64,000 nt of DNA, taken from positions 1 to 64,000 of the forward strand of contig JAJFLC010000007.1 in NCBI GenBank assembly GCA_021772895.1, given 5' to 3'. Shown here piece after piece: positions 1 through 64,000 of the stretch (the first letter of the stretch is position 1; each line of letters begins with the position of its first letter). The notes beneath the pieces were generated by a model. The model did not search any database and had not been told where the DNA came from. It worked only from the letters and a program-made list of their open reading frames with translations. This stretch comes from Mariprofundaceae bacterium. GTDB taxonomy: Bacteria; Pseudomonadota; Zetaproteobacteria; Mariprofundales; Mariprofundaceae. A program made the translations under genes and the position numbers.

Positions 1-72
1 TTGGCGTTAATAATTGTAAATTTATAGTAGAAACATGGTTTAACTGATTTTTTTCAATTATATTTCAACTAA

Positions 73-198
73 TTGAGGAGGGATATTATATTTAACCCGA
101 GCGGTAACCTGGTTTATTTAGCTACAGATTTGGCAGGCAACGTAGGGAGTGCAACTCAAGCCGTAACGGTTACCGATTCAACGCTACCTGTAAGGTGA
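73..198 (+). pseudogene. Remnant of an Ig-like (HYR/Big-type) repeat protein
   Basis: An open stretch of about 41 codons between two stops, with no credible start, reads NLVYLATDLAGNVGSATQ followed by AVTVTDSTLPVR. This is the typical end of a bacterial Ig-like/HYR repeat (YxATDxAGN...VTVxD). The coding sense stops exactly where an IS30-type transposase scar begins, so the stop codon is probably supplied by the insertion element. The rest of the gene is not visible, so this is either a decayed fragment or the last repeat of something deleted. Confidence 0.45.
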
Positions 199-200
199 AT

Positions 201-289
201 TCAAGTCGCAAGTGCACCACTTTTAGCCGCATTGAAGACTTCACATGAGGTGTTCGATAGCCTAGGCACTTTCGTGGCCTATGATTCAT
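201..289 (-). mobile_element. IS30-family transposase C-terminal fragment (frameshifted scar)
   Basis: The minus strand reads NHRPRKCLGYRTPH, then after a 2-base insertion EVFNAAKSGALAT and a stop. RPRKxLGYRTPxEVF is the hallmark C-terminus of IS30-family transposases. An in-frame stop lies directly upstream (290-292), and no DDE core or second end is visible, so this is a dead relic of the right-hand end of the element. The terminal bases around 190-215 probably include the remains of the terminal inverted repeat. Confidence 0.7.
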
Positions 290-400
290 TTATGGTGTTG
301 TCATTTTTTACTAATTAACCCGTTAAAATATTGGCTTTTACAGCTATTTTGGTGTGTATAATTGTGAAGTTTAAGTAAACACTTGGGAGGAGGGGTGAGG

Positions 401-437
401 ATCAAGGTAAAAGGGTAGCACCCCCTTTTACCTGATA
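401..437. other. Strong hairpin (14-bp stem with one bulged A)
   Basis: ATCA(A)GGTAAAAGGG at 401-415 pairs with CCCTTTTACCTGAT at 423-436, leaving a 7-nt loop. No T-run follows on either side, so it is not a classical terminator. It lies 120 bp upstream of the lipoprotein start and could be a leader structure, a protein-binding dyad or a leftover mobile-element end. Confidence 0.5.
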
Positions 438-556
438 GTGACGTTTCCACATCTGTTTTAAACAACATGCTCAATCATTTAATCTTTAGCGCATTGACGA
501 GAACAGAAAGGGATTCTACTGTGCGTATAGTTATTCATCTAAGGGAAGGTGTTTTT

Positions 557-2275
557 ATGAAAGTGATTGTACTGCTGTTTTCTTTGTTGCTTATTGTTTC
601 CTGCACAGAAGATTCAACGCCAACCGAACCAAAAATCGATGTCGCTGCACCGGTTGAGTCAGAGCCATTAAAACCGGCTGAGCCAGAAATTGACATGGCT
701 TCGCCGCTCGAATTTACGCCCAATCGTTGGGGTTCTTCAGGTTATACCTGGGCGGCTGATTTTAATGGTGATGGCAAGACCGATATTGCCTCCGCCAGTG
801 CTGGCAATGTTTATATGTATCTCTCCACAGGCGTTGATTTTGAGCTGAGTATATGGACGACGCCGGGTGTCTGGGGCGATGCGACTTATACTTGGGTAGC
901 GGACTTTAACGGCGATGGTAAAGCAGACATTGCCTCTGCCAGCGCGGGTAATGTTTATATGCACCTTTCTACAGGAACAGGTTTTAATAACCAAACATGG
1001 ACGACGCCGGGTGTCTGGGGAAATGCCGCCTACACTTGGGTGGCAGACTTTAACAACGATGGTAATGCTGATATTGCTTCAGCCAGCGCTGGTAATGTTT
1101 ATATGCATCTTTCTACAGGAACAGGTTTCACGAACCAAACATGGACGACGCCGGGTGTCTGGGGAAGTTCCTCGTACACCTGGGCGGCAGACTTTGATGG
1201 CGATGGCAATGCTGATATTGCCTCAGCCAGTGCGGGCAATGTTTATATGCATCTTTCTACGGGCACCGCTTTTAATAACCAAACATGGACAACCCCGGGT
1301 GTCTGGGGGAGCTATGTGTACACTTGGGTCGCAGACTTTAATGCGGATGGTGCATCTGGAATCGCTTCTGCCAGTGCCGGTAATGTCTATATGCACCTTT
1401 CTACCGGAACAGGATTGAATAACCAAACATGGACTATTCCCAATCAATGGGGGGAATCAGGTTTTACATGGACGGGCGACTTTGATGGTAATGGTTACGC
1501 TGATATAGCCTCTGCAAGCGGCAATGCTGTGTATATGTCGCTTTCCAGAGGCGGTCGTTTTGCAAGTCAGGTCTGGTATTCATCAAAGGGATCAGCCAGT
1601 GCCCGTTCAGTGCTGGAAACCAGTGTTGAAGCGACAGCCTCCGTAAAATTGTCAGAGGCGATCAATGCATCACTTTATCAATGCGATGATACATTTGGCG
1701 TGGGGCAGTGGGCCATCGATTTTGATAAACGAAGAAGCCTCAGTTACAGCATGACCCTTGCCCAGTTGGGATATACCAAAAAATTATATGGCCCATCCAG
1801 TATTTCATCGGCAGATGACGGTCTCTATATTTTTGTGTTACATCGTACACCGCCCAAGACCAAGGGAGCTGCACCCATTGCGACACTGAGGATAAGACGC
1901 AGTGACCGGCCTGATGATGTTGGCTTTAGTGTGCAGGGAGACAAGTCCTATTCCTATAATGGAAACATTGCATGCCCTAATACCAACCCATCCTGTGTAT
2001 TACGACGTGGGGAAAAGGCAGAATCTCCACATCAATTTGTAAGGCATACACAACTTAATCAAGGCACAGGCATCGTTTATTCAGCAGGGCAACTGCAAAT
2101 ACGTGATGGTAAAATCATTTGGATCAACAATGCATCAGGGCATTTTGCGCCTTCCTTGGGGTCTCTGGATTGTGTGCAGGAGTATATTGATGTTTTGTCC
2201 ATTCCAAGAACTTACTACCAATTTAAAAGAAACCGTGAATGGAATACCTGGGTAGAGCCGCACGACGAACTATAG
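557..2275 (+). CDS. Lipoprotein with six FG-GAP/VCBS-like repeats and an unidentified C-terminal domain
   Basis: I choose the ATG at 557 because AAGGGAAGG lies just upstream and the protein then begins with a clean lipoprotein signal peptide ending LLIVSC (Cys16). A Pro/Glu-rich linker follows. Residues about 58-345 are six tandem 48-residue repeats (WG...YTWxADFNGDGxxDIASASAGNVYMHLSTG), each carrying an aspartate loop of the DxNxDG type, as in calcium-binding FG-GAP/VCBS beta-propeller blades. In repeat 5 the loop is eroded (NADGASG). The last ~200 residues are not recognised; near their end is a short INNASGHFAPS motif, similar to SGHYxPS motifs at the ends of some secreted effector-like proteins. 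Probable location: outer membrane or cell surface. Function unknown. Confidence 0.8.
   Translation: MKVIVLLFSLLLIVSCTEDSTPTEPKIDVAAPVESEPLKPAEPEIDMASPLEFTPNRWGSSGYTWAADFNGDGKTDIASASAGNVYMYLSTGVDFELSIWTTPGVWGDATYTWVADFNGDGKADIASASAGNVYMHLSTGTGFNNQTWTTPGVWGNAAYTWVADFNNDGNADIASASAGNVYMHLSTGTGFTNQTWTTPGVWGSSSYTWAADFDGDGNADIASASAGNVYMHLSTGTAFNNQTWTTPGVWGSYVYTWVADFNADGASGIASASAGNVYMHLSTGTGLNNQTWTIPNQWGESGFTWTGDFDGNGYADIASASGNAVYMSLSRGGRFASQVWYSSKGSASARSVLETSVEATASVKLSEAINASLYQCDDTFGVGQWAIDFDKRRSLSYSMTLAQLGYTKKLYGPSSISSADDGLYIFVLHRTPPKTKGAAPIATLRIRRSDRPDDVGFSVQGDKSYSYNGNIACPNTNPSCVLRRGEKAESPHQFVRHTQLNQGTGIVYSAGQLQIRDGKIIWINNASGHFAPSLGSLDCVQEYIDVLSIPRTYYQFKRNREWNTWVEPHDEL
728..1591 (+). repeat. Six tandem 144-bp intragenic repeats
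   Basis: Units start at 728, 872, 1016, 1160, 1304 and 1448, each exactly 144 bp (48 codons). Identity is highest between central units: a 30-bp block at 991-1020 recurs unchanged at 1135-1164 and nearly unchanged at 1279-1308. The outer units have diverged. This pattern suggests recent internal duplication or gene conversion. Confidence 0.9.
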
Positions 2276-2328
2276 CGACTCAACCCATTTTAAAGCCAAT
2301 GGGAAGGCCAAAGGGAAATGATGGAAAA

Positions 2329-2760
2329 ATGTTGATAAAAAAGATCATAATAGCATTTATCTTTTTGGTTCCTACTACTCAGGCGAATGCATGCATTTTT
2401 GACCCTTTCTCTAATGTGGCTGCTCATCCTGATGAGGTTAAGCAAGAACATGATATTGCATTTTTTGGCAAGCTTGAAAGCTTAATCAACGATTATAAAA
2501 AACGTGAGCAGACAGCCTATTTCAGCATTGTTAAAATCTATAAGAGTGATGTTCTCTCAACGGTAAAGATCACCAATAAGCTTAGCTCAAGTTGCTCCCG
2601 ACCGTTTGGTAAAGTTGGTTCTGTTTATTATGTTTATGCAGATAAAATGGAAAAAGAAGATGGGTATGAAATTGATGGTTACGCATCTTTTGTATCATTT
2701 ACGACTGCTCTTGAAGCAGATATGAATTTTGCCATCGAAGTGGAGCAGGTTGTTGACTAG
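2329..2760 (+). CDS. Small secreted protein, NTR/TIMP-like
   Basis: I start at ATG 2329, which gives a typical signal peptide (MLIKKIIIAFIFLVPTTQANA) followed immediately by Cys22. The mature part has the order Cys, a segment reading DIAFFGKLESL, then YFSIVKIYKSD, a central SSSC (Cys89) and VYYVYADK. This order resembles bacterial NTR/TIMP-like (netrin, metalloproteinase-inhibitor fold) proteins, in which an N-terminal Cys pairs with an SSC further on. The gene is visibly A+T-richer than the housekeeping genes to its right, which suggests acquisition. It follows the repeat lipoprotein by about 50 bp and may be co-transcribed. Function unknown; the NTR assignment rests on pattern only. Confidence 0.55.
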   Translation: MLIKKIIIAFIFLVPTTQANACIFDPFSNVAAHPDEVKQEHDIAFFGKLESLINDYKKREQTAYFSIVKIYKSDVLSTVKITNKLSSSCSRPFGKVGSVYYVYADKMEKEDGYEIDGYASFVSFTTALEADMNFAIEVEQVVD

Positions 2761-3082
2761 CTGAGGCACTAAAGTTGGTGGAATCAATGAAAGCAAACTT
2801 TCTTGATTTAAATTGATTTGGTAGCGCCCTTTTTTCTATTGAGGGTTTAAATAAATTCTCGGAATCAGTTATTGATTGTAAAGTTTTCAATTTACTTTTC
2901 ACCAAAGCCTATTTTTAGCCATTTTTACAAAAGATAAATATGATATTCATCCATAAAATGATTTTTCTATTATTTTTTACATATTTTTACAATACTACTT
3001 TTCAATCAATCGATTAAGGTATGCTACTCTCCAGGCCGACTGCAAATACGTGGCGTGTGATCTCAACAGATCAATGCAATAT
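2761..3082. other. A+T-rich intergenic region
   Basis: There is no credible ORF. Two weak dyads occur: GTAAA/TTTAC near 2880-2897, and TGATCT-CAAC-AGATCA at 3058-3073 just past the hemH stop. Neither has a T-run in the right place for a terminator. The region marks the border between the accessory left end and the housekeeping block. Confidence 0.5.
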
Positions 3083-4108
3083 TTATTTTCCCCAACCTTC
3101 AAGGTGTGGCTTAAGAATATCTGCCAAAGCTTTAATGTGGGTAACATCGCTATTCAATGCCGGAATATAGTGAAAGGATTTTCCACCTGCCTCCATAAAG
3201 TAATCACGATTCTCCACGCTGATCTCTTCAATCGTTTCCAGACAATCGGCAGAAAAGCCGGGGCAAATCACATCCACACGCCCGATGCCTTCCGCAGCCC
3301 ATGTTTTTAAGGTTTCATCTGTATAAGGTGTGATCCATTTCTCCCGTCCAAATCTGGATTGAAAGGCAACAAACCATTCACCCTCTTTCAGTTCCAGTGC
3401 TTCGGCCAGCAAACGACCCGTCTTACTACACATGCATGGATAAGGATCACCATTGTCGAAATATCGCTGTGGAATGCCATGAAATGACATCAATAGGCGA
3501 TCCGCCCTGCCATGTGTTTCCCAATGCTTGCGAACACTGGTTGCAAGCGCATCAATATAGGCAGGATGATCATGATAACTGCTGATCATTCGAAGCTCCG
3601 GCACCCGACGCCATTGCTTGAACTCATCAGCCACAGCATCAAATGTCGAAGCTGTTGTCGAAGCTGAATATTGAGGATATAGCGGGAACACCAGAACACG
3701 ACTACACCCTTTCTCGCGCAATGCCTGTAGCCCTGCTGCAATCGAAGGATTGCCATAACGCATCGCCAATTCTACGTGCACATGCTCACTGCCCACACTC
3801 TCACCCAGCAGTTTTTGTAATCCGGCCTGTTGATCAAGACTATGTACCATCAAAGGCGATCCTTTATCTGTCCAGACACTTTGATAAGATTTTGCCGATC
3901 TGGATGGTCGAATATTCAAAATAACAGCGTTAAGAATCAGCCACCATTTCCAACGTGGCTCCTCCACAACACGTGGGTCCCAAAGAAACTCTTTCAGATA
4001 GCGTTTCAACGCCTTCGGAGTCGGTGCATCAGGAGTTCCAAGATTGGTCAGGAGAATACCTGTCCGACATTGATCTTCATGTTCAAAACTGCTTTTTACT
4101 GTAAACAC
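3083..4108 (-). CDS. hemH: Ferrochelatase
   Basis: Inserts Fe2+ into protoporphyrin IX, the last step of protoheme synthesis. The 341-residue length is normal. Visible family signatures are the start GILLTNLGTPDAPTPKALKRY, the MRYGNPSI segment, the catalytic-His motif SFHGIPQRYFDNGDPY and the conserved CPGFSADCLETIEEI with its glutamates. The start is a GTG at 4108 supported by GGGAG about 9 nt upstream. No [2Fe-2S] C-terminal cluster motif is apparent. It lies downstream of the DUF455 gene on the same strand. Heme supply fits the cytochromes and the hemN and hemA genes elsewhere in the window. Confidence 0.95.
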   Translation of the reverse strand: MFTVKSSFEHEDQCRTGILLTNLGTPDAPTPKALKRYLKEFLWDPRVVEEPRWKWWLILNAVILNIRPSRSAKSYQSVWTDKGSPLMVHSLDQQAGLQKLLGESVGSEHVHVELAMRYGNPSIAAGLQALREKGCSRVLVFPLYPQYSASTTASTFDAVADEFKQWRRVPELRMISSYHDHPAYIDALATSVRKHWETHGRADRLLMSFHGIPQRYFDNGDPYPCMCSKTGRLLAEALELKEGEWFVAFQSRFGREKWITPYTDETLKTWAAEGIGRVDVICPGFSADCLETIEEISVENRDYFMEAGGKSFHYIPALNSDVTHIKALADILKPHLEGWGK

Positions 4109-4242
4109 GATCCGTTACTCCCAATCTTTGATTCATTCAGATGCAATTGATTTTGATAGATTGCAACCATATCGGCCGCGTGAAGACTAAACAAACTCCC
4201 GGTGACTGGACATCACCGTCTTTCTCGCGTCTCCCCCGCATA

Positions 4243-5043
4243 CTACTGATGACCCTTTGTAAGCATTTCAATCTCCGTTTTCGAAAAACCTGCACGCTCA
4301 CGGGCTCCAAGATTAAACGGACCCATCAGCCCTTTTGGATAATATTCATCCAATAATTTAAAAAAGGTCGGCTCAGGTTTTAATCCGCGCTCTTTGCAAC
4401 AATAGCGAAACCAGCGATTGCCGATTTCTACATGTCCAATCTCATCGCGCAAAATAATATCAAGCAGACTCACCGCGTTTTCATCACCCACCTGTGTAAG
4501 TTTTTTCTGAATTCCGGGTGTTACATCCAGCCCACGTGCCTCCAACACACGTGGTACCAGTGCCATTCGAGTCAGCACATCATGTGCGGTCTTTTCACAC
4601 ATCTCCCAAAGGCCATTATGCGCATCATAATCACCATAATCTGCACCGAGATGCCGCATATGTGCCCGAATCAGTTCAAAATGATAAGCCTCTTCATCAG
4701 CGACCTTTAACCAATCGGCATAGAACTGCCTTGGCATACCATCAAATCGCTGTAGTGCATCCAAAGCCAGATTAATTGCATTAAATTCGATATGAGCAAT
4801 CGCATGCATCATGATCATCCTTCCCTCTGGTGTACCAAACCCACGCTTGGGAACATGCTTGGCCCGAACCAGTGTCGGGCACGCTGGCCGACCCGGCGCA
4901 TCAACCGGTGCAGGCTCACCAAAATCACCCATTGAGAGTCTGTCCGCACAGAATGCAGCCGCAGTATCCCGCGTTTTTTTCAACTTCGCATCCACATCAG
5001 TGGAGAGAAACGCATCACGTACATGTTCAAACAAATTTCCCAA
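4243..5043 (-). CDS. DUF455 ferritin-like (rubrerythrin-like) protein
   Basis: A 266-residue protein of the DUF455 family, which has a ferritin-like four-helix fold. Likely dimetal ligands are visible in AHIEFNAI, DEEAYHFELI and DEIGHVEIGNRWF (E/H positions at roughly residues 87-90, 117-122 and 200-206). The biochemical role of the family is unsettled. The start is TTG at 5043: an in-frame stop lies just upstream, and GGAG sits 6 nt before the TTG. It is divergent from hflD with almost no space between them, so their control regions overlap. Adjacency to hemH is suggestive of iron metabolism but is not proof. Confidence 0.85.
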   Translation of the reverse strand: MGNLFEHVRDAFLSTDVDAKLKKTRDTAAAFCADRLSMGDFGEPAPVDAPGRPACPTLVRAKHVPKRGFGTPEGRMIMMHAIAHIEFNAINLALDALQRFDGMPRQFYADWLKVADEEAYHFELIRAHMRHLGADYGDYDAHNGLWEMCEKTAHDVLTRMALVPRVLEARGLDVTPGIQKKLTQVGDENAVSLLDIILRDEIGHVEIGNRWFRYCCKERGLKPEPTFFKLLDEYYPKGLMGPFNLGARERAGFSKTEIEMLTKGHQ

Positions 5044-5093
5044 TGATCACTCCAAAGCTTGAGACAAACGCATCACAACGACACAATGCTGCC

Positions 5094-5762
5094 ATGCCCA
5101 ACACACCGCACATTCACGCAAATCAGGCAACAGCGCAAGCCAACCGTGCGGTTGCACTTGCAGCCATCGTGCAAACCGCATCACTGGTTGAAAACATTGC
5201 CAGAAACGGCACCTGTGATCACGAGGATTTCGAAACCATGATTCACAGCCTGTTTGCTGAAGGCCGCGACCATGCAAGCTCTATTTATGGTGGTGTTTAT
5301 CACCTTCGGTCAGGCCTTCACCTATCCGGTCAGCTTCTAAGTGGCATCCATATAGAACAGGCAAAACCTGTTATGACCTATGCGGCAGGCCTCATCACAT
5401 TGGAAAAAAAGCTGACAAAAAACAAAACCATGCTTGCCTTTATGGCTGAAGGCATGGAACGAATAAAAAAACAGGCCCTTTATTTTGACAGCCAGACACA
5501 TGATAGCGTAATCGGTGGCATTGCTGATCTTTATGGTAATACCATCAGCACACTCAAACCCAGAATTGTTGTGCGCGGAAAATCAGAACATCTGAAACAA
5601 AGTACAAATACAAACAAAGTTCGCAGCCTGCTTCTGGCTGGCATCCGAGCAGCCCACCTCTGGCACGAACATGGCGGCGGCCATCTGCGACTGCTTATCG
5701 GACGTAAAAAATTACATCAACAAACCCAAAAGCTTCTGGAAGAGGCTTCAAAGGTAAAATAA
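5094..5762 (+). CDS. hflD: High-frequency lysogenization protein HflD homolog (DUF489)
   Basis: Resembles E. coli HflD (known to bind lambda CII and associated with the inner membrane) along its whole length: VALAAIVQTASLV, the ERKL-like LEKKL segment, ISTLKPRIVVRG, and the highly conserved LLLAGIRAAHLWHEHGGG near the end. Length is about 222 residues against ~210 in E. coli. I take the ATG at 5094; an in-frame ATG at 5043 would add 17 residues, and neither has a convincing ribosome-binding site. In gammaproteobacteria hflD usually sits by mnmA and purB, which are absent here. The cellular role outside phage biology is not established. Confidence 0.88.
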   Translation: MPNTPHIHANQATAQANRAVALAAIVQTASLVENIARNGTCDHEDFETMIHSLFAEGRDHASSIYGGVYHLRSGLHLSGQLLSGIHIEQAKPVMTYAAGLITLEKKLTKNKTMLAFMAEGMERIKKQALYFDSQTHDSVIGGIADLYGNTISTLKPRIVVRGKSEHLKQSTNTNKVRSLLLAGIRAAHLWHEHGGGHLRLLIGRKKLHQQTQKLLEEASKVK

Positions 5763-5860
5763 AACATCGCATCTTCATGTCGACTGTATGAAAAATATAA
5801 GCGGGTGTTTCCCAATAAGCGGGCCTCTTACATGCTATATAGGATTAAAAACAGGCTCTC

Positions 5861-7051
5861 TTAAACAAACTGACCCGCACAATATCCAGATGCCCATGCC
5901 CACTGAAAATTAAAACCACCGAGATGTCCGGTCACGTCCACCACCTCACCAATGAAATAAAGTCCGGGGACTTTTTTTGATTCCATTGTTTTGGATGAAA
6001 GCGCATCGGTATCTACACCGCCAACCGTCACTTCGGCAGTTCTATAACCTTCAGTCCCGGCGGGTTTAAGCCGCCACTGATGCAGTGCATCCGCGATGGC
6101 TTTGAACTGACTCTCAGATAAACGCCGCAACATTTCATCTTCAATCAGTGATTCACACAGATAATGCACCAGTCGCTTTGGCATCAGCTCAGACAACACC
6201 GTTCGCAGTGCCGCTTTGGGACGCTGCTCTCTCATTCGAGCCAACCATTCAGTCATATCTATACCCGGAAGCAGATCAATCAGGATCGTATCGCCCTCTT
6301 TCCAATAGGATGATATCTGCAACATCGCCGGGCCACTGATGCCCCGATGCGTAAAGAGCATCTGTTCAGTAAAACAATGCCCGTTGCACTGAGCCGATAC
6401 TTGCAGAGAGATGCCCGCCAGTGTTTTTATCTTCTCCTGTTCACGGCCGGTCAGACGGAACGGTACCAGGCCTGCTCTCAAGCCCGTGGTCTTAATAGCA
6501 AACTGACCTGCAAGCTGATGACCAAATCCTGTAGCCCCCATTTTTGGAATCGAACGCGAACCTGTCGCAATCACGAGTGCATCTGTAATGAACCCGCCTT
6601 GATCCGTTTCAAGCTGGAATATTTTTCTCTCAGATGTTTCGTTTTTTGAGACAGTTTGAACCGTGCAATCAAGCTGAAATGATACCCCTGCCGATTCACA
6701 CTCGTGCAACAACATGGCAACAACCTGTTTTGCCGAATCCTTACAAAATAACTGCCCGTGATTGCGTTCTTCCCATTCAATATGGTGTTTCTCAACCCAG
6801 GCCAGAAAGTCATAAGGGGTATATCGGGAGAGTGCTGAAATCGCAAAACAGGGGTTCTCAGAGATATAGTTACCCGGCTCTGTATGGATATTGGTAAAAT
6901 TGCACCGTCCGCCACCGGAGATCAGGATTTTTTTACCCGCCTTCTCAGCATGATCCAACACAAGCACAGAACGCCCCCGCTTGCCCGCCTCAATCGCACA
7001 CATCAATCCGGCAGCACCAGCTCCAATCACGATCACATCATAGTGTGTCAT
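5861..7051 (-). CDS. BaiN/RdsA-family NAD(P)/FAD-dependent oxidoreductase
   Basis: Flavoprotein of the HI0933/YhiN/BaiN family. It starts with a Rossmann FAD motif (DVIVIGAGAAGLMCAIEAG), followed by the family signature GKKILISGGGRCNFTN, a central ATGSRSIPKMGATGFGH and a C-terminal GLYFIGEVVDVTGHLGGFNFQWAW, which closes over FAD. Length (~396 aa) is usual. Physiological substrates are unknown for most members. I prefer ATG 7051; a TTG at 7063 overlaps the stop of panE. It follows panE on the same strand and is probably co-transcribed and translationally coupled. Confidence 0.9.
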   Translation of the reverse strand: MTHYDVIVIGAGAAGLMCAIEAGKRGRSVLVLDHAEKAGKKILISGGGRCNFTNIHTEPGNYISENPCFAISALSRYTPYDFLAWVEKHHIEWEERNHGQLFCKDSAKQVVAMLLHECESAGVSFQLDCTVQTVSKNETSERKIFQLETDQGGFITDALVIATGSRSIPKMGATGFGHQLAGQFAIKTTGLRAGLVPFRLTGREQEKIKTLAGISLQVSAQCNGHCFTEQMLFTHRGISGPAMLQISSYWKEGDTILIDLLPGIDMTEWLARMREQRPKAALRTVLSELMPKRLVHYLCESLIEDEMLRRLSESQFKAIADALHQWRLKPAGTEGYRTAEVTVGGVDTDALSSKTMESKKVPGLYFIGEVVDVTGHLGGFNFQWAWASGYCAGQFV

Positions 7052-7059
7052 TGAATGTT

Positions 7060-7998
7060 TCAATGTTTTTCAGCCAGCTTAACAAGCGAAGTCAGCATAT
7101 CATTCACAGGTGCTTCAAATCCCAAATCTTTAGCTTTTAATGCGATAAATCCATTCATAACGTCAATCTCTGTCGGACGGCCTCGCAATATGTCCTGCCA
7201 CATACTTGTTTGAACCGGGCCTGCTTTCATCGTCAGATTCAAATGCTGTTGAATGGCATCATCCGGCAGTGAAACACCAGTGATCCTGGCGACCTCAATG
7301 GCCTCCTGCATGGCTGCACGAACCCACCGAACACTATCGTCATCCATCACAATATCTTTGGCATAGCGGCGCGTAAGTGCCGTGATCGCATTAAAGCCGC
7401 AGTTCCAGAGCATCTTGTGCCATAACATGTTTTTCATATCTGCCACTTTCTGCACATCGACACCTGATGCTCTCCACGCCACAATCAGTTTGTCCAAAAT
7501 ATTGTTCAAAACAAAGGCTGTTTTTTCACCATTCTGCTGTTGCCCATGCTGCCAATGCCCCAAACGAATATGGCCTGCGGCTGAGTGAATAATAACGCCC
7601 GGTCTTTCTACACACACACCGATAAATGCAGATGCTGCAAGCAATGGAGATTTGGCAAAATGATGGGCCACCTGATCTGGAGCCGTTACACCATTTTGCA
7701 TGGTGATAAGAACCGTTTCAGCGTTGATGACAGGCGAAATTTGTAAACAAAGCGAATCAAGCACTGTGGTTTTACAGGTCAGCAGCACAACATCGCAATG
7801 GGTAAGAATGGATATATCATCACTGGCCTGAACGTTTAACCGGACCGTCTTCCCCTCAGTTATATGTGTTAATCCATTTGCTTTCAGCGCCGCAAGATGT
7901 TCACCACGTGCCAGATAAACCACATGCAGACCCGCTTGTTGCAATAGACTGCCATAGTGGCAACCCACGGCTCCAGCCCCGGCAATACCAACTTTCAT
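7060..7998 (-). CDS. panE: 2-dehydropantoate 2-reductase (ketopantoate reductase)
   Basis: NADPH-dependent reductase of the ApbA/PanE family, reducing ketopantoate to pantoate for coenzyme A synthesis. It begins MKVGIAGAGAVGCHYG (Rossmann GxGxxG), has CKTTVLDS and NGVTAP in the expected places, and a C-terminal domain with the K...N pattern (WHKMLWNCGFNAITALT). The start at 7998 is fixed by a good GAGGTG site and the family N-terminus; it gives 312 aa, the normal size. It is divergent from maeB across about 115 bp. Panthenoate specificity is inferred from family only; some ApbA paralogs act on other substrates. Confidence 0.88.
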   Translation of the reverse strand: MKVGIAGAGAVGCHYGSLLQQAGLHVVYLARGEHLAALKANGLTHITEGKTVRLNVQASDDISILTHCDVVLLTCKTTVLDSLCLQISPVINAETVLITMQNGVTAPDQVAHHFAKSPLLAASAFIGVCVERPGVIIHSAAGHIRLGHWQHGQQQNGEKTAFVLNNILDKLIVAWRASGVDVQKVADMKNMLWHKMLWNCGFNAITALTRRYAKDIVMDDDSVRWVRAAMQEAIEVARITGVSLPDDAIQQHLNLTMKAGPVQTSMWQDILRGRPTEIDVMNGFIALKAKDLGFEAPVNDMLTSLVKLAEKH

Positions 7999-8113
7999 TT
8001 GCACCTCGTCTTGTACTTCATAAAACAGAAACCCTGAATACATCGCCTTACTGCTGCAAATATGCCCGCAACAAGCTAGGGTGCTGCGACCAATCAGATC
8101 GTCAGGAGACATT

Positions 8114-10393
8114 ATGCCCAAGGATGCGTCAAAGAATACGATGCGTGAAGAAGCGCTCGAATACCACCGTTCACCCACCCCAGGGAAAATTAGCATCCGC
8201 CCGACCAAACCTTGCCTGACTCAACGTGATCTATCACTCGCCTATTCACCCGGCGTTGCTGAACCTTGTCTTGAAATTGCTGAAAACCCTGAACTTGCGG
8301 ATCTCTACACCTCCCGTGCAAATCTGGTCGGTGTTGTCAGTAACGGAACTGCTGTTTTAGGGCTGGGCAATATTGGAGCTCTGGCTGGAAAACCGGTTAT
8401 GGAAGGCAAGGGTGTACTGTTCAAACGCTTTGCCGATATTGATGTGTTTGATATCGAAGTGGACGAAACCGACCCCATGAAATTTGTCGAAACCGTCGCC
8501 AGACTGGAGCCAACCTTTGGCGGTATCAACCTTGAAGATATCAAAGCCCCTGACTGCTTTATTATTGAAGAAGAATTGAAAAAACGGGTGAAAATTCCAG
8601 TGCTTCATGATGATCAGCATGGTACTGCAGTCATCACGGCTGCTGGCCTGATCAACGCACTGATCGTTCAGGATAAAAAAATCGACGAAGTGAAAATTGT
8701 TTGCCTTGGTGCCGGGGCCGCAGGTTTTGCCTGCATGAAACTCATCGAACAACTGGGTGCCAAACGTGAAAATATTCTTTTCCTTGACCGGAAAGGTGTG
8801 ATCCACACGGGTCGCGATGAAGAACTTCCACCGCACAAAGCCTATTTTGCAACAAAGCGATCTGAACGTACACTCGAAGAAGCCATGCATAACGCCGATG
8901 TATTTATCGGCTTATCACAAGGTAATATCGTATCCCCAGAGATTTTGAATAGCATGGCAGAGCGTCCAATTATCTTTGCAATGGCCAATCCAACACCCGA
9001 GATTGCCTATGATCTTGCCATGAAGACACGCTCAGATCTGATTATGGCGACAGGTCGCTCCGATCACCCCAATCAGGTAAATAACGTGCTTGGATTCCCA
9101 TTCCTCTTCCGTGGCGCACTCGATGCCCGTGCAACAACCTTCAACGAAGAGATGAAAATGGCTGCTGTGCACGCACTTGCAAGTCTTGCACGTCAGGAAG
9201 TACCCGATGCCGTGCTCAAGGCCTACGGCAATGAATCACTACGATTTGGCCCTGAATACATTCTTCCCAAACCTTTTGATCCACGCCTCATTGAAGTTGT
9301 TCCCGCAGCAGTGGCCAAAGCAGCAACCGATACAGGTGTTGCTCGTGCTCCAATCACCGATATCGATGCCTACACCCGGAATCTTGCAGGCCGCATTGAC
9401 CAATCACGTACATTCATGCGTTTGATTACCGATAAGGCAAAAAGCCACCCGATTCGCCTTGTTCTTCCTGAAGGAGATGATGCAACCGTCATCCGTGCAG
9501 CCGCAGTAATACGCGATCAGGGTGTGGCCAAACCAATGTTGATCGGGGCACCCGCAGCCATTCGGAAACACGCAGAGGGCATGCAACTTGAACTTGATGG
9601 CATCGAAATCATGGATCCGCATGAAAAAGATTCGCGTTTTGACAGTCTGGCCGATGCCTATTATTTTGACCGTAAACGCCAGGGCATTCTTCGCCATAAT
9701 GCAGCCGAAGCACTGCGCCATGATCGGAATGTTTTAGGTGCCATGCTGGTACGTCAGGGTTTTGCCGATGGCATGCTCTCAGGCCGGACATCCCACTATC
9801 CGGAAGTTCTCAGCCCTGTTTTAAAAGTTCTTGGACATGATGCCGCAGGTCAGCATCATCACGTTTACGGCTTGTATATGATGGTAATGGAATCCGGCGC
9901 CTATTTTCTCGGCGACTGCACCGTCAATGTCGATATGAATGCAGAAGAGATGGCTCGTCTTGCTGTGCTTGCAGCTGAAACAGCCGAGTCACTGGGCTGC
10001 AAAACCAATATTGCCATGCTCTCCTTTTCCAATTTTGGCAGTGTTCAACATCCTGAGGCACGCAAAGTTGCTGAAGCCGTTAAAATTCTTCACCGCGATT
10101 ATCCTGAACTGACAGTGGATGGTGAGATGCAAGCCGATACAGCGGTCAATGCCGCCTACCTTGCAAACTACCCATTCAGCAAACTGAAAGAAGCTGCCAA
10201 TATCCTGATCTTTCCAACCATGCAGGCAGGCAACATCTCTTATAAACTGCTTCGCGAACTTGGAGGAGGCACTGCCATCGGTCCTATTTTGGTTGGTCTT
10301 CCCCAACAGGTACATGTTCTGCAAACCGGAGCATCGGTTGATGATATCGTCAATATCGCAGCTATTGCATCGGCAAGAGCAAGTGAAAAGTAA
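8114..10393 (+). CDS. maeB: NADP-dependent malic enzyme (malic domain fused to phosphotransacetylase-like domain)
   Basis: Converts malate to pyruvate and CO2 with NADP+. At 759 aa it has the long MaeB form: malic enzyme N-domain with [10 protein letters not shown] and [16 protein letters not shown], the conserved [10 protein letters not shown] segment, a Rossmann domain ([11 protein letters not shown]), then from about residue 430 a phosphotransacetylase-like domain ([27 protein letters not shown]-type segment). In MaeB the PTA domain is generally regulatory (acetyl-CoA) rather than catalytic. ATG 8114 is chosen for CAGGAG 5 nt upstream. It stands alone between divergent panE and a structured intergenic region. 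Confidence 0.95.
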
Positions 10394-10715
10394 CATCCAG
10401 GAATAACTGCATTTGATCGTCACCCCATATTAAAAATCTATAAGAATTTCTTATTGTCATAGTTAAAACTGAGAAATCGATATGATGTGAAATCACTTAA
10501 AAGAAGGTTTCAAACAAAAATCATATCTCTTCTGAAACCTCAATTCAGTTTGGCAATAGCTTTTTTTCTATCAACTGTTTTGTACTCCTTTGCAATAATG
10601 TTACGTGATTTTTGAGAAAACAGTTGAATTCTTCAGAATTATTTGAGGCAACCTTCCGATTGAGATCAATCTAAGCTTCACCTATAGTTCTTTTCACTTC
10701 AGGGGAGAGAATGTC
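10394..10715. other. Intergenic region with four inverted repeats
   Basis: No ORF. Direct reading shows ATAAGAA-T-TTCTTAT at 10440-10454; AGGTTTCA/TGAAACCT at 10505-10512 and 10533-10540; a perfect 11-bp pair TCAACTGTTTT/AAAACAGTTGA at 10571-10581 and 10617-10627; and GATTGA-GA-TCAATC at 10658-10671, about 45 bp before the next start codon. A ribosome-binding site (GGGGAG) precedes 10716. It may contain a terminator for maeB, an operator, or a small structured RNA. Confidence 0.55.
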
Positions 10716-12200
10716 ATGTCACAAGGAAAATACTGTAAATACCATTCAGATATTCCTGCAAAATGGTACTGCACAGGCTGTAAAATCGCACTTTGCCCTC
10801 ACTGTATTATGGAAGAGCGGCAGACTGGCAAAATAACCGTTTGTCCTGCATGCGACAAAGCACTTCGAAAACTCAGTACCGCACATGCTATCCCCCCCTT
10901 TTGGAAACGCATGCCAACCACCTTTCTTTATCCATTCAATGGCGCTTCGCTAACCCATTTGGTCGGCATGTCTCTCTTTTCACTCCTGTTTCTGGTGCCT
11001 TTGTGGCCTGTTATTATTGTAGCTTCGCTCATGTTACCACTCATGATGCTCCGTTACGGTTTCTCGGTACTTCAGCATACCGCCACAGGTCATCTGACCC
11101 CTCCTAAAATATCACTCAATTTTCAGTTACGCGAACTTACACTGCCGCTTAAACTGATCGCCATTATCATTTTTCTGAGTTTTATCATGGGTATCATTCT
11201 TTACCCCTTTGGGGTTAACGTCGTCATAATACAGTTGGTAGCCTTTGCATTTAGCCAACTGCTGCTCCCGGCCATGGTCGTTCTTCTTGCCGTTTACAAA
11301 GGCTTTTTCCGCGCCATAAATCCGGTCGACATCGGTTTTATGGTTTCCACCATCGGCCTGCCTTACTTGGCACTGTGCGGTGTATTATTACTACTTAGTG
11401 GCGCACCAGCCTCCGCTCAGTTTCTACTCGCCAGTATCATTCCTTTGTGGATGCTCACGATGTTTAACATTTTCATTATGGGTTATTTCACCGTCGTTAC
11501 CTTTCATCTCTTAGGTTATGTGGTTTATCAATACCATGAACATCTCGGCATTAAGCCGGAGGTAGAATACGCTGTAAAAATCAAACCCTCCAATTCCAAT
11601 AAAGGAACACATGCTAATCAAAGCAGCTCCTCCTACCCAATACTTCAGAAAGTTCGCCTACTGATCAAAGAGGGCATGCAACAAGCAGCCAAAGCCACAT
11701 TAAAAAAAGAGCTGCTTCACCATGCTGAAATGGACAGAGCACGCATTGAACTGCACCAGCTCTATCATCAAATGCTCATCAATGATCAGGAGCATGAAAC
11801 CCTTCTTGAACATGGAAATACTTTTATTCCTGCACTTCTGGACAATCAAATGGGAAAACAGGCTATCGCCGTATTTCGCGATTGCATTGATGTTGACCCT
11901 AAATATCACCTTACCATACCCGGTGATATTCATAAACTGGCTACCGCTGCCCAAAAAGCCGATGAACACAAAATCATTTTATCGCTTATAAATGGCTTTG
12001 TGCAAAAACATCCTGATTATCCTGATGCTATTGAGTTGTTACTGATGGCTGCACAATCTCTGCAACATCACTTCCGGCAAGATGAAAAAGCCAAAAAAAT
12101 TCTAATATATGCCATCAAACGATACCCTGAAGATGCACGCATCCAGAGAGCCAAACGTGATTTAATGTTACTTGAGCGCCCTTCGGGTGCTACAGCTTAA
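10716..12200 (+). CDS. Membrane protein with N-terminal B-box zinc finger and C-terminal TPR-like domain
   Basis: 494 aa. Residues 7-46 form a B-box-like zinc-binding module (Cys7, His10, Cys19, Cys22, Cys27, Cys30) followed by another CPAC pair (Cys43, Cys46). A polytopic membrane domain of perhaps six segments spans about residues 75-275. From about residue 300 a soluble helical region shows TPR-like spacing (LKKELLHHAEMDRARIELH, AIAVFRDCIDVDP, AKKILIYAIKRYPEDA). It converges with the rhomboid gene 8 bp away, which has the same membrane-plus-helical-tail plan. B-box modules in bacterial membrane proteins are poorly characterised; function unknown. Start supported by a GGGGAG site. Confidence 0.75.
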   Translation: MSQGKYCKYHSDIPAKWYCTGCKIALCPHCIMEERQTGKITVCPACDKALRKLSTAHAIPPFWKRMPTTFLYPFNGASLTHLVGMSLFSLLFLVPLWPVIIVASLMLPLMMLRYGFSVLQHTATGHLTPPKISLNFQLRELTLPLKLIAIIIFLSFIMGIILYPFGVNVVIIQLVAFAFSQLLLPAMVVLLAVYKGFFRAINPVDIGFMVSTIGLPYLALCGVLLLLSGAPASAQFLLASIIPLWMLTMFNIFIMGYFTVVTFHLLGYVVYQYHEHLGIKPEVEYAVKIKPSNSNKGTHANQSSSSYPILQKVRLLIKEGMQQAAKATLKKELLHHAEMDRARIELHQLYHQMLINDQEHETLLEHGNTFIPALLDNQMGKQAIAVFRDCIDVDPKYHLTIPGDIHKLATAAQKADEHKIILSLINGFVQKHPDYPDAIELLLMAAQSLQHHFRQDEKAKKILIYAIKRYPEDARIQRAKRDLMLLERPSGATA

Positions 12201-12208
12201 TTTCCACG

Positions 12209-13696
12209 CTATGCTTCCAGAAGTGCTTGTGCCTGTTTGCTTATCGTTGATTCATTTGCATGTTTTACCACCCATTTCAAGTACGGAATAGCCTGCTCTT
12301 CCTGTTTGGCATAGCGCAATTTTCTTGCCAATAATAATACAAGTGGAAGCAAATCGGCAGCGGCAGGTGACTTCTTAACCAGGAGTCGCACCAACTTTTC
12401 CGCATCCGTCAGAAAACCATGCTCAGCAAACATATAGGCTAACGATACTATTAGTGTTCGATCAATGATGGGCTTAGGTTTTGCCAGTTTAAGATATTCA
12501 TCATACACGGTACGTATCTGTTGAGCCATGGTGCGGTTATTGGCTTTTAGCATCATCATTTTACGTGCCGAAGCATGGAAATTTTGACCGGAAGGTAAAT
12601 TGCGCTCCACCTTATACCACTCTTTTAACAATTCACCTTCATCCGGGTAAGTATCATGAAGCCTGGCAAAAATAGCGCCTGCCTTTTCAAATTGAAGTTT
12701 TTCTATATGGCTCATCGCCATATCAAATTCAGTCTGCCATGGTTTCACATGCGTCTGTTCATCCTTCTCCAATTCGGCCAACATCTCGTCCACTGGAATT
12801 GTCATCAAACGGGTCAATAAAAACCCGCATAAGGCACCGGATAAAATACCGCCAAAATGAGCCATGTATGCAACATTATTATCACTGGTAAAATGGAAGT
12901 ATAACTCCTTAACCAGAAAAGCGACCAATAAAAGCAAAGCCGGAGCTTTCACAAAGTCAAAATAAAATCCTAAGGAATAAAAAAACGGGATTTTTCGCCA
13001 GCCAAAAAGCACCACATAGATACCCATCAAAGCTCCGATTGCACCTGATGCCCCAACCAGAGACACGCCATGACCCGCAGAGACCAGGGCAAATGAAGTC
13101 ACTGCACATAATCCACCCAAAATGTAAACAGCCCCATAGAGAAGAGAACCAATCAAACGTTCCACCACAAATCCAAGTAAAATGAGAAAGACCATGTTGC
13201 CCAGCAGATGATCAAATCCCCCGTGTAAAAACATGTGGGTAAACATATCCACAGCCTCTGGCCGATCAGGTTGAAAAGCGTACTCTTCAGAAACAATACC
13301 TGAGAGTTTTTTCTCAAACTCTTCTCGTTGCACCGCCCACTGCTCAAACCGGGTGTGCTCAGGCGTAATCCATTTGTGTTGATGAAGCTGTTGAATAAAT
13401 TTGGCTTCGTGTTGCAACATGATGGAAAAACCACCATTGGCGATTTTCTGAGGTGAAACCTCTCGAATTTCGTTTGCTTCGTCAGCGCGCCCTTCCTCGA
13501 CTAAAAAACTGACGAACACAGGCACTTCCAACGCTGGCAAAATCGATTGGCTATAGTAACGCGTTGCCTTTACGTAAGCTTCATTATCACTGCTCTGAAT
13601 AAAAACAAGAATGAAACAGTTAATCAATACCAGCCCAGCGGTCACCCACGGTACAGGCTTGAATGTCATCTTTGATGCAAACGGAATAATTAGCAT
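12209..13696 (-). CDS. Rhomboid-family intramembrane serine protease with C-terminal TPR-like domain
   Basis: 495 aa. After a first membrane segment (about 18-33) and a ~115-residue loop comes the rhomboid core: THMFLHGGFDHLLGNM (His158, His163, Asn167), the catalytic-Ser motif GASGAIGALMG (Ser217) and AHFGGILSGALCG (catalytic His280). Both catalytic residues are present, so it is probably an active protease cutting within membranes. Residues ~310-495 are a soluble helical, TPR-like tail. ATG 13696 has AGAGG 5 nt upstream. It lies 43 bp downstream of sucD on the same strand. Substrate unknown; the convergent B-box protein is a plausible partner. Confidence 0.9.
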   Translation of the reverse strand: MLIIPFASKMTFKPVPWVTAGLVLINCFILVFIQSSDNEAYVKATRYYSQSILPALEVPVFVSFLVEEGRADEANEIREVSPQKIANGGFSIMLQHEAKFIQQLHQHKWITPEHTRFEQWAVQREEFEKKLSGIVSEEYAFQPDRPEAVDMFTHMFLHGGFDHLLGNMVFLILLGFVVERLIGSLLYGAVYILGGLCAVTSFALVSAGHGVSLVGASGAIGALMGIYVVLFGWRKIPFFYSLGFYFDFVKAPALLLLVAFLVKELYFHFTSDNNVAYMAHFGGILSGALCGFLLTRLMTIPVDEMLAELEKDEQTHVKPWQTEFDMAMSHIEKLQFEKAGAIFARLHDTYPDEGELLKEWYKVERNLPSGQNFHASARKMMMLKANNRTMAQQIRTVYDEYLKLAKPKPIIDRTLIVSLAYMFAEHGFLTDAEKLVRLLVKKSPAAADLLPLVLLLARKLRYAKQEEQAIPYLKWVVKHANESTISKQAQALLEA

Positions 13697-13739
13697 CTCA
13701 TCCTCTTACAGCTCCCCACAGCAGACATCATCACACAGA

Positions 13740-14609
13740 CTAACTTAGCATCTCCAGCATCCGCCTGCCTAGCAGCGTTGGATTATGCTCTACTGCAACG
13801 CCTGCAGCTTCAAGTGCGGCAAACTTGGCTTTGGCTGTACCTTTGCCACCTGAGATAATCGCACCGGCATGTCCCATGCGTTTGCCCTTCGGAGCCGTTG
13901 CACCTGCAATAAAAGCAACCACAGGCTTTTCCACATGACTGCGGATAAACTCGGCTGCATTTTCTTCACCAGAGCCGCCAATCTCGCCAATCATAACAAT
14001 ACCGTCCGTATCAGGATCAGCTTCAAACAGACGTAGTGCATCAATAAAGTCCATGCCATGAATGGGATCACCACCAATACCGATACATGTGCTTTGGCCG
14101 AGTTTTGTTTCCGTCAACTGAGCCACAGCCTCGTAAGTCAACGTACCGGATCGTGAAACCACACCAATACGACCCGGCAAATGAATATGCCCCGGCATAA
14201 TCCCAATCTTGCACTCTCCCGGCGTAATAATGCCAGGGCAGTTCGGCCCAATAAGAATGGAATCTTTCTCTTTTAAATGCGCTTTCACTTTCAGCATATC
14301 CAATACAGGAATGCCTTCAGTAATACAGGCAATCACTTTGATGCCAGCATCAGCTGCCTCAATAATGGCAGCCGCAGCAAACGGTGGTGGTACATAAATC
14401 ACCGATGCATCGGCTCCTTCCTGATCAACAGCCTCTTTCACCGTATTAAACACAGGCCGATCCAAATGCATTTGACCACCTTTTTTAGGTGTTACACCGC
14501 CCACAAAGTTCGTTCCATAAGCAATCATTTGCGTCGAATGAAAGGTACCCTGCTTACCAGTGAATCCCTGACAGATGACACGTGTGTCCTGGTTAACTAA
14601 AACACTCAC
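13740..14609 (-). CDS. sucD: Succinyl-CoA synthetase alpha subunit
   Basis: ADP/GDP-forming succinate-CoA ligase alpha subunit of the TCA cycle. It starts [24 protein letters not shown], has the CoA-binding Rossmann domain, GGVTPKKGG, the [11 protein letters not shown] segment and the phosphohistidine region [14 protein letters not shown]. 289 aa is the standard length. The start codon is GTG, and GTGA overlaps the sucC stop codon by 4 nt, indicating translational coupling and equimolar production of the two subunits. Confidence 0.97.
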
Positions 14610-15775
14610 TGTGCACCTCCCGCAGCCCGTGCAGCGAAGGTGGCTGCCTGATCCAGATCATCAGCCCAGCGCACATCAAGTCCGGCATCATGAATTAACT
14701 TGCGTCCTTCCTTTTCATTGGTGCCAACAAGCCGCATCACGACAGGTACACGCATGGGATGTGTCTTAATCGCCTCAAGCAGGCCACTGGCAATAATATC
14801 ACAGCGAACAATGCCACCAAAAATATTAACCAATACTGCCTTCACATGTTCATCCGTAAAAAGAAGTTTAAAAGCTTCACGCACGGCTTCAATCGTCACA
14901 CCACCACCCACATCAAGAAAGTTTGCAGGCTTCCCTCCCTTGAGTTCAATAATATCCATGGTTGCCATGGCAAGCCCTGCACCATTCACCATACAGCCGA
15001 TATTTCCATCCAAAGTGATATAGTTCAAACCAAACTGCGATGCTTCTGTTTCACGCAAATCTTCTTCATCAGGATCACGCATTTCAGCAATTTTTGTTTG
15101 GCGGTTAATTGCATTATCGTCCACAGCAAGTTTGGCATCCAATGCGATCAGATCATTTTCCACGGTCAATACCAGTGGATTCAACTCAAGCAGACTTACA
15201 TCGCTCTCTATAAACAGACGATAAAGATCACTTGCCAATTTAAAAAAGGTGAGACTTCCATTTTCATTCAGCCCAAGAAATGCCGCCATCTTTGCTGATA
15301 ACACATCCGTCACACCCGTATGAAAATCGATAGGAACAGTCAGGATTTTTTGAGGGGTGTCTGCTGCAACCTGTTCGATATCCATACCACCCGAAGGGCT
15401 GACAACAAAAGATACAGACTCTGTTTCACGATCCACCAGCAGACTCAAATAAAATTCGCGCTCGATATTAAGCCCTTCTTCCACGTAGATCTTACGCACA
15501 AGCTTTCCGGCTTCACCGGTCTGCTTCGTCACCAGTGTGCAGCCGATCATTTCAAAAGCAGCTTTTTTCACTTCATCAATCGACTTACAAACCCGAACTC
15601 CACCCGCTTTGCCTCGCCCACCTGCATGAATCTGGGCTTTCACCACCCAAACAGTGCCACCTAACATATTGGCTGCGGCAACGGCCTCGTCCGCACTTAA
15701 TGCCAGTCTGCCGCGTGGTACTGGGACACCAAACTCCGCCAATACCTTTTTTGCCTGATATTCATGAATATTCAA
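14606..15775 (-). CDS. sucC: Succinyl-CoA synthetase beta subunit
   Basis: ATP-grasp beta subunit of succinate-CoA ligase. Begins [20 protein letters not shown], the family N-terminus, but its start codon is TTG (15775) with AGGAG 9 nt upstream; homology makes this start nearly certain. [15 protein letters not shown] (ATP-grasp) and [15 protein letters not shown] and the nucleotide-binding residues are present. 389 aa is standard. It is downstream of mdh (about 145 bp) on the same strand, so mdh-sucC-sucD probably forms a TCA-cycle operon with the rhomboid gene possibly read through. Confidence 0.97.
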
Positions 15776-15919
15776 TGATCACATCTCCTATACAGCATTC
15801 GAACGCCTGCCTTAGCTTTTTCACGCATGAAAAAATGTCGTTTCCTTCAGAGTCACTGAAGCCATCCATAGCTGGAAAAATCGATTTCATACATATACGA
15901 ATAATTATTTTTCAACTTT

Positions 15920-16900
15920 TTAAGCTTTAAGCAAGCCATCTACCTGCGCGACAAGTTCCTTGACTGAATCCAACGAAGAATTCAATGCCACTTTTTCAGA
16001 TGCGTTCAAATCAAGTTCGATCACGCCTTCCATACCACCGCCGCCAAGCTTACAGGGCACGCCCATATAATATCCATCAACATCATATTCGCCTTCCAAA
16101 TGCACAGCACAGGGGAGTATTCGGTTTTTATCTTTAAGAATCGCTTCAGCCATCTCTATCACAGCCGCGCCGGGCGCATAAAATGCTGATCCGGTTTTAA
16201 GAAGCTGTACGATTTCCGCACCACCCTGAGCGGTACGCTTGCTGATCTGAGCTACCTCTTTTTCAGTAAGCATCTCAGTAATCGGAATACCACCTACAGT
16301 TGAATAGCGGGGCATCGGAACCATGGTATCGCCATGTCCACCAAGCACAAAGGCAGAAACATCCTCAATAGAAACATCAAGTTTCTCGGCAATGAACGAA
16401 CGCATACGTGCAGAATCCAGCACGCCTGCCATACCAATAACTCTCTGACGTGGAAAACCGGAAATCTGTTTGGCTGTATGAACCATGGCATCAAGTGGGT
16501 TTGTCACCACTAAAATAATGCAATTGGGTGAATACACAACAACTTTACGGGTAACATCGGCGATGATTTTCACGTTGGTTGCCAACAGCTCATCTCTGCT
16601 CATACCCGGCTTACGTGCAATGCCTGCCGTAATAATCACAAGGTCAGAATTGGCTGTGTCCACATAGTCCTGAGTTCCTGTGACACTCACATCATAACCT
16701 TGAATGGGTGATGCCTCATACATATCCAGTGCTTTGCCTTGTGGAATGCCTTCCATCACATCAAGCAACACGATGTCACCGAGCTCCTTCTGAGCTGCTA
16801 AAAATGCTGCTGTTGCACCCACATGGCCTGAGCCAACGACTGTCAGTTTTTTACGTTGAAAATAAGTATTATCTCCATGAACTACACCTGACCATCTCAT
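15920..16900 (-). CDS. mdh: Malate dehydrogenase (LDH-like type)
   Basis: NAD-dependent oxidation of malate to oxaloacetate. It is of the lactate-dehydrogenase-like class: [15 protein letters not shown], the [18 protein letters not shown] substrate loop (arginines characteristic of malate specificity), VTNPLDAMV, and the catalytic histidine in [10 protein letters not shown]. 326 aa including a slightly longer N-terminus (about 16 residues before the Rossmann strand) than usual; GAGG lies 9 nt before ATG 16900, supporting this start. Heads the mdh-sucC-sucD group. Confidence 0.96.
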
Positions 16901-17014
16901 TTTATAATACCTCGCATATCCAACTTCATTTATTTAAACATTACCCAACAATTCAAAGATGAATGAGCAGAGTTTCTCTTAACTGATAGCGTCTCCGAAG
17001 ATAGACTCGCCGTT

Positions 17015-18433
17015 ATGCCTTGTCGAACACCAAACAGTAATAGCGACCGGTACAGTGATCGATTCGACATCACCCTGTTGCCAACTTCAGTCATTGAGGT
17101 GTGCCAGCGTCTGAATCAGTCCGGTGCTCAGGCTTATCTTGTTGGAGGTTGTGTACGCGACCTTATGCTTGGAACCAGCCCAAAAGACTTCGATATCGAA
17201 GTCTACAACATCAATATGGAGACGCTTCATAAGCTTTTACGCTCGATTGGGCATGTTGAACATGTTGGAAAACAGTTCGGTGTATTTAAACTCTGGTATC
17301 AACATCATGAGATGGATATAGCACTTCCTCGCACAGAGCGCAAAATTGATGAAGGCCATCGTGGATTTGATGTCTCTCCTGATCCTTATATTAAACCCGA
17401 AATCGCTTCGTTGAGACGCGACTTCACCATCAATGCCATGATGTATGATCCACTTCAACATCAATGCTATGATTTTCATAATGGTGCTGAAGATCTTAAA
17501 CAAGGCATGCTCCGACACGTTTCAGCCGCCTTTGCCGAAGACCCGCTGCGTGTGCTTCGTGGCATGCAATTCGCAGCACGCTTCAAACTTACCATGCATC
17601 CAAAAACTGCTGAACTTTGTCAGGCACTTCTGAGTGAAGCAAAAACACTTCCCGCATCCCGCATCTGGATAGAGTGGCAAAAATGGTGTCATTCAGAACA
17701 TCCATCTTATGGTCTGAAAGTATTGCAACAAAGCGGCTGGCTTAAAATTTACCCTGAATTGGAAGATTTAATTGGCTGCCCACAGGATGCAACATGGCAT
17801 CCCGAAGGTGACGTTTGGACACATACACTGCTGGTAACAGATCAAGCGGCAAAAATTGCCACTGAACGTGATCTGGATAGCGCCACACGCGAATATTTAA
17901 TGTTTGCTGCTCTCTGCCATGATCTTGGCAAACCACTCACCACCTGCACCGATGAAAACAACCGTGTTCGATCCCCCAACCATAGCGCGGCAGGTTTTGA
18001 ACCCACACGTTCATTTCTAAGTGCAATTGCCGCCCCCAAACAGATCGCCCAATATGTTCACACATTGGTTCATGATCATATTACACATCTTTGTGGCCAA
18101 CCCACCCCACGTGCGATACGAAGGCTGGCAGATCGCTTAACACCTGCATCCATCGAACTTTGGGAAATGCTAGTCGAATCTGATGCCTCGGGGCGACCAC
18201 CTCTTCCACCCGCACGGCCAGCTCAGGCATGGCTGAAAAAAGCCATTGCGTTACAACATCATAAAGAGCGGGCAACACCCATTATAACTGGCAAAATGTT
18301 TATTGAATTGGGTATCAGCCCCGGCCCGGAGTTAGGAGACAGACTCAAACAGGCTTATCAGGCACAACTTGATGGTGAATTTAGCGATATCCACGGTGCA
18401 AAAAACTGGTTATCCAAGTGCATCAATAAATGA
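17015..18433 (+). CDS. cca: CCA tRNA nucleotidyltransferase / multifunctional CCA-type protein with HD domain
   Basis: Class II nucleotidyltransferase acting on tRNA 3' ends. The N-terminus carries AYLVGGCVRDLMLG and the catalytic DFDIEV, then RRDFTINAMMYD and EDPLRVLRGMQFAARF. An HD-type domain (ALCHDLGKP, about residue 310) follows, as in bifunctional CCA proteins. 472 aa is longer than E. coli Cca (412). Known members add CCA or, in split systems, A or CC only; the tRNA-Gln gene in this window encodes its own CCA, so this is probably a repair enzyme. Divergent from mdh. Confidence 0.85.
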   Translation: MPCRTPNSNSDRYSDRFDITLLPTSVIEVCQRLNQSGAQAYLVGGCVRDLMLGTSPKDFDIEVYNINMETLHKLLRSIGHVEHVGKQFGVFKLWYQHHEMDIALPRTERKIDEGHRGFDVSPDPYIKPEIASLRRDFTINAMMYDPLQHQCYDFHNGAEDLKQGMLRHVSAAFAEDPLRVLRGMQFAARFKLTMHPKTAELCQALLSEAKTLPASRIWIEWQKWCHSEHPSYGLKVLQQSGWLKIYPELEDLIGCPQDATWHPEGDVWTHTLLVTDQAAKIATERDLDSATREYLMFAALCHDLGKPLTTCTDENNRVRSPNHSAAGFEPTRSFLSAIAAPKQIAQYVHTLVHDHITHLCGQPTPRAIRRLADRLTPASIELWEMLVESDASGRPPLPPARPAQAWLKKAIALQHHKERATPIITGKMFIELGISPGPELGDRLKQAYQAQLDGEFSDIHGAKNWLSKCINK

Positions 18434-18463
18434 CCCTGCTAAAGAGTCAACTATTTGATTTGT

Positions 18464-18491
18464 TTGTTTTTTTTATTTAAAGGTCTATAAT
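18464..18491 (+). promoter_or_regulatory. Candidate sigma-70-type promoter for the cytochrome module
   Basis: TATAAT at 18486-18491 is a perfect -10 hexamer. TTGTTT at 18464-18469 is a fair -35 with 16-bp spacing. It lies 29 bp before the start of the heme-c membrane protein. AAAGGGG serves as ribosome-binding site. Confidence 0.6.
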
Positions 18492-18519
18492 TGACTTACT
18501 ATCAAAAAGGGGCTCCCCG

Positions 18520-19260
18520 ATGACTTCTTTTCGCCGTTTTCATGAATGCTCAGTCAGTGAGAAAATTCTCGATACCATGTTCCTAATCACCATGGGAGTT
18601 GGCTATCTGTTTGCCTTAGGGCATATGTATTATACCCATGAGGGCAGGGACGGTAAGGCTGGCCTTAGCGTTGAAGACGTTCGAATTGCCTACTATGGAC
18701 AACACCAGCAAACACGTCTTGGTGCAGCACTTAATGGTTCAATGGGTGGCAATCTTGAGTATCCTGAACAAAAAAAAGTTATCTTCGAATGGATTGAAGG
18801 CGGCAGCGATATGGATGAATTTAATGCCAAGGTGGCACCTGTTCTGAATGAAAATTGTGTCATGTGTCATTCAGAAGCCTCTGGCATGAACCTGCCCTTT
18901 CTCACCACGTTTGAAGAAGTCAGGCAGCTTACAACTACCGATACAGGCGCCTCCATTCAAAGCCTGGTGCGTGTATCCCACATTCATCTCTTTGGCATCG
19001 CCTTCATTCTCTTTTTTGTCGGACGCATTTTTATACTGTGTGAAATGCCAGTCATTACCAAACGCATCACCGTTGCGATTCCATTCATTGCAATCCTTCT
19101 CGATATTCTTTCATGGTACGTCACCAAAGTGATTCCGGATTTTGCATATGTTGTGATTGCATCCGGCGCACTTATGGGTTTATCACTGGCGATGCAGATA
19201 CTGGTTTCAATTTATCAAATGTGGCTCTACAAACCAAAAGCAGAGCCCTCTGAAATGTAA
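18520..19260 (+). CDS. Membrane protein with one c-type heme motif
   Basis: 246 aa. A membrane segment at about 18-36, then a ~115-residue loop carrying CVMCH (113-117), then three membrane segments (about 152-174, 183-201, 209-233). His154 and His156 (SHIHLFG) at the head of the second helix could be heme or metal ligands. The heme motif must lie in the periplasm for c-type maturation, which places the loop outside. Similar unnamed proteins are, as far as I recall, found with cytochromes in sulfur- and iron-oxidising proteobacteria; I cannot confirm this. Probable electron carrier of the inner membrane. It opens a cluster with two more cytochromes and hemN. Confidence 0.75.
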   Translation: MTSFRRFHECSVSEKILDTMFLITMGVGYLFALGHMYYTHEGRDGKAGLSVEDVRIAYYGQHQQTRLGAALNGSMGGNLEYPEQKKVIFEWIEGGSDMDEFNAKVAPVLNENCVMCHSEASGMNLPFLTTFEEVRQLTTTDTGASIQSLVRVSHIHLFGIAFILFFVGRIFILCEMPVITKRITVAIPFIAILLDILSWYVTKVIPDFAYVVIASGALMGLSLAMQILVSIYQMWLYKPKAEPSEM

Positions 19261-19345
19261 GTGTAATTTTTATACCCATGGTGGAAAATCATAACTTCAT
19301 CAGGGAAAGATAGTTTGTTAATATTGCAATAAAAGGAGCGATCAT

Positions 19346-19660
19346 ATGAAAAAGACAGGAACAGTTTTTGTGGCCCTTGCTGTCATCGGCTTACTCGGAA
19401 CACCAGCGGTGGCTTCCGATATTCCTGACGGTGAAAAAATCTTCAATAAAAAATGTAAAATGTGTCACAAAATTGATAAGAAAAAAATTGGCCCTGCAGT
19501 CAAGGCTATGAATCAAGATGCTGAGGTGCTACGTTCTGCCATTACCAAAGGTAGGAAGTCCATGCCCAAATATTCCGGCAAACTTTCAACCGAAGAGATT
19601 GATGCAGTTGTGGTATATTTGAGGGAAAAACAGGGTAACCCCTGCGCCACAAAACTTTAA
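19346..19660 (+). CDS. Small periplasmic cytochrome c
   Basis: 104 aa with a signal peptide (cut near AVAS, residue 24). Single heme motif CKMCH (37-41), conserved GP (about 49-50) and a probable axial Met in SMPKYSG (Met73), the layout of class I cytochrome c. It ends LREKQGNPCATKL, with an extra Cys100. GGAG lies close before ATG 19346. Probably a soluble electron shuttle to or from the neighbouring three-heme cytochrome and membrane protein. Confidence 0.9.
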   Translation: MKKTGTVFVALAVIGLLGTPAVASDIPDGEKIFNKKCKMCHKIDKKKIGPAVKAMNQDAEVLRSAITKGRKSMPKYSGKLSTEEIDAVVVYLREKQGNPCATKL

Positions 19661-19676
19661 AGCTTTTGGAGGAAGC

Positions 19677-20501
19677 ATGTTTAAAATTTTTACAATAATC
19701 ACCGCCTGTATAGCGGTAATGGCCGGTACTGCCAATGCATCAGGCATTCCAGATGGCAAAGCACTCTTTTCTAAAAATTGTGCAAGCTGCCACGGCATGG
19801 ATGGGACAGTCAGCGACTACGGCAAAAAACTGGAGCCATTTCAGGCACGAAACCTGAGAGCGGTTGCATCCTATGTTTCTTATGATGAGTTCCGCCGGAT
19901 TATCACGCACGGTACCCATGACACCAAGATGAAAGCGATGAAGTACATTCTTGATCCATTTGAAATTGAGGCCATTGTTGATTATGTAAAAACCTTCACC
20001 TATAAACCCAACCTGGCCAACGGTCAGAAACGTTTCAAACAGGTATGTGCTTCCTGCCATGGTTTTGATGGCCGTGCTCAAACAGGCGTTGGTGCTAAGA
20101 ACCTTGTTTACAGCAAGCTCTCTCTTAACGAAAAAGTTCACACCATTCGTTATGGTCGATCCGGCACACTGATGACAGCCAAGCGCCACCAGCTCTCTAA
20201 CCCGGACATTGCTGATATCGCTAACTATGTAGATTCTCTAAAACATGCTGGTGATGCAAAAGCTGGAGCCAAACTTTATGCCAAAAACTGCAAATCCTGT
20301 CACGCAACACCATCCAGTATTCAGATCATTGGAAATGCAGCAGTAAGGCACAAAAAAATCGCCGATCTGGATGATCACATGCTTGACCTTCGTATCCGTC
20401 ATGGGCGACACGTTGACCGCGAAGGACGTGAGTCCATTAAAAAACTATCTTCTGATAACATTCAGGACATCGTTAGTTATCTAAGGAAAAACAGTAAGTG
20501 A
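19677..20501 (+). CDS. Three-heme periplasmic cytochrome c
   Basis: 274 aa with a signal peptide (MFKIF...TANA). Three cytochrome c domains in tandem, with heme motifs CASCH (35-39), CASCH (124-128) and CKSCH (205-209). Domains 1 and 2 have methionines where the sixth ligand is expected (THDTKMKAM, SGTLMTAKR). Domain 3 instead has RHGRHVDREG with no obvious Met, so its heme may have a different ligand. AGGAG precedes the start. Its stop overlaps the hemN start by 4 nt (GTGA). Probably an electron-transfer protein in the same chain as its neighbours. Confidence 0.88.
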   Translation: MFKIFTIITACIAVMAGTANASGIPDGKALFSKNCASCHGMDGTVSDYGKKLEPFQARNLRAVASYVSYDEFRRIITHGTHDTKMKAMKYILDPFEIEAIVDYVKTFTYKPNLANGQKRFKQVCASCHGFDGRAQTGVGAKNLVYSKLSLNEKVHTIRYGRSGTLMTAKRHQLSNPDIADIANYVDSLKHAGDAKAGAKLYAKNCKSCHATPSSIQIIGNAAVRHKKIADLDDHMLDLRIRHGRHVDREGRESIKKLSSDNIQDIVSYLRKNSK

Positions 20502-21922
20502 CTGAATTGAACACCGGCAGCCCCCACTCTTCCGGAGCGGGGGCTGCTTCTCTTTTTAACCTGGAACTCATCAAGCAATACGATCAGGCAGGGCCCCGTT
20601 ATACATCTTACCCCACGGCTCCCATGTTCCATGAAGGCATGAATGGAAAAATCTATGCAGAGACCCTGAAAAAGGCAGCCAAATCAGGTAGTCCTTTATC
20701 GATTTATATCCATATCCCCTTTTGCAACACCGTATGTTACTACTGTGGCTGCAATAAAATTGTCACCAAACAGTATGAGCGTGCAGAGCCATACCTACAG
20801 CTGTTGCTGAAAGAAATTGATTTAGTGGCCAGCCATATCGGAAAGTCGCGTCCGGTCACGCAGCTGCACTTTGGTGGTGGTACCCCAACATTTCTTAATG
20901 ATGATCAAATGCATCGGCTTATTGCTCACCTGCATGCACGTTTCAACTTTGTCCCGGATGAAGAAGGTGAATACGGCATTGAAATGGATCCGCGAGAGTG
21001 TTCCGAGAATACCGTAAAAGTACTCCGTGAAGTTGGTTTCAATCGTATGTCGATGGGTGTACAGGATTTTGATCCCAACGTGCAAAAGGCAGTCAACCGT
21101 ATTCAGTCGAAAGAAGAGACACTGCGTGTACTCAATGAAGCCCGCGCCTGCGGCTTTAAGTCCATAAACATTGATCTGATGTATGGTCTGCCACTGCAAA
21201 CAGTTGAAACATTTGATCAAACGCTTTCAACCATTATTGAATTTTCCCCTGATCGTATTGCACTGTTCAACTATGCACATCTTCCACACATGTTTATGCC
21301 TCAGCGCAGAATCAACACCGAAGATTTACCATCAGCACAGCAAAAGCTGGACATCCTTGAGCACAGCATCAAACGTCTGCTTGCCGCCGGTTATGAATTC
21401 ATCGGCATGGATCATTTTGGCAAACCGGATGACGAACTGACGCTTGCTCAACATGAAGGAAAGCTCTATCGCAATTTTCAGGGCTATTCTACACATTCAG
21501 ATTGTGACCTGATCGGAATTGGACTGACTTCGATTGGTTATGTCGGAGGTAACTTTTTCCAAAACGCCAAAGAGATGAATGCTTACAGCGAAAATATTAA
21601 CGCCGGTAAATTTTCTGTATTCAGAGGCTATGAACTGACTGATGAAGATCAGCTCCGTCGTCATGTCATTATGCGCCTGATGTGTGATTTCTCACTTGAT
21701 TTCAAAGCAACCGAAAAACTTTTTGGCATTGATTTCAAAAACCATTTTATCGATGCTATTGAAGATTTAAAACCCATGCAGGATGATGGACTTCTGAAAT
21801 TGAAAACAGATGGCCTGACCGTTCTCCCGGCAGGACGCATGCTGATTCGCAATATTGCCATGCTCTTTGACGAACACCTGCGCAAAAAGCAGGAAGAAGT
21901 CCGTTACTCAAAGGTAATCTGA
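20498..21922 (+). CDS. hemN: Oxygen-independent coproporphyrinogen III oxidase
   Basis: Radical-SAM enzyme converting coproporphyrinogen III to protoporphyrinogen IX without oxygen. The motif HIPFCNTVCYYCGCNK (Cys76, Cys80, Cys83 bind the 4Fe-4S cluster; Cys85 is the extra HemN cysteine) marks true HemN rather than HemW. Other signatures: GGGTPTFL, GVQDFDPNVQKAVNR and the C-terminal HemN domain. 474 aa is slightly longer than E. coli (457). The start is GTG at 20498, coupled to the three-heme cytochrome. Suits micro-oxic or anoxic heme synthesis. Confidence 0.95.
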   Translation: MTELNTGSPHSSGAGAASLFNLELIKQYDQAGPRYTSYPTAPMFHEGMNGKIYAETLKKAAKSGSPLSIYIHIPFCNTVCYYCGCNKIVTKQYERAEPYLQLLLKEIDLVASHIGKSRPVTQLHFGGGTPTFLNDDQMHRLIAHLHARFNFVPDEEGEYGIEMDPRECSENTVKVLREVGFNRMSMGVQDFDPNVQKAVNRIQSKEETLRVLNEARACGFKSINIDLMYGLPLQTVETFDQTLSTIIEFSPDRIALFNYAHLPHMFMPQRRINTEDLPSAQQKLDILEHSIKRLLAAGYEFIGMDHFGKPDDELTLAQHEGKLYRNFQGYSTHSDCDLIGIGLTSIGYVGGNFFQNAKEMNAYSENINAGKFSVFRGYELTDEDQLRRHVIMRLMCDFSLDFKATEKLFGIDFKNHFIDAIEDLKPMQDDGLLKLKTDGLTVLPAGRMLIRNIAMLFDEHLRKKQEEVRYSKVI

Positions 21923-21989
21923 ATTATTCAGAACACCCGTTATACATTCATACTTTGAAATAATGATTCAGGAAAGACAGGATAAGCAC

Positions 21990-22469
21990 ATGCATGAACC
22001 CGAACGTTTTCGAAGCGCTGAATATCTCGCAGTTTTGGATCAATCCAGCACAAATTATCACTGTAGTTTCACAGCGGCTGCACTTGATACCATGAGAAAG
22101 GCCGCAGAAGCAGGCTATCCATATGAAATTTGCGGCCTGTTAATCGGAAAGTTTGAAAACAACACATGGTTGATAAAAGAAGCCCGACAGGTTGAAAATC
22201 TTAATACAGAACGTGCATCAGACCGTTTTCAACTGGATCCATCCGGATATCAGGAAATAGATCGTGAACTACGCAAAAGTGAATGGGAAATTATTGGTGT
22301 TTTTCATTCGCACCCTGATTGCCCTGCAAAACCATCCCCCACTGATCTGGAAAATGCCTGGGAAGGTTTTATCTATCCCATTATCAGCATCTATCATGGT
22401 AAAGTAACAAAACAGCTAAACTGGACGCTTAATGAACATGCCACTCAGTTCAAAGCTGTCACAAACTAA
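21990..22469 (+). CDS. M67-family JAMM/MPN metallopeptidase
   Basis: 159 aa. The JAMM zinc site is complete: Glu46 in YPYEICGLLIG, then HSHPDCPAKPSPTD with His106, His108 and Asp119 (HxHx10D). Such stand-alone prokaryotic JAMM proteins are linked in other bacteria to isopeptidase action on ubiquitin-like sulfur carriers or to cysteine metabolism, but no ThiS/MoaD partner is adjacent here. ATG 21990 is preferred because AGGA lies 7 nt before it; ATG 21963 has no site. It follows hemN by about 70 bp. Compare with the MPN-like protein at 55607, in which these residues are lost. Confidence 0.87.
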   Translation: MHEPERFRSAEYLAVLDQSSTNYHCSFTAAALDTMRKAAEAGYPYEICGLLIGKFENNTWLIKEARQVENLNTERASDRFQLDPSGYQEIDRELRKSEWEIIGVFHSHPDCPAKPSPTDLENAWEGFIYPIISIYHGKVTKQLNWTLNEHATQFKAVTN

Positions 22470-22493
22470 AATAATAAACGGCAATTAAAACCT

Positions 22494-24236
22494 ATGACTC
22501 ATCATAAACTTCTCATCATTGCGCTTCATCTCACGCTTGGCCTTGTGGCTTCTGCCACGCTTAGCGCATGTTCAGGAAAACCCCCTTCGACAACCACAGC
22601 TGTCAACAAGGCACCCAGCACACCACTCTCACAAATGAGCGAAGACTTTCTCTACCTGTCAGCCCAGAATGCCATTCATCATGGGCAACAGAAACTTGCC
22701 ATCCAATTTTTAACAGCCCTGGCAAAAAAGAATCCAGACGCACGCACACCTCGCATGCAACTGGCTGAAATTCTCCTGCGGTCTAACCAGGTCGATCAAG
22801 CCATCGTTCACATTGATGCCGTGCTTGGAAAAAATAAAGCCGCTTCCGCCACAACACCGGAGGAAGCCTACCCATACATTTTACGTGCCCGTGCACTTGT
22901 CCTGTCCAAAAAAGTCGATGAAGCGCAGGCAATTCTTTCCACACTGTTAACGAATCAACCCGGCCTGCTAGATGCCAGACTTTTCCACATCTCACTTTTG
23001 ATTAGCATGAAAAAATTGAGTGATGCACATTTTTCTATCATTGCAGGTCTCCGCAACCATGAAACAGTCGAATTAAGGAAAATTCAGGCCGATTTACTTA
23101 TGCGTCAAAACCGACTGGATGAAGCAATTCAAGCGCTTGAAGCCATGCAAAAGCTCGACAGCAACAATGAATCTCCTGTTTTGTTACTCAGCCAAATTGC
23201 ATTGAAACAAAAGAAAAAAGCCCGGGCTGAATCACTACTTCGAGACTACATCGAAGAGCACCCCGATGCCATCCATGTACGCAATGCCTTGGGGCGTATG
23301 CTGGTTCAATCAGGACGTCCTCTCGAAGCCGTCAGCATTTATAAAGGCCTTGTCCGTGATACAGGCGGAACCATCGATGCATTGTCATCTCTTGGTCTGC
23401 TCTATTTTCAATTAAAAGATTATGAAAGTGCTGCAAAACAGTTTCGTAAAGCGCTAAAAAATTCACCCAATGATCAGTCACGTTTTTATTTAGCTGCATC
23501 TCTGGAAGCAACCAAACAACCTGAAGAAGCAAAAAAACTTTATCTTGAAATCAGAAAAACGAGTGTTGTTTATGTTGATGCGCAACTCAGGCTCGCAGGG
23601 CTGGAATTAGCCAATGATAATATCAATGCTGCTGAAAAACGTATAAAATCCATTATCGCTAATTTCAGCGATACGGCAGATGCCTATCTGCTGCTTTCAA
23701 GTATTTATCTGAATCAGGAAAAGTATCAACAACTTTTGGATGAAACCGAGTTTGCACTGGGTTTACCGGAAGTACCATCACGTCTGTTTTTCAACAGGGC
23801 CGTTGCCTACGAACACTTCAAACGACATGACGATGTTGAAAGCAGCCTGACACAGCTACTTTCCATTGACCCTAAAAACCCGGAAGCCCTTAATTTTTTA
23901 GGATATATTTATGCAGAGAAAGGTATTAAACTCATAAAAGCAGAAGCACTGATACTGCGTGCACTTGAGCAAAAACCGAACGATGGTTACTACCTGGATT
24001 CGTTGGCATGGGTCTATTTTCAGCGTGGTGAATATGCCAAGGCTATCAAAACCCAAACAGAGGCAATCAAAAAAATTACGGATGACCCTGTCATGTTTGA
24101 ACATATGGGTGACATGTTTTGGAAAAGTGGACAACATACAAAAGCACGTAATTTTTGGAAAAAAGCGCTTCAATTCAAACATGCTGAACCGGAAAGAATC
24201 AGAAAAAAAATCACTGAGGGTCTGAAAGCTGAATGA
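22494..24236 (+). CDS. Tetratricopeptide-repeat lipoprotein
   Basis: 580 aa. Lipoprotein signal peptide ending ATLSAC (Cys near residue 26), then about 14 TPR-like units from residue 50 to the end (for example AIVHIDAVLGKN, AVSIYKGLVRDTG, YESAAKQFRKALKNSP, AEALILRALEQKPNDGYYLDSLAWVYFQRGEY split across repeats). TPR lipoproteins act as scaffolds at the membrane. Its stop overlaps the start of the LolB-like gene by 4 nt, so the two are co-translated. This TPR-lolB-ispE order is common in gamma-like proteobacteria; a role in envelope lipoprotein transport is an inference from that. Confidence 0.85.
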   Translation: MTHHKLLIIALHLTLGLVASATLSACSGKPPSTTTAVNKAPSTPLSQMSEDFLYLSAQNAIHHGQQKLAIQFLTALAKKNPDARTPRMQLAEILLRSNQVDQAIVHIDAVLGKNKAASATTPEEAYPYILRARALVLSKKVDEAQAILSTLLTNQPGLLDARLFHISLLISMKKLSDAHFSIIAGLRNHETVELRKIQADLLMRQNRLDEAIQALEAMQKLDSNNESPVLLLSQIALKQKKKARAESLLRDYIEEHPDAIHVRNALGRMLVQSGRPLEAVSIYKGLVRDTGGTIDALSSLGLLYFQLKDYESAAKQFRKALKNSPNDQSRFYLAASLEATKQPEEAKKLYLEIRKTSVVYVDAQLRLAGLELANDNINAAEKRIKSIIANFSDTADAYLLLSSIYLNQEKYQQLLDETEFALGLPEVPSRLFFNRAVAYEHFKRHDDVESSLTQLLSIDPKNPEALNFLGYIYAEKGIKLIKAEALILRALEQKPNDGYYLDSLAWVYFQRGEYAKAIKTQTEAIKKITDDPVMFEHMGDMFWKSGQHTKARNFWKKALQFKHAEPERIRKKITEGLKAE

Positions 24237-24760
24237 AGCTGTCAATAATCGTTGCTATCATGACAGCACTATTACTCACAGCATGCGCCACAACAGGTCA
24301 ATACAAGGCTGGGGCTATGGCTTCCATTGGCCCCTACAGCAAGTTTTCCGGACGACTCATTGTTATTGAACCTGCGCGCCGCTGGCAGGTACTGGTCAAC
24401 TGGGATGGAACACCCGAAAGAGGCCTGATACGTCTGACTCACGCTGCAAGCAATCGTATTATTCAACTTTCATGGCATGATAACATAACGCACATATTAG
24501 ATAACCGGGATTCTGCCGGCGAATGGAAACCTGTTACAAAAGAAGAGATCATCAAACAGGGTGTTATTTTACCGCCTCAACAGCTCGCTTTGATTCTTTC
24601 AGGAAAGCTACCAAAATCACTTATTCAGAAAAAACCGGGGCGATGGCAAGGTAAAATTAACAAAACATTTCTGAAGATAAAATGGTCAGCTGAAAACCAT
24701 AAATTAGAACTTATGGACATCACACATGGCCGACAAGCCATCTTAATCATACAACCATGA
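24233..24760 (+). CDS. lolB: Outer-membrane lipoprotein LolB-like
   Basis: 175 aa with a lipoprotein signal peptide ending LLLTAC (Cys near residue 18). FSGRLIVIEPARRWQVLVNW and ILSGKLPKS are in the expected places for LolB, the outer-membrane acceptor that inserts lipoproteins delivered by LolA. Sequence is divergent and 30 residues shorter than E. coli LolB (207), but its position between a TPR lipoprotein and ispE is the classical lolB place. ATGA overlaps couple it to both neighbours. Confidence 0.75.
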   Translation: MKLSIIVAIMTALLLTACATTGQYKAGAMASIGPYSKFSGRLIVIEPARRWQVLVNWDGTPERGLIRLTHAASNRIIQLSWHDNITHILDNRDSAGEWKPVTKEEIIKQGVILPPQQLALILSGKLPKSLIQKKPGRWQGKINKTFLKIKWSAENHKLELMDITHGRQAILIIQP

Positions 24761-25632
24761 AGCGTTACCCTGCACCGGCAAAAATCAACCTGCATCTAAA
24801 AATAACCCGAACACTGGACAATGGTTACCATGAACTCGACACCAGTTTTATCTATGTGGATGTCGCAGATATGCTTGAAGTGTCACCTTCGAATTCACTG
24901 AATGTAAGCTGTTCCAAAAAAAAATTAGATGGGGAAAACAACCTCGTTTATCAAGTATTGCATGCATTACAAAAACAATATGGGGTATCTGAAGGACTCT
25001 CGATCCACATTAACAAGAAACTCCCGGATCAAGCTGGGCTGGGTGGTGGTTCATCCGATGCTGCAACAGCCCTGCTCATCGCTAACAACTATTGGAGACT
25101 TGGGTTATCTATCGAATCATTGATTGCGTTTGCAACACCTTTTGGTGCCGATATCCCCTGCTTTTTGTTTGGAGAGGCAAGTCTGGCTACAGGCATAGGA
25201 GAAAAGCTCACTCCCTACCCTGAAAACATCCCAAATGAACACCTGTTACTTGCCTATCCAGGCCTGGGGCTCTCCACGCCCGAGGTATTCCACTGCTATG
25301 ATCAGCAGGTAAATAAAGCCCGTGCATTGACCCATCATGGTGGCATCGATACCATCCGCGACCATTCAAAAACGGCTATCGGAAACAATGAGCTTGAAAG
25401 CTATGCATGTTCACTCTCTACAGCGGTCAACAACCTCTTGAGAGAGATGAAAAAAGTCTCAGATAAAGCGTGGATGAGTGGAAGTGGATCCACATGTGTC
25501 GCACTGTTTGCAAACAAACATGAGGCAGACAATGTCGCCAGGATGTTGCAAGCGGAAAAGCTTGCCAACTGGACACATGTTGGAAAGCTGCTTAAAAAGC
25601 ATCCACTTCAGAGTATGAAAATTGGGGCGTAG
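24757..25632 (+). CDS. ispE: 4-diphosphocytidyl-2-C-methyl-D-erythritol kinase
   Basis: GHMP kinase of the MEP isoprenoid pathway. Starts MKRYPAPAKINLHLKI, has the ATP-binding PDQAGLGGGSSDAATAL and the C-terminal MSGSGSTCVALF. 291 aa is normal. Its ATG overlaps the lolB stop. The reading frame ends with a TAG that lies inside the tRNA-Gln gene, overlapping it by 10 nt; the last residues IGA are encoded by the tRNA acceptor stem. Confidence 0.96.
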   Translation: MKRYPAPAKINLHLKITRTLDNGYHELDTSFIYVDVADMLEVSPSNSLNVSCSKKKLDGENNLVYQVLHALQKQYGVSEGLSIHINKKLPDQAGLGGGSSDAATALLIANNYWRLGLSIESLIAFATPFGADIPCFLFGEASLATGIGEKLTPYPENIPNEHLLLAYPGLGLSTPEVFHCYDQQVNKARALTHHGGIDTIRDHSKTAIGNNELESYACSLSTAVNNLLREMKKVSDKAWMSGSGSTCVALFANKHEADNVARMLQAEKLANWTHVGKLLKKHPLQSMKIGA

Positions 25633-25697
25633 CCAAGCGGTAAGGCAGCGGGTTTTGATCCCGTCATGCGCAGGTTCGAATCCTGCCGCCCCAGCCA
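25623..25697 (+). tRNA. tRNA-Gln (UUG anticodon)
   Basis: A 75-nt cloverleaf. The acceptor stem TGGGGCG at 25623-25629 pairs with CGCCCCA at 25687-25693; discriminator G, and CCA is encoded (25695-25697). The anticodon loop TTTTGAT gives UUG for glutamine, and the T-arm carries GGTTCGAATCC. The first 10 nt overlap the end of ispE, and prs starts 88 bp later. Confidence 0.97.
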
Positions 25698-25785
25698 GTT
25701 TGTCAGCCATTTGGAATTGCCGGTTATTTCAGGCAAAGTTTGTATTTATATGTGCATTTAAAATCGCCACTCAGGAGCATCGGGC

Positions 25786-26733
25786 ATGATTGAAAGGCGT
25801 CTTCGACTCTTCTCCGGCACTTCCAACCCGGAGCTTGCAAACGGCATTTGCGAACAGGTTGGCATTCCTCCTGGCAATATTTATACCCAAAAGTTTTCCG
25901 ATGGAGAGATTTTTCTTCAGTTTAAAGAAACCATTCGTGGTCACGACGTCTTTCTCATCCAAAGCACATCCGCACCTGCCAATGATAATCTGATGGAGCT
26001 ACTTATTGCCATTGATGCTGCAAAACGGGCTTCTGCACACTACATCTGTGCAGTGATCCCTTATTTTGGTTATGCCAGACAGGATCGAAAAAGCGCCGGA
26101 CGCACCCCGATCTCTGCCAAGCTGGTTGCTGACATGCTGACCACTGCTGGCGCAACCCGTGTACTCACGATGGATCTGCATGCAGGGCAAATCCAGGGCT
26201 TTTTTAACATTCCTGTAGATAACATCTTTGCAGGCCCTCTGTTTGCCAAAGATGTAGAGAAAAACAATAATCTCGACGAGATTGTCATTGTATCACCCGA
26301 TGTTGGCGGCGTTGTCCGCGCACGTGCCATGGCAAACAAATTACATGCTGACATGGCCATTGTAGATAAACGTCGCCCCGCACCGAATGTTGCAAAAGTA
26401 ATGAACATTATCGGTGATGTTGAAGGGAAGCATTGCATCCTGATTGATGACATGGTGGATACAGCAGGCACCCTTTGCAGCGCAAGCGATGCACTGCTTG
26501 AAAGCGGTGCAACCAAGGTGACCGCCTACGCAACCCATGGCGTACTCTCAGGCCCGGCGGTAGAACGTCTTGCTGAATCAAGCATTCACGAACTCGTGGT
26601 GACCGATAGCATCAGACAACCACAGGCTATTCTCGATACGAATAAAGTACGTGTCATCACGATTGCCCCTCTCATGGGTGAAGCGATCAAACGCATCTAT
26701 GATTCCCGTTCGATCAGTAGTCTTTACGAATAA
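25786..26733 (+). CDS. prs: Ribose-phosphate pyrophosphokinase
   Basis: Makes PRPP from ribose 5-phosphate and ATP for nucleotide, His and Trp synthesis. 315 aa, full length. Visible motifs: SDGEIFLQF, YFGYARQDRK (flexible loop), VLTMDLHAGQIQGFF (PRPP synthase signature) and the PRPP-binding CILIDDMVDTAGTL. CAGGAG sits 8 nt before the ATG. Gene order ispE-tRNA-prs-rplY-pth-ychF is a well-known proteobacterial arrangement. Confidence 0.97.
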   Translation: MIERRLRLFSGTSNPELANGICEQVGIPPGNIYTQKFSDGEIFLQFKETIRGHDVFLIQSTSAPANDNLMELLIAIDAAKRASAHYICAVIPYFGYARQDRKSAGRTPISAKLVADMLTTAGATRVLTMDLHAGQIQGFFNIPVDNIFAGPLFAKDVEKNNNLDEIVIVSPDVGGVVRARAMANKLHADMAIVDKRRPAPNVAKVMNIIGDVEGKHCILIDDMVDTAGTLCSASDALLESGATKVTAYATHGVLSGPAVERLAESSIHELVVTDSIRQPQAILDTNKVRVITIAPLMGEAIKRIYDSRSISSLYE

Positions 26734-26884
26734 ATATTTGTATCAAGCTTGTATCAAAAAGCCAGGCTGTGCACCTGCTTATGTTTCACAACGATTAAGC
26801 GCTTCCAAATAGAAAAAAAATCCATAGACTGCGCCGCCTTCGGCATCTCTTTCACATGAATTTCACATGAAAAAGTACCCGGAT

Positions 26885-26910
26885 ATCCGTCACGGGCATA
26901 CCCGTCGGAT
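26885..26910 (+). promoter_or_regulatory. Hairpin in the rplY leader
   Basis: ATCCG-tc-ACGGG at 26885-26896 pairs with CCCGT-CGGAT at 26901-26910, giving a 10-bp stem with a 2-nt bulge and a 4-nt loop. A T-rich stretch (TTTTATTT, 26913-26920) follows, then the rplY ribosome-binding site GGAG. It could be an attenuator or end prs transcripts. An 11-bp direct repeat TTTCACATGAA lies just upstream (26850-26871). Confidence 0.5.
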
Positions 26911-26931
26911 CATTTTATTTGGAGTATTGTT

Positions 26932-27576
26932 ATGACTGATTTTGTACTTGAAGCGGAAATCCGCGAAAAAACCGGTAAGGCCGAAACCCGTCGCCTGCGT
27001 CGTGAAGGTAAACTTCCCGCCATTATTTATGGTGGTGACAAACCTGACCTTCCTATCACTTTGGATTATAACAGTACTTCAAAACTACTGAGCGACGAGC
27101 ATTTTTTCACTTCCATGATCGATATCAAGGTTAAAGGCTCTCGTGGTAAAAACACCGCACTGCTAAAAGCCACACAGTGGTGCCCTATTTATGACACAGC
27201 CAAACATCTGGATTTCTTCCGCGTAAGCTCTTCTGACAGTGTGACTGTTGAAGTTCCTATTGTTGCAATTAATCACGAAAAATGCCCGGGTGCGATTGCG
27301 GGTGGCCTGCTTGATCTTATTCGCCACACACTGGAAGTTACCAGCCGTGCGGATGCAATCCCTGAACATATCGAAATCGATTGCTCAAACCTTGAAATTG
27401 GTGACACGATTCATATTGATGACATCACCCTGCCCGAAGGCAGTGTCGTGACACATGAAGTCAACTTTACGGTGATCAATATGTCTGCACCGAAAAAAGC
27501 TGAACCTGAGGCTACAGCAGCTACTGATGAAGCTGCTGAGACTGACACAGATACAACAGAGGCTCCTACAGAGTAA
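26932..27576 (+). CDS. rplY: 50S ribosomal protein L25 (Ctc/TL5 long form)
   Basis: Binds 5S rRNA in the large subunit. 214 aa, the two-domain CTC type: N-terminal L25 domain (MTDFVLEAEIREKTGKAETRRLRREGKLPAIIYGG split over its first 35 residues) and a beta-barrel C-domain (PIVAINHEKCPGAIAGG, IEIDCSNLEIGDTIHI), then an acidic Glu/Thr/Ala-rich tail. GGAG 7 nt before the start. Followed 5 bp later by pth. Confidence 0.95.
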   Translation: MTDFVLEAEIREKTGKAETRRLRREGKLPAIIYGGDKPDLPITLDYNSTSKLLSDEHFFTSMIDIKVKGSRGKNTALLKATQWCPIYDTAKHLDFFRVSSSDSVTVEVPIVAINHEKCPGAIAGGLLDLIRHTLEVTSRADAIPEHIEIDCSNLEIGDTIHIDDITLPEGSVVTHEVNFTVINMSAPKKAEPEATAATDEAAETDTDTTEAPTE

Positions 27577-27581
27577 AAGCC

Positions 27582-28154
27582 ATGCAACTTCTGGTTGGGC
27601 TCGGTAACCCCGGCAATCAATACCAGGATACACGTCATAATATCGGTTTTCGATTTCTTGACGCTTTAGCCCATCGCGAGGGGCTGCGCTTTGCCGCAGT
27701 CCCTCGTTTTCGTGCAGAAACCTGCAATTGGGAAATCTCCGGCGAGAAGGTCATGTTTGTTAAACCGCAGACTTTCATGAATCACAGTGGCGAAGCTGTC
27801 GGCCAATTGGCACGTTATTATCAGGTCGTGACATCGGATGTGTTTGTTGTCTATGATGATCTGGATCTCCCGGCCGGAAAGCTTCGCATTAAAAAAGGTG
27901 GCGGTCATGGTGGACACAACGGTTTGAAATCCTTAAACCAGCATCTTGATGATGTGAATTACACTCGCATTAAAATTGGTATTGGAAGACCGGAATTTGG
28001 CGAAGTCTCGCCCTGGGTGCTGGGCAAAGCTTGCAAAGAAGATCGTGCATCTGAAAATATTGTGTTTGATGCGCTGTTACCGGAAATCGCAACCATCCTG
28101 GATGGTCATGCTGACAAAGCTGCCAACCGCATCCATCTAAAAATCAACAGTTAA
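27582..28154 (+). CDS. pth: Peptidyl-tRNA hydrolase
   Basis: Releases tRNA from prematurely dropped peptidyl-tRNA. 190 aa, standard. Begins MQLLVGLGNPGNQYQDTRHN with the catalytic His (about residue 20), then KPQTFMNHSGEAV, VYDDLDLPAG and GGGHGGHNGLKS. Sits in the usual place between rplY and ychF. Confidence 0.96.
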   Translation: MQLLVGLGNPGNQYQDTRHNIGFRFLDALAHREGLRFAAVPRFRAETCNWEISGEKVMFVKPQTFMNHSGEAVGQLARYYQVVTSDVFVVYDDLDLPAGKLRIKKGGGHGGHNGLKSLNQHLDDVNYTRIKIGIGRPEFGEVSPWVLGKACKEDRASENIVFDALLPEIATILDGHADKAANRIHLKINS

Positions 28155-28175
28155 AAGGGAACGAGGAAACAACCC

Positions 28176-29270
28176 ATGGCTCTAAGTATCGGAATTGTTG
28201 GACTCCCCAACGTTGGAAAATCCACACTCTTTAATGCCCTCAATGGTGGTGGTGCCGAAGCGGCCAACTACCCTTTCTGCACCATTGATCCAAATATTGG
28301 CATTGTTCCTGTTCCCGACAAGCGTATGCAACCTTTGATTGACATCGTCAAACCTCAGGCGGTTCAAGCTGCTGTGGTTGAGTTTGTAGACATCGCAGGT
28401 CTGGTGGCCGGTGCCGCCAGTGGTGAAGGCCTTGGCAATAAATTTCTCGCCAATATCCGCGAATGTGCAGCCATTGCCCATGTGGTTCGCTGTTTTGAAG
28501 ATGAAAATGTCACCCACGTATCCGGTAAAGTTCACCCTCTTTCTGATATTGAAACCATCGATACTGAACTGATGCTCAAAGATATGGACACACTGCAAAA
28601 GTCAGTGATTCGTATAGAGAAATTGATTCGATCCGGAGACAAGGATGCAAAAACACAGGCAGAGACCTTTAAAAAGGTTCTGCTAAAACTCGAAGATGGC
28701 ATCACCGTCCGTCGACAAAATCTTTCTGAAAATGACCACGAACAAATCAAAGAACTGTGTCTGTTAACGAGCAAACCTGTGCTCTACGTCGCCAATGTCG
28801 ATGACAGCTCTCTACCTGATGGAAATACCTTTGTTGACCAGGTGCGTGAACATGCTGCGGTTGAAGATGCTCGTGTTGTTGTCGTTTCTGCTCAAATTGA
28901 ATCGGAACTGGCCGAAATGGATGAGGCATCCAAAGTTGAATTTTTAGCAGATCTGGGGCTTACCGAACCCGGGCTGAACACTGTGATTCGTGAAGCCTAT
29001 ACATTACTGAATCTGATCACTTATTTCACCGCAGGCGTCAAAGAAGTCCGCGCCTGGACCATTCACCGTGGTGATACCGCGCCTCAGGCGGCGGGTGTGA
29101 TTCATACTGATTTTGAAAAAGGTTTCATCCGTGCAGAAACCATTGCTTATGATGATTATGTCGCACTTGGTGGGGAGAGCAAAGCCAAAGAAGCTGGCAA
29201 AATGCGGCTGGAAGGTAAGGATTATATCGTCAAAGATGGTGATGTGATGCATTTTCGATTTAATGTCTGA
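28176..29270 (+). CDS. ychF: Redox-regulated ATPase YchF (OBG family)
   Basis: ATP-preferring member of the OBG GTPase family, ribosome-associated. Walker A in [14 protein letters not shown], switch/Walker B in [21 protein letters not shown], a coiled-coil insertion (about residues 130-180) and a C-terminal TGS domain ([19 protein letters not shown]). 364 aa is normal. RBS GAGG before ATG 28176. Confidence 0.96.
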
Positions 29271-29285
29271 CTGACTTTATAGCCG

Positions 29286-29306
29286 CGCCAGAACTAAATT
29301 TTGGCG
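29286..29306 (+). terminator. Possible terminator after ychF
   Basis: CGCCA (29286-29290) and TGGCG (29302-29306) form a short stem with an 11-nt loop, followed by the T-rich TCTTTCTTGCTTC. It fits the end of the prs-rplY-pth-ychF unit but the stem is short. Confidence 0.4.
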
Positions 29307-29339
29307 TCTTTCTTGCTTCATCTTTCTTACTTTTATCGC

Positions 29340-30413
29340 ATGTGTAATTCATCGAGAAGTCATGAAGGAGAAGGCAGCATCAACAATAAAACTAATCATC
29401 TCCATGCTCAGGTACTGCTCATTGATGATCAGCGTACCATTATTAAAGGCATTGAACTTCTTCTTTCGCATGCGTTCGACATCAATCTGCATACCTGTTC
29501 AGACCCCGCCAAAGCCCTCGAAACAGCAAAACATGTCGGCCCCACGGTCGTTCTTCTTGACATACAAATGCCTGACATTGACGGTTTTGCAGTTCTCGAA
29601 CAGTTCAGGGCAGATCCATCCATTTGTGATGTACCGGTCATCATGCTCTCTGCGAATGAAGACCCCGAAACCAAGGCAAAAGCTTTTACGCTGGGTGCTG
29701 ATGATTATCTTATTAAAGCACCGGAAAAAATCGAACTCATCGCGCGGATTCGTTACCATTCAAAAGCTTATATTAACAATCTGGAACGCCAGTCTGCCTA
29801 TCAGGAACTGGAAGAAAACCGTATGAAACTTGAAGCTGCCGTACTTGAACTTGAACGCCTCTCTACATTGGATGGCCTGACAAAAATTTATAACCGCCGA
29901 CACTTTGATACAACCATGTTGCGTGAATGGGGACGTGCCAAGCGTGAATCAACGCCGATATCACTCATCATGATCGATATTGACCACTTTAAACAATACA
30001 ATGATCATTATGGTCATCTGGAGGGAGATAGCTGCCTTATTCAAGTGGCTCAAATGCTTGCAAACAAGCTCAAACGCTCAACCGATCATGTTGCCCGCTA
30101 TGGTGGTGAAGAGTTTATCGTTACGCTTCCCTCCACAAATGCCAAAGAAGCAGCCCCCGTCGCCGAACGTTTGCGACAATCCATCACTGATCTGGCTTTG
30201 CAACATGCAAATTCAGAGACTGGCGACATCGTCACAATCAGCCTCGGTGTCTCATCCTGTGTTCCAGAATATTCAGAAAAATATGAGTCTTTGATTGCTA
30301 CCGCCGACCAGGCACTCTACCAAGCCAAAAAACAGGGTCGCAACAGGGTTGTAACATTAAGCAAAACAGACAAGGCAACGTTATCAGACCATGATATTTT
30401 ACCGGGTAGTTAA
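29340..30413 (+). CDS. Response regulator diguanylate cyclase (REC-GGDEF)
   Basis: PleD/WspR-like enzyme making c-di-GMP. REC domain: LLIDDQ near the start, phosphoacceptor Asp in VVLLDIQMPDIDG (about residue 74), and a KAPEK lysine region. A helical linker follows (LEENRMKLEAAVLELERLS), then GGDEF: LTKIYNRRHFD, IDIDHFKQYND and active-site ARYGGEEF. RSTD five residues before GGEEF is the product-inhibition I-site. The start is uncertain: ATG 29340 has no good site, while AAGGAG near 29364 precedes only an in-frame ATC. The 3' end overlaps the convergent CDF gene by 15 bp. Confidence 0.9.
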   Translation: MCNSSRSHEGEGSINNKTNHLHAQVLLIDDQRTIIKGIELLLSHAFDINLHTCSDPAKALETAKHVGPTVVLLDIQMPDIDGFAVLEQFRADPSICDVPVIMLSANEDPETKAKAFTLGADDYLIKAPEKIELIARIRYHSKAYINNLERQSAYQELEENRMKLEAAVLELERLSTLDGLTKIYNRRHFDTTMLREWGRAKRESTPISLIMIDIDHFKQYNDHYGHLEGDSCLIQVAQMLANKLKRSTDHVARYGGEEFIVTLPSTNAKEAAPVAERLRQSITDLALQHANSETGDIVTISLGVSSCVPEYSEKYESLIATADQALYQAKKQGRNRVVTLSKTDKATLSDHDILPGS

Positions 30414-31010
30414 AGAATTTCTCTCCGCCCGGGCATCCCTAACAATTGATACACCACCTTTCACCACAATACCTGCGATCATAAAACCAATCAAAAGATC
30501 TGGAATTGACGAAGAGAAGAATTCAACCAAAAAACCGCTAAGAATAACACCAACATTAGCAATAACATCGTTTTTAGAAAATATCCAACTGGCGCGCATA
30601 TGAATCTCACCCTTGCGATGTTTGGAAATCAGCACCAAACAAATCACATTCGCAACCAGAGCAATCAACCCCACGCCAATCATCAGTTGAGAATCAGGCT
30701 CACTCCCCCAAATGCTTCTTCGTGCCACATCAATCATAACCGCCGCAGCTAAAAGGCACTGAAGAATACCACTCAAATACGCTGCCCTGATCTTATTATG
30801 AAATGCTTTTCCCACAGCGTAAAGTGCGACGGCATAGATCATAGCATCAGCAAACATATCCATTGAATCTGCAATCAGGCCTGTCGAATCTGCAATGATA
30901 CCAAGCGTAAGTTCAACAAAAAACATCACAGTGTTGATAAAGAGAAGTAGCAGCAACACCTTTTGTTGCTGCCTGTTATTCACCTCAATGCCACACCCGC
31001 AGTCAGGCAT
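30399..31010 (-). CDS. Short cation transporter of the CDF type
   Basis: 203 aa with about six membrane segments and no cytoplasmic C-terminal domain, smaller than typical CDF zinc/iron exporters (~300). The metal-site segment in helix 2 reads DSMDMFAD (Asp48, Asp51, Asp55), and helix 5 has SKNDVIANVGV. The N-terminus MPDCGCG could bind metal. It follows trxB by 40 bp on the same strand. Metal specificity cannot be read from the sequence. Confidence 0.8.
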   Translation of the reverse strand: MPDCGCGIEVNNRQQQKVLLLLLFINTVMFFVELTLGIIADSTGLIADSMDMFADAMIYAVALYAVGKAFHNKIRAAYLSGILQCLLAAAVMIDVARRSIWGSEPDSQLMIGVGLIALVANVICLVLISKHRKGEIHMRASWIFSKNDVIANVGVILSGFLVEFFSSSIPDLLIGFMIAGIVVKGGVSIVRDARAERNSLTTR

Positions 31011-31050
31011 GAAAGCAGCAATGCATAAAAAAGATCAACCTGTAAAACTT

Positions 31051-32130
<1,080 letters not shown>

Positions 32131-32245
32131 TCATTTATTTTAACGGTTTACAACCCATCTACCCATCTATTTGTTATAGCGAGGTATGCATAAATTTCAT
32201 AGATATCCGAACCTGAATCACCATCGATAATTTTGTTTTTTCTGT

Positions 32246-33607
32246 TTATAAAAGAAAAACAGTCGCCAAACCTAAAAAAGATACAAAACCAACAACGTCA
32301 GTAACGGTTGTTAGTATGGTTCCCGATGCCAATGCAGGGTCAATATTGATACGTTGCAGTGTGAGTGGAATCAGAGCCCCTGCGAGACCTGCAGCACATA
32401 GATTAATCAACATGGCCAGTGCAATAACAAAACCAAGTTTCATGCCCAGTTCCGGGAACCAGAGTGAAGCTACAATGCCGATGACAATAGCAAAACTCAG
32501 CCCTGTCACCATAGCCACCGAAGCCTCTTTGAAGAGCGCTCGTTTGGCATTTGAAAATGTAACACGACCCAGTGCAATGCCACGTACAATAATGGTTAAT
32601 GTTTGCGTTCCGGCAATGCCTCCCATGCTTGCAACGATCGGCATAAGAATCGCCAGGGCCACAATCTGAGAGATTGTGGCCTCAAACTGCGCAATCACAA
32701 AAGACGCCAAAATGGCCGTGCAAAGATTCACTCCCAACCAGACACCACGACGCCATGCTGTGATAGCAATCGGCTCTGAAAGGTCATCCTGATCCGAAAG
32801 CGCTGCCAGACGATACATATCCTCGGTTGCCTCTTCCTGAACCACATCAAGAATATCATCCGCAGTAATACGCCCGATCAACACGCCCTCTTCATCTACA
32901 ACAGGAAGTGCCAACACATCATATTTTTCGAAAATATGTGCAACTTCTTCCTGATCCTCACCTGCTAATGCTCTTGGAAAAGAACCATCCGCCACATCAA
33001 AAATCTGTGCTTCGATATCACAAAAAAGAAGAACATGTAATGAGACAACACCTCGGAGTTTATCATCCGCATCAACAACGTAGACATAATTCAGGTTTTC
33101 AATCTCTTCGCCCCATCGACGAAGCACATTAAGAACCTTTTCCACCTTCCAATCATCGCGAACTTTGAAAAGTTCCGCCTGCATCAAACCACCCGCAGAC
33201 TCCTCATCATGCGCCATCAACGGCTCAATGCCACGTCGATCATCGGGCTCCAGACGTTCAATTACCTCATCGGCAATTTCTTTATCAACCGCCTGCAAAA
33301 TATCTGTAACTTCATCCGATTCGAGATGCTCAACCACGTCACCAATTGCACTGGGCGCAAAATCAGCAAGCAGATCACCCTGCATGCCTTCCGGCAATTC
33401 CAGCAGTGTGTCTCCCAGAAGGCTTTCCGGAATAAAAGGAATCAGAATCTGACGTTGATGATCATCGCGACAGGCAAGTAACAATTCAGAAAGCTCTGCA
33501 CAATGCATTTCGGAGAATTTCTCTGACAAAACAGGCGAATGATCCCGAGCTAGCTCCAGAGCCTCTTTAAAGTCGAGTTGGCCGGTTTTTTCATCTGGGG
33601 ATTGCAC
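32246..33607 (-). CDS. mgtE: Magnesium transporter MgtE
   Basis: 453 aa with the complete MgtE plan: an N-terminal superhelical domain (residues ~30-130, with AEVIERLEPDDRRGIEPLM-like segments), two CBS domains that sense Mg2+ (LRGVVSLHVLLF, LIGRITADDILDVVQEEATEDMYRLA) and five C-terminal membrane helices with MPIVASMGGIAGTQTL lining the pore. No M-box-like leader could be recognised upstream. Cytoplasmic Mg2+ gates these channels in the known structures. Confidence 0.95.
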   Translation of the reverse strand: MQSPDEKTGQLDFKEALELARDHSPVLSEKFSEMHCAELSELLLACRDDHQRQILIPFIPESLLGDTLLELPEGMQGDLLADFAPSAIGDVVEHLESDEVTDILQAVDKEIADEVIERLEPDDRRGIEPLMAHDEESAGGLMQAELFKVRDDWKVEKVLNVLRRWGEEIENLNYVYVVDADDKLRGVVSLHVLLFCDIEAQIFDVADGSFPRALAGEDQEEVAHIFEKYDVLALPVVDEEGVLIGRITADDILDVVQEEATEDMYRLAALSDQDDLSEPIAITAWRRGVWLGVNLCTAILASFVIAQFEATISQIVALAILMPIVASMGGIAGTQTLTIIVRGIALGRVTFSNAKRALFKEASVAMVTGLSFAIVIGIVASLWFPELGMKLGFVIALAMLINLCAAGLAGALIPLTLQRINIDPALASGTILTTVTDVVGFVSFLGLATVFLL

Positions 33608-34000
33608 GCCACTCTCTCCTTCATCTCTAAAATTTGTAGAATGTTCAGAACCCTAACCAAAGCGATAAAAAAAATCAGTGTTTCAGATGTTATGCCCTAC
33701 CTATCCCTTTCTACTAAAATAAGACACATGTATAAACTTTCGGGAGGCTGAGTGCCTGATTCAGGCATTTCAGTTCAGAATAATATAAAAACTTAATCAT
33801 TCGCTTAAAACAACAGAAGACCTAAAGCATCATCTATTTACCCATATACACCCTCAATTCAATCCAAAGAATCAAACCAGATTTTAAAAAAATGTCTCTA
33901 TAACAGCACACGTTGCAATTTAAGTTGTGTGATTTTTTACACACAAAACATACAATGGGGAGTATGCTATCGCACAGATGGGAACCTGAAGGGGTATGCA
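33608..34000. other. Intergenic region with dyads upstream of the response regulator
   Basis: No ORF. It carries a nested palindrome CTGA-G-TGCCTGA-T-TCAGGCA-TT-TCAG at 33748-33773 and, nearer the response regulator, the CRP-like box listed separately. TATGCT at 33963-33968 is a plausible -10. The mgtE promoter on the other strand should also lie here. Confidence 0.5.
33925..33946 (+). promoter_or_regulatory. CRP/FNR-family operator upstream of the response regulator
   Basis: TTGTGTG-N8-CACACAA, containing TGTGA-N6-ACACA (33928-33943). Centre 33935.5. With the -10 TATGCT (33963-33968) the inferred start is near 33975, so the site sits at about -40, the class-II activator position overlapping -35. 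Two Crp-family genes lie just downstream of this gene. Confidence 0.6.
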
Positions 34001-34369
34001 ATGATACTAATTGCCGAAGATGATCTGGATATCCGAACCGTTTTAACTGAAATGTTAGAGGGTTTAGGCCATGCAACCATTGCTTTTGCAGATGCAGAAT
34101 CCGCTGTTCAATTTTTAGATTCGGGAGGCATTGATGACATCAGCATGATTGCCAGCGATTTTGTTTTACCTGGTGCCAATGGCCTGGAGCTTATCAAATA
34201 TGCCAAAAATCTACGCACCAATATTCCGGGCTTTATAATTTCAGGCTATACCACACAAAATATTCCATCTGATGTCCATTATCTCAAAAAACCATTTCAG
34301 CTCAGACAATTAAAAGAGATTGTGATAAAATGTCGTCAGCAACTTACTGAGTCATCGCTTACACATTAA
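34001..34369 (+). CDS. Single-domain response regulator (CheY-like)
   Basis: 122 aa, receiver domain only. Acidic pocket AEDDLD (Glu6, Asp7, Asp8), phosphoacceptor Asp53 in IASDFVLPGANG, Ser81 in the switch position and Lys97 in LKKPF. ATG 34001 has AAGGGG 8 nt upstream. No output domain, so it works by protein contact or as a phosphate relay. No kinase is adjacent; the orphan hybrid kinase at 43339 is a possible but unproven partner. Neighbours on the other strand are a double cNMP-domain protein and a Crp/Fnr regulator. Confidence 0.9.
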   Translation: MILIAEDDLDIRTVLTEMLEGLGHATIAFADAESAVQFLDSGGIDDISMIASDFVLPGANGLELIKYAKNLRTNIPGFIISGYTTQNIPSDVHYLKKPFQLRQLKEIVIKCRQQLTESSLTH

Positions 34370-34407
34370 CTGTTACAATTCTCAACCCGTAAAAAACACT
34401 TCAAAAA

Positions 34408-35169
34408 TCACCTTTGCAGACGAAGAAACTCACGTTTAAAATCTGCGTAAGCCTCGCAGTAACTACGGATAAGTGGCCCCGGAAATGCCAACATTTCACA
34501 CCACCCTTGAGCTATCACATCCGCCGTTGCCGCTTCAACTTTTTTAAGCACAGAAATCTCTCCAATCATATCGCCCGTCACTTGACTGGCGATCAATTGG
34601 CCATCCCTGCTTACTTCCACCCGGCCTCGTGAAATAAGGTAAAGTGTGTCATTTTCAATGTTTTTTTGGAGCAGTTTTTCATTTGGTAACAGCGCAATCG
34701 GATGCGCTTTAGACAGTATGTTTTTCCGTTCCGTTTTTGGCAAACTGCGAAAAAGTGAGTGCAGTGTCATCAGCACATCATAATCCCGTTCCCGAGCTAT
34801 TCTTTCCAGCACCTGCCGCAACTCAAATCCCTCCGTTCCCTGAAGCAACGGGAAAACATCCTTCGACTTAAATTCGATACAGCTCACATCACCTTCTGCA
34901 CGCCAGGCAATCACAGGCAAAGTATCTTCACTAAACATGCTACGTACACCGAGGAATTCATCTTTACCACTTTGGCAAAGCTTCGTCTTGCCACTTTTCT
35001 CAATGGCATACACAGTCACGTTACCATCTTCGATAAGCCGCATACCCGTAAATCCGGATGTTTCATTTGGAAGCCATTCTCCGGCATGATAAATCGCTGT
35101 TTCCCCATGTTCCATGAATGCCTCTAAAACATTTACAGGAAGGAAATCCAGTTCTTCTTTTAATGACAT
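34408..35169 (-). CDS. Double cyclic-nucleotide-binding-like domain protein without HTH
   Basis: 253 aa. Two beta-roll domains of the CAP_ED type, about residues 15-115 and 135-235, and no DNA-binding domain. In domain 1 the phosphate-binding cassette is degenerate (FLGVRSMF instead of GELSLL-R). In domain 2 it is closer (GEISVLKKVEAATADV, 203-218) but the key Arg before the Ala-Thr is missing. Classical cAMP binding is therefore unlikely. Lies 49 bp downstream of the Crp/Fnr gene on the same strand, so probably co-transcribed. It may sense something else or bind the regulator. Confidence 0.75.
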   Translation of the reverse strand: MSLKEELDFLPVNVLEAFMEHGETAIYHAGEWLPNETSGFTGMRLIEDGNVTVYAIEKSGKTKLCQSGKDEFLGVRSMFSEDTLPVIAWRAEGDVSCIEFKSKDVFPLLQGTEGFELRQVLERIARERDYDVLMTLHSLFRSLPKTERKNILSKAHPIALLPNEKLLQKNIENDTLYLISRGRVEVSRDGQLIASQVTGDMIGEISVLKKVEAATADVIAQGWCEMLAFPGPLIRSYCEAYADFKREFLRLQR

Positions 35170-35218
35170 GAATCGTGATTCTCTTCGTTCATGCGGAAGA
35201 GACTAAGAAATTTCTGGC

Positions 35219-35890
35219 CTAACGGGAAGTTTCCTTATTCAAAGTCAGCAGTTTGGCTATTTTTTCTTTTGATAAACTGACCGTTCGGCCATCCTCAGTC
35301 GCAGCCACCGCACCAGCCTCAGTACACCGTTTCATCAACTTGGTAACATGCTCACGGGTACAATTCAGCATCCGAGCCATATTCACATGGGTAGGCAGCT
35401 CAACTTCCACGCTATCACCCGTTACACTTACCCACTCTTTGCGCCCTAACATATAAATACCAAGACGATGTAACACCTGAGACTGGCCCAAGCGTCGCAC
35501 AACTTTTTGCGTTGCCGCAAAATGTAAGACTGTTGAATCTAATACTCTTCTTAAAAAGTTTTCGTTTTGCATCTGTGTGTCCCACACCGCACGGGAGATA
35601 CGCAATACACGGACAGGAGTCATACACCGTGCACAAGCCATATGCTGTTTAACACCCATCAAACCCATTTCGCCAATCAACTGGCCTGGAGACAATGTAA
35701 ACAACAGTGTTTCACTACCATCGACATCAGCCACAAAAACTTCAACCTTCCCCTCAAGCAGCAAATAGGCTCCCCGATCAGATGAATCACCTTCCATCAA
35801 TAAAAATGAACCCTTCTCGACACTGACTTCATCAGCACCCGGAAAGTCATCCCTCACAAAAAAACACTGCTCAACACCTTCCATTATCAT
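35219..35890 (-). CDS. Crp/Fnr-family transcription regulator
   Basis: 223 aa. N-terminal cNMP-type beta-roll (residues ~15-120; cassette GEMGLMGVKQHMACARC at 74-89), a dimer helix, and a C-terminal winged HTH (165-190: LPTHVNMARMLNCTREHVTKLMKR in two pieces). Arg179, Glu180 and Lys184 match CRP's DNA-contacting Arg180, Glu181 and Arg185, so a GTGA half-site is expected. The cassette lacks the Arg-Ser pair that holds cAMP phosphate, and there is no FNR-type cysteine set, so the ligand is unknown. A GGTGA-N6-TCACA box lies about 60 bp upstream. Confidence 0.9.
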   Translation of the reverse strand: MIMEGVEQCFFVRDDFPGADEVSVEKGSFLLMEGDSSDRGAYLLLEGKVEVFVADVDGSETLLFTLSPGQLIGEMGLMGVKQHMACARCMTPVRVLRISRAVWDTQMQNENFLRRVLDSTVLHFAATQKVVRRLGQSQVLHRLGIYMLGRKEWVSVTGDSVEVELPTHVNMARMLNCTREHVTKLMKRCTEAGAVAATEDGRTVSLSKEKIAKLLTLNKETSR

Positions 35891-35945
35891 TAGACCCCTT
35901 TCCCAATCAGGTTCCCCACTTTATGATGGTGACGATATAAATAAC

Positions 35946-35961
35946 GGTGAAAAATTTCACA
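35946..35961 (-). promoter_or_regulatory. CRP-like operator upstream of the Crp/Fnr gene
   Basis: GGTGA-AAAATT-TCACA, one base from the CRP consensus TGTGA-N6-TCACA. On the minus strand a weak -10 (CATAAA, 35925-35920) would put transcription start near 35913, with the box centre at about -40. This suggests autoregulation. It is also about 110 bp upstream of mfd on the plus strand. Confidence 0.6.
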
Positions 35962-36070
35962 CACACCATCACAGGCCTCAGTAGACACTGAACAACTCAG
36001 ATATATATTTTCTTTATGGTACCCCTCTTATACAATCTTCAAGTGGAGGATTGTTTCTTCTTCCGGCAGT

Positions 36071-39000
36071 ATGCCTCGCCCGATGGAAAACATAGACCAA
36101 TCCGCCACCTCTGTTCAACCTGATTCATCTTACGGCTTTGCATTTCAGCTGGCTGAAGTAGCCCGTACTGATCAGCTTTCCATCTATATTTGTCCTGATC
36201 TTCGCAGCTACCGAACACTTTCCGAAGAGCTCTCTTTCTTTCTACAGGATCAACCTGAACGCTTGTGGCGTTACCCCGCATGGGAAGTCCTCCCCTACGA
36301 CAGAGTATCTCCCCATCATGCGATTGTAGGCCAGCGTTTTTCGACATTAAGTCGACTTCTGAATACACCCAATCCACAAGGCCTGCTTCTCACATCACTG
36401 CCTGCATGGCTGCAACGCATTGCACCACCGGAAAGTATCGCTGCCCATGTCTGGAAGCTAAAAACAGGTCAGGTACTTGATATTGCAACGCTAAAGGGTC
36501 GTTTGACCGAAGCGGGTATGCAGCCTTCCGAACGGGTATTGGCCCCCGGTGAATTTGCAGCGCGGGGTGGCCTGTTTGATATCTGGCCAGCCACCGAAAA
36601 CACACCGCTCAGAATCGATCTGTTTGGTGATGAAATTGAATCCATTCGCAGGTTTGATGTTGATACCCAACGTTCAGGCGAAAGTCTCGACCATTTCACT
36701 TCAGTGCCCGTCCGTGAAGTGATCCTGGATACATCTGGCCGCGATAAATTCACAGCCACGTTTCGTGCCCGTTTTCCACAGCTTCGAAAACATCCGATGT
36801 TAACAGCGGCACAAGCTGGACGCCCACACCCGGGCATTGAGGCACTGCTTCCTTTTGCATATACAAAAACAGCCCGTCTGGCTGACTTCTTACCTGATGC
36901 AGGTAACATGATCAGCACCTTTGATATTGAGACAAAGCGTAAGGCTTTTGCTGAACAGGTACGGGGTCAATTTGAGATGGTTCGTGCCAGTAGTGAACCC
37001 GTCATCAGTCCACAGGAGCTCTATGCAACAGAGACTCCCATTGAGGCCAGCCTCCTTGAACAATCCGAACACCTTGCTTTGCCGCCTTCACTTCAGGACT
37101 TTCAACAGGAACAACAACCCCTGCATGCATTGCGCGAACATCTCGCCAAAAAGATCGCAGAAGGATGGTATATCCTCCTGATTGCTCACGGACTCGGTCA
37201 ACAGGAGCGCATGTGTGAAAGTCTGAATGAAATCAGCACCGACATCCCACATTGCACTGGCTTGCATGACCTGCCAGCAGTGCTCTCAGACACATCCCCG
37301 GCTCCATCAATCGCTACTGCCATCGGTTTTCTTGAAAAAGGTATGGCACTTAACGATCAGAAAATCCTGATTCTCACCGGACAGGAACTTTTGGGACAGC
37401 GCCTGCCAAGAAAACGAGGCAAAAGTTCAACCGCCGTTCGTGCTGATCTTTTCTCCAGTCTACAGGAGCTTAAACCGGGTGATCCTGTTGTTCATGAAGA
37501 TCATGGTGTCGGCCGTTACAAAGGCCTTACCAGCATGGAATCCGGCGATGCGCAGGCAGATTTCCTGCACATCGAATATGGCGGTGATGCCAGCATTTAT
37601 CTACCTGTGGAAGAGCTCGACAGACTGCACCGTTACACCGGGGATGACTCCCCAACACTGAACAGGCTTGGTTCAGAAAAGTGGAGGCGAACACGGGAAC
37701 GGGTGAAACATGACCTGATGGCCATGGCACACGAACTGATCGATGTTGATGCCATGCGCTCACGCAGCAGACGTGACCCCTATATTCTGGAAGGCCCGCT
37801 TAAAGATGCCTATGAAGAGTTTGCCGCACAATTCCCATTCGAAGAGACCGATGACCAGATTACCAGTATTGATCAAATTCTTGCTGATTTCTCGACAGGA
37901 AAACCGATGGATCGCGTGGTGTGTGGGGATGTCGGTTTTGGCAAGACAGAAGTGGCCATGCGCGCAGCATTCATTGTGGCCGAATCTGGCAGACAAGTTG
38001 CAATTCTTGCTCCAACCACCGTGCTTGCCAACCAGCATTATAATAGTTTTTCCGAACGTTTCAGTGGCACACATCTGAAAGTGGAACTTTTATCACGGCT
38101 ACAGGGTAAAAAAGAGAGTGACCGCATCACACAAGCACTAAAATCCGGTGAAGCACGCATTATTGTTGGCACCCATCGCCTGCTCTCTGACCAGTTCAAA
38201 TTTGCTGATCTCGGCCTTGTCATTGTCGATGAAGAACAACGTTTTGGGGTGAAACACAAAGAAAAACTCAAGTCCCTGCACGCCAATATGGATCTACTGA
38301 CCCTGACCGCAACACCGATTCCACGGACGCTGCATCAAACGCTTTCCGGTCTGCGTTCTGTCTCCATCATCAGCACGCCCCCTGCTGAACGCGAAGCCAT
38401 CCGCACCATGGTATCAAGCTTTGATCCGCATCTTGCCAACGAAGCGATCCGACGTGAGCTCTATCGCGGCGGTCAAATTTACTATCTGCATAATCATGTG
38501 AAGAGCATTGATCGCATTGCTGATCGATTGCGCAGGGATATTCCTGAAGCTGAGGTTGGCATTGCTCACGGTCAGATGAGTCCCGCCGAGCTGGATCGTC
38601 AGATGCTGGCTTTTTATGAAGGCCGTCTGCATATCCTTGTCTGCACCACCATTGTCGAATCAGGGCTGGATGTACCCAATGCCAACACACTGCTGGTTGA
38701 ACGCGCTGATCTGCTCGGCCTGGCGCAACTGCATCAGATTCGTGGCCGCGTAGGGCGCAGTCACCAACAGGCCTATGCCTACCTCTTCACCCCCGATGCA
38801 CGAGCCATGACGCCCGATGCACGAGAGCGCTTACAGGCAATTGCCGAACATACAGAACTGGGGGCAGGTTTTCTGCTTGCACGTCAGGACATGGAAATTC
38901 GTGGTGCAGGCAATCTCCTTGGTGCTGAGCAGAGCGGGCAGATAGATGCGATTGGCCTTGATCTCTATCTGGAGATGCTCACACAGGCCGTCAGTGAGGC

Positions 39001-39475
39001 CAAAGGCGAAGAAACGATTTCTCAACAACCGCTTGATCTGCATTTGGGTGTCAATGCGATTCTTCCACCGGATTATGTACCTCAGGTGGGTGAACGCCTC
39101 GGCCTTTATCGTCGCATTGCAAAAGCGGAAAATGATGAGCAAATCATTCTTTTATTTGAAGAGATGACAGACCGATTTGGAAAAATTCCGGATGAAGTCA
39201 AATTCACACTGGAATCTGCACGTATTCGCTGGCGAGCACGTAAAATGTTTATCTGTAAACTTGATGCATCAAGTCATGGCATCCGTTTTACCTTTACAGA
39301 GCAATCACCCATTAATCCTGCAACACTGTTGATGCGGGTGCAGAAAAATCCAGATGCCTACCGTTTATCTCCAGATGGCAATCTCACACTGCTGCACCAG
39401 TCTGATGACAAACGTGAAAGGCTTAAAACGTGCGTTGCCTTTCTCGATTCGCTACTGGAGGATGCAGCATCATGA
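36071..39475 (+). CDS. mfd: Transcription-repair coupling factor
   Basis: 1134 aa, the usual Mfd size. Frees stalled RNA polymerase and recruits UvrA. Order: UvrB-like N-domain (AWEVLPYDRVSPH, FAARGGLFDIWPA), the polymerase-interacting domain (GDPVVHEDHGVGRYKGL), the RecG-like translocase with Walker A GDVGFGKTEVAMRAAF and Walker B VIVDEEQRFG, TATPIPRTLH, GRVGRS, and a TRCF C-domain. The start is uncertain: ATG 36071 and ATG 36083 are both possible, and GGAGG lies too far upstream. Overlaps serB by 4 nt. Confidence 0.96.
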   Translation: MPRPMENIDQSATSVQPDSSYGFAFQLAEVARTDQLSIYICPDLRSYRTLSEELSFFLQDQPERLWRYPAWEVLPYDRVSPHHAIVGQRFSTLSRLLNTPNPQGLLLTSLPAWLQRIAPPESIAAHVWKLKTGQVLDIATLKGRLTEAGMQPSERVLAPGEFAARGGLFDIWPATENTPLRIDLFGDEIESIRRFDVDTQRSGESLDHFTSVPVREVILDTSGRDKFTATFRARFPQLRKHPMLTAAQAGRPHPGIEALLPFAYTKTARLADFLPDAGNMISTFDIETKRKAFAEQVRGQFEMVRASSEPVISPQELYATETPIEASLLEQSEHLALPPSLQDFQQEQQPLHALREHLAKKIAEGWYILLIAHGLGQQERMCESLNEISTDIPHCTGLHDLPAVLSDTSPAPSIATAIGFLEKGMALNDQKILILTGQELLGQRLPRKRGKSSTAVRADLFSSLQELKPGDPVVHEDHGVGRYKGLTSMESGDAQADFLHIEYGGDASIYLPVEELDRLHRYTGDDSPTLNRLGSEKWRRTRERVKHDLMAMAHELIDVDAMRSRSRRDPYILEGPLKDAYEEFAAQFPFEETDDQITSIDQILADFSTGKPMDRVVCGDVGFGKTEVAMRAAFIVAESGRQVAILAPTTVLANQHYNSFSERFSGTHLKVELLSRLQGKKESDRITQALKSGEARIIVGTHRLLSDQFKFADLGLVIVDEEQRFGVKHKEKLKSLHANMDLLTLTATPIPRTLHQTLSGLRSVSIISTPPAEREAIRTMVSSFDPHLANEAIRRELYRGGQIYYLHNHVKSIDRIADRLRRDIPEAEVGIAHGQMSPAELDRQMLAFYEGRLHILVCTTIVESGLDVPNANTLLVERADLLGLAQLHQIRGRVGRSHQQAYAYLFTPDARAMTPDARERLQAIAEHTELGAGFLLARQDMEIRGAGNLLGAEQSGQIDAIGLDLYLEMLTQAVSEAKGEETISQQPLDLHLGVNAILPPDYVPQVGERLGLYRRIAKAENDEQIILLFEEMTDRFGKIPDEVKFTLESARIRWRARKMFICKLDASSHGIRFTFTEQSPINPATLLMRVQKNPDAYRLSPDGNLTLLHQSDDKRERLKTCVAFLDSLLEDAAS

Positions 39476-40134
39476 AATCTCACACCAATAAACCCGTTCT
39501 TAGCCAGCCCGGGCTACTGTTTATGGACATGGATTCCACACTGATCCAGTGCGAATGTATTGATGAGATTGCAGCTTTTTTAGGTATCAAAACAGAAATC
39601 TCAGAAATCACTGAACGTGCCATGCGTGGTGAACTTGACTTTGCGGCCTCTCTGATTGAACGGGTTCAACTGCTGGCCGGCCTCGATGCATCCGTTCTGG
39701 AACGTGTTTACAATGAGTGCATTGAACTCACTGAAGGGGCTGAAACGCTTATCAACACCGTTCAATCTCACGGTTGGAAGGTGGGCTTGGTCTCGGGTGG
39801 ATTCACCTATTTCACCGATAAATTCAAAACCCGACTCGGGCTGGATTACACCCGTTCCAACGAACTGGAGATTCACAATGGTAAACTTACCGGCAGTGTG
39901 GTGGGAGATATCATCGATGCAGAAGCCAAACGGCATGCCTTACTGGAACAAGCTGAAATTTTCAGTATCCCAATGTCACAAACGATTGCCATTGGTGATG
40001 GTGCCAATGATCTGCCAATGATCGGAGAGGCAGGTATGGGCATTGCTTTTCATGCCAAACCCAAAGTTCAGGAAGCCGCGCCCTATGCAATCAATCGTGG
40101 TGGCTTGGACAAGGTATTAGAACTCATCCGCTGA
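39472..40134 (+). CDS. serB: Phosphoserine phosphatase
   Basis: Last step of serine synthesis. HAD fold with catalytic FMDMDSTLIQCECIDEIA (DxDST), the VSGGFTYF (motif II Ser) and GDGANDLPMIGEAGMGIAFHAKP (motifs III/IV). 220 aa, the short form without an ACT domain. ATG 39472 overlaps the mfd stop (ATGA). A moonlighting link with mfd is unlikely; the overlap only indicates co-translation. Confidence 0.94.
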   Translation: MKSHTNKPVLSQPGLLFMDMDSTLIQCECIDEIAAFLGIKTEISEITERAMRGELDFAASLIERVQLLAGLDASVLERVYNECIELTEGAETLINTVQSHGWKVGLVSGGFTYFTDKFKTRLGLDYTRSNELEIHNGKLTGSVVGDIIDAEAKRHALLEQAEIFSIPMSQTIAIGDGANDLPMIGEAGMGIAFHAKPKVQEAAPYAINRGGLDKVLELIR

Positions 40135-40140
40135 ATTATT

Positions 40141-40179
40141 TTTATAAAAAAACATTTAAAAATATGGTTTTTCTATAAA
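40141..40179. terminator. A+T-rich hairpin between convergent serB and nagZ
   Basis: TTTATAAAAAAAC (40141-40153) pairs with GTTTTTCTATAAA (40167-40179) with one mismatch and a 13-nt loop. Its T-rich and A-rich arms could end transcription from both sides. Confidence 0.4.
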
Positions 40180-40237
40180 TAAATACCTATTTTAACAAAA
40201 ACACTTCATAAAAATCCTGTTTAAACACCTTTCAGCG

Positions 40238-41128
40238 CTAATATTTGTAAAAATATTCCACGCCTTCAGACTCACAAACCAGTAACCAGTCACATCCCGC
40301 CTTTAGAGCTTCTGTGGCTGCACTGTGCATATCATCACCCACACCTTTCATACATAGATCATCACTCCAGACATCACCTGAAAATTTGAATTGCTGCCTT
40401 AAAACATCTTTTAACCAATAATCAGACAGTGTGGCCACGTGCTTTTCTGGCATTTTTTCTGTAGCTAAATAGATGACATGTGCTGTCATGATATGTTTTA
40501 GACCTTGCGCAAACATATGTTTAAATGACTCCGCTTCAGCCAACACCACATCCAGCGATGCATCCACCTCAGGTACTGCAACATGTGAATCTGCATTGGC
40601 ACGACCATGGCCGGGAAAATGTTTCCCGATAGCTCCAATGCCAGCATCGTGCAGCCCTCGCATACAGGCCGCTCCCAGCTCTGTCACCACGGCGACATGA
40701 TCGCCATAAGCACGCTCACCAATAATGCCATGCCCTTCAGGATGAAACAGATCCAGCACGGGTGCACAATTATGTGTAAATCCCAACGCCTTTAATGCGT
40801 TTCCAATTTCGAGACTGTCATCATAGACCTGTGTAACTGCGCCCTTTACGTCCGAAACATAGAGCTTGCCATAATCAGCAGCTTGTACCCGGGTATTAAA
40901 CGGGGGCCAGGGCAAACGATTCACACGCCCTCCCTCCTCATCAATCGCAGCCCATAATTGGTTGCCCGCAACATCTCTGGCATCGGCAAGTAACGTTTTC
41001 ACCTGTTCCGGCGTTTCGATATTACGCGCAAACAGAATCACGCCTTTGGGCGGTTTCTCACGTAGCCACTTCCGTTCATCGGGTGTCAGCACGGTGCCTT
41101 TCAAACCAATTACCAGTTTTTCATGCAT
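40238..41128 (-). CDS. nagZ: Beta-N-acetylhexosaminidase (glycoside hydrolase 3)
   Basis: Removes GlcNAc from GlcNAc-anhydroMurNAc muropeptides in cell-wall recycling. IDEEGGRVNRL, the NagZ signature KHFPGHG (residues 169-175; catalytic His on a flexible loop), TAHVIY and the nucleophile region VWSDDLCM are visible. About 296 aa, some 40 shorter than E. coli NagZ at the C-terminal end. ATG 41128 is favoured, since GGAGG lies 8 nt before it; ATG 41134 is too close. Overlaps the end of the preceding permease gene, so it is translationally coupled to it. Confidence 0.92.
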   Translation of the reverse strand: MHEKLVIGLKGTVLTPDERKWLREKPPKGVILFARNIETPEQVKTLLADARDVAGNQLWAAIDEEGGRVNRLPWPPFNTRVQAADYGKLYVSDVKGAVTQVYDDSLEIGNALKALGFTHNCAPVLDLFHPEGHGIIGERAYGDHVAVVTELGAACMRGLHDAGIGAIGKHFPGHGRANADSHVAVPEVDASLDVVLAEAESFKHMFAQGLKHIMTAHVIYLATEKMPEKHVATLSDYWLKDVLRQQFKFSGDVWSDDLCMKGVGDDMHSAATEALKAGCDWLLVCESEGVEYFYKY

Positions 41129-41933
41129 CGGCATGCCCTCCTTTTACATCCAGTCGATCCCGCAAATGATCACCAAGCAGGTTTACAGCCATGACCAACA
41201 GAAAAAGAATCAAACCCGGCCAAATGACCAGCAGAGGTTCCACCAGCATCAGCCGGGTTCCTTCACGGATCATGGTTCCCAGTGAAGCATCAGGCGGCTG
41301 AACACCCACACCAAGGAAGGATAAGCCTGCCTCACCAATCACCACCGCAGCCAACCCAAAACTGGCCTCAACCAACAACGGCGCTGCGATGTTCGGTAAA
41401 AGATGCCTCACTGCGACATACCTGACAGAAGAACCTCCCGCCAATGAAGCCTCAACAAACGGCGCATGTTTCAACGCCAAGACCTGTGCACGGGACAAAC
41501 GTGAAAACCCGACCCAGCCCACTGCCACCAAAGCGATAATCAGGTTTTCCACGCCCGGGCCAAGCATCGCAGCCAATGCAATGGCAAGCAAAATACCCGG
41601 AAAAGAGAGCACGATATCCGCAAAGCGCATCAATACTGCATCAAGCCAGCCTCCCATCCAGGCTGCAAACATACCGATTGAAATACCAATCACACCGCCC
41701 AGACATACAACAGCGATACCCACGCTCAAAGAGAGCTGCAACCCTTCGGCCAGCCGGGCCAGAAGGTCTCTGCCAAGCGCATCACACCCCAATGGATGTG
41801 CCATGCTCGCATCTGCAAAAACCGCATCCAGATCCACGGCATGTCCATCGGTTTGCATCACGGCAGCAGCAAGCAGCACCAGCAATGGGATAAGGAGTAG
41901 AAACAGAGACCAGCGCACGGTTGGATTCATCAT
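41121..41933 (-). CDS. Peptide-type ABC transporter permease (DppC/OppC family)
   Basis: 270 aa. N-terminal membrane segment, then the family segments AHPLGCDALGRDLLARL, VLCLGGVIGISIG and the EAA-like GSSVRYVAVRHLLPNIAAPLLV loop that docks with the ATPase; six helices in all. Inner-membrane import permease for di/oligopeptides, nickel or muropeptides. Its partner DppB-type gene lies 40 bp upstream, but no binding protein or ATPase is next to it. Followed directly by nagZ. Confidence 0.88.
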   Translation of the reverse strand: MMNPTVRWSLFLLLIPLLVLLAAAVMQTDGHAVDLDAVFADASMAHPLGCDALGRDLLARLAEGLQLSLSVGIAVVCLGGVIGISIGMFAAWMGGWLDAVLMRFADIVLSFPGILLAIALAAMLGPGVENLIIALVAVGWVGFSRLSRAQVLALKHAPFVEASLAGGSSVRYVAVRHLLPNIAAPLLVEASFGLAAVVIGEAGLSFLGVGVQPPDASLGTMIREGTRLMLVEPLLVIWPGLILFLLVMAVNLLGDHLRDRLDVKGGHADA

Positions 41934-41973
41934 GGCAGATTTATCATAGCAGATTCATCATTGTAAAAACGCC

Positions 41974-42897
41974 CTAACCATGTCGCTGTCGCGGATCAAG
42001 CCACAGACTCAATAGATCTGCCAACAGGTTGGCAATCACATAAAACAGAGCGATGATCAGCACACAGCCCTGAACCAACGGATAATCACGCCGTTGAATC
42101 GCCTCGATGGTTAACAAACCCAGACCCGGCCAGTCAAATACGGTTTCGGTGATCACAGCACCGCCCAATACTGCGCCCAATTGCAGCGCAAACATGGTCA
42201 CCACTGGAACCGCAGCAAGACGTCCTGCATGCCGCCACCATATCACCTGCTCTTTCACACCCGATGCACGGGCCGTGCGCATTGCATCGGAACTCATCGC
42301 CTCCAACCAGCTTGAACGAGCCATGCGTGAAAGAATCGCAGCCAGTGCGGTGCCTAATGTGATTGCAGGTAATACAATACTTCCCGGCGCATCCATGCCC
42401 GATACGGGAAGCCAGCCCAAAATGACCGAAAAGAGTAACATCAACATCGGCCCCAACCAGAAATTGGGGATCGATACGCCCAACAGTGAAAAACTCATGG
42501 CTGCAAAGTCCCGGGTCGAACCTGCGTGACGTGCTGCCCAGTAGCCCAATGGCAATGCCAAAACCAATGCCAATAAAAGGCTGACAGCCGCTAGTTCCGC
42601 AGTTGCAGGCAAACGTTCCCCAATCAAAATCAGCACACTGCGACCATCAACAATGCTATTACCCCAATCACCGGTAGACAGTCCAACAAGAAACGAGACA
42701 TATTGCTGAAGCAATGGCAGATCGAGATTCAGTGCCCTGCGCATCGCTTCGCGATCTGTAGCCATGGCTGTTTCGCCCAGCAACGCATCTACCGGATCAC
42801 CCGGCACCAGATGCAGCAGAAAGAAAACCAGCGTCGTCACGCCCAGCAGTGTCGGAACCGCCTGAAAAATTCGAATTGCACATACCCGCCCTAGCAT
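41974..42897 (-). CDS. Peptide-type ABC transporter permease (DppB/OppB family)
   Basis: 307 aa. Starts with the typical IFQAVPTLLGVTTLVFFLLHLVPGDPVD segment (in the first 36 residues), followed by the DWGNSI signature, GVSIPNFWLGPML and the ATPase-docking MRTARASGVKEQVIWWRH. Six helices. First gene of a three-gene unit with the DppC-type permease and nagZ; ATPases and binding protein must be encoded elsewhere. Confidence 0.88.
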   Translation of the reverse strand: MLGRVCAIRIFQAVPTLLGVTTLVFFLLHLVPGDPVDALLGETAMATDREAMRRALNLDLPLLQQYVSFLVGLSTGDWGNSIVDGRSVLILIGERLPATAELAAVSLLLALVLALPLGYWAARHAGSTRDFAAMSFSLLGVSIPNFWLGPMLMLLFSVILGWLPVSGMDAPGSIVLPAITLGTALAAILSRMARSSWLEAMSSDAMRTARASGVKEQVIWWRHAGRLAAVPVVTMFALQLGAVLGGAVITETVFDWPGLGLLTIEAIQRRDYPLVQGCVLIIALFYVIANLLADLLSLWLDPRQRHG

Positions 42898-43338
42898 TCG
42901 GATAACCTAGCCTGTGAACGAAGCAGAAAGAAGTCTCTAAACAGACCGAACGGAATATCCACTGCATTATCAAGAGGATAATTTCATAATTTTATAAAAA
43001 CCGATGTATTATATCTATTTTATGTTTATTTATCAAAAATGTCTATATAGAAACAACCAAAAGAACCATTTATTAGGGGCCTTTTGAATACAAGACGAAA
43101 CATTCCTGATTTAAGCGCCACGATTGATTGTATGCATCGATACTAAAAACCGACACAAGCCCCTACGCCTGTTTTTATTTTCGGTGGAGCGCACTCCTTT
43201 CACATTCTCTTTCTATCACCTCAGCAAGCTGCCAGGCAAAGATCTTGGCAAAGAATATGCTTCTTTATTTTAAATTATGCTTATTTACATCTGCTATAAT
43301 CAGAGGATTACAGGAGTGATATTGCTTAGGTTAAAACA
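42898..43338. other. Divergent intergenic region (permease / hybrid kinase)
   Basis: No credible ORF. It contains a small hairpin ATTATC-AAGAG-GATAAT at 42966-42982, a GGAG-CGCA-CTCC dyad near 43191, and an extended -10 promoter TGC-TATAAT at 43292-43300 for the kinase gene. The -35 is weak, as is common with extended -10 promoters. Confidence 0.5.
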
Positions 43339-45864
43339 TTGAAACTGAACAAAAAAGCTTTGATAGACCCTAAAACAAAAGTGATTGGCACGGTTGTTAT
43401 TGGCCTCTGCATGCTTCTTGCCTTACTCATTGCTGCACTCTATTGGACTCAAAACTTACATATCACCCAAAATCAAAAGGAAAAAAATCATGCCTTTGCA
43501 CAGCTGTTCCAACATGAAATTGAAAATCATACAGATAAGTTTTCCTTTCTTATTAACACCTTTATCATACCAAACACCCAAATCATGGCCGCATTTCGCA
43601 ATCGGAACCATGATGAACTATTCAACCTGACTCGTGACCTGTTTTCTGAATGGAAAAACGCTGATGATGTCACTCATCTCTATTTTCATGATGCAGAACG
43701 GATCAATTTACTGCGTGTACATCAGCCTCATCGGCATGGTGATCACATTGATCGATTCACACTGCTTGAAGCCGAAAGTTCAGAAAAGCCTAGCTATGGG
43801 TATGAGCTGGGCGCTTTGGGCACCCTCACCCTGCGTACAGTTCATCCCTGGTTTGATGGAAACACGCTGTTGGGATATGTTGAAATAGGCACGGAGATTA
43901 GTCATCTATTGGAACACCACCCTTCGCTTGTCAATACAGGAACCATAACTACCATTGATAAACAGTATCTTAGCCAGGCGGAATATGAAACAGGCATGAA
44001 AATGCTGGGACGTACAAAAGTCTGGGGGGAATTCAAATCTATCGTGGTCATTAGCAGCTCTATTCCACTCACAGATGCATTGCATTCTTTTCTTGAAAAT
44101 AACAATCTGGAGAACCTGTCCAATGGCCGGGTTCACACACTTTTTCACAATGAAAAATATTATAGTGCAAGCGATATTCCACTGCATGATGCAGGTAAGC
44201 GAAACATAGGCAGCATCTATATATTAAGTGATATAAGCAAAGAAACGCTATTCAGCCAACAGGCAGCGCTTGTCATTATCGGCGTTGGTATTCTTATCAT
44301 GGTTCTGTTTATGATTGTTTTTCGCTCTCTTTATAATTCGGCAGAACAAAAATTAAGAATATTATCATCTGCTGTGGAAGAAACAGGTGAATCCGTGATG
44401 ATCACAAACCGGGATGGCATCATCGAATATGTAAACCCCGCATTTACAAAAATAACGGGGCACCTGCCTGAAGAAATCATAGGAAAAACCCCAAAAATTC
44501 TCAAAAGCACAGCTCAAGAGCCGATTTTTTACAAAGAACTTTGGGATACCATTACAGCAGGTGAAATTTGGCGCGGAACGCTGACGGACATGCGAAAGGA
44601 CGGGAGTTATTTCCCTGTCATGATGTCCATCGCACCCATCCATAATGGTCACAAACAAATTACGCACTTTGTTTCCCTTCAGCAGGACATGACCGAATAC
44701 AAAAAAATGGAAGATCAATTTCTTCAAGCACAAAAGATGGAGGCCATCGGTACGCTGGTTGGTGGCATCGCACATGACTTTAATAATATGTTGGCGGCCA
44801 TTCAGGGAAACGTCTATATATCCAAGAGTAAACTAAAAAATCAGCCAGAAGTTCGTGCAAAACTGGACAATATGGAACTGCTTAGCATACGTGCAGCAAA
44901 TATGGTCAAACAGCTTCTCACCTTTGCACGTAAAGACAGGGTCATCATGGCCCCCTTCTCTCTAAATTCATTCATGAAAGAGGGTTTTAAGCTGGCCAAG
45001 AGTGCCATTCCCGAAAATATTGAACACATATGTGATACGTGCTCCGAAGAGCTGATTGTGAAAGGTGACATCACTCAGCTTCAACAGGCACTCATGAACC
45101 TGCTTAATAATGCATCTTATGCCGTCAGTGGAACCCCCGAACCTAAAATCACATGCAGCATCAGGCCTTTTGTTGCCACAGATGAATTTATTCAGACCCA
45201 CCCGGACCTTTCAAACATACAATTTGCTCGCCTGAGCGTGCAGGATAATGGCTGTGGCATTACCCGTGAACGTTTAAATAAAGTTTTTGATCCTTTCTAC
45301 ACCACCAAAGGTGTAGGACAGGGAACGGGGCTTGGTTTAGCCATGGTGTATGGCTCTATCCAAACCCATGGTGGCGTTGTCGATGTTGAAAGTGAGCCCG
45401 GTAAAGGCACTGTTTTCCACGTCTATTTGCCATTGTATCATGCAGAAAAGGTGCCCATCAAAACAGAAACGCCCAAAATCGTTTCAGGGCAGCAGGAAAC
45501 TGTTTTACTTGCCGATGATGAAGATGCCATGCGAGAAACCATCGCTGAAGTTCTGATCAGTTTAGGTTACATCGTTATAGAAGCCCGTGATGGCAAAGAA
45601 GCGCTGCAATTGTTTCAGGAACACGATATCGATCTGGTCATCTCCGATATCGTCATGCCCAACATGAATGGCACGGATGCTGTCAAGAAAATGCGGGAGA
45701 CAAACAGCAAATTACCAATAATTTTCATGACCGGTTACGATAAAACCCAAGCCATCAGTGCTACAAATGACATCGATGGAATGATCATTCTTTCTAAGCC
45801 TTTTCCATTTGAAGAGCTCAGCCATGCCTTGCGATCTTTGCTTGAAGTAAATAACCATGCATAA
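43339..45864 (+). CDS. Hybrid sensor histidine kinase (dCache-PAS-HisKA-HATPase-REC)
   Basis: 841 aa. Membrane segment 15-35; periplasmic double-Cache type domain (about 45-300, with YFHDAERINLLRVHQP and GALGTLTLRTVHPW); second segment about 308-330; PAS domain (ESVMITNRDGIIEYVNPAF, with a PAC-like end); HisKA with H479 in GGIAHDFNNMLAA; HATPase_c with GNNG-type LLNNASYAV, VQDNGCGI and GQGTGLGLAMVYG; and receiver with Asp770 in ISDIVMPN. It starts at TTG 43339 (weak AGG 8 nt before). An orphan kinase: no response regulator adjoins it. The HDFNN class usually phosphorylates stand-alone receivers. Confidence 0.92.
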   Translation: MKLNKKALIDPKTKVIGTVVIGLCMLLALLIAALYWTQNLHITQNQKEKNHAFAQLFQHEIENHTDKFSFLINTFIIPNTQIMAAFRNRNHDELFNLTRDLFSEWKNADDVTHLYFHDAERINLLRVHQPHRHGDHIDRFTLLEAESSEKPSYGYELGALGTLTLRTVHPWFDGNTLLGYVEIGTEISHLLEHHPSLVNTGTITTIDKQYLSQAEYETGMKMLGRTKVWGEFKSIVVISSSIPLTDALHSFLENNNLENLSNGRVHTLFHNEKYYSASDIPLHDAGKRNIGSIYILSDISKETLFSQQAALVIIGVGILIMVLFMIVFRSLYNSAEQKLRILSSAVEETGESVMITNRDGIIEYVNPAFTKITGHLPEEIIGKTPKILKSTAQEPIFYKELWDTITAGEIWRGTLTDMRKDGSYFPVMMSIAPIHNGHKQITHFVSLQQDMTEYKKMEDQFLQAQKMEAIGTLVGGIAHDFNNMLAAIQGNVYISKSKLKNQPEVRAKLDNMELLSIRAANMVKQLLTFARKDRVIMAPFSLNSFMKEGFKLAKSAIPENIEHICDTCSEELIVKGDITQLQQALMNLLNNASYAVSGTPEPKITCSIRPFVATDEFIQTHPDLSNIQFARLSVQDNGCGITRERLNKVFDPFYTTKGVGQGTGLGLAMVYGSIQTHGGVVDVESEPGKGTVFHVYLPLYHAEKVPIKTETPKIVSGQQETVLLADDEDAMRETIAEVLISLGYIVIEARDGKEALQLFQEHDIDLVISDIVMPNMNGTDAVKKMRETNSKLPIIFMTGYDKTQAISATNDIDGMIILSKPFPFEELSHALRSLLEVNNHA

Positions 45865-45983
45865 GTGAAACAGCGTCACTGTTTACGACTGAGCAAAGGG
45901 AAACGTTTTTTTTAAAGGCATCCATTTAACATCACAATCATGTCTGCTTGCCTTTCCTTTAGCAGCAAAGCAGCTTTCAGACG

Positions 45984-46691
45984 ATGGAAGCATCACAACA
46001 TTATAACCCGGAAGAGATCGCCAAGTTTGAGGCCATTGCAGCTGAATGGTGGGATCCGAAAGGACGTTTCAAACCGCTGCATCAGATCAACCCGCTTCGA
46101 CTCGATTATATTGCAGACCGGATTGACATAAAAACGAGTAACATCCTTGATGTCGGCTGCGGCGGCGGTTTACTGGCTGAAGGCATGGCCAGTCGAGGCG
46201 CAACAGTTACGGGACTGGACCGTTCGGAAAAAGCGCTTGCCATAGCCAGGTCTCATGCCGCTCAATCCAACGTTGAAGTCAATTATGTATACAACGATGC
46301 AGAGACATGGGCAGAAACCCATAAAGAGGCCTACGATGTCGTGACATGCCTTGAGGTATTGGAACATGTGCCTGATGTGCCTCGCACCATTGCCGCTTGC
46401 GCTGCCATGTTGAAACCCGGTGGGAAATTCTTTTTTGCAACACTGAACCGGACACCCATCTGCTACCTGAAAGCCATTATCGGTGCTGAATACGTATTGG
46501 GCTGGTTGCCAAAAGGAACCCATCAATACAATAAATTTATCCGACCCTCAGAGATGGTGCATGCGTTGAGATTAAGCGACCTGCAGGTTGAAGAGATTCG
46601 TGGCATGTCTTATCAGATGCTTAGCGATCATTTCTCACTCTCAGATAACCTCTCGATCAACTACCTCGGTATCGCTGAAAAGCCTGCCTGA
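45984..46691 (+). CDS. ubiG: Ubiquinone biosynthesis O-methyltransferase
   Basis: SAM-dependent enzyme doing both O-methylations of ubiquinone synthesis. 235 aa. EWWDPKGRFKPLHQINPLRLDYI is the UbiG start signature; motif I is ILDVGCGGGLLAEGMA, then CLEVLEHVPD and FFATLNRTP. Presence implies a ubiquinone-based respiratory chain. It lies about 30 bp before lptD. Confidence 0.96.
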   Translation: MEASQHYNPEEIAKFEAIAAEWWDPKGRFKPLHQINPLRLDYIADRIDIKTSNILDVGCGGGLLAEGMASRGATVTGLDRSEKALAIARSHAAQSNVEVNYVYNDAETWAETHKEAYDVVTCLEVLEHVPDVPRTIAACAAMLKPGGKFFFATLNRTPICYLKAIIGAEYVLGWLPKGTHQYNKFIRPSEMVHALRLSDLQVEEIRGMSYQMLSDHFSLSDNLSINYLGIAEKPA

Positions 46692-46722
46692 TAGCGAAAA
46701 ATCAACGCTGGACGCATATTCA

Positions 46723-48831
46723 ATGACAGATAGATTGCGCGCCATGCTACAAACATGGTTCATGTTATCCGTCTCTCTGACCCTCGGTTTTATGACCCTT
46801 ATCTTTCTTCCTGAGCATGCCAAAGCGGTCGATGTAGCAGCCGACACAATCACACGTGATGCCAACGGTGTCGTCATTGCCGATGGCAGTGTCATCATTA
46901 AAAAAGAAGGTGAAACACTTACGGCTGATCAAGTGATTTACGATGCCAAAAAGCGCGAATTCAAAGCCAAAGGCAACGTCACCATCGCATCAAAAGACGC
47001 CAGTATTAAAGCAGAGTCGGGCGAAATGCACACGGTCAACAAAACAGGGGAGCTTCATAACGCTGAAGCAACCATGAAAGGCGGTGAGCGCCTAAAAGCG
47101 GCCAACATCAAACGCGATGAAAACGGCACCATCACAGCAGAAGACGCCACCTTCACAGCCTGTCCCCCCGATGCAGAAACATGGCAACTCAGGGCCAGCA
47201 ATGCAGAGCTCAACCAGGAAGAGGGTGTGTTGACTGCACGCAATGCCCGGTTTGAACTCGCAGGCATCCCTGTTTTTTACACGCCTTACTGGCAGCAGGC
47301 ACTACGGCGTAAATCAGGTTTTTTGATACCCTATGTCTCGACAAGTAAAACAAGAGGGACAGAAACCGCTCTGCCTGTTTATCTTGCACCGGCCGAAAAC
47401 TGGGATGTGACATTAACCCCTCGCTGGATGACTACGCGTGGCTTTAAAGGCGAGGTTGAGCTGCGTCATACATCGTCGGTTGGTCATGAAAAAATTCAAG
47501 TCGAAGGTCTCAAAGATAAAGTACTATCCCGCCAACGCAGTAGATTACAGGCAGATATCACCCATATCCTCCCCTACGACATCAGCTTCACTGCCAATGC
47601 GGATCATGTCTCCGATCGTAATTATCTGGCCGATTTCAGCCATGACATTGAAGCAATCTCAAAAAGTTATCTGCAAAGTGAAGGGACACTTTCCCAAACT
47701 GCCGAACTTGGTGAATGGTCCCTGCTTGCCAGACACCAGCAAAATTTGACCCTTCCTTCCAACGCCACAACGCTGCAAATCCTTCCTCGCTTTGAAAGTA
47801 GCTTACGCCTGCCATTACTGGATAGTGGGACAGCACTTCATTTTGATCAGCAAAGTACCCGGTTCTCCCGCACACTGGGTGTCGATGGGTGGCGCGTTGA
47901 CCTCAATCCTTATCTGGAAGTTCCATGGCAGCTTTCCGGAGGCGGACTCAGTTCGACCTTGAAAGTGGGTGGCAGACATACCCGTTACTGGTTAAAAGAG
48001 AACATCGGTCAAGGCAAGCTCAGCCGTAATACGTTTGAAGCAAGTCTCGATACACGAGCCAGCTTTGAACGTATCAGTGATAATCGCAAATGGCGGCATA
48101 CAATCTCCCCTATCCTGCGTTATGATATCATTTCTGCGCCTGATCAAAGTCTGTTACCCAATTTCGATTCAGGATTTAGTCAGCTCTCCATGAGCAATCT
48201 GCTTACCGGCAATCGCTTTACAGGCAGAGATCGTATCGAACGACTCAATCGTATCAGTGCTTTATTTGAAACCGGGCTGCAACATAAAGGCCAAAGCAGC
48301 GCTCCAGCACATACCTATATGCTGGCAAAGTTTGGTGCCGCTTATGAAATAAGACAGGAAAGCATTGATACAGCATTACTCACTGCTCCCACACGACCTT
48401 TTTCCAATGTCTTAGGTGAAATCTCGATTCACCCGACATCAAATATTCATCTTTCAGCAGAGGGCCAGTACGACCCTGCACAAAAATTCTGGGCAACAGC
48501 GCGAACCTCTTTAACGATGGACAGTCAAGCTGGCCACAAAATGAACATTAGCTGGCAACGTACCGATGTCCGGTATGCAGCGGCTTCTGAACTCATCACC
48601 GCTGATGCCAACATCAGGTTAGCACAGCGATGGTCTGTATTTGCAAACTGGCAATATGATCGTTTGCTTAAAATAACCCAACACGGCAGTGCCGGAATTC
48701 ATTACCTTCATCCATGCTGGGATTTGCGTATTGAAGGCTATCGTAACAATTTAAATGGAAGCGCTGTCAACTCTGATATTGGCTTCCGTTTCTTGCTTGG
48801 TTTTAAAGGGCTCGGTAGTGTCGGATCGTAG
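46723..48831 (+). CDS. lptD: LPS-assembly protein LptD
   Basis: Outer-membrane translocon that inserts LPS. 702 aa: signal peptide (ends near PEHAKA), an LptA/OstA-like N-domain (VAADTITRDANGVVIADGSV, DQVIYDAKKREFKAKGNV), then a C-terminal beta-barrel with GIPVFYTPYW, and GFLIPYVSTS. Disulfide-region cysteines are few (one in TFTACPPDAE, one near CWDLRIEGYRN). ATG 46723 is chosen for its signal peptide; there is an upstream in-frame ATG inside ubiG, which would have no signal sequence. Followed by surA, its folding chaperone, as in E. coli. Confidence 0.93.
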   Translation: MTDRLRAMLQTWFMLSVSLTLGFMTLIFLPEHAKAVDVAADTITRDANGVVIADGSVIIKKEGETLTADQVIYDAKKREFKAKGNVTIASKDASIKAESGEMHTVNKTGELHNAEATMKGGERLKAANIKRDENGTITAEDATFTACPPDAETWQLRASNAELNQEEGVLTARNARFELAGIPVFYTPYWQQALRRKSGFLIPYVSTSKTRGTETALPVYLAPAENWDVTLTPRWMTTRGFKGEVELRHTSSVGHEKIQVEGLKDKVLSRQRSRLQADITHILPYDISFTANADHVSDRNYLADFSHDIEAISKSYLQSEGTLSQTAELGEWSLLARHQQNLTLPSNATTLQILPRFESSLRLPLLDSGTALHFDQQSTRFSRTLGVDGWRVDLNPYLEVPWQLSGGGLSSTLKVGGRHTRYWLKENIGQGKLSRNTFEASLDTRASFERISDNRKWRHTISPILRYDIISAPDQSLLPNFDSGFSQLSMSNLLTGNRFTGRDRIERLNRISALFETGLQHKGQSSAPAHTYMLAKFGAAYEIRQESIDTALLTAPTRPFSNVLGEISIHPTSNIHLSAEGQYDPAQKFWATARTSLTMDSQAGHKMNISWQRTDVRYAAASELITADANIRLAQRWSVFANWQYDRLLKITQHGSAGIHYLHPCWDLRIEGYRNNLNGSAVNSDIGFRFLLGFKGLGSVGS

Positions 48832-48876
48832 TCTATGCCTACACCTTTCCCAGCCTGTTAGATAATCGGAGTTAAC

Positions 48877-50190
48877 ATGCAACGTTTTTTTACTGTGATC
48901 AGCTTGCTGTCATTTTCAATGGTATCGTTAAGTACCTTAGGACTGGCAGAGAAGATTGATTCTCTGGGTGCCATCGTCAATGGTAAAGCCATTACCTGTT
49001 ACCAGGTTAACAGGGATAAACAGATCATGATTCAGCAGATCAAGCAGTCTGGTCAAACTACATTGCCTACAGATGCATTACTTTCCAGACGCGCACTTGA
49101 ATCACGCATTACGCAAACACTCCAACAACAGGAAGCTGCCAAACTTGGACTTTCGATCCCGGCTGAAGAGATCGACAATGCGATGTCCGATATTGAATCC
49201 AAAAACAATATCCCGGCAGGTCGACTTCCCGACGTGCTAAAAGCACAGGGTGTCGATCTCGAAGATTACCGGGGAACACTTCGAGAACGACTTCTTACCA
49301 ACAAAGTTATCAACATCGCCGTTCGTAGCAAACTTAGTATCAGCGAAGAATCCATGCAGGAGTATTATCGCAAACACCTGGCCAATCCAAAACCCATCAG
49401 AGAAGTTCAACTGGCTCAGGTTTTTGTCGCCTTACCTGCTTCACCCACACCTGAACAACTTATAAAAATGCAGGAACGGGCAAAAGGCATCTATACTGAG
49501 CTCATGAATGGTGCCAATTTCAAACAAATAGCCGCGCTGAAATCAGATGCAAACGATGCCAAACAGGGTGGCGAAATGGGCTGGTTTTTTCCCGGCGGTA
49601 TCGCCCAGCAATTCAATGAAGTTTTCACACTCCCGCTTGGAGGTATTGCAAAGCCCATCCGTTCAGCAGGAGGCTTCCATATTATTAAAGTTACAAACGA
49701 ACGCATGCATGAAGCACAAACTGGCAAAAGCTATGATGAAACCCATGCCCGTCACATTCTGATTAAACTTCCTGAATCTGCAGATGAGGCTACACAGGCA
49801 AAAATACGCCATCGTGCCGCAACCATTGCCCGTGGAATGAAAAAATCCTCCGATGAAGAATTTGCAACCCGTGCCAAAGAAATTTCACAGGGGCCAAGCG
49901 CTGGCCGTGGCGGTGATCTTGGCTGGTTCCAAAAAGGCCAAATGGTTCCCGCTTTTGAAACTGCCGCATTTGCCATGAATGCAGGTGATGTAAGTGACGT
50001 TGTTGAATCGTCCTTTGGGCTGCACATCATTCGAGTCATTGCCAAACGTCATATCAACCCCAACGCTTTTGAAGCACATCGTGACCGTATTCAACAGGTT
50101 CTTACCAATGCGGAAATGCAAAGTCAGGTGCCACGCTGGATTGCCAGCCTGAAAGCCAATGCAGTTATCGAACGTAAAGGTTGCAATTAG
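48877..50190 (+). CDS. surA: Periplasmic chaperone/peptidyl-prolyl isomerase SurA
   Basis: 437 aa. Signal peptide (ends near GLAEK), SurA N-domain (IDSLGAIVNGKAITCYQVN), two parvulin domains (first with QVFVALPASP...GGEMGWFFPGG, second with ARHILIKL...GRGGDLGWFQKGQMVPAFE), and a C-terminal helix. Helps fold outer-membrane proteins, LptD among them. GGAG 5 nt before ATG. Upstream of pdxA as in E. coli. Confidence 0.95.
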   Translation: MQRFFTVISLLSFSMVSLSTLGLAEKIDSLGAIVNGKAITCYQVNRDKQIMIQQIKQSGQTTLPTDALLSRRALESRITQTLQQQEAAKLGLSIPAEEIDNAMSDIESKNNIPAGRLPDVLKAQGVDLEDYRGTLRERLLTNKVINIAVRSKLSISEESMQEYYRKHLANPKPIREVQLAQVFVALPASPTPEQLIKMQERAKGIYTELMNGANFKQIAALKSDANDAKQGGEMGWFFPGGIAQQFNEVFTLPLGGIAKPIRSAGGFHIIKVTNERMHEAQTGKSYDETHARHILIKLPESADEATQAKIRHRAATIARGMKKSSDEEFATRAKEISQGPSAGRGGDLGWFQKGQMVPAFETAAFAMNAGDVSDVVESSFGLHIIRVIAKRHINPNAFEAHRDRIQQVLTNAEMQSQVPRWIASLKANAVIERKGCN

Positions 50191-50200
50191 GCACGCAACA

Positions 50201-51229
50201 TTGTCTTCGTCCAAATCACCTCCCCTTTTACTTACATTGGGTGAACCAGCAGGTATCGGCCCGGATTGTGTATTGCTGGCCTTTCAGGCTCACCCTGAGC
50301 TCTTTCAGGGCCTTATCATTGCTGCGCCCATTCACTGGCTGAGTGAACGCGCAGAGCAACTCGGCATTCAAATGAATTTCCATGTATGCCATTCACTGGA
50401 AGCCACGGTGCCCCATGGTCATCTCGGCTGCTGGAACCCATTACCGCCTGACATGCCATCTTTGCCTGTGACTACAGGCACCTCCTCATCTGCAACAGCT
50501 GCTGCTGTCATTACCTGCATTGAATTGGCAGCCAGAGCGTGCATGTCCGGTGATGCTGTTGCGCTGATCACAGCCCCGATTGAAAAAGCCGTTCTACGTG
50601 ATTCCGGTTTTGATTTTCCCGGGCACACCGAATTTCTTGCAAGTTTGTCAGGCAAACAGCGTGTTGTGATGATGCTGGCATCCGATCAGCTTCGTGTTGC
50701 CCTGCTCACAACACATATGCCACTCAAAGATGTTGCAGGCGTATTAAACAGTGCAAACATTCTAAACGATTTGAAAATCACCCATCATGATCTGAAACAT
50801 CTGTTTGGCATCGCCACACCACGACTGGCACTTTGTGGCCTTAACCCCCACGCCGGAGAACAGCAACATTTTGGCGACGAAGAAATGAGCATTCTAACAC
50901 CTGCGATTGAACAGGCCCAACAGGAAGGCATGCTTATTGACGGGCCCCTTCCTGCCGACACACTCTTTTCACCCAATGTTCGTTGCCACTACGATGCTAT
51001 CGTCTGCTGCTATCATGATCAGGGATTGATTCCAATCAAAACGCTTAGCTTTGGTGATGCTGTCAACATAACACTTGGTCTGCCGTTCATACGAACCAGT
51101 GTTGACCATGGAACCGCAATGGATCGTGCAGGAAGTGGAAAAGTGTCCTACAGTAGTATGATGGAAGCGATCAATATGGCCCGCCAAATGTCACAACACA
51201 CCCTGCATGAGGTTACTTATGCAGATTAA
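50201..51229 (+). CDS. pdxA: 4-hydroxythreonine-4-phosphate dehydrogenase
   Basis: NAD-dependent step of pyridoxal phosphate synthesis. LTLGEPAGIGPDC is the family start; TAPIEKAVLRDSGFDFPGHTEFLA, NPHAGE, GPLPADTLF and HDQGLIPIKTLSFGDAVN with the metal-binding histidines follow. I take the TTG at 50201 (AGG 9 nt upstream), which places GEPAGIGP at the usual distance; an ATG at 50159 would overlap surA by 32 nt. Length 342 is close to the usual ~330. Confidence 0.94.
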   Translation: MSSSKSPPLLLTLGEPAGIGPDCVLLAFQAHPELFQGLIIAAPIHWLSERAEQLGIQMNFHVCHSLEATVPHGHLGCWNPLPPDMPSLPVTTGTSSSATAAAVITCIELAARACMSGDAVALITAPIEKAVLRDSGFDFPGHTEFLASLSGKQRVVMMLASDQLRVALLTTHMPLKDVAGVLNSANILNDLKITHHDLKHLFGIATPRLALCGLNPHAGEQQHFGDEEMSILTPAIEQAQQEGMLIDGPLPADTLFSPNVRCHYDAIVCCYHDQGLIPIKTLSFGDAVNITLGLPFIRTSVDHGTAMDRAGSGKVSYSSMMEAINMARQMSQHTLHEVTYAD

Positions 51230-51794
51230 CAACCTGACCGGTCAAGTCCTTCTGGCCACGCCATCATTACAGGATCGCCATTTCCGCGATGCCGTCATTC
51301 TCATCTGCCACCACGATGAAGAAGGGTGTATGGGCCTGATTGTCAATCGGCCTCAGGAAGTCTCAACCATTGATGTGTTGGAAGACCTCCAACTCACCCC
51401 GGATCGAAGTTACCTGTCCCACCTTCCTGATAATCGTACATTAAGTTTTGAGGGTGGGCCTGTGGATCCCTTCCGGGGGTTTGTCCTGCATGATGGCTGG
51501 CATGTCTATGATTCAACCATGCAAATCACGCCTGAATTTCACCTGACCACTTCCCGGGATGTGCTCGAAGAAATTGCGGCAGGTGCCGGGCCTGAACACT
51601 TTATGCTGATTCTTGGTTATGCCGGTTGGGAAGCAGGACAATTAGATCAGGAACTTGCCAACAATGACTGGCTGTTTGCTGCGGCGAATCATCATCTTCT
51701 TTTTCAGGCAGAACCTGAACTTCGCTGGGCACTCGCCGCACAAAGCATGGGCATCAACAAAGCCAACCTGACCGGCCAGATTGGTCACGCCTAA
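51219..51794 (+). CDS. YqgE/AlgH family protein
   Basis: 191 aa. Family signatures: LTGQVLLATPSLQDRHFRDAV, VILICHHDEEGCMGLIVNRP, GGPVDPFRGFVLH and LGYAGWEAGQLDQEL. AlgH was linked to alginate regulation in Pseudomonas, but the biochemical role is unknown. ATG 51219 is fixed by GAGG 6 nt upstream; it overlaps the end of pdxA by 11 nt. Confidence 0.95.
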   Translation: MQINNLTGQVLLATPSLQDRHFRDAVILICHHDEEGCMGLIVNRPQEVSTIDVLEDLQLTPDRSYLSHLPDNRTLSFEGGPVDPFRGFVLHDGWHVYDSTMQITPEFHLTTSRDVLEEIAAGAGPEHFMLILGYAGWEAGQLDQELANNDWLFAAANHHLLFQAEPELRWALAAQSMGINKANLTGQIGHA

Positions 51795-51841
51795 TCTCAT
51801 TCCACCCACCCCATCAAACCAATTTTTGAGGAGAGAGCCTT

Positions 51842-52396
51842 ATGCCTCTTAATATTTTAATCAGTTACCATTCTGATTACAACAACACCGAAAAAATGGC
51901 GCAAGCCATCGCGGCAGGTGCCAAAGCGGCCACGGACACCAATATCATCAGCAAACAAGCTATCCATACAGAGCTTGATGATCTGGTCGCTGCCGATCTC
52001 ATTCTTTTTGGTACACCCGTTCATATGGGATCCATGGCCTGGCAGCTCAAACAACTCATCGATAAAACCGGGAAATTATGGATGGAAAATATGCTCGAAG
52101 GCAAAGTAGGAGGGGTCTTTGCAACCGGTGGCGGATTTGGCGGTGGTGGCGGTGGTGTTGAGGCCACGATGATATCGCTTTATTCCAACTTTCTGGAGCA
52201 GGGTATGATCGTCATCGGCTTCCCAAAGAGTCTTCCCGGCTATGCCGATGCTGGCCTTCAATGGGGGCCTTATGCCCGTTGCGGCAACCATGAAGGCATG
52301 CCACAAAGTATTTCAGACAGTCAGCTCATCGCTGCCCGGTCCTATGGTGGTCATGTCGCTGAAACTGCCTTTCAACTCCTGAAAAACCCTCTATAA
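51842..52396 (+). CDS. Flavodoxin-fold (WrbA-like) protein
   Basis: 184 aa. Starts PLNILISYHSDYNNTEKMAQAIAAGA, the FMN phosphate loop, then LILFGTPVHMGSMAWQLKQLID and GGVFATGGGFGGGGGGVEATM, the last unusually glycine-rich. WrbA-type NAD(P)H:quinone oxidoreductases share these segments, but a definite quinone-reductase function is inferred. GGAG precedes the start by 8 nt. Last gene of the run before the strong hairpin. Confidence 0.85.
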   Translation: MPLNILISYHSDYNNTEKMAQAIAAGAKAATDTNIISKQAIHTELDDLVAADLILFGTPVHMGSMAWQLKQLIDKTGKLWMENMLEGKVGGVFATGGGFGGGGGGVEATMISLYSNFLEQGMIVIGFPKSLPGYADAGLQWGPYARCGNHEGMPQSISDSQLIAARSYGGHVAETAFQLLKNPL

Positions 52397-52401
52397 AATC
52401 A

Positions 52402-52429
52402 AAGAGGGTGATCATTTGATCACCCTCTT
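52402..52429. terminator. Bidirectional terminator-like hairpin
   Basis: AAGAGGGTGATCA (52402-52414) pairs perfectly with TGATCACCCTCTT (52417-52429). On the minus strand it is followed by TTTGATTTTAT, so it best serves the DUF992 gene; on the plus strand it follows the flavodoxin gene by only 5 nt but lacks a T-run. Confidence 0.8.
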
Positions 52430-52485
52430 GATGGAAAATAAATCAGTTTGTCTGTCTAATTTACCTATTCCTTTTATCTACCAAA

Positions 52486-52989
52486 TCATTTATCCGCTTC
52501 CAGATAAAGATAAGTCAAACCAGCGGAAACGCCTGCGCCTTTACTGCCGGACAGTGCCGGCTGCAAGGAAACGCTCTTATCACCACCACCCATCAGTGCC
52601 TGAGCACCCGCGCCAACACCCACGGTAGCTGAACCGCCTCCACCAAAATATTTTCCAGCCAGATGATAGCTACCTGCCTTATAGTTTGCCGCAAGCACAG
52701 TGTAGACAATCTTGGTCTTTCTATCCCAGTGCAGATCAATACCAAATCCAATACCCGTTTCACCACGATATTTTTCCACCACGCCAGCGGTTGTTTCAAA
52801 TCGGCATGTCACATTCGCAGTGGAATGGATCAACAATGAATAACCACTCTCCTGCGCTGTATGGCATTCCAACAAGCCAACATGTGTTCCCTTTGTCACC
52901 TCTGTTGCCATTGCTTGTCCCGCAGGCAGGCACAACAGGATAGTCAAGAGCAATGCGGCGCCATACTGCATTTTATTCTTTATATTCAT
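52486..52989 (-). CDS. DUF992-family secreted protein
   Basis: 167 aa. Signal peptide (residues ~1-27, cut after QAMA) and a domain with THVGLLECHTAQESGYS, LLIHSTANVTCRF, VEKYRGETGIGFGIDL and GGGGSATVGVGAGAQALMGG, the DUF992 pattern with two cysteines likely paired. ATG 52989 has AGGAGG directly upstream. Monocistronic between two terminator/promoter regions. Function unknown in the whole family; probably periplasmic or surface-exposed. Confidence 0.85.
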   Translation of the reverse strand: MNIKNKMQYGAALLLTILLCLPAGQAMATEVTKGTHVGLLECHTAQESGYSLLIHSTANVTCRFETTAGVVEKYRGETGIGFGIDLHWDRKTKIVYTVLAANYKAGSYHLAGKYFGGGGSATVGVGAGAQALMGGGDKSVSLQPALSGSKGAGVSAGLTYLYLEADK

Positions 52990-53116
52990 GATAAACCTCC
53001 TGAGCATTTCCCTACCGATGAGCATAATCAGGTTGATAAGAGAATAGCTCTGCGTATTTGATTATAGCAGAAAATGAAATGATCAAAAAAACATCAAATG
53101 GCATTCAAATTAATAT

Positions 53117-53698
53117 TCAATTATTATGAAAAACAAGCTCACTTTTTCCATCCCGATACACCGCTCTGCTCCAGCAACCATAAGGCATCTGCATCAATCG
53201 TGTGCTTACAATCGGGGCCGACAGAATATGTGCCAGCAACATTCGGATACTTCCCGAATGCGCCACAACCAGAAGATGTTGACCATCATATTTTTCACAA
53301 ATATCTGACCAGAACTCAGCAATCCGATCACGCAATTGCATTGCAGACTCTCCACCTGGAATCCGCACACCTTCAGGATCCCTCCTCCACTGCTCCAACA
53401 TGCCAGGATACCGAGTCATAATCTCTTCAGCTGTCAGTCCCTCCCACTCACCATAATGCATCTCAGCCACCCGTGAATCTATGTCGCAGACCATGCCATG
53501 CTGCACAGTCCATTCGCGTGCAGCTTGCAGGCACCTGCTCAGAGGAGATGAAATCACCAGATCAACATCTTCTCCAATCCGTTCCCAGACAGTATCCATC
53601 GAAGCTCTGCCTGCAACAGTGAGCGGATCATCAAGCTGTCCCCGATATTTAACGCCACCTTCAAGCTCCCCGTGCCGCAGTAAATCGACTGTTATCAA
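53117..53698 (-). CDS. Histidine phosphatase family protein (CobC/GpmB-like)
   Basis: 194 aa. Phosphohistidine motif DLLRHGELEGG, SPLSRCLQAA, EMHYGEWEGLTAEEI and second catalytic histidine in VVAHSGSIRML. The layout matches alpha-ribazole phosphatase (CobC) of cobalamin synthesis, but no other cobalamin gene is near, so the substrate is open. TTG 53698 is favoured because AAGGAG is 7 nt upstream, while a GTG at 53704 would be too close. Confidence 0.88.
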   Translation of the reverse strand: MITVDLLRHGELEGGVKYRGQLDDPLTVAGRASMDTVWERIGEDVDLVISSPLSRCLQAAREWTVQHGMVCDIDSRVAEMHYGEWEGLTAEEIMTRYPGMLEQWRRDPEGVRIPGGESAMQLRDRIAEFWSDICEKYDGQHLLVVAHSGSIRMLLAHILSAPIVSTRLMQMPYGCWSRAVYRDGKSELVFHNN

Positions 53699-53814
53699 AA
53701 CCACACTCCTTAATCTTTTACATGATCCTAGAGACCAACCCTACAAATTTTTAGGTTTTGTAACATTGTCAAATGGGGTAATCTGGCGGCAAGTTTGTAA
53801 ACAAGGGGCCGCGC

Positions 53815-54417
53815 GTGACAGATGATTTTGATACAACTGACCTAAACAACATCGCATGCATGGAACATGTTCGCGGACTGCTTCGTTATATCGGTGAGGA
53901 CCCATCTCGCGAAGGACTTCGGGAGACTCCCGCTCGTGTACTCGCTGCCATGCAGGAACATTTCTCAGGCTACAACGAAGAGCCACGTGACCATCTCTCC
54001 AAAACCTTCGAAGAGGCAGAAGGTTACGATGAACTGGTGCTCGTCTCCGATATCGACATCCACAGTCACTGCGAACATCACCTGGTACCGTTTGTAGGCA
54101 AAGCACACATCGCTTATATCCCCAATGGCCGCATTGTCGGGCTATCGAAACTGGCACGTGTGACCGAAGGCTATGCCAAGCGTTTACAGGTACAGGAAAA
54201 ACTGACCATGCAAATCGCCAATGCCATCGATGAAGAGCTTCAACCCGATGGTGTGGCTGTAATTATTCAATGCCAGCACTTCTGCATGTGCCATCGGGGC
54301 GTTCACAAACCCAACTCGTGGACCACCACATCAAAACTGACCGGTGCATTCCTCAATAACCCATCCTCACGCCTCGAGCTCTTTCAACTCATCGGCATGA
54401 AGAAGTCATCAGACTGA
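53815..54417 (+). CDS. folE: GTP cyclohydrolase I
   Basis: First step of tetrahydrofolate synthesis. 200 aa. Zinc-binding segments SHCEHHLVPF and QCQHFCMCHRG, plus IPNGRIVGLSKLARVTEGYAKRLQVQE. The GTG start (53815) is supported by AAGGGG 6 nt upstream. Alone on the plus strand, divergent from the histidine phosphatase. Confidence 0.96.
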   Translation: MTDDFDTTDLNNIACMEHVRGLLRYIGEDPSREGLRETPARVLAAMQEHFSGYNEEPRDHLSKTFEEAEGYDELVLVSDIDIHSHCEHHLVPFVGKAHIAYIPNGRIVGLSKLARVTEGYAKRLQVQEKLTMQIANAIDEELQPDGVAVIIQCQHFCMCHRGVHKPNSWTTTSKLTGAFLNNPSSRLELFQLIGMKKSSD

Positions 54418-54502
54418 TTCAACGAGTGAATAAAACACTTTATCTCGCATAAATAGATCAAGTGCCAGATATGGCACACAGAACTCCAATAAAATATACA
54501 TC

Positions 54503-54529
54503 AAAAAAAACACCCGGTGCAACCGGGTG
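54503..54529 (-). terminator. Rho-independent terminator of the M23 peptidase gene
   Basis: CACCCGG (54511-54517), a 5-nt loop, CCGGGTG (54523-54529). Read on the minus strand it is followed by eight Ts (54510-54503): a textbook terminator. Confidence 0.92.
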
Positions 54530-54553
54530 CAATATTAAAGTGGATTATAAAAT

Positions 54554-55486
54554 TTATCCGCGGGGGAGGAAATTACCCGGATCCAACGATTTTCCGTTAC
54601 GGTGTACTTCATAATGCAGATGAGGGCCAGTTGAGCGACCGGAAGAACCAACGCGGCCAACCAGTTGATTATCGGAAACTTCATCACCGACTTTCACACT
54701 CAGACTCGACAAGTGACCATAACGGGTTTTATAGCCATAACCGTGTTCAATATCGACCAGATAACCAAAATCTTTCATTTTACCGGCAAACGTAACCACG
54801 CCGCGGCTGGTAGCCAGAACAGGGGCACCAAAACGGTTCGCGATATCAACACCACGATGTACTGCACGCTCTCCTGTAAAAGGATCCGCACGCATACCAT
54901 AATGTGAGCTCAACCAGCCACCTTCACTCGGCCATGCATGTGGTTTTGCATTTTTCTCTTCACGGCTACCCTGTAAAAGATAATCAATAGCAGCCAACTG
55001 TGTATCAAGATTTGAAAGACGCGAACTTACATGTTGTACATGATCATATAATCCTATGTCTGTGATTGGGGACTGACTCAGACGAGGACCACCAAATGCA
55101 GGTTGCAAACCAAAATCGAACTCTTTTTTATCCAAAGAGGCGACTTTCACAAGCTTTTCACCAAGAGAATCTAACCGGGAAATTTTTGCCTGTAACTGGC
55201 CCAAAGTACGTGCATAAACAGCCATTTTTTTCTGTTCTGCTCCCACCTGCTCATGCAAGCGGCTGACTTCCTGTTTATGAATGGAGCGTGCATGCTCAAG
55301 CTGCTGCTCAACATTCTGAAATCTTGCAGAAAGTTGATGTGAGCCATAAATATTATAAACACCCCAACCACCAAAAACAACAAGACATACCAGAGAAAAA
55401 ATGCATGTTGTCACCAACCGGCGGCTGATGCGATAGTTCTTTATCTGCCCTGATTCAGGCACCAACATGATTGAAAAATGGCTCAC
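54554..55486 (-). CDS. M23-family metallopeptidase (murein hydrolase-like)
   Basis: 310 aa. A membrane segment at about 30-48, a coiled coil (about 55-115: QLSARFQNVEQQLEHARS, HEQVGAEQKKMAV), and a C-terminal LytM domain: SSHYGMRADPFTGERAVHRGVD, with the zinc site HRGVD...HLHYEVHRNG. Cleaves peptidoglycan cross-links or acts as an activator, as in MepM/EnvC-type proteins. GTG 55486 is chosen because AGGAAG lies 9 nt upstream and it gives a short cytoplasmic N-terminus. Divergent from the MPN-like gene. Confidence 0.92.
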   Translation of the reverse strand: MSHFSIMLVPESGQIKNYRISRRLVTTCIFSLVCLVVFGGWGVYNIYGSHQLSARFQNVEQQLEHARSIHKQEVSRLHEQVGAEQKKMAVYARTLGQLQAKISRLDSLGEKLVKVASLDKKEFDFGLQPAFGGPRLSQSPITDIGLYDHVQHVSSRLSNLDTQLAAIDYLLQGSREEKNAKPHAWPSEGGWLSSHYGMRADPFTGERAVHRGVDIANRFGAPVLATSRGVVTFAGKMKDFGYLVDIEHGYGYKTRYGHLSSLSVKVGDEVSDNQLVGRVGSSGRSTGPHLHYEVHRNGKSLDPGNFLPRG

Positions 55487-55606
55487 GACTTTAAACTTCC
55501 TCCACTCGATATTACGCTTACTATGTCTGAAAGCTCTTTTAGTCAAGCTAAATGTAACAATAGTCACACTATTTGACCCAGCTAGCACACACTTTATGCT
55601 TCGCCA

Positions 55607-56092
55607 ATGTCAGACATACTCGAAGCTGTTACTTCCCTATCTATCGCACGTCATACCGTACAGTTTATTTTATTTTCAGCACTTGATGCCAATCCGAAAC
55701 AATGTTGTGGGTTAATTGGCCAACATGAATCAACCATAAGCCATGCAGTGCTTCTCCCAGACATCAAGTTGGTACACTCTGCGAAACATATTTTCCAAAA
55801 CAGTGACCTGCAACACACCTTGAAACATTGGAAAGAACAGGGAGTCACCCCATGTGGCATCTTTTTCACCACCGTGAATGGCAAAGTCCCAGCTTATTCA
55901 GAGTTGAAAAAGTCTGAGAACTTCTTTAAAAAAACAATGGCTGAATTCACGGAAAAACCTTTCATTCATATGCCATTAATGCTGAATACTGCCGGTTGCC
56001 TTGAAGCATTTTCCTACCGGCTTGGCAAAGACGCACTCCTTTCTATTCCCCTCATTCTTGAGGAGGATGGACAGCAGATAAAGAACGGTTAA
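55607..56092 (+). CDS. Unrecognised protein, MPN/JAMM-like fold with all catalytic residues replaced
   Basis: 161 aa. No named family is recognised. Its order resembles the JAMM peptidase at 21990: NPKQCCGLIGQ (30-39) against YPYEICGLLIG, and CGIFFTTVNGKVPAYSEL (83-100) against IGVFHSHPDCPAKPSPTDL. By this alignment the catalytic Glu becomes Gln32, the two His become Phe87 and Thr89, and the Asp becomes Glu99, so it should bind no zinc. It lies 9 nt before hemA, so is very probably co-transcribed. No ribosome-binding site is clear at ATG 55607. A protein-binding or regulatory role is inference. Confidence 0.6.
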   Translation: MSDILEAVTSLSIARHTVQFILFSALDANPKQCCGLIGQHESTISHAVLLPDIKLVHSAKHIFQNSDLQHTLKHWKEQGVTPCGIFFTTVNGKVPAYSELKKSENFFKKTMAEFTEKPFIHMPLMLNTAGCLEAFSYRLGKDALLSIPLILEEDGQQIKNG

Positions 56093-56101
56093 CCTTTAGC
56101 C

Positions 56102-57412
56102 ATGCGAATTTGCCATGTTGGTCTGAATCATCGAACCACACCTGTGGAACTGCGTGAGCGTCTGGCGGTAAACGAGACGGATATTCCGCAGGTATTGCAA
56201 AACATGATTGCACACCCTTCGATTCGTGAAGCAGCCCTTCTTTCAACCTGTAATCGTGTTGAGATGACCATCGTCACCCATGATCCTGACGCTGCCATTG
56301 CAGCCTCGCATGAATGGTTTGCCCAAAAAGCGGGTGTAGAACTCGATACGGTTCGCGAACATCTCTACTCATTCACCACAGACAATGCGATACGCCATCT
56401 GTTTAGCGTTGCGTCCGGCCTGGACTCACTGGTTCTGGGAGAACCACAAATCCTTGGCCAGGTAAAAACATCTTATGAGCAGGCACTGGCTGCAAATACT
56501 GCAGGCCATATCCTGCACAGGCTTTATCAATCTACCTTTTCTGCCGCAAAACGAGCACGCAGTGAAACCGGCATTGGTAAACAGGCGGTGAACATCTCCT
56601 CGTGTGCGGTTGAATTAGCCAAACGTATTTTTGGTGACCTCACCGGTAAAACCGTGATGTTGATTGGCGCCGGTGAAATGGCTGAACTCGCTGCACGCCA
56701 TCTGCGCGGCAATGGTTGTACAAACATTCTTGTTGCCAATCGAACACTGGAACGCGCAAAAAATCTGGCCATTGAATTTGACGGTCATGCTCTGACGCTG
56801 GAACAGCTCCCGGAATATCTGGATTCTGCTGATATTGTTGTATCCAGTACCGGTGCTTCCACCTACGTCCTGCTACCCGAAATTGTACAAAAGGCCATGC
56901 AAAAACGCGCTGTGAAACCGATGTTTTTTGTGGATATCGCAGTACCGCGTGACATTGATCCACGCATTGCCGATATTGAAGGCGCATACCTTTACGATAT
57001 TGATGACCTTCAACAGGTGGTTCAAGGCAATCAGGAGCAACGAAAAAAAGAATCCGAACAGGCACAATCCCTGTTAGAAGAAGAAGCCAATGCCCTGCTC
57101 AGCTGGCTAAAGTCTCTGGAATCCGTGCCCCTCATTCGTGCCATTCAGGAACAATCTGAAATGATGCGTAAAGATGAATTGGAAAAAGCACAACGTTATA
57201 TGAAGGGTTTCTCAGATGAAGAACAGGCGTTAATCGAACGTTTTAGCAGATCACTCATGAAGCGTTTTCTGCATTCAACACTGCGTACGCTCAAAACTCT
57301 ACCTGATGATATCGAAGGCGACCTGCTGATGGGTGCTGCAGGCAGATTGTTTGATACTGATCAGCCACTTGCGAAACAAACCAAGGAGTCCGATGAACAG
57401 ACGTCTGGATGA
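56102..57412 (+). CDS. hemA: Glutamyl-tRNA reductase
   Basis: First committed step of heme synthesis by the C5 pathway. 436 aa. [29 protein letters not shown] (catalytic Cys), [20 protein letters not shown]-binding [16 protein letters not shown], and the C-terminal dimer helix. With prfA and prmC it forms the classical hemA-prfA-prmC group. Its end overlaps prfA by 20 nt. Confidence 0.97.
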
Positions 57413-58466
57413 CATCCTGCACCGCAGGCAAGAGCTTACTGAAATGCTTGCCGATCCAACAATCACTTCCAATGTCAGCAAATACACAGAGATTTCACGG
57501 GAATTTTCTGAAATAGACGCTGTTGCAAATGAGATTGTAAATTTAAAAAAAATCGAGCAACAAATTACCGACAACGAAGAGATTCTTGCTGACCCTGACT
57601 GTGATCCTGAACTCGGCGAACTTGCCGAAATGGAATTACCGGAACTGAAAGAAACGCTGGAGAAAAGCTCCGAACGACTTCGCCTCCTGCTACTTCCAAA
57701 AGACCCAAACGACAACCGCAATGCGATCCTCGAAGTTCGTGCAGGCACCGGCGGTGATGAGGCTGCACTGTTTTCTGCCGATCTTTTCCGTATGTATTCC
57801 CGTTATGCAGAACGCATGGGATTCAAAGTAGAGATTCTTTCCAGCACGGGTACAGATATCGGTGGTTATAAGGAGATTGTCGCTCAAATTAGCGGTCGTA
57901 ATGTTTTTTCACGGTTTAAATTTGAATCCGGTGTGCATCGTGTGCAACGGGTGCCAAGCACGGAAACTCAAGGGCGCATTCATACATCAGCCTGTACTGT
58001 GGCTATTCTACCTGAAGCAGAAGAGGTGGATATCAACATCCGTCCTGATGACATACGTATCGATGTGTACCGGGCATCCGGTGCTGGCGGTCAGCATGTC
58101 AACAAAACTGAGTCCGCCGTTCGTATCACCCATGCACCTTCGGGTATCGTCGTGACGTGTCAGGATCAAGCCAGCCAGCATAAAAACAAAGCTCAGGCCA
58201 TGAAAGTGTTACAAGCAAGAGTCTATGATAAAGAACAATCTGAAGCCGACAGCGAACGTGCCGAAGCCAGACGTGGCATGGTTGGCTCCGGTGATCGTTC
58301 CGAACGTATTCGAACCTATAATTTTCCACAGGGTCGGATTACTGACCACCGTATCAACCTGACACTTTATAAACTGGAACAGATTCTTAACGGTGAAATG
58401 GATGAGTTAATTGATGCATTGCTCACCCGGCATCAGGCAGAGCTTCTCGCCTCACAGGGAGCATGA
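57393..58466 (+). CDS. prfA: Peptide chain release factor 1
   Basis: Recognises UAA and UAG stop codons. 357 aa. GGQ motif in [19 protein letters not shown], the RF1-specific PxT region, and the C-terminal [18 protein letters not shown] 57393 is set by AAGGAG 4-5 nt upstream inside hemA. The GGQ glutamine is the target of PrmC, the next gene. Confidence 0.97.
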
Positions 58467-59305
58467 ATAGCCGCGAATTATTGCAGCGGGCCACCAGTCT
58501 GCTAAAAGATGCCAACTGTGATAGTCCTCGTCTCGATGCTGAGTTATTGCTCATGCATGCATGGGGCATCAATAAAACAACACTGATCATCAACATGAAT
58601 GATCCGGTTCCTGAACAGGTAGAGAAAAAAGTTTTACCACTTCTATCCCGCCGCCAAAAACGGGAGCCCATCGCCTATATTCTGGGTGAAAAAGAATTCT
58701 GGTCACGACCATTCCATGTGGATTCCCGGGTGCTTATACCTCGCCCCGAAACGGAACACCTGATTGAGGCGTTACTGGACCTCTATCCTGACAGAAAACG
58801 AGATTACCGATTTTGCGATATTGGCACAGGTTCCGGTTGTATTGCCTGCACACTGGCATGCGAATTCCCAAACACAGAAATTACTGCAACGGACATCTCA
58901 GTGGCTGCACTGGAAGTTGCCAAATCAAATGCTGAGAATTTTCATGTGTCTGAACGTATGACTTTCAAATCAGGCGATATGTTTGCAGCACTTGATCCCG
59001 AAACACCTCCGTTTGATGTTATTGTTTCCAATCCACCTTACGTCAGCAAAGAAGAGATGAAAACATTGGAGCCTGAACTGGCTTATGAACCTCGCGGGGC
59101 TCTGACCGACGAGCAGAACGGCCACATTTATCTTTCCATCTTATTTGATGCGTGCAGATCATGGTTAAAACCGGGCGGCCACCTGATTGTGGAGACAGGT
59201 ATTTGTGGGCTTCCTGCAACACCTTCACACCTGAAACAGATCAAACACTATGATGATCTCGCAGGCATCAAAAGAGGTGCGATTTACCTTTTAAAAACCA
59301 TGTGA
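58463..59305 (+). CDS. prmC: Release-factor glutamine methyltransferase
   Basis: N5-methylates the GGQ glutamine of RF1 and RF2. 280 aa. N-terminal helical domain, SAM motif [14 protein letters not shown], and active-site [16 protein letters not shown] overlap with prfA ensures co-translation. Confidence 0.96.
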
Positions 59306-59319
59306 ATAATGGTATTATT
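59305..59319. promoter_or_regulatory. Palindrome AATAAT-GGT-ATTATT before the hemerythrin gene
   Basis: A perfect 6-bp dyad overlapping the prmC stop codon and 57 bp before the hemerythrin start. It somewhat resembles half of an iron-regulator (Fur) box. It may be an operator; evidence is only the symmetry. Confidence 0.35.
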
Positions 59320-59375
59320 CTTGTCTTGCGTTAATCAGATACTAAAAAGATCAAGAATCTTCGAGAGGTACTCTA

Positions 59376-59768
59376 ATGGCAGTCGTATGGAAAGATGAAT
59401 ACAGCACAGGCGAACCTGAAATTGATAAACAACATCAGATTCTATTCAAATACCTTGATGATCTTGAAGAACACATGGAGCAAGGTATCGATGCAAGCTA
59501 TGTCTCTAACTTGCTTGATAACATCGGTCTGTTTACACGCAGCCACTTTTGTTATGAAGAAATTTGCATGCGCCGTACCAAATGCCCTATCGCATCAAAA
59601 AACAAGCAACATCATACCAAACTACTGAATGCCTATACACAGTATTGCAAACAATTTGAAACCGAAGGCGTTAGCAATGAACTCGTACAAAAGTTGCATG
59701 ACTTTCTTGAAAGCTGGCTGGTCAATCACATCTTGAAAATCGATACCAATCTGAGAGCTTGTCTTTAA
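59376..59768 (+). CDS. Bacteriohemerythrin-like protein
   Basis: 130 aa. Non-heme di-iron O2-binding fold. Expected ligands are present: His20 (DKQHQILF), His57 and Glu61 (HFCYEE), His79/His80 and His118 with Asp123 (NHILKID). But the first His of the HxxxH pair is missing: the segment reads KNKQHH (75-80), with Lys75 or Asn76 where His should be. It may bind iron with altered oxygen affinity. Alone after hemA-prfA-prmC; GAGAGG before ATG 59376. Confidence 0.8.
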   Translation: MAVVWKDEYSTGEPEIDKQHQILFKYLDDLEEHMEQGIDASYVSNLLDNIGLFTRSHFCYEEICMRRTKCPIASKNKQHHTKLLNAYTQYCKQFETEGVSNELVQKLHDFLESWLVNHILKIDTNLRACL

Positions 59769-59789
59769 TAAATAATCACGCGAACAGAT

Positions 59790-60995
59790 TCAACTCACTT
59801 TTGAAACCTCACCCACACTGTAATCAGCCTTACGGCTAACCCAAACAATACTGACAAGGATCAGTAGCAAAAATGGCAACACACCCAAATTCACAGCTTG
59901 CCAGCCGATGTTATATTGCAAAAAACCCGCAACAAGTGAAGCAGCAGTAACGGTGCTAAACACAGAAAAATCGTTCATTGCCTGAACCTTGCTTCGCTCT
60001 GACGGATGATAGGTTTCAGTCAGCAGTGTTGTTGCACCGATAAAGAGAAAGTTCCAGCTCACGCCTAACAACATTAGAGATAACCAGAAGTGCAACGAGC
60101 TGGCACCAAGCAGATTGATAATCACACAGACTATACCGAGCAAGCCCCCCACAAACATCACACTCAACACACCAAAACGACGAATCAATGAACCTGTAAA
60201 AAAGGCAGGTGCAAACATACCCAGAAGATGCCATTGAATCACAAATGCTATTTGATCAAATGGATGTGTATGAGCAGCCATCGCAAGCGGTGTTGCAGTC
60301 ATGATTAATGACATCACGCCATAACCCAACATGCCGCACATCACTGCAACAATGCATTTTGGCTGTACCATAATCATTCTCAGTGATCGTTTTTCAGGAA
60401 TCAGACTGGACTCACTACTGATGGCATGTGGCGGCAATTTAAGAAAACTCAATATGAGTAAAGAGAGAACATAAAAACCTGTCAACGCAGCATAACTACC
60501 GGCAAACGATGCGCTGGCAATCATGTCATGCGTCAAATTGGCGACATTTGTACCAATAAAAGCAGCAACCACACCACCTGCTAACACATAGGATATTGCA
60601 CGACTTTTATACACCTGACCCACAGCATCTGCGGCTGTAAAACGATAATAACTGGCAAAACCGTTAAAAACGCCAATCAGCATATTCCCGGCAGCAAAAA
60701 GCCAAAAATCAGTTTCAAGAATTGCAAACAACGACAGAAGACTGCCACTGATTCCAAACAGGGTAGCGAACATAAAACCATTTTTCCGGCCTGTTTTTTC
60801 CATCAGAAATGCAGCAGGAACAGTAGCCAACATCGTACCCATCGCTAAAAGTGCAACAGGCAGTGTAGCAAGAGACTTATCATCAGCCAGTACAATACCC
60901 ACCAAAGCCGATGTGGTAAGAACCAGCGATATGCCACTGACCATCAATGCCTGACTTAATGCCAGAAGTGGCACATTACGTGTAAACGAACTCAT
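59790..60995 (-). CDS. Major facilitator superfamily transporter
   Basis: 401 aa with 12 predicted membrane helices. The conserved MFS loop 2-3 motif is seen as MEKTGRKNG. ATG 60995 is favoured: GGAG is 9 nt upstream (a TTG at 61013 is also in frame). Same-strand run with the AmgK-like kinase, SPOR protein and argS. Substrate unknown; it lacks the length of the muropeptide permease AmpG. Confidence 0.85.
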   Translation of the reverse strand: MSSFTRNVPLLALSQALMVSGISLVLTTSALVGIVLADDKSLATLPVALLAMGTMLATVPAAFLMEKTGRKNGFMFATLFGISGSLLSLFAILETDFWLFAAGNMLIGVFNGFASYYRFTAADAVGQVYKSRAISYVLAGGVVAAFIGTNVANLTHDMIASASFAGSYAALTGFYVLSLLILSFLKLPPHAISSESSLIPEKRSLRMIMVQPKCIVAVMCGMLGYGVMSLIMTATPLAMAAHTHPFDQIAFVIQWHLLGMFAPAFFTGSLIRRFGVLSVMFVGGLLGIVCVIINLLGASSLHFWLSLMLLGVSWNFLFIGATTLLTETYHPSERSKVQAMNDFSVFSTVTAASLVAGFLQYNIGWQAVNLGVLPFLLLILVSIVWVSRKADYSVGEVSKVS

Positions 60996-61031
60996 GCTAA
61001 CAGACTCCGACAAACAAAAATGAATCCTTGT

Positions 61032-62066
61032 TTATGCTTCATTTTTTTTCTCAAACGGCGCTTGCTTTAACAATGCAAATGATAAATCACACATGCCAAG
61101 TGCCTGCATCTCTTCCAACAAATGAAACCGTGTTAACGGAACCTCATCAAGAAATTGTAACTTCCCATCACGGTATGCCAAACGGGAAAAAATGCCGATA
61201 GCTTTAATATGACGCTGCATAGCCGTTAAGCGGAGCAGCCGATGCCATGTTTCAAAACTTTTAAACGGAGCCTTTAAAGGTTCAGGCAGGCTTTCAAAAA
61301 ACAAACGACTTTGTTCACATCTCTGAGCTTCTGGATAGCGCTGATAACAATCATATAATAGCGATGCCAGATCATAAGTAACAGGACCCATGACAGCATC
61401 CTGAAAATCAATCACGCCCAGTGGCATCTGCCCGTCAGGAAGCATCAGGTTGCGACTATGGTAATCCAAATGGACAGGTACCTGAGGCAATGCCAATAAC
61501 TCTTCCAAAAAAGGTAACATGGCAGCATGAAAACTTTTCCGTTCTTCATCTGTCGGCGTATATGCCGCAACCTTCGGCAAATACCAATCCAGATAAAGAT
61601 CGCACTCCCGCTGCATGCGTTGAAGATCAAACAGTGGTAATGATGTCGAAGGTATCGAAACCTGAAGCGCGCTTAATTGCTCACGTGCATCTTTAAAAAG
61701 TTGCTTGAGCGTGACTTTTTCCGCTCCCCTTTCTTCTACACACCCTGATCCGGCATTCAGATTCAAGTGTCGTGCCCATGTCACATCCCCGAAATCTTCC
61801 AATAAAAGAAAGCCCTGTTCACGGTCTTCATATATCAATGCTGGAACTTTTACAGCTGCCATGTCCAACCATTTACGTACTTCCAGGAAAGGCGCAATGT
61901 CTTCTTTGTCAGGGGGTGCATCCATCAAAACAAAGCTTTTCAAACCTTGCACCACTCTGAAATAACGTCTGAACGAAGCATCGCCTGCCAAAGGTCGAAC
62001 TTCACATTCATCGCCCAACTGAGATATCGCCCACCGCGTTGCCTGTTTCAAACGGTGATCAATCAC
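61032..62066 (-). CDS. amgK: Aminoglycoside-phosphotransferase-fold sugar kinase (AmgK-like)
   Basis: 344 aa. APH fold: LAGDASFRRYFRV (nucleotide loop), LEDFGDVTWAR, the catalytic HLDYHSRNLML (HxDxxxxN) and Mg-binding GVIDFQDAVMGPVTYDLASLLYD. These are the signatures of AmgK, which phosphorylates MurNAc/GlcNAc in cell-wall recycling. The partner uridylyltransferase MurU, usually next to it, is not in the window. Start GTG 62066 overlaps the SPOR stop by 8 nt. Confidence 0.82.
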   Translation of the reverse strand: MIDHRLKQATRWAISQLGDECEVRPLAGDASFRRYFRVVQGLKSFVLMDAPPDKEDIAPFLEVRKWLDMAAVKVPALIYEDREQGFLLLEDFGDVTWARHLNLNAGSGCVEERGAEKVTLKQLFKDAREQLSALQVSIPSTSLPLFDLQRMQRECDLYLDWYLPKVAAYTPTDEERKSFHAAMLPFLEELLALPQVPVHLDYHSRNLMLPDGQMPLGVIDFQDAVMGPVTYDLASLLYDCYQRYPEAQRCEQSRLFFESLPEPLKAPFKSFETWHRLLRLTAMQRHIKAIGIFSRLAYRDGKLQFLDEVPLTRFHLLEEMQALGMCDLSFALLKQAPFEKKNEA

Positions 62067-62817
62067 CTTTTACAATCAAACCCGTGATATTCAATTTGGT
62101 TTTTACATCTTTCTTTGCCGTTTCCGCAGCCTTCTTCGATGTAAAAGCCCCCGCATAAACCCGATACCAGGTACCCAACCCGGGAAGTTCAACCCGCTTG
62201 ATAACGCCTGTATACCCGGTCTTCATCAATTTTGGAAAAAAGCTCTCCGCCTCACTCTGTCGCTGAAAAGAGGCAAGTTGGAGGTAGTATTCTCCACTAG
62301 CCTCAACTGATTTTAGCAGAGAAGGCGAAGGCACAGCATGCACAGGTTTTTTATCATTTCCCTGATTCAATTCCTGCTCAAGAATTTGCTTGAGTAAAAC
62401 TTCGGATGCAGTGACCTCTGATTGCGTTGGCTTTTTCACTTCTTCGGCCCTTTCTTTCAATGGTGAGCCATGCATTTCCATCGGTTCAGGGTCTACGGAT
62501 TGCCGAGGAAGCTCATTATAAAAAGTTAATTCCCCAACCTGTGTCGTTGAAACTTCAGGCATGCGATTTTTTGCTTTTTCTCTTAGCATCGTCAGCTCTT
62601 GTTTTTGTTTTTTCAGCTGAGCAATCAAACGAGCTTCATCCGCGCTCGTTGCCTTCTGCATGCCCATATCCTGCCCCACCACAAAACCAACAACAAAACC
62701 ACCTGCAACAACAGCCAGAGCGATGATTGTCAAAAAAAGAACTTTGCCCCGCCCTATGGGTCGAACATCTTCAGGCTGCTGTAGTGATTCAATTTGAGCA
62801 AAATCCTGTTCTGCCAT
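62059..62817 (-). CDS. SPOR-domain membrane protein
   Basis: 252 aa. Short cytoplasmic N-terminus, one membrane segment (about 27-47), a Lys/Glu-rich periplasmic linker and a C-terminal SPOR domain (about 172-250: YYLQLASFQRQSEAESFFPK, WYRVYAGAFTSKKAAE). SPOR domains bind glycan strands lacking stem peptides at the septum, as in FtsN/DedD. It starts directly after the argS stop, a common proteobacterial order. Confidence 0.9.
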   Translation of the reverse strand: MAEQDFAQIESLQQPEDVRPIGRGKVLFLTIIALAVVAGGFVVGFVVGQDMGMQKATSADEARLIAQLKKQKQELTMLREKAKNRMPEVSTTQVGELTFYNELPRQSVDPEPMEMHGSPLKERAEEVKKPTQSEVTASEVLLKQILEQELNQGNDKKPVHAVPSPSLLKSVEASGEYYLQLASFQRQSEAESFFPKLMKTGYTGVIKRVELPGLGTWYRVYAGAFTSKKAAETAKKDVKTKLNITGLIVKGD

Positions 62818-64000
62818 TTACATGCGCTCCGGTGAAGATACGCCCAACAAAGACAAACCATTACAAATCACTTGTCCTACAGCTCTAACAAGAAGTAACC
62901 GTGCCTGAGTCAGGCCATCATCGTCACTAATCACACGGTGTTTATGATAAAAGCTGTGCAAACTTCGGGCCAGGTCCATCAAATAAGTGGCTAACCTGTA
63001 TGCTTCCAGACGATTCGCAGCCTTATCCAGCATCTCAGGATAAGCCAACAATGCCGCAACCAAACGTTTCTCTTCATCAGAAGTCAGGTGTGATGTATCG
63101 ACAGAATCCACAGCCATGAGTGCAATACCCTCATCTGTAGCTTTTCGTAAAATAGCACACACACGGGCATAGGCATATTGAACATAATAAACCGGATTTT
63201 CTTCGTTTTTCTGTTTGGCAGTTTCAAGGTCAAAGTCAAGCTGACTTTCTATGCGCCGCGTCATGAAGTTGAAACGCACGGCATCAGAGCCCACTTCATC
63301 AACTACTTCACGCAAAGTCACAAATGTACCCGCACGTTTTGACATCTTCACCTGCTCACCTGCACGCATAAGATTCACCATCTGAACCAGAAGCACTTCC
63401 GGCTGTTTATCCAAACCCGTGAGTGCTTTCATCGCTGACTGTACACGCGTGACATACCCACCGTGATCAGCACCCCATATATCAATTTGACGTTTGAACC
63501 CTCGCTCAAACTTATCAACATGATAGGCAATATCAGCAGCAAAATAAGTAGGTGTACCATCCTGTTTGGCAAGCGGACGATCCACATCATCACCAAACCG
63601 GGTCGTTCGAAACAGCCATTGTTCAACGGGCTTGTAATCACTGACCTCTTTGCCTTTCGGTGGTGGCAGTGTCCCCAAATAAATAAGATCGTCTGCTTTT
63701 AACTGTTCTATCAATTCATCCACGCGACCTGAATCATGCAAACTTTTCTCGGAAAAATAGTGATCAAAATTAATATCCAGTGCTGCAAGGTCAGCACGAA
63801 TCATGTTCATCATCTTATCAATCGCATAATCAACGAGCAGAGGCCATTTTTCTGAATCATGGTTCAGCGCATTCAACTGTCCGAATGAATAGTCCTTAAG
63901 AAGCTGTTTTGCAGCCTCAATCAAATATTCGCCGGGGTATTCACCCGCTTCCAACTCAATTTCGAGTCCTTCCAACTGCTGCACACGTTTCCAAAGTGAG
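62818..64000 (-). CDS. argS: Arginyl-tRNA synthetase (C-terminal part; gene runs off the window)
   Basis: About 393 codons are visible; the N-terminal third is beyond the window edge (full enzymes are ~560-580 aa). The frame continues upstream to 64000 as SLWKRVQQLEG. KMSKR-type loop VKMSKRAGTFVTL, DLETAKQKNEENPVYYVQYAYAR and the anticodon-binding domain to the end are intact. Charges tRNA-Arg. Followed immediately by the SPOR gene. Confidence 0.95.
   Translation of the reverse strand, partial: SLWKRVQQLEGLEIELEAGEYPGEYLIEAAKQLLKDYSFGQLNALNHDSEKWPLLVDYAIDKMMNMIRADLAALDINFDHYFSEKSLHDSGRVDELIEQLKADDLIYLGTLPPPKGKEVSDYKPVEQWLFRTTRFGDDVDRPLAKQDGTPTYFAADIAYHVDKFERGFKRQIDIWGADHGGYVTRVQSAMKALTGLDKQPEVLLVQMVNLMRAGEQVKMSKRAGTFVTLREVVDEVGSDAVRFNFMTRRIESQLDFDLETAKQKNEENPVYYVQYAYARVCAILRKATDEGIALMAVDSVDTSHLTSDEEKRLVAALLAYPEMLDKAANRLEAYRLATYLMDLARSLHSFYHKHRVISDDDGLTQARLLLVRAVGQVICNGLSLLGVSSPERM

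Follow-up and report, generated by a model that had tools for sequence, protein, structure and literature searches.

Ligand changes have occurred repeatedly among Crp-family proteins, and to our knowledge the steps of such a change are rarely visible. The canonical cAMP-CRP carries a phosphate cassette (Gly-Glu ... Arg-Ser/Thr) in its ligand pocket, and the residues that read DNA in CRP-type proteins are Arg180, Glu181 and Arg/Lys185. DdrI of Deinococcus radiodurans, a Crp-family protein with an RETVTK recognition helix, binds TGTGA-N6-TCACA in a cAMP-independent manner (PMC11253593). In operons of the Group 1 Rup type, where the Rup GTPase comes with coiled-coil and membrane partners, the output is typically a histidine kinase or a diguanylate cyclase/phosphodiesterase (PMC4316618).

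The stretch compared here with these systems (the window) covers the opening 64 kb of contig C21 in a Mariprofundaceae genome of 2.45 Mb in 24 contigs (G000). A preliminary description, made from the letters of the window alone, had placed a receiver gene, a double-cNMP gene and a Crp-type gene next to each other, and these were confirmed as open reading frames with Pfam domains in each (Table 1). Together they are bordered by MgtE and Mfd genes. The Crp-type gene (crp) and the double-cNMP gene downstream of it lie on the same strand with a gap of 49 nt, and probably form one operon.

Table 1. Positions of the genes and Crp-like boxes of the locus within the 64-kb window
Feature	Position	Strand	Description
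Receiver gene	34001-34369	+	PF00072, E 7e-11; 122 aa, stand-alone
Double-cNMP gene	34408-35169	-	Two PF00027 stretches; 253 aa, no HTH found
Crp-type gene	35219-35890	-	PF00027 + PF13545; 223 aa
Crp-like box, receiver side	33925-33946, core 33928-33943 TGTGATTTTTTACACA	+	One mismatch to TGTGA-N6-TCACA
Crp-like box, crp side	35946-35961 GGTGAAAAATTTCACA; TGTGAAATTTTTCACC read on minus strand	-	One mismatch to TGTGA-N6-TCACA

Both Pfam domains of the window Crp scored above their cut-offs, which places it in the CRP/FNR superfamily, whose members have a cNMP-type beta-roll, then a long helix and a winged HTH at the C-terminus, and its AlphaFold model revealed a Crp-type fold matching Crp structures (mean pLDDT 79 and pTM 0.58, with an uncertain domain orientation and no information on the ligand). 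Alignment located the recognition helix at C177-T-R179-E180-H-V-T-K184, and the GTGA-reading residues named earlier (Arg179, Glu180 and Lys184) were indeed found at the three CRP-type reader positions. The same alignment bore out that the ligand site lacks the cAMP Arg-Ser pair: His-Met stands where E. coli has Arg82-Ser83, while Gly71-Glu72 and Thr127 are kept, so that the Gly-Glu part of the canonical cassette is present and its Arg-Ser part replaced. Moreover, the protein scored 43.6 bits against NCBIfam PRK11753, below the equivalog score of 266 bits, and is in that respect not a canonical cAMP-CRP. The genome encodes a canonical Crp elsewhere (C19:29249), with a Gly-Glu-Arg-Ser pocket and a full RE..R helix.

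In the phylogenetic tree, the window Crp belongs to a clade of 31 proteins, all from Mariprofundaceae (support 0.84), that leaves out the canonical Crp of the genome, within a subclade of 11 (0.94) and with the Crp of G008, which has an Arg-Met pocket, as its sister (0.99). Gly71-Glu72 and Arg180-Glu181 are kept by every member of this clade, and Arg82 by 28 of the 30 relatives of the window Crp; the Arg is lost in the window protein (His-Met) and in the paralog L079 (Ser-Leu). The latter is the second Crp copy of G022 (L079:5705-6725); its gene is preceded by a long perfect palindrome, GGTGA-N6-TCACC, and followed by the beginning of a CHASE2-type cyclase. No relatives were found in a scan of the genome collection with the window Crp as the query.

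Examination of the neighbourhoods of the relatives revealed a class III nucleotide cyclase beside crp at 19 loci. At 17 of these the cyclase comes with a Rup-type small-GTPase operon, consisting of a coiled-coil protein, a large protein, a Ras-like GTPase and the cyclase itself, whereas at the other two (G008 L071 and, at a contig end, G022 L079) a CHASE2 cyclase lies directly behind crp. The segment L083:3424-9098 is an example of the GTPase operon with its cyclase beside Crp and a dedicated receiver. Of these operon proteins, the coiled-coil and the large one gave no match in Pfam. When the genome collection was scanned with the GTPase, a cyclase was found directly behind the GTPase in every Mariprofundaceae-type match, but in no match from another lineage. 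In the window, the double-cNMP gene occupies the place behind crp where G008 and G022 have their CHASE2 cyclase, and crp has no cyclase neighbour. A search of the window genome for a Rup GTPase homolog gave none at E<=1e-15, and six class III cyclases are encoded elsewhere in it.

Because Arg82 is so widely kept among the orthologs and 19 loci lie beside cyclases, the ancestral signal of this clade was most likely a cyclic nucleotide. This in turn narrows the earlier suggestion of a non-cAMP signal, which may hold for the window member alone given its His-Met pocket, but not for a clade in which most orthologs keep the nucleotide pocket. A joint loss of the Arg and the cyclase was considered and dropped, since L079 lacks the Arg and still has a cyclase behind it; loss of the Arg therefore need not mean that the cyclase link is lost. 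The retention of Glu72 and Thr127 also makes weak nucleotide binding by the window Crp possible. Accordingly, the window Crp might still be under cyclic-nucleotide control: contacts from Glu72, Thr127 and the backbone would hold the cAMP or cGMP in spite of the His-Met pair, and the supply would come from cyclases elsewhere in the genome, a reading that agrees with the kept Gly-Glu and Thr127, the six cyclases of the genome and the cyclases adjoining the orthologs. We nevertheless regard it as unlikely, because the Arg it has lost is kept by 28 of 30 orthologs and contacts the cAMP phosphoribose in known Crps (PMC11253593).

The window receiver has its acidic pair, phospho-acceptor Asp, Ser/Thr and Lys intact, as inspected in the alignment (motifs EDD, DFVLPG, ISG and KKP), and these phosphorylation residues together with PF00072 assign it to the response regulator receivers. 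A receiver lies near this Crp in 19 other Mariprofundaceae genomes, the two genes being directly divergent in 15 of the 19 neighbourhoods, tail to tail in two and separated by other genes in two. The segment from beta4 to the KP motif measures 21 residues in the window receiver and 21-22 in most Crp-adjacent receivers, compared with 24-28 in untruncated control receivers. Receivers usually use the alpha4 region as part of their output face, and its common shortening makes these proteins look like a dedicated receiver subfamily. Supports around the window receiver in the receiver tree were low (0.25-0.85), and it is therefore the common deletion that serves as the argument for pairing. With a Crp of the 31-member clade and a stand-alone, short-alpha4 receiver nearby, the window contains such a pair; judged on sequence, receiver and Crp are a conserved, inherited pair in Mariprofundaceae. 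Directly upstream of crp, some genomes (L076, L086) carry a hybrid histidine kinase, which is another tie of this Crp to two-component signalling.

From the centre of each box to the start codon downstream of it is 65 nt for the receiver gene and 63 nt for crp, and both boxes lie in short promoter regions. Within the window, boxes with at most one mismatch were about as frequent as expected by chance (5 found versus 3.5 expected), and this count was therefore left out as support. Across the whole genome, however, 105 such boxes were found versus 43 for the reversed control pattern, and boxes with an A/T core, a criterion picked after the boxes had been seen, numbered 14 versus 3 in the 2.45 Mb, two of the 14 being those of the window. 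By our own estimate, the chance of finding 2 of the 105 plain-pattern boxes in the 573 nt of both promoter gaps is about 3e-4. The most powerful of these tests, a footprint across species of the 180 nt upstream of each of 26 crp genes, including that of the window, revealed a box with at most one mismatch in 19 (versus 0.93 in dinucleotide shuffles) and a perfect TGTRA-N6-TYACA in 9 (versus 0.04), odds that overstate independence because the species are related and the 26 genes are not independent draws. On these counts, the Crp-like boxes reported before the receiver gene and crp stood up, and on sequence grounds they are more than chance.

The claim that both boxes lie near -40 from plausible -10 elements held in part. 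By eye, TATGCT (33963-33968) on the receiver side and CATAAA (35925-35920) on the crp side are candidate -10s that put the boxes near -40, but TACAAT (33951-33956) and TATATC (35939-35934) are other candidates that put them near -27, and a sigma-70 scan detected no promoter at either box. A further question is which protein uses the boxes. They might belong to the canonical Crp, a reading favoured by its Gly-Glu-Arg-Ser pocket, its complete helix and the enrichment of the motif across the genome; the three genes would then be part of an ordinary cAMP-Crp regulon and the window protein would have other targets or none. The box of the orthologous crp genes is conserved, however, and varies as a palindrome (TGTAA..TTACA at some loci), which fits a dedicated autoregulator. 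Although this is not decisive, we consider ownership by the canonical Crp improbable.

Several of the perfect genomic boxes fall inside genes, and we therefore claim no regulon. One perfect box, TGTGATATAAATCACA (L140:2255-2270, G000:C19:244254-244269), is followed at a distance of about 104 nt by a probable operon (L140:2374-4534) for a Roadblock/LC7-like protein, two Pfam-less proteins and an Arf/Ras-like GTPase. One-mismatch boxes were also seen at L145:2853-2868 (G000:C7), just upstream of the gene for a single cNMP-domain protein (2027-2797), and in the window at 19454-19469 (TGTAAAATGTGTCACA), where a cytochrome c-like gene (19677-20501) follows after about 210 nt.

As described beforehand, the operon partner of crp has two degenerate cNMP domains and no detectable HTH: the phosphate-binding Arg is absent from both domains. 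The second domain lacks it in the orthologs compared as well, which makes the whole protein family degenerate. Five further genomes of Mariprofundaceae (G022, G014, G013, G035 and G018) have good orthologs, and G007 has a weaker match. Only in the window genome and in G013, where crp, receiver, cyclase, GTPase, both operon partners and the double-cNMP gene all lie within about 7.5 kb, is this gene near crp; in other genomes it is mostly elsewhere. A search for the three-gene set thus returned all three together in just one other genome. Of the proposed three-gene regulatory module, the receiver-Crp pair stands by its recurrence in 19 other genomes, the common deletion and the conserved boxes, and the case for the double-cNMP protein as a third member is weak. 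Another double-cNMP protein with two PF00027 stretches is encoded on G000:C18 (L202:2201-3076), with a Crp-like box, TGTGATAAAAATCACT, in front (L202:2091-2106).

The scattered positions of the double-cNMP gene, and the lack of an ortholog of this Crp in the same-genus genomes G001-G003, all of which are incomplete, might also indicate that the window neighbourhood is a leftover of rearrangement in which the three proteins no longer cooperate. This seems very unlikely to us, as a separate box lies before the receiver gene and before crp, the receiver still shows both its characteristic deletion and the residues for phosphorylation, and the three genes are clustered in G013 too.

We therefore favour, with a probability of roughly 0.5, a reading in which the window Crp belongs to a dedicated receiver-Crp module, as a derived member that regulates itself and whose nucleotide input has been altered or lost. 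The protein would bind the TGTGA-N6-TCACA-like boxes before its own gene and the receiver gene, and by binding both would regulate itself and its receiver partner. In the relatives, Crp would read a cyclic nucleotide made by the adjacent class III cyclase, a Rup-type small GTPase would probably control this cyclase, and a two-component signal would enter the same circuit through the dedicated receiver. The window lineage has no cyclase neighbour, Arg82-Ser83 has changed to His-Met and a double-cNMP gene lies behind crp, so that cAMP control is probably weak or lost. DNA binding could then depend on how much of the protein is present, on another ligand, or on contact of the Crp with the receiver or double-cNMP protein. 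That the Crp of a former Rup GTPase-nucleotide cyclase-Crp circuit has exchanged its nucleotide input specifically for protein inputs, namely the dedicated phospho-receiver and degenerate double-cNMP partner as gates of its DNA binding, appears quite unlikely.

Pockets of the kinds Arg-Thr (as in G036), Arg-Met and His-Met thus occur within one clade whose boxes are conserved, and a cyclase adjoins the Arg-Thr and Arg-Met kinds but not the His-Met kind. With E. coli CRP, the window Crp has in common the fold, the dimerisation helix, Gly71-Glu72, Thr127, Arg180-Glu181 and the TGTGA-type box; it differs by His-Met for Arg82-Ser83, Gln for Ser128 and Lys for Arg185, and by its receiver and double-cNMP neighbours. 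In the cited sections on DdrI, the RETVTK helix resembles the REHVTK of the window and the cAMP pocket is altered in both proteins, but DdrI retains the Arg and has changed adenine contacts, and those sections mention no dedicated receiver such as that beside the window Crp (PMC11253593). DdrI shows that binding of TGTGA-N6-TCACA without cAMP is possible for a Crp whose recognition helix is comparable (PMC11253593). For the link of a Rup-type GTPase, a class III cyclase, Crp and a receiver, we found no description in the open-access literature; as deduced from gene content, the relatives may hold a bacterial route from a Ras-like switch via a cyclic nucleotide to transcription. Their four-gene operon has the layout of Group 1 Rup, with a coiled-coil protein, a large Pfam-less protein, a Ras-like GTPase and a signalling output protein (PMC4316618). 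It differs from Group 1 Rup in that the output is a class III nucleotide cyclase with Crp and receiver alongside (PMC4316618), and the window genome differs in turn by having the Crp and receiver without this operon.
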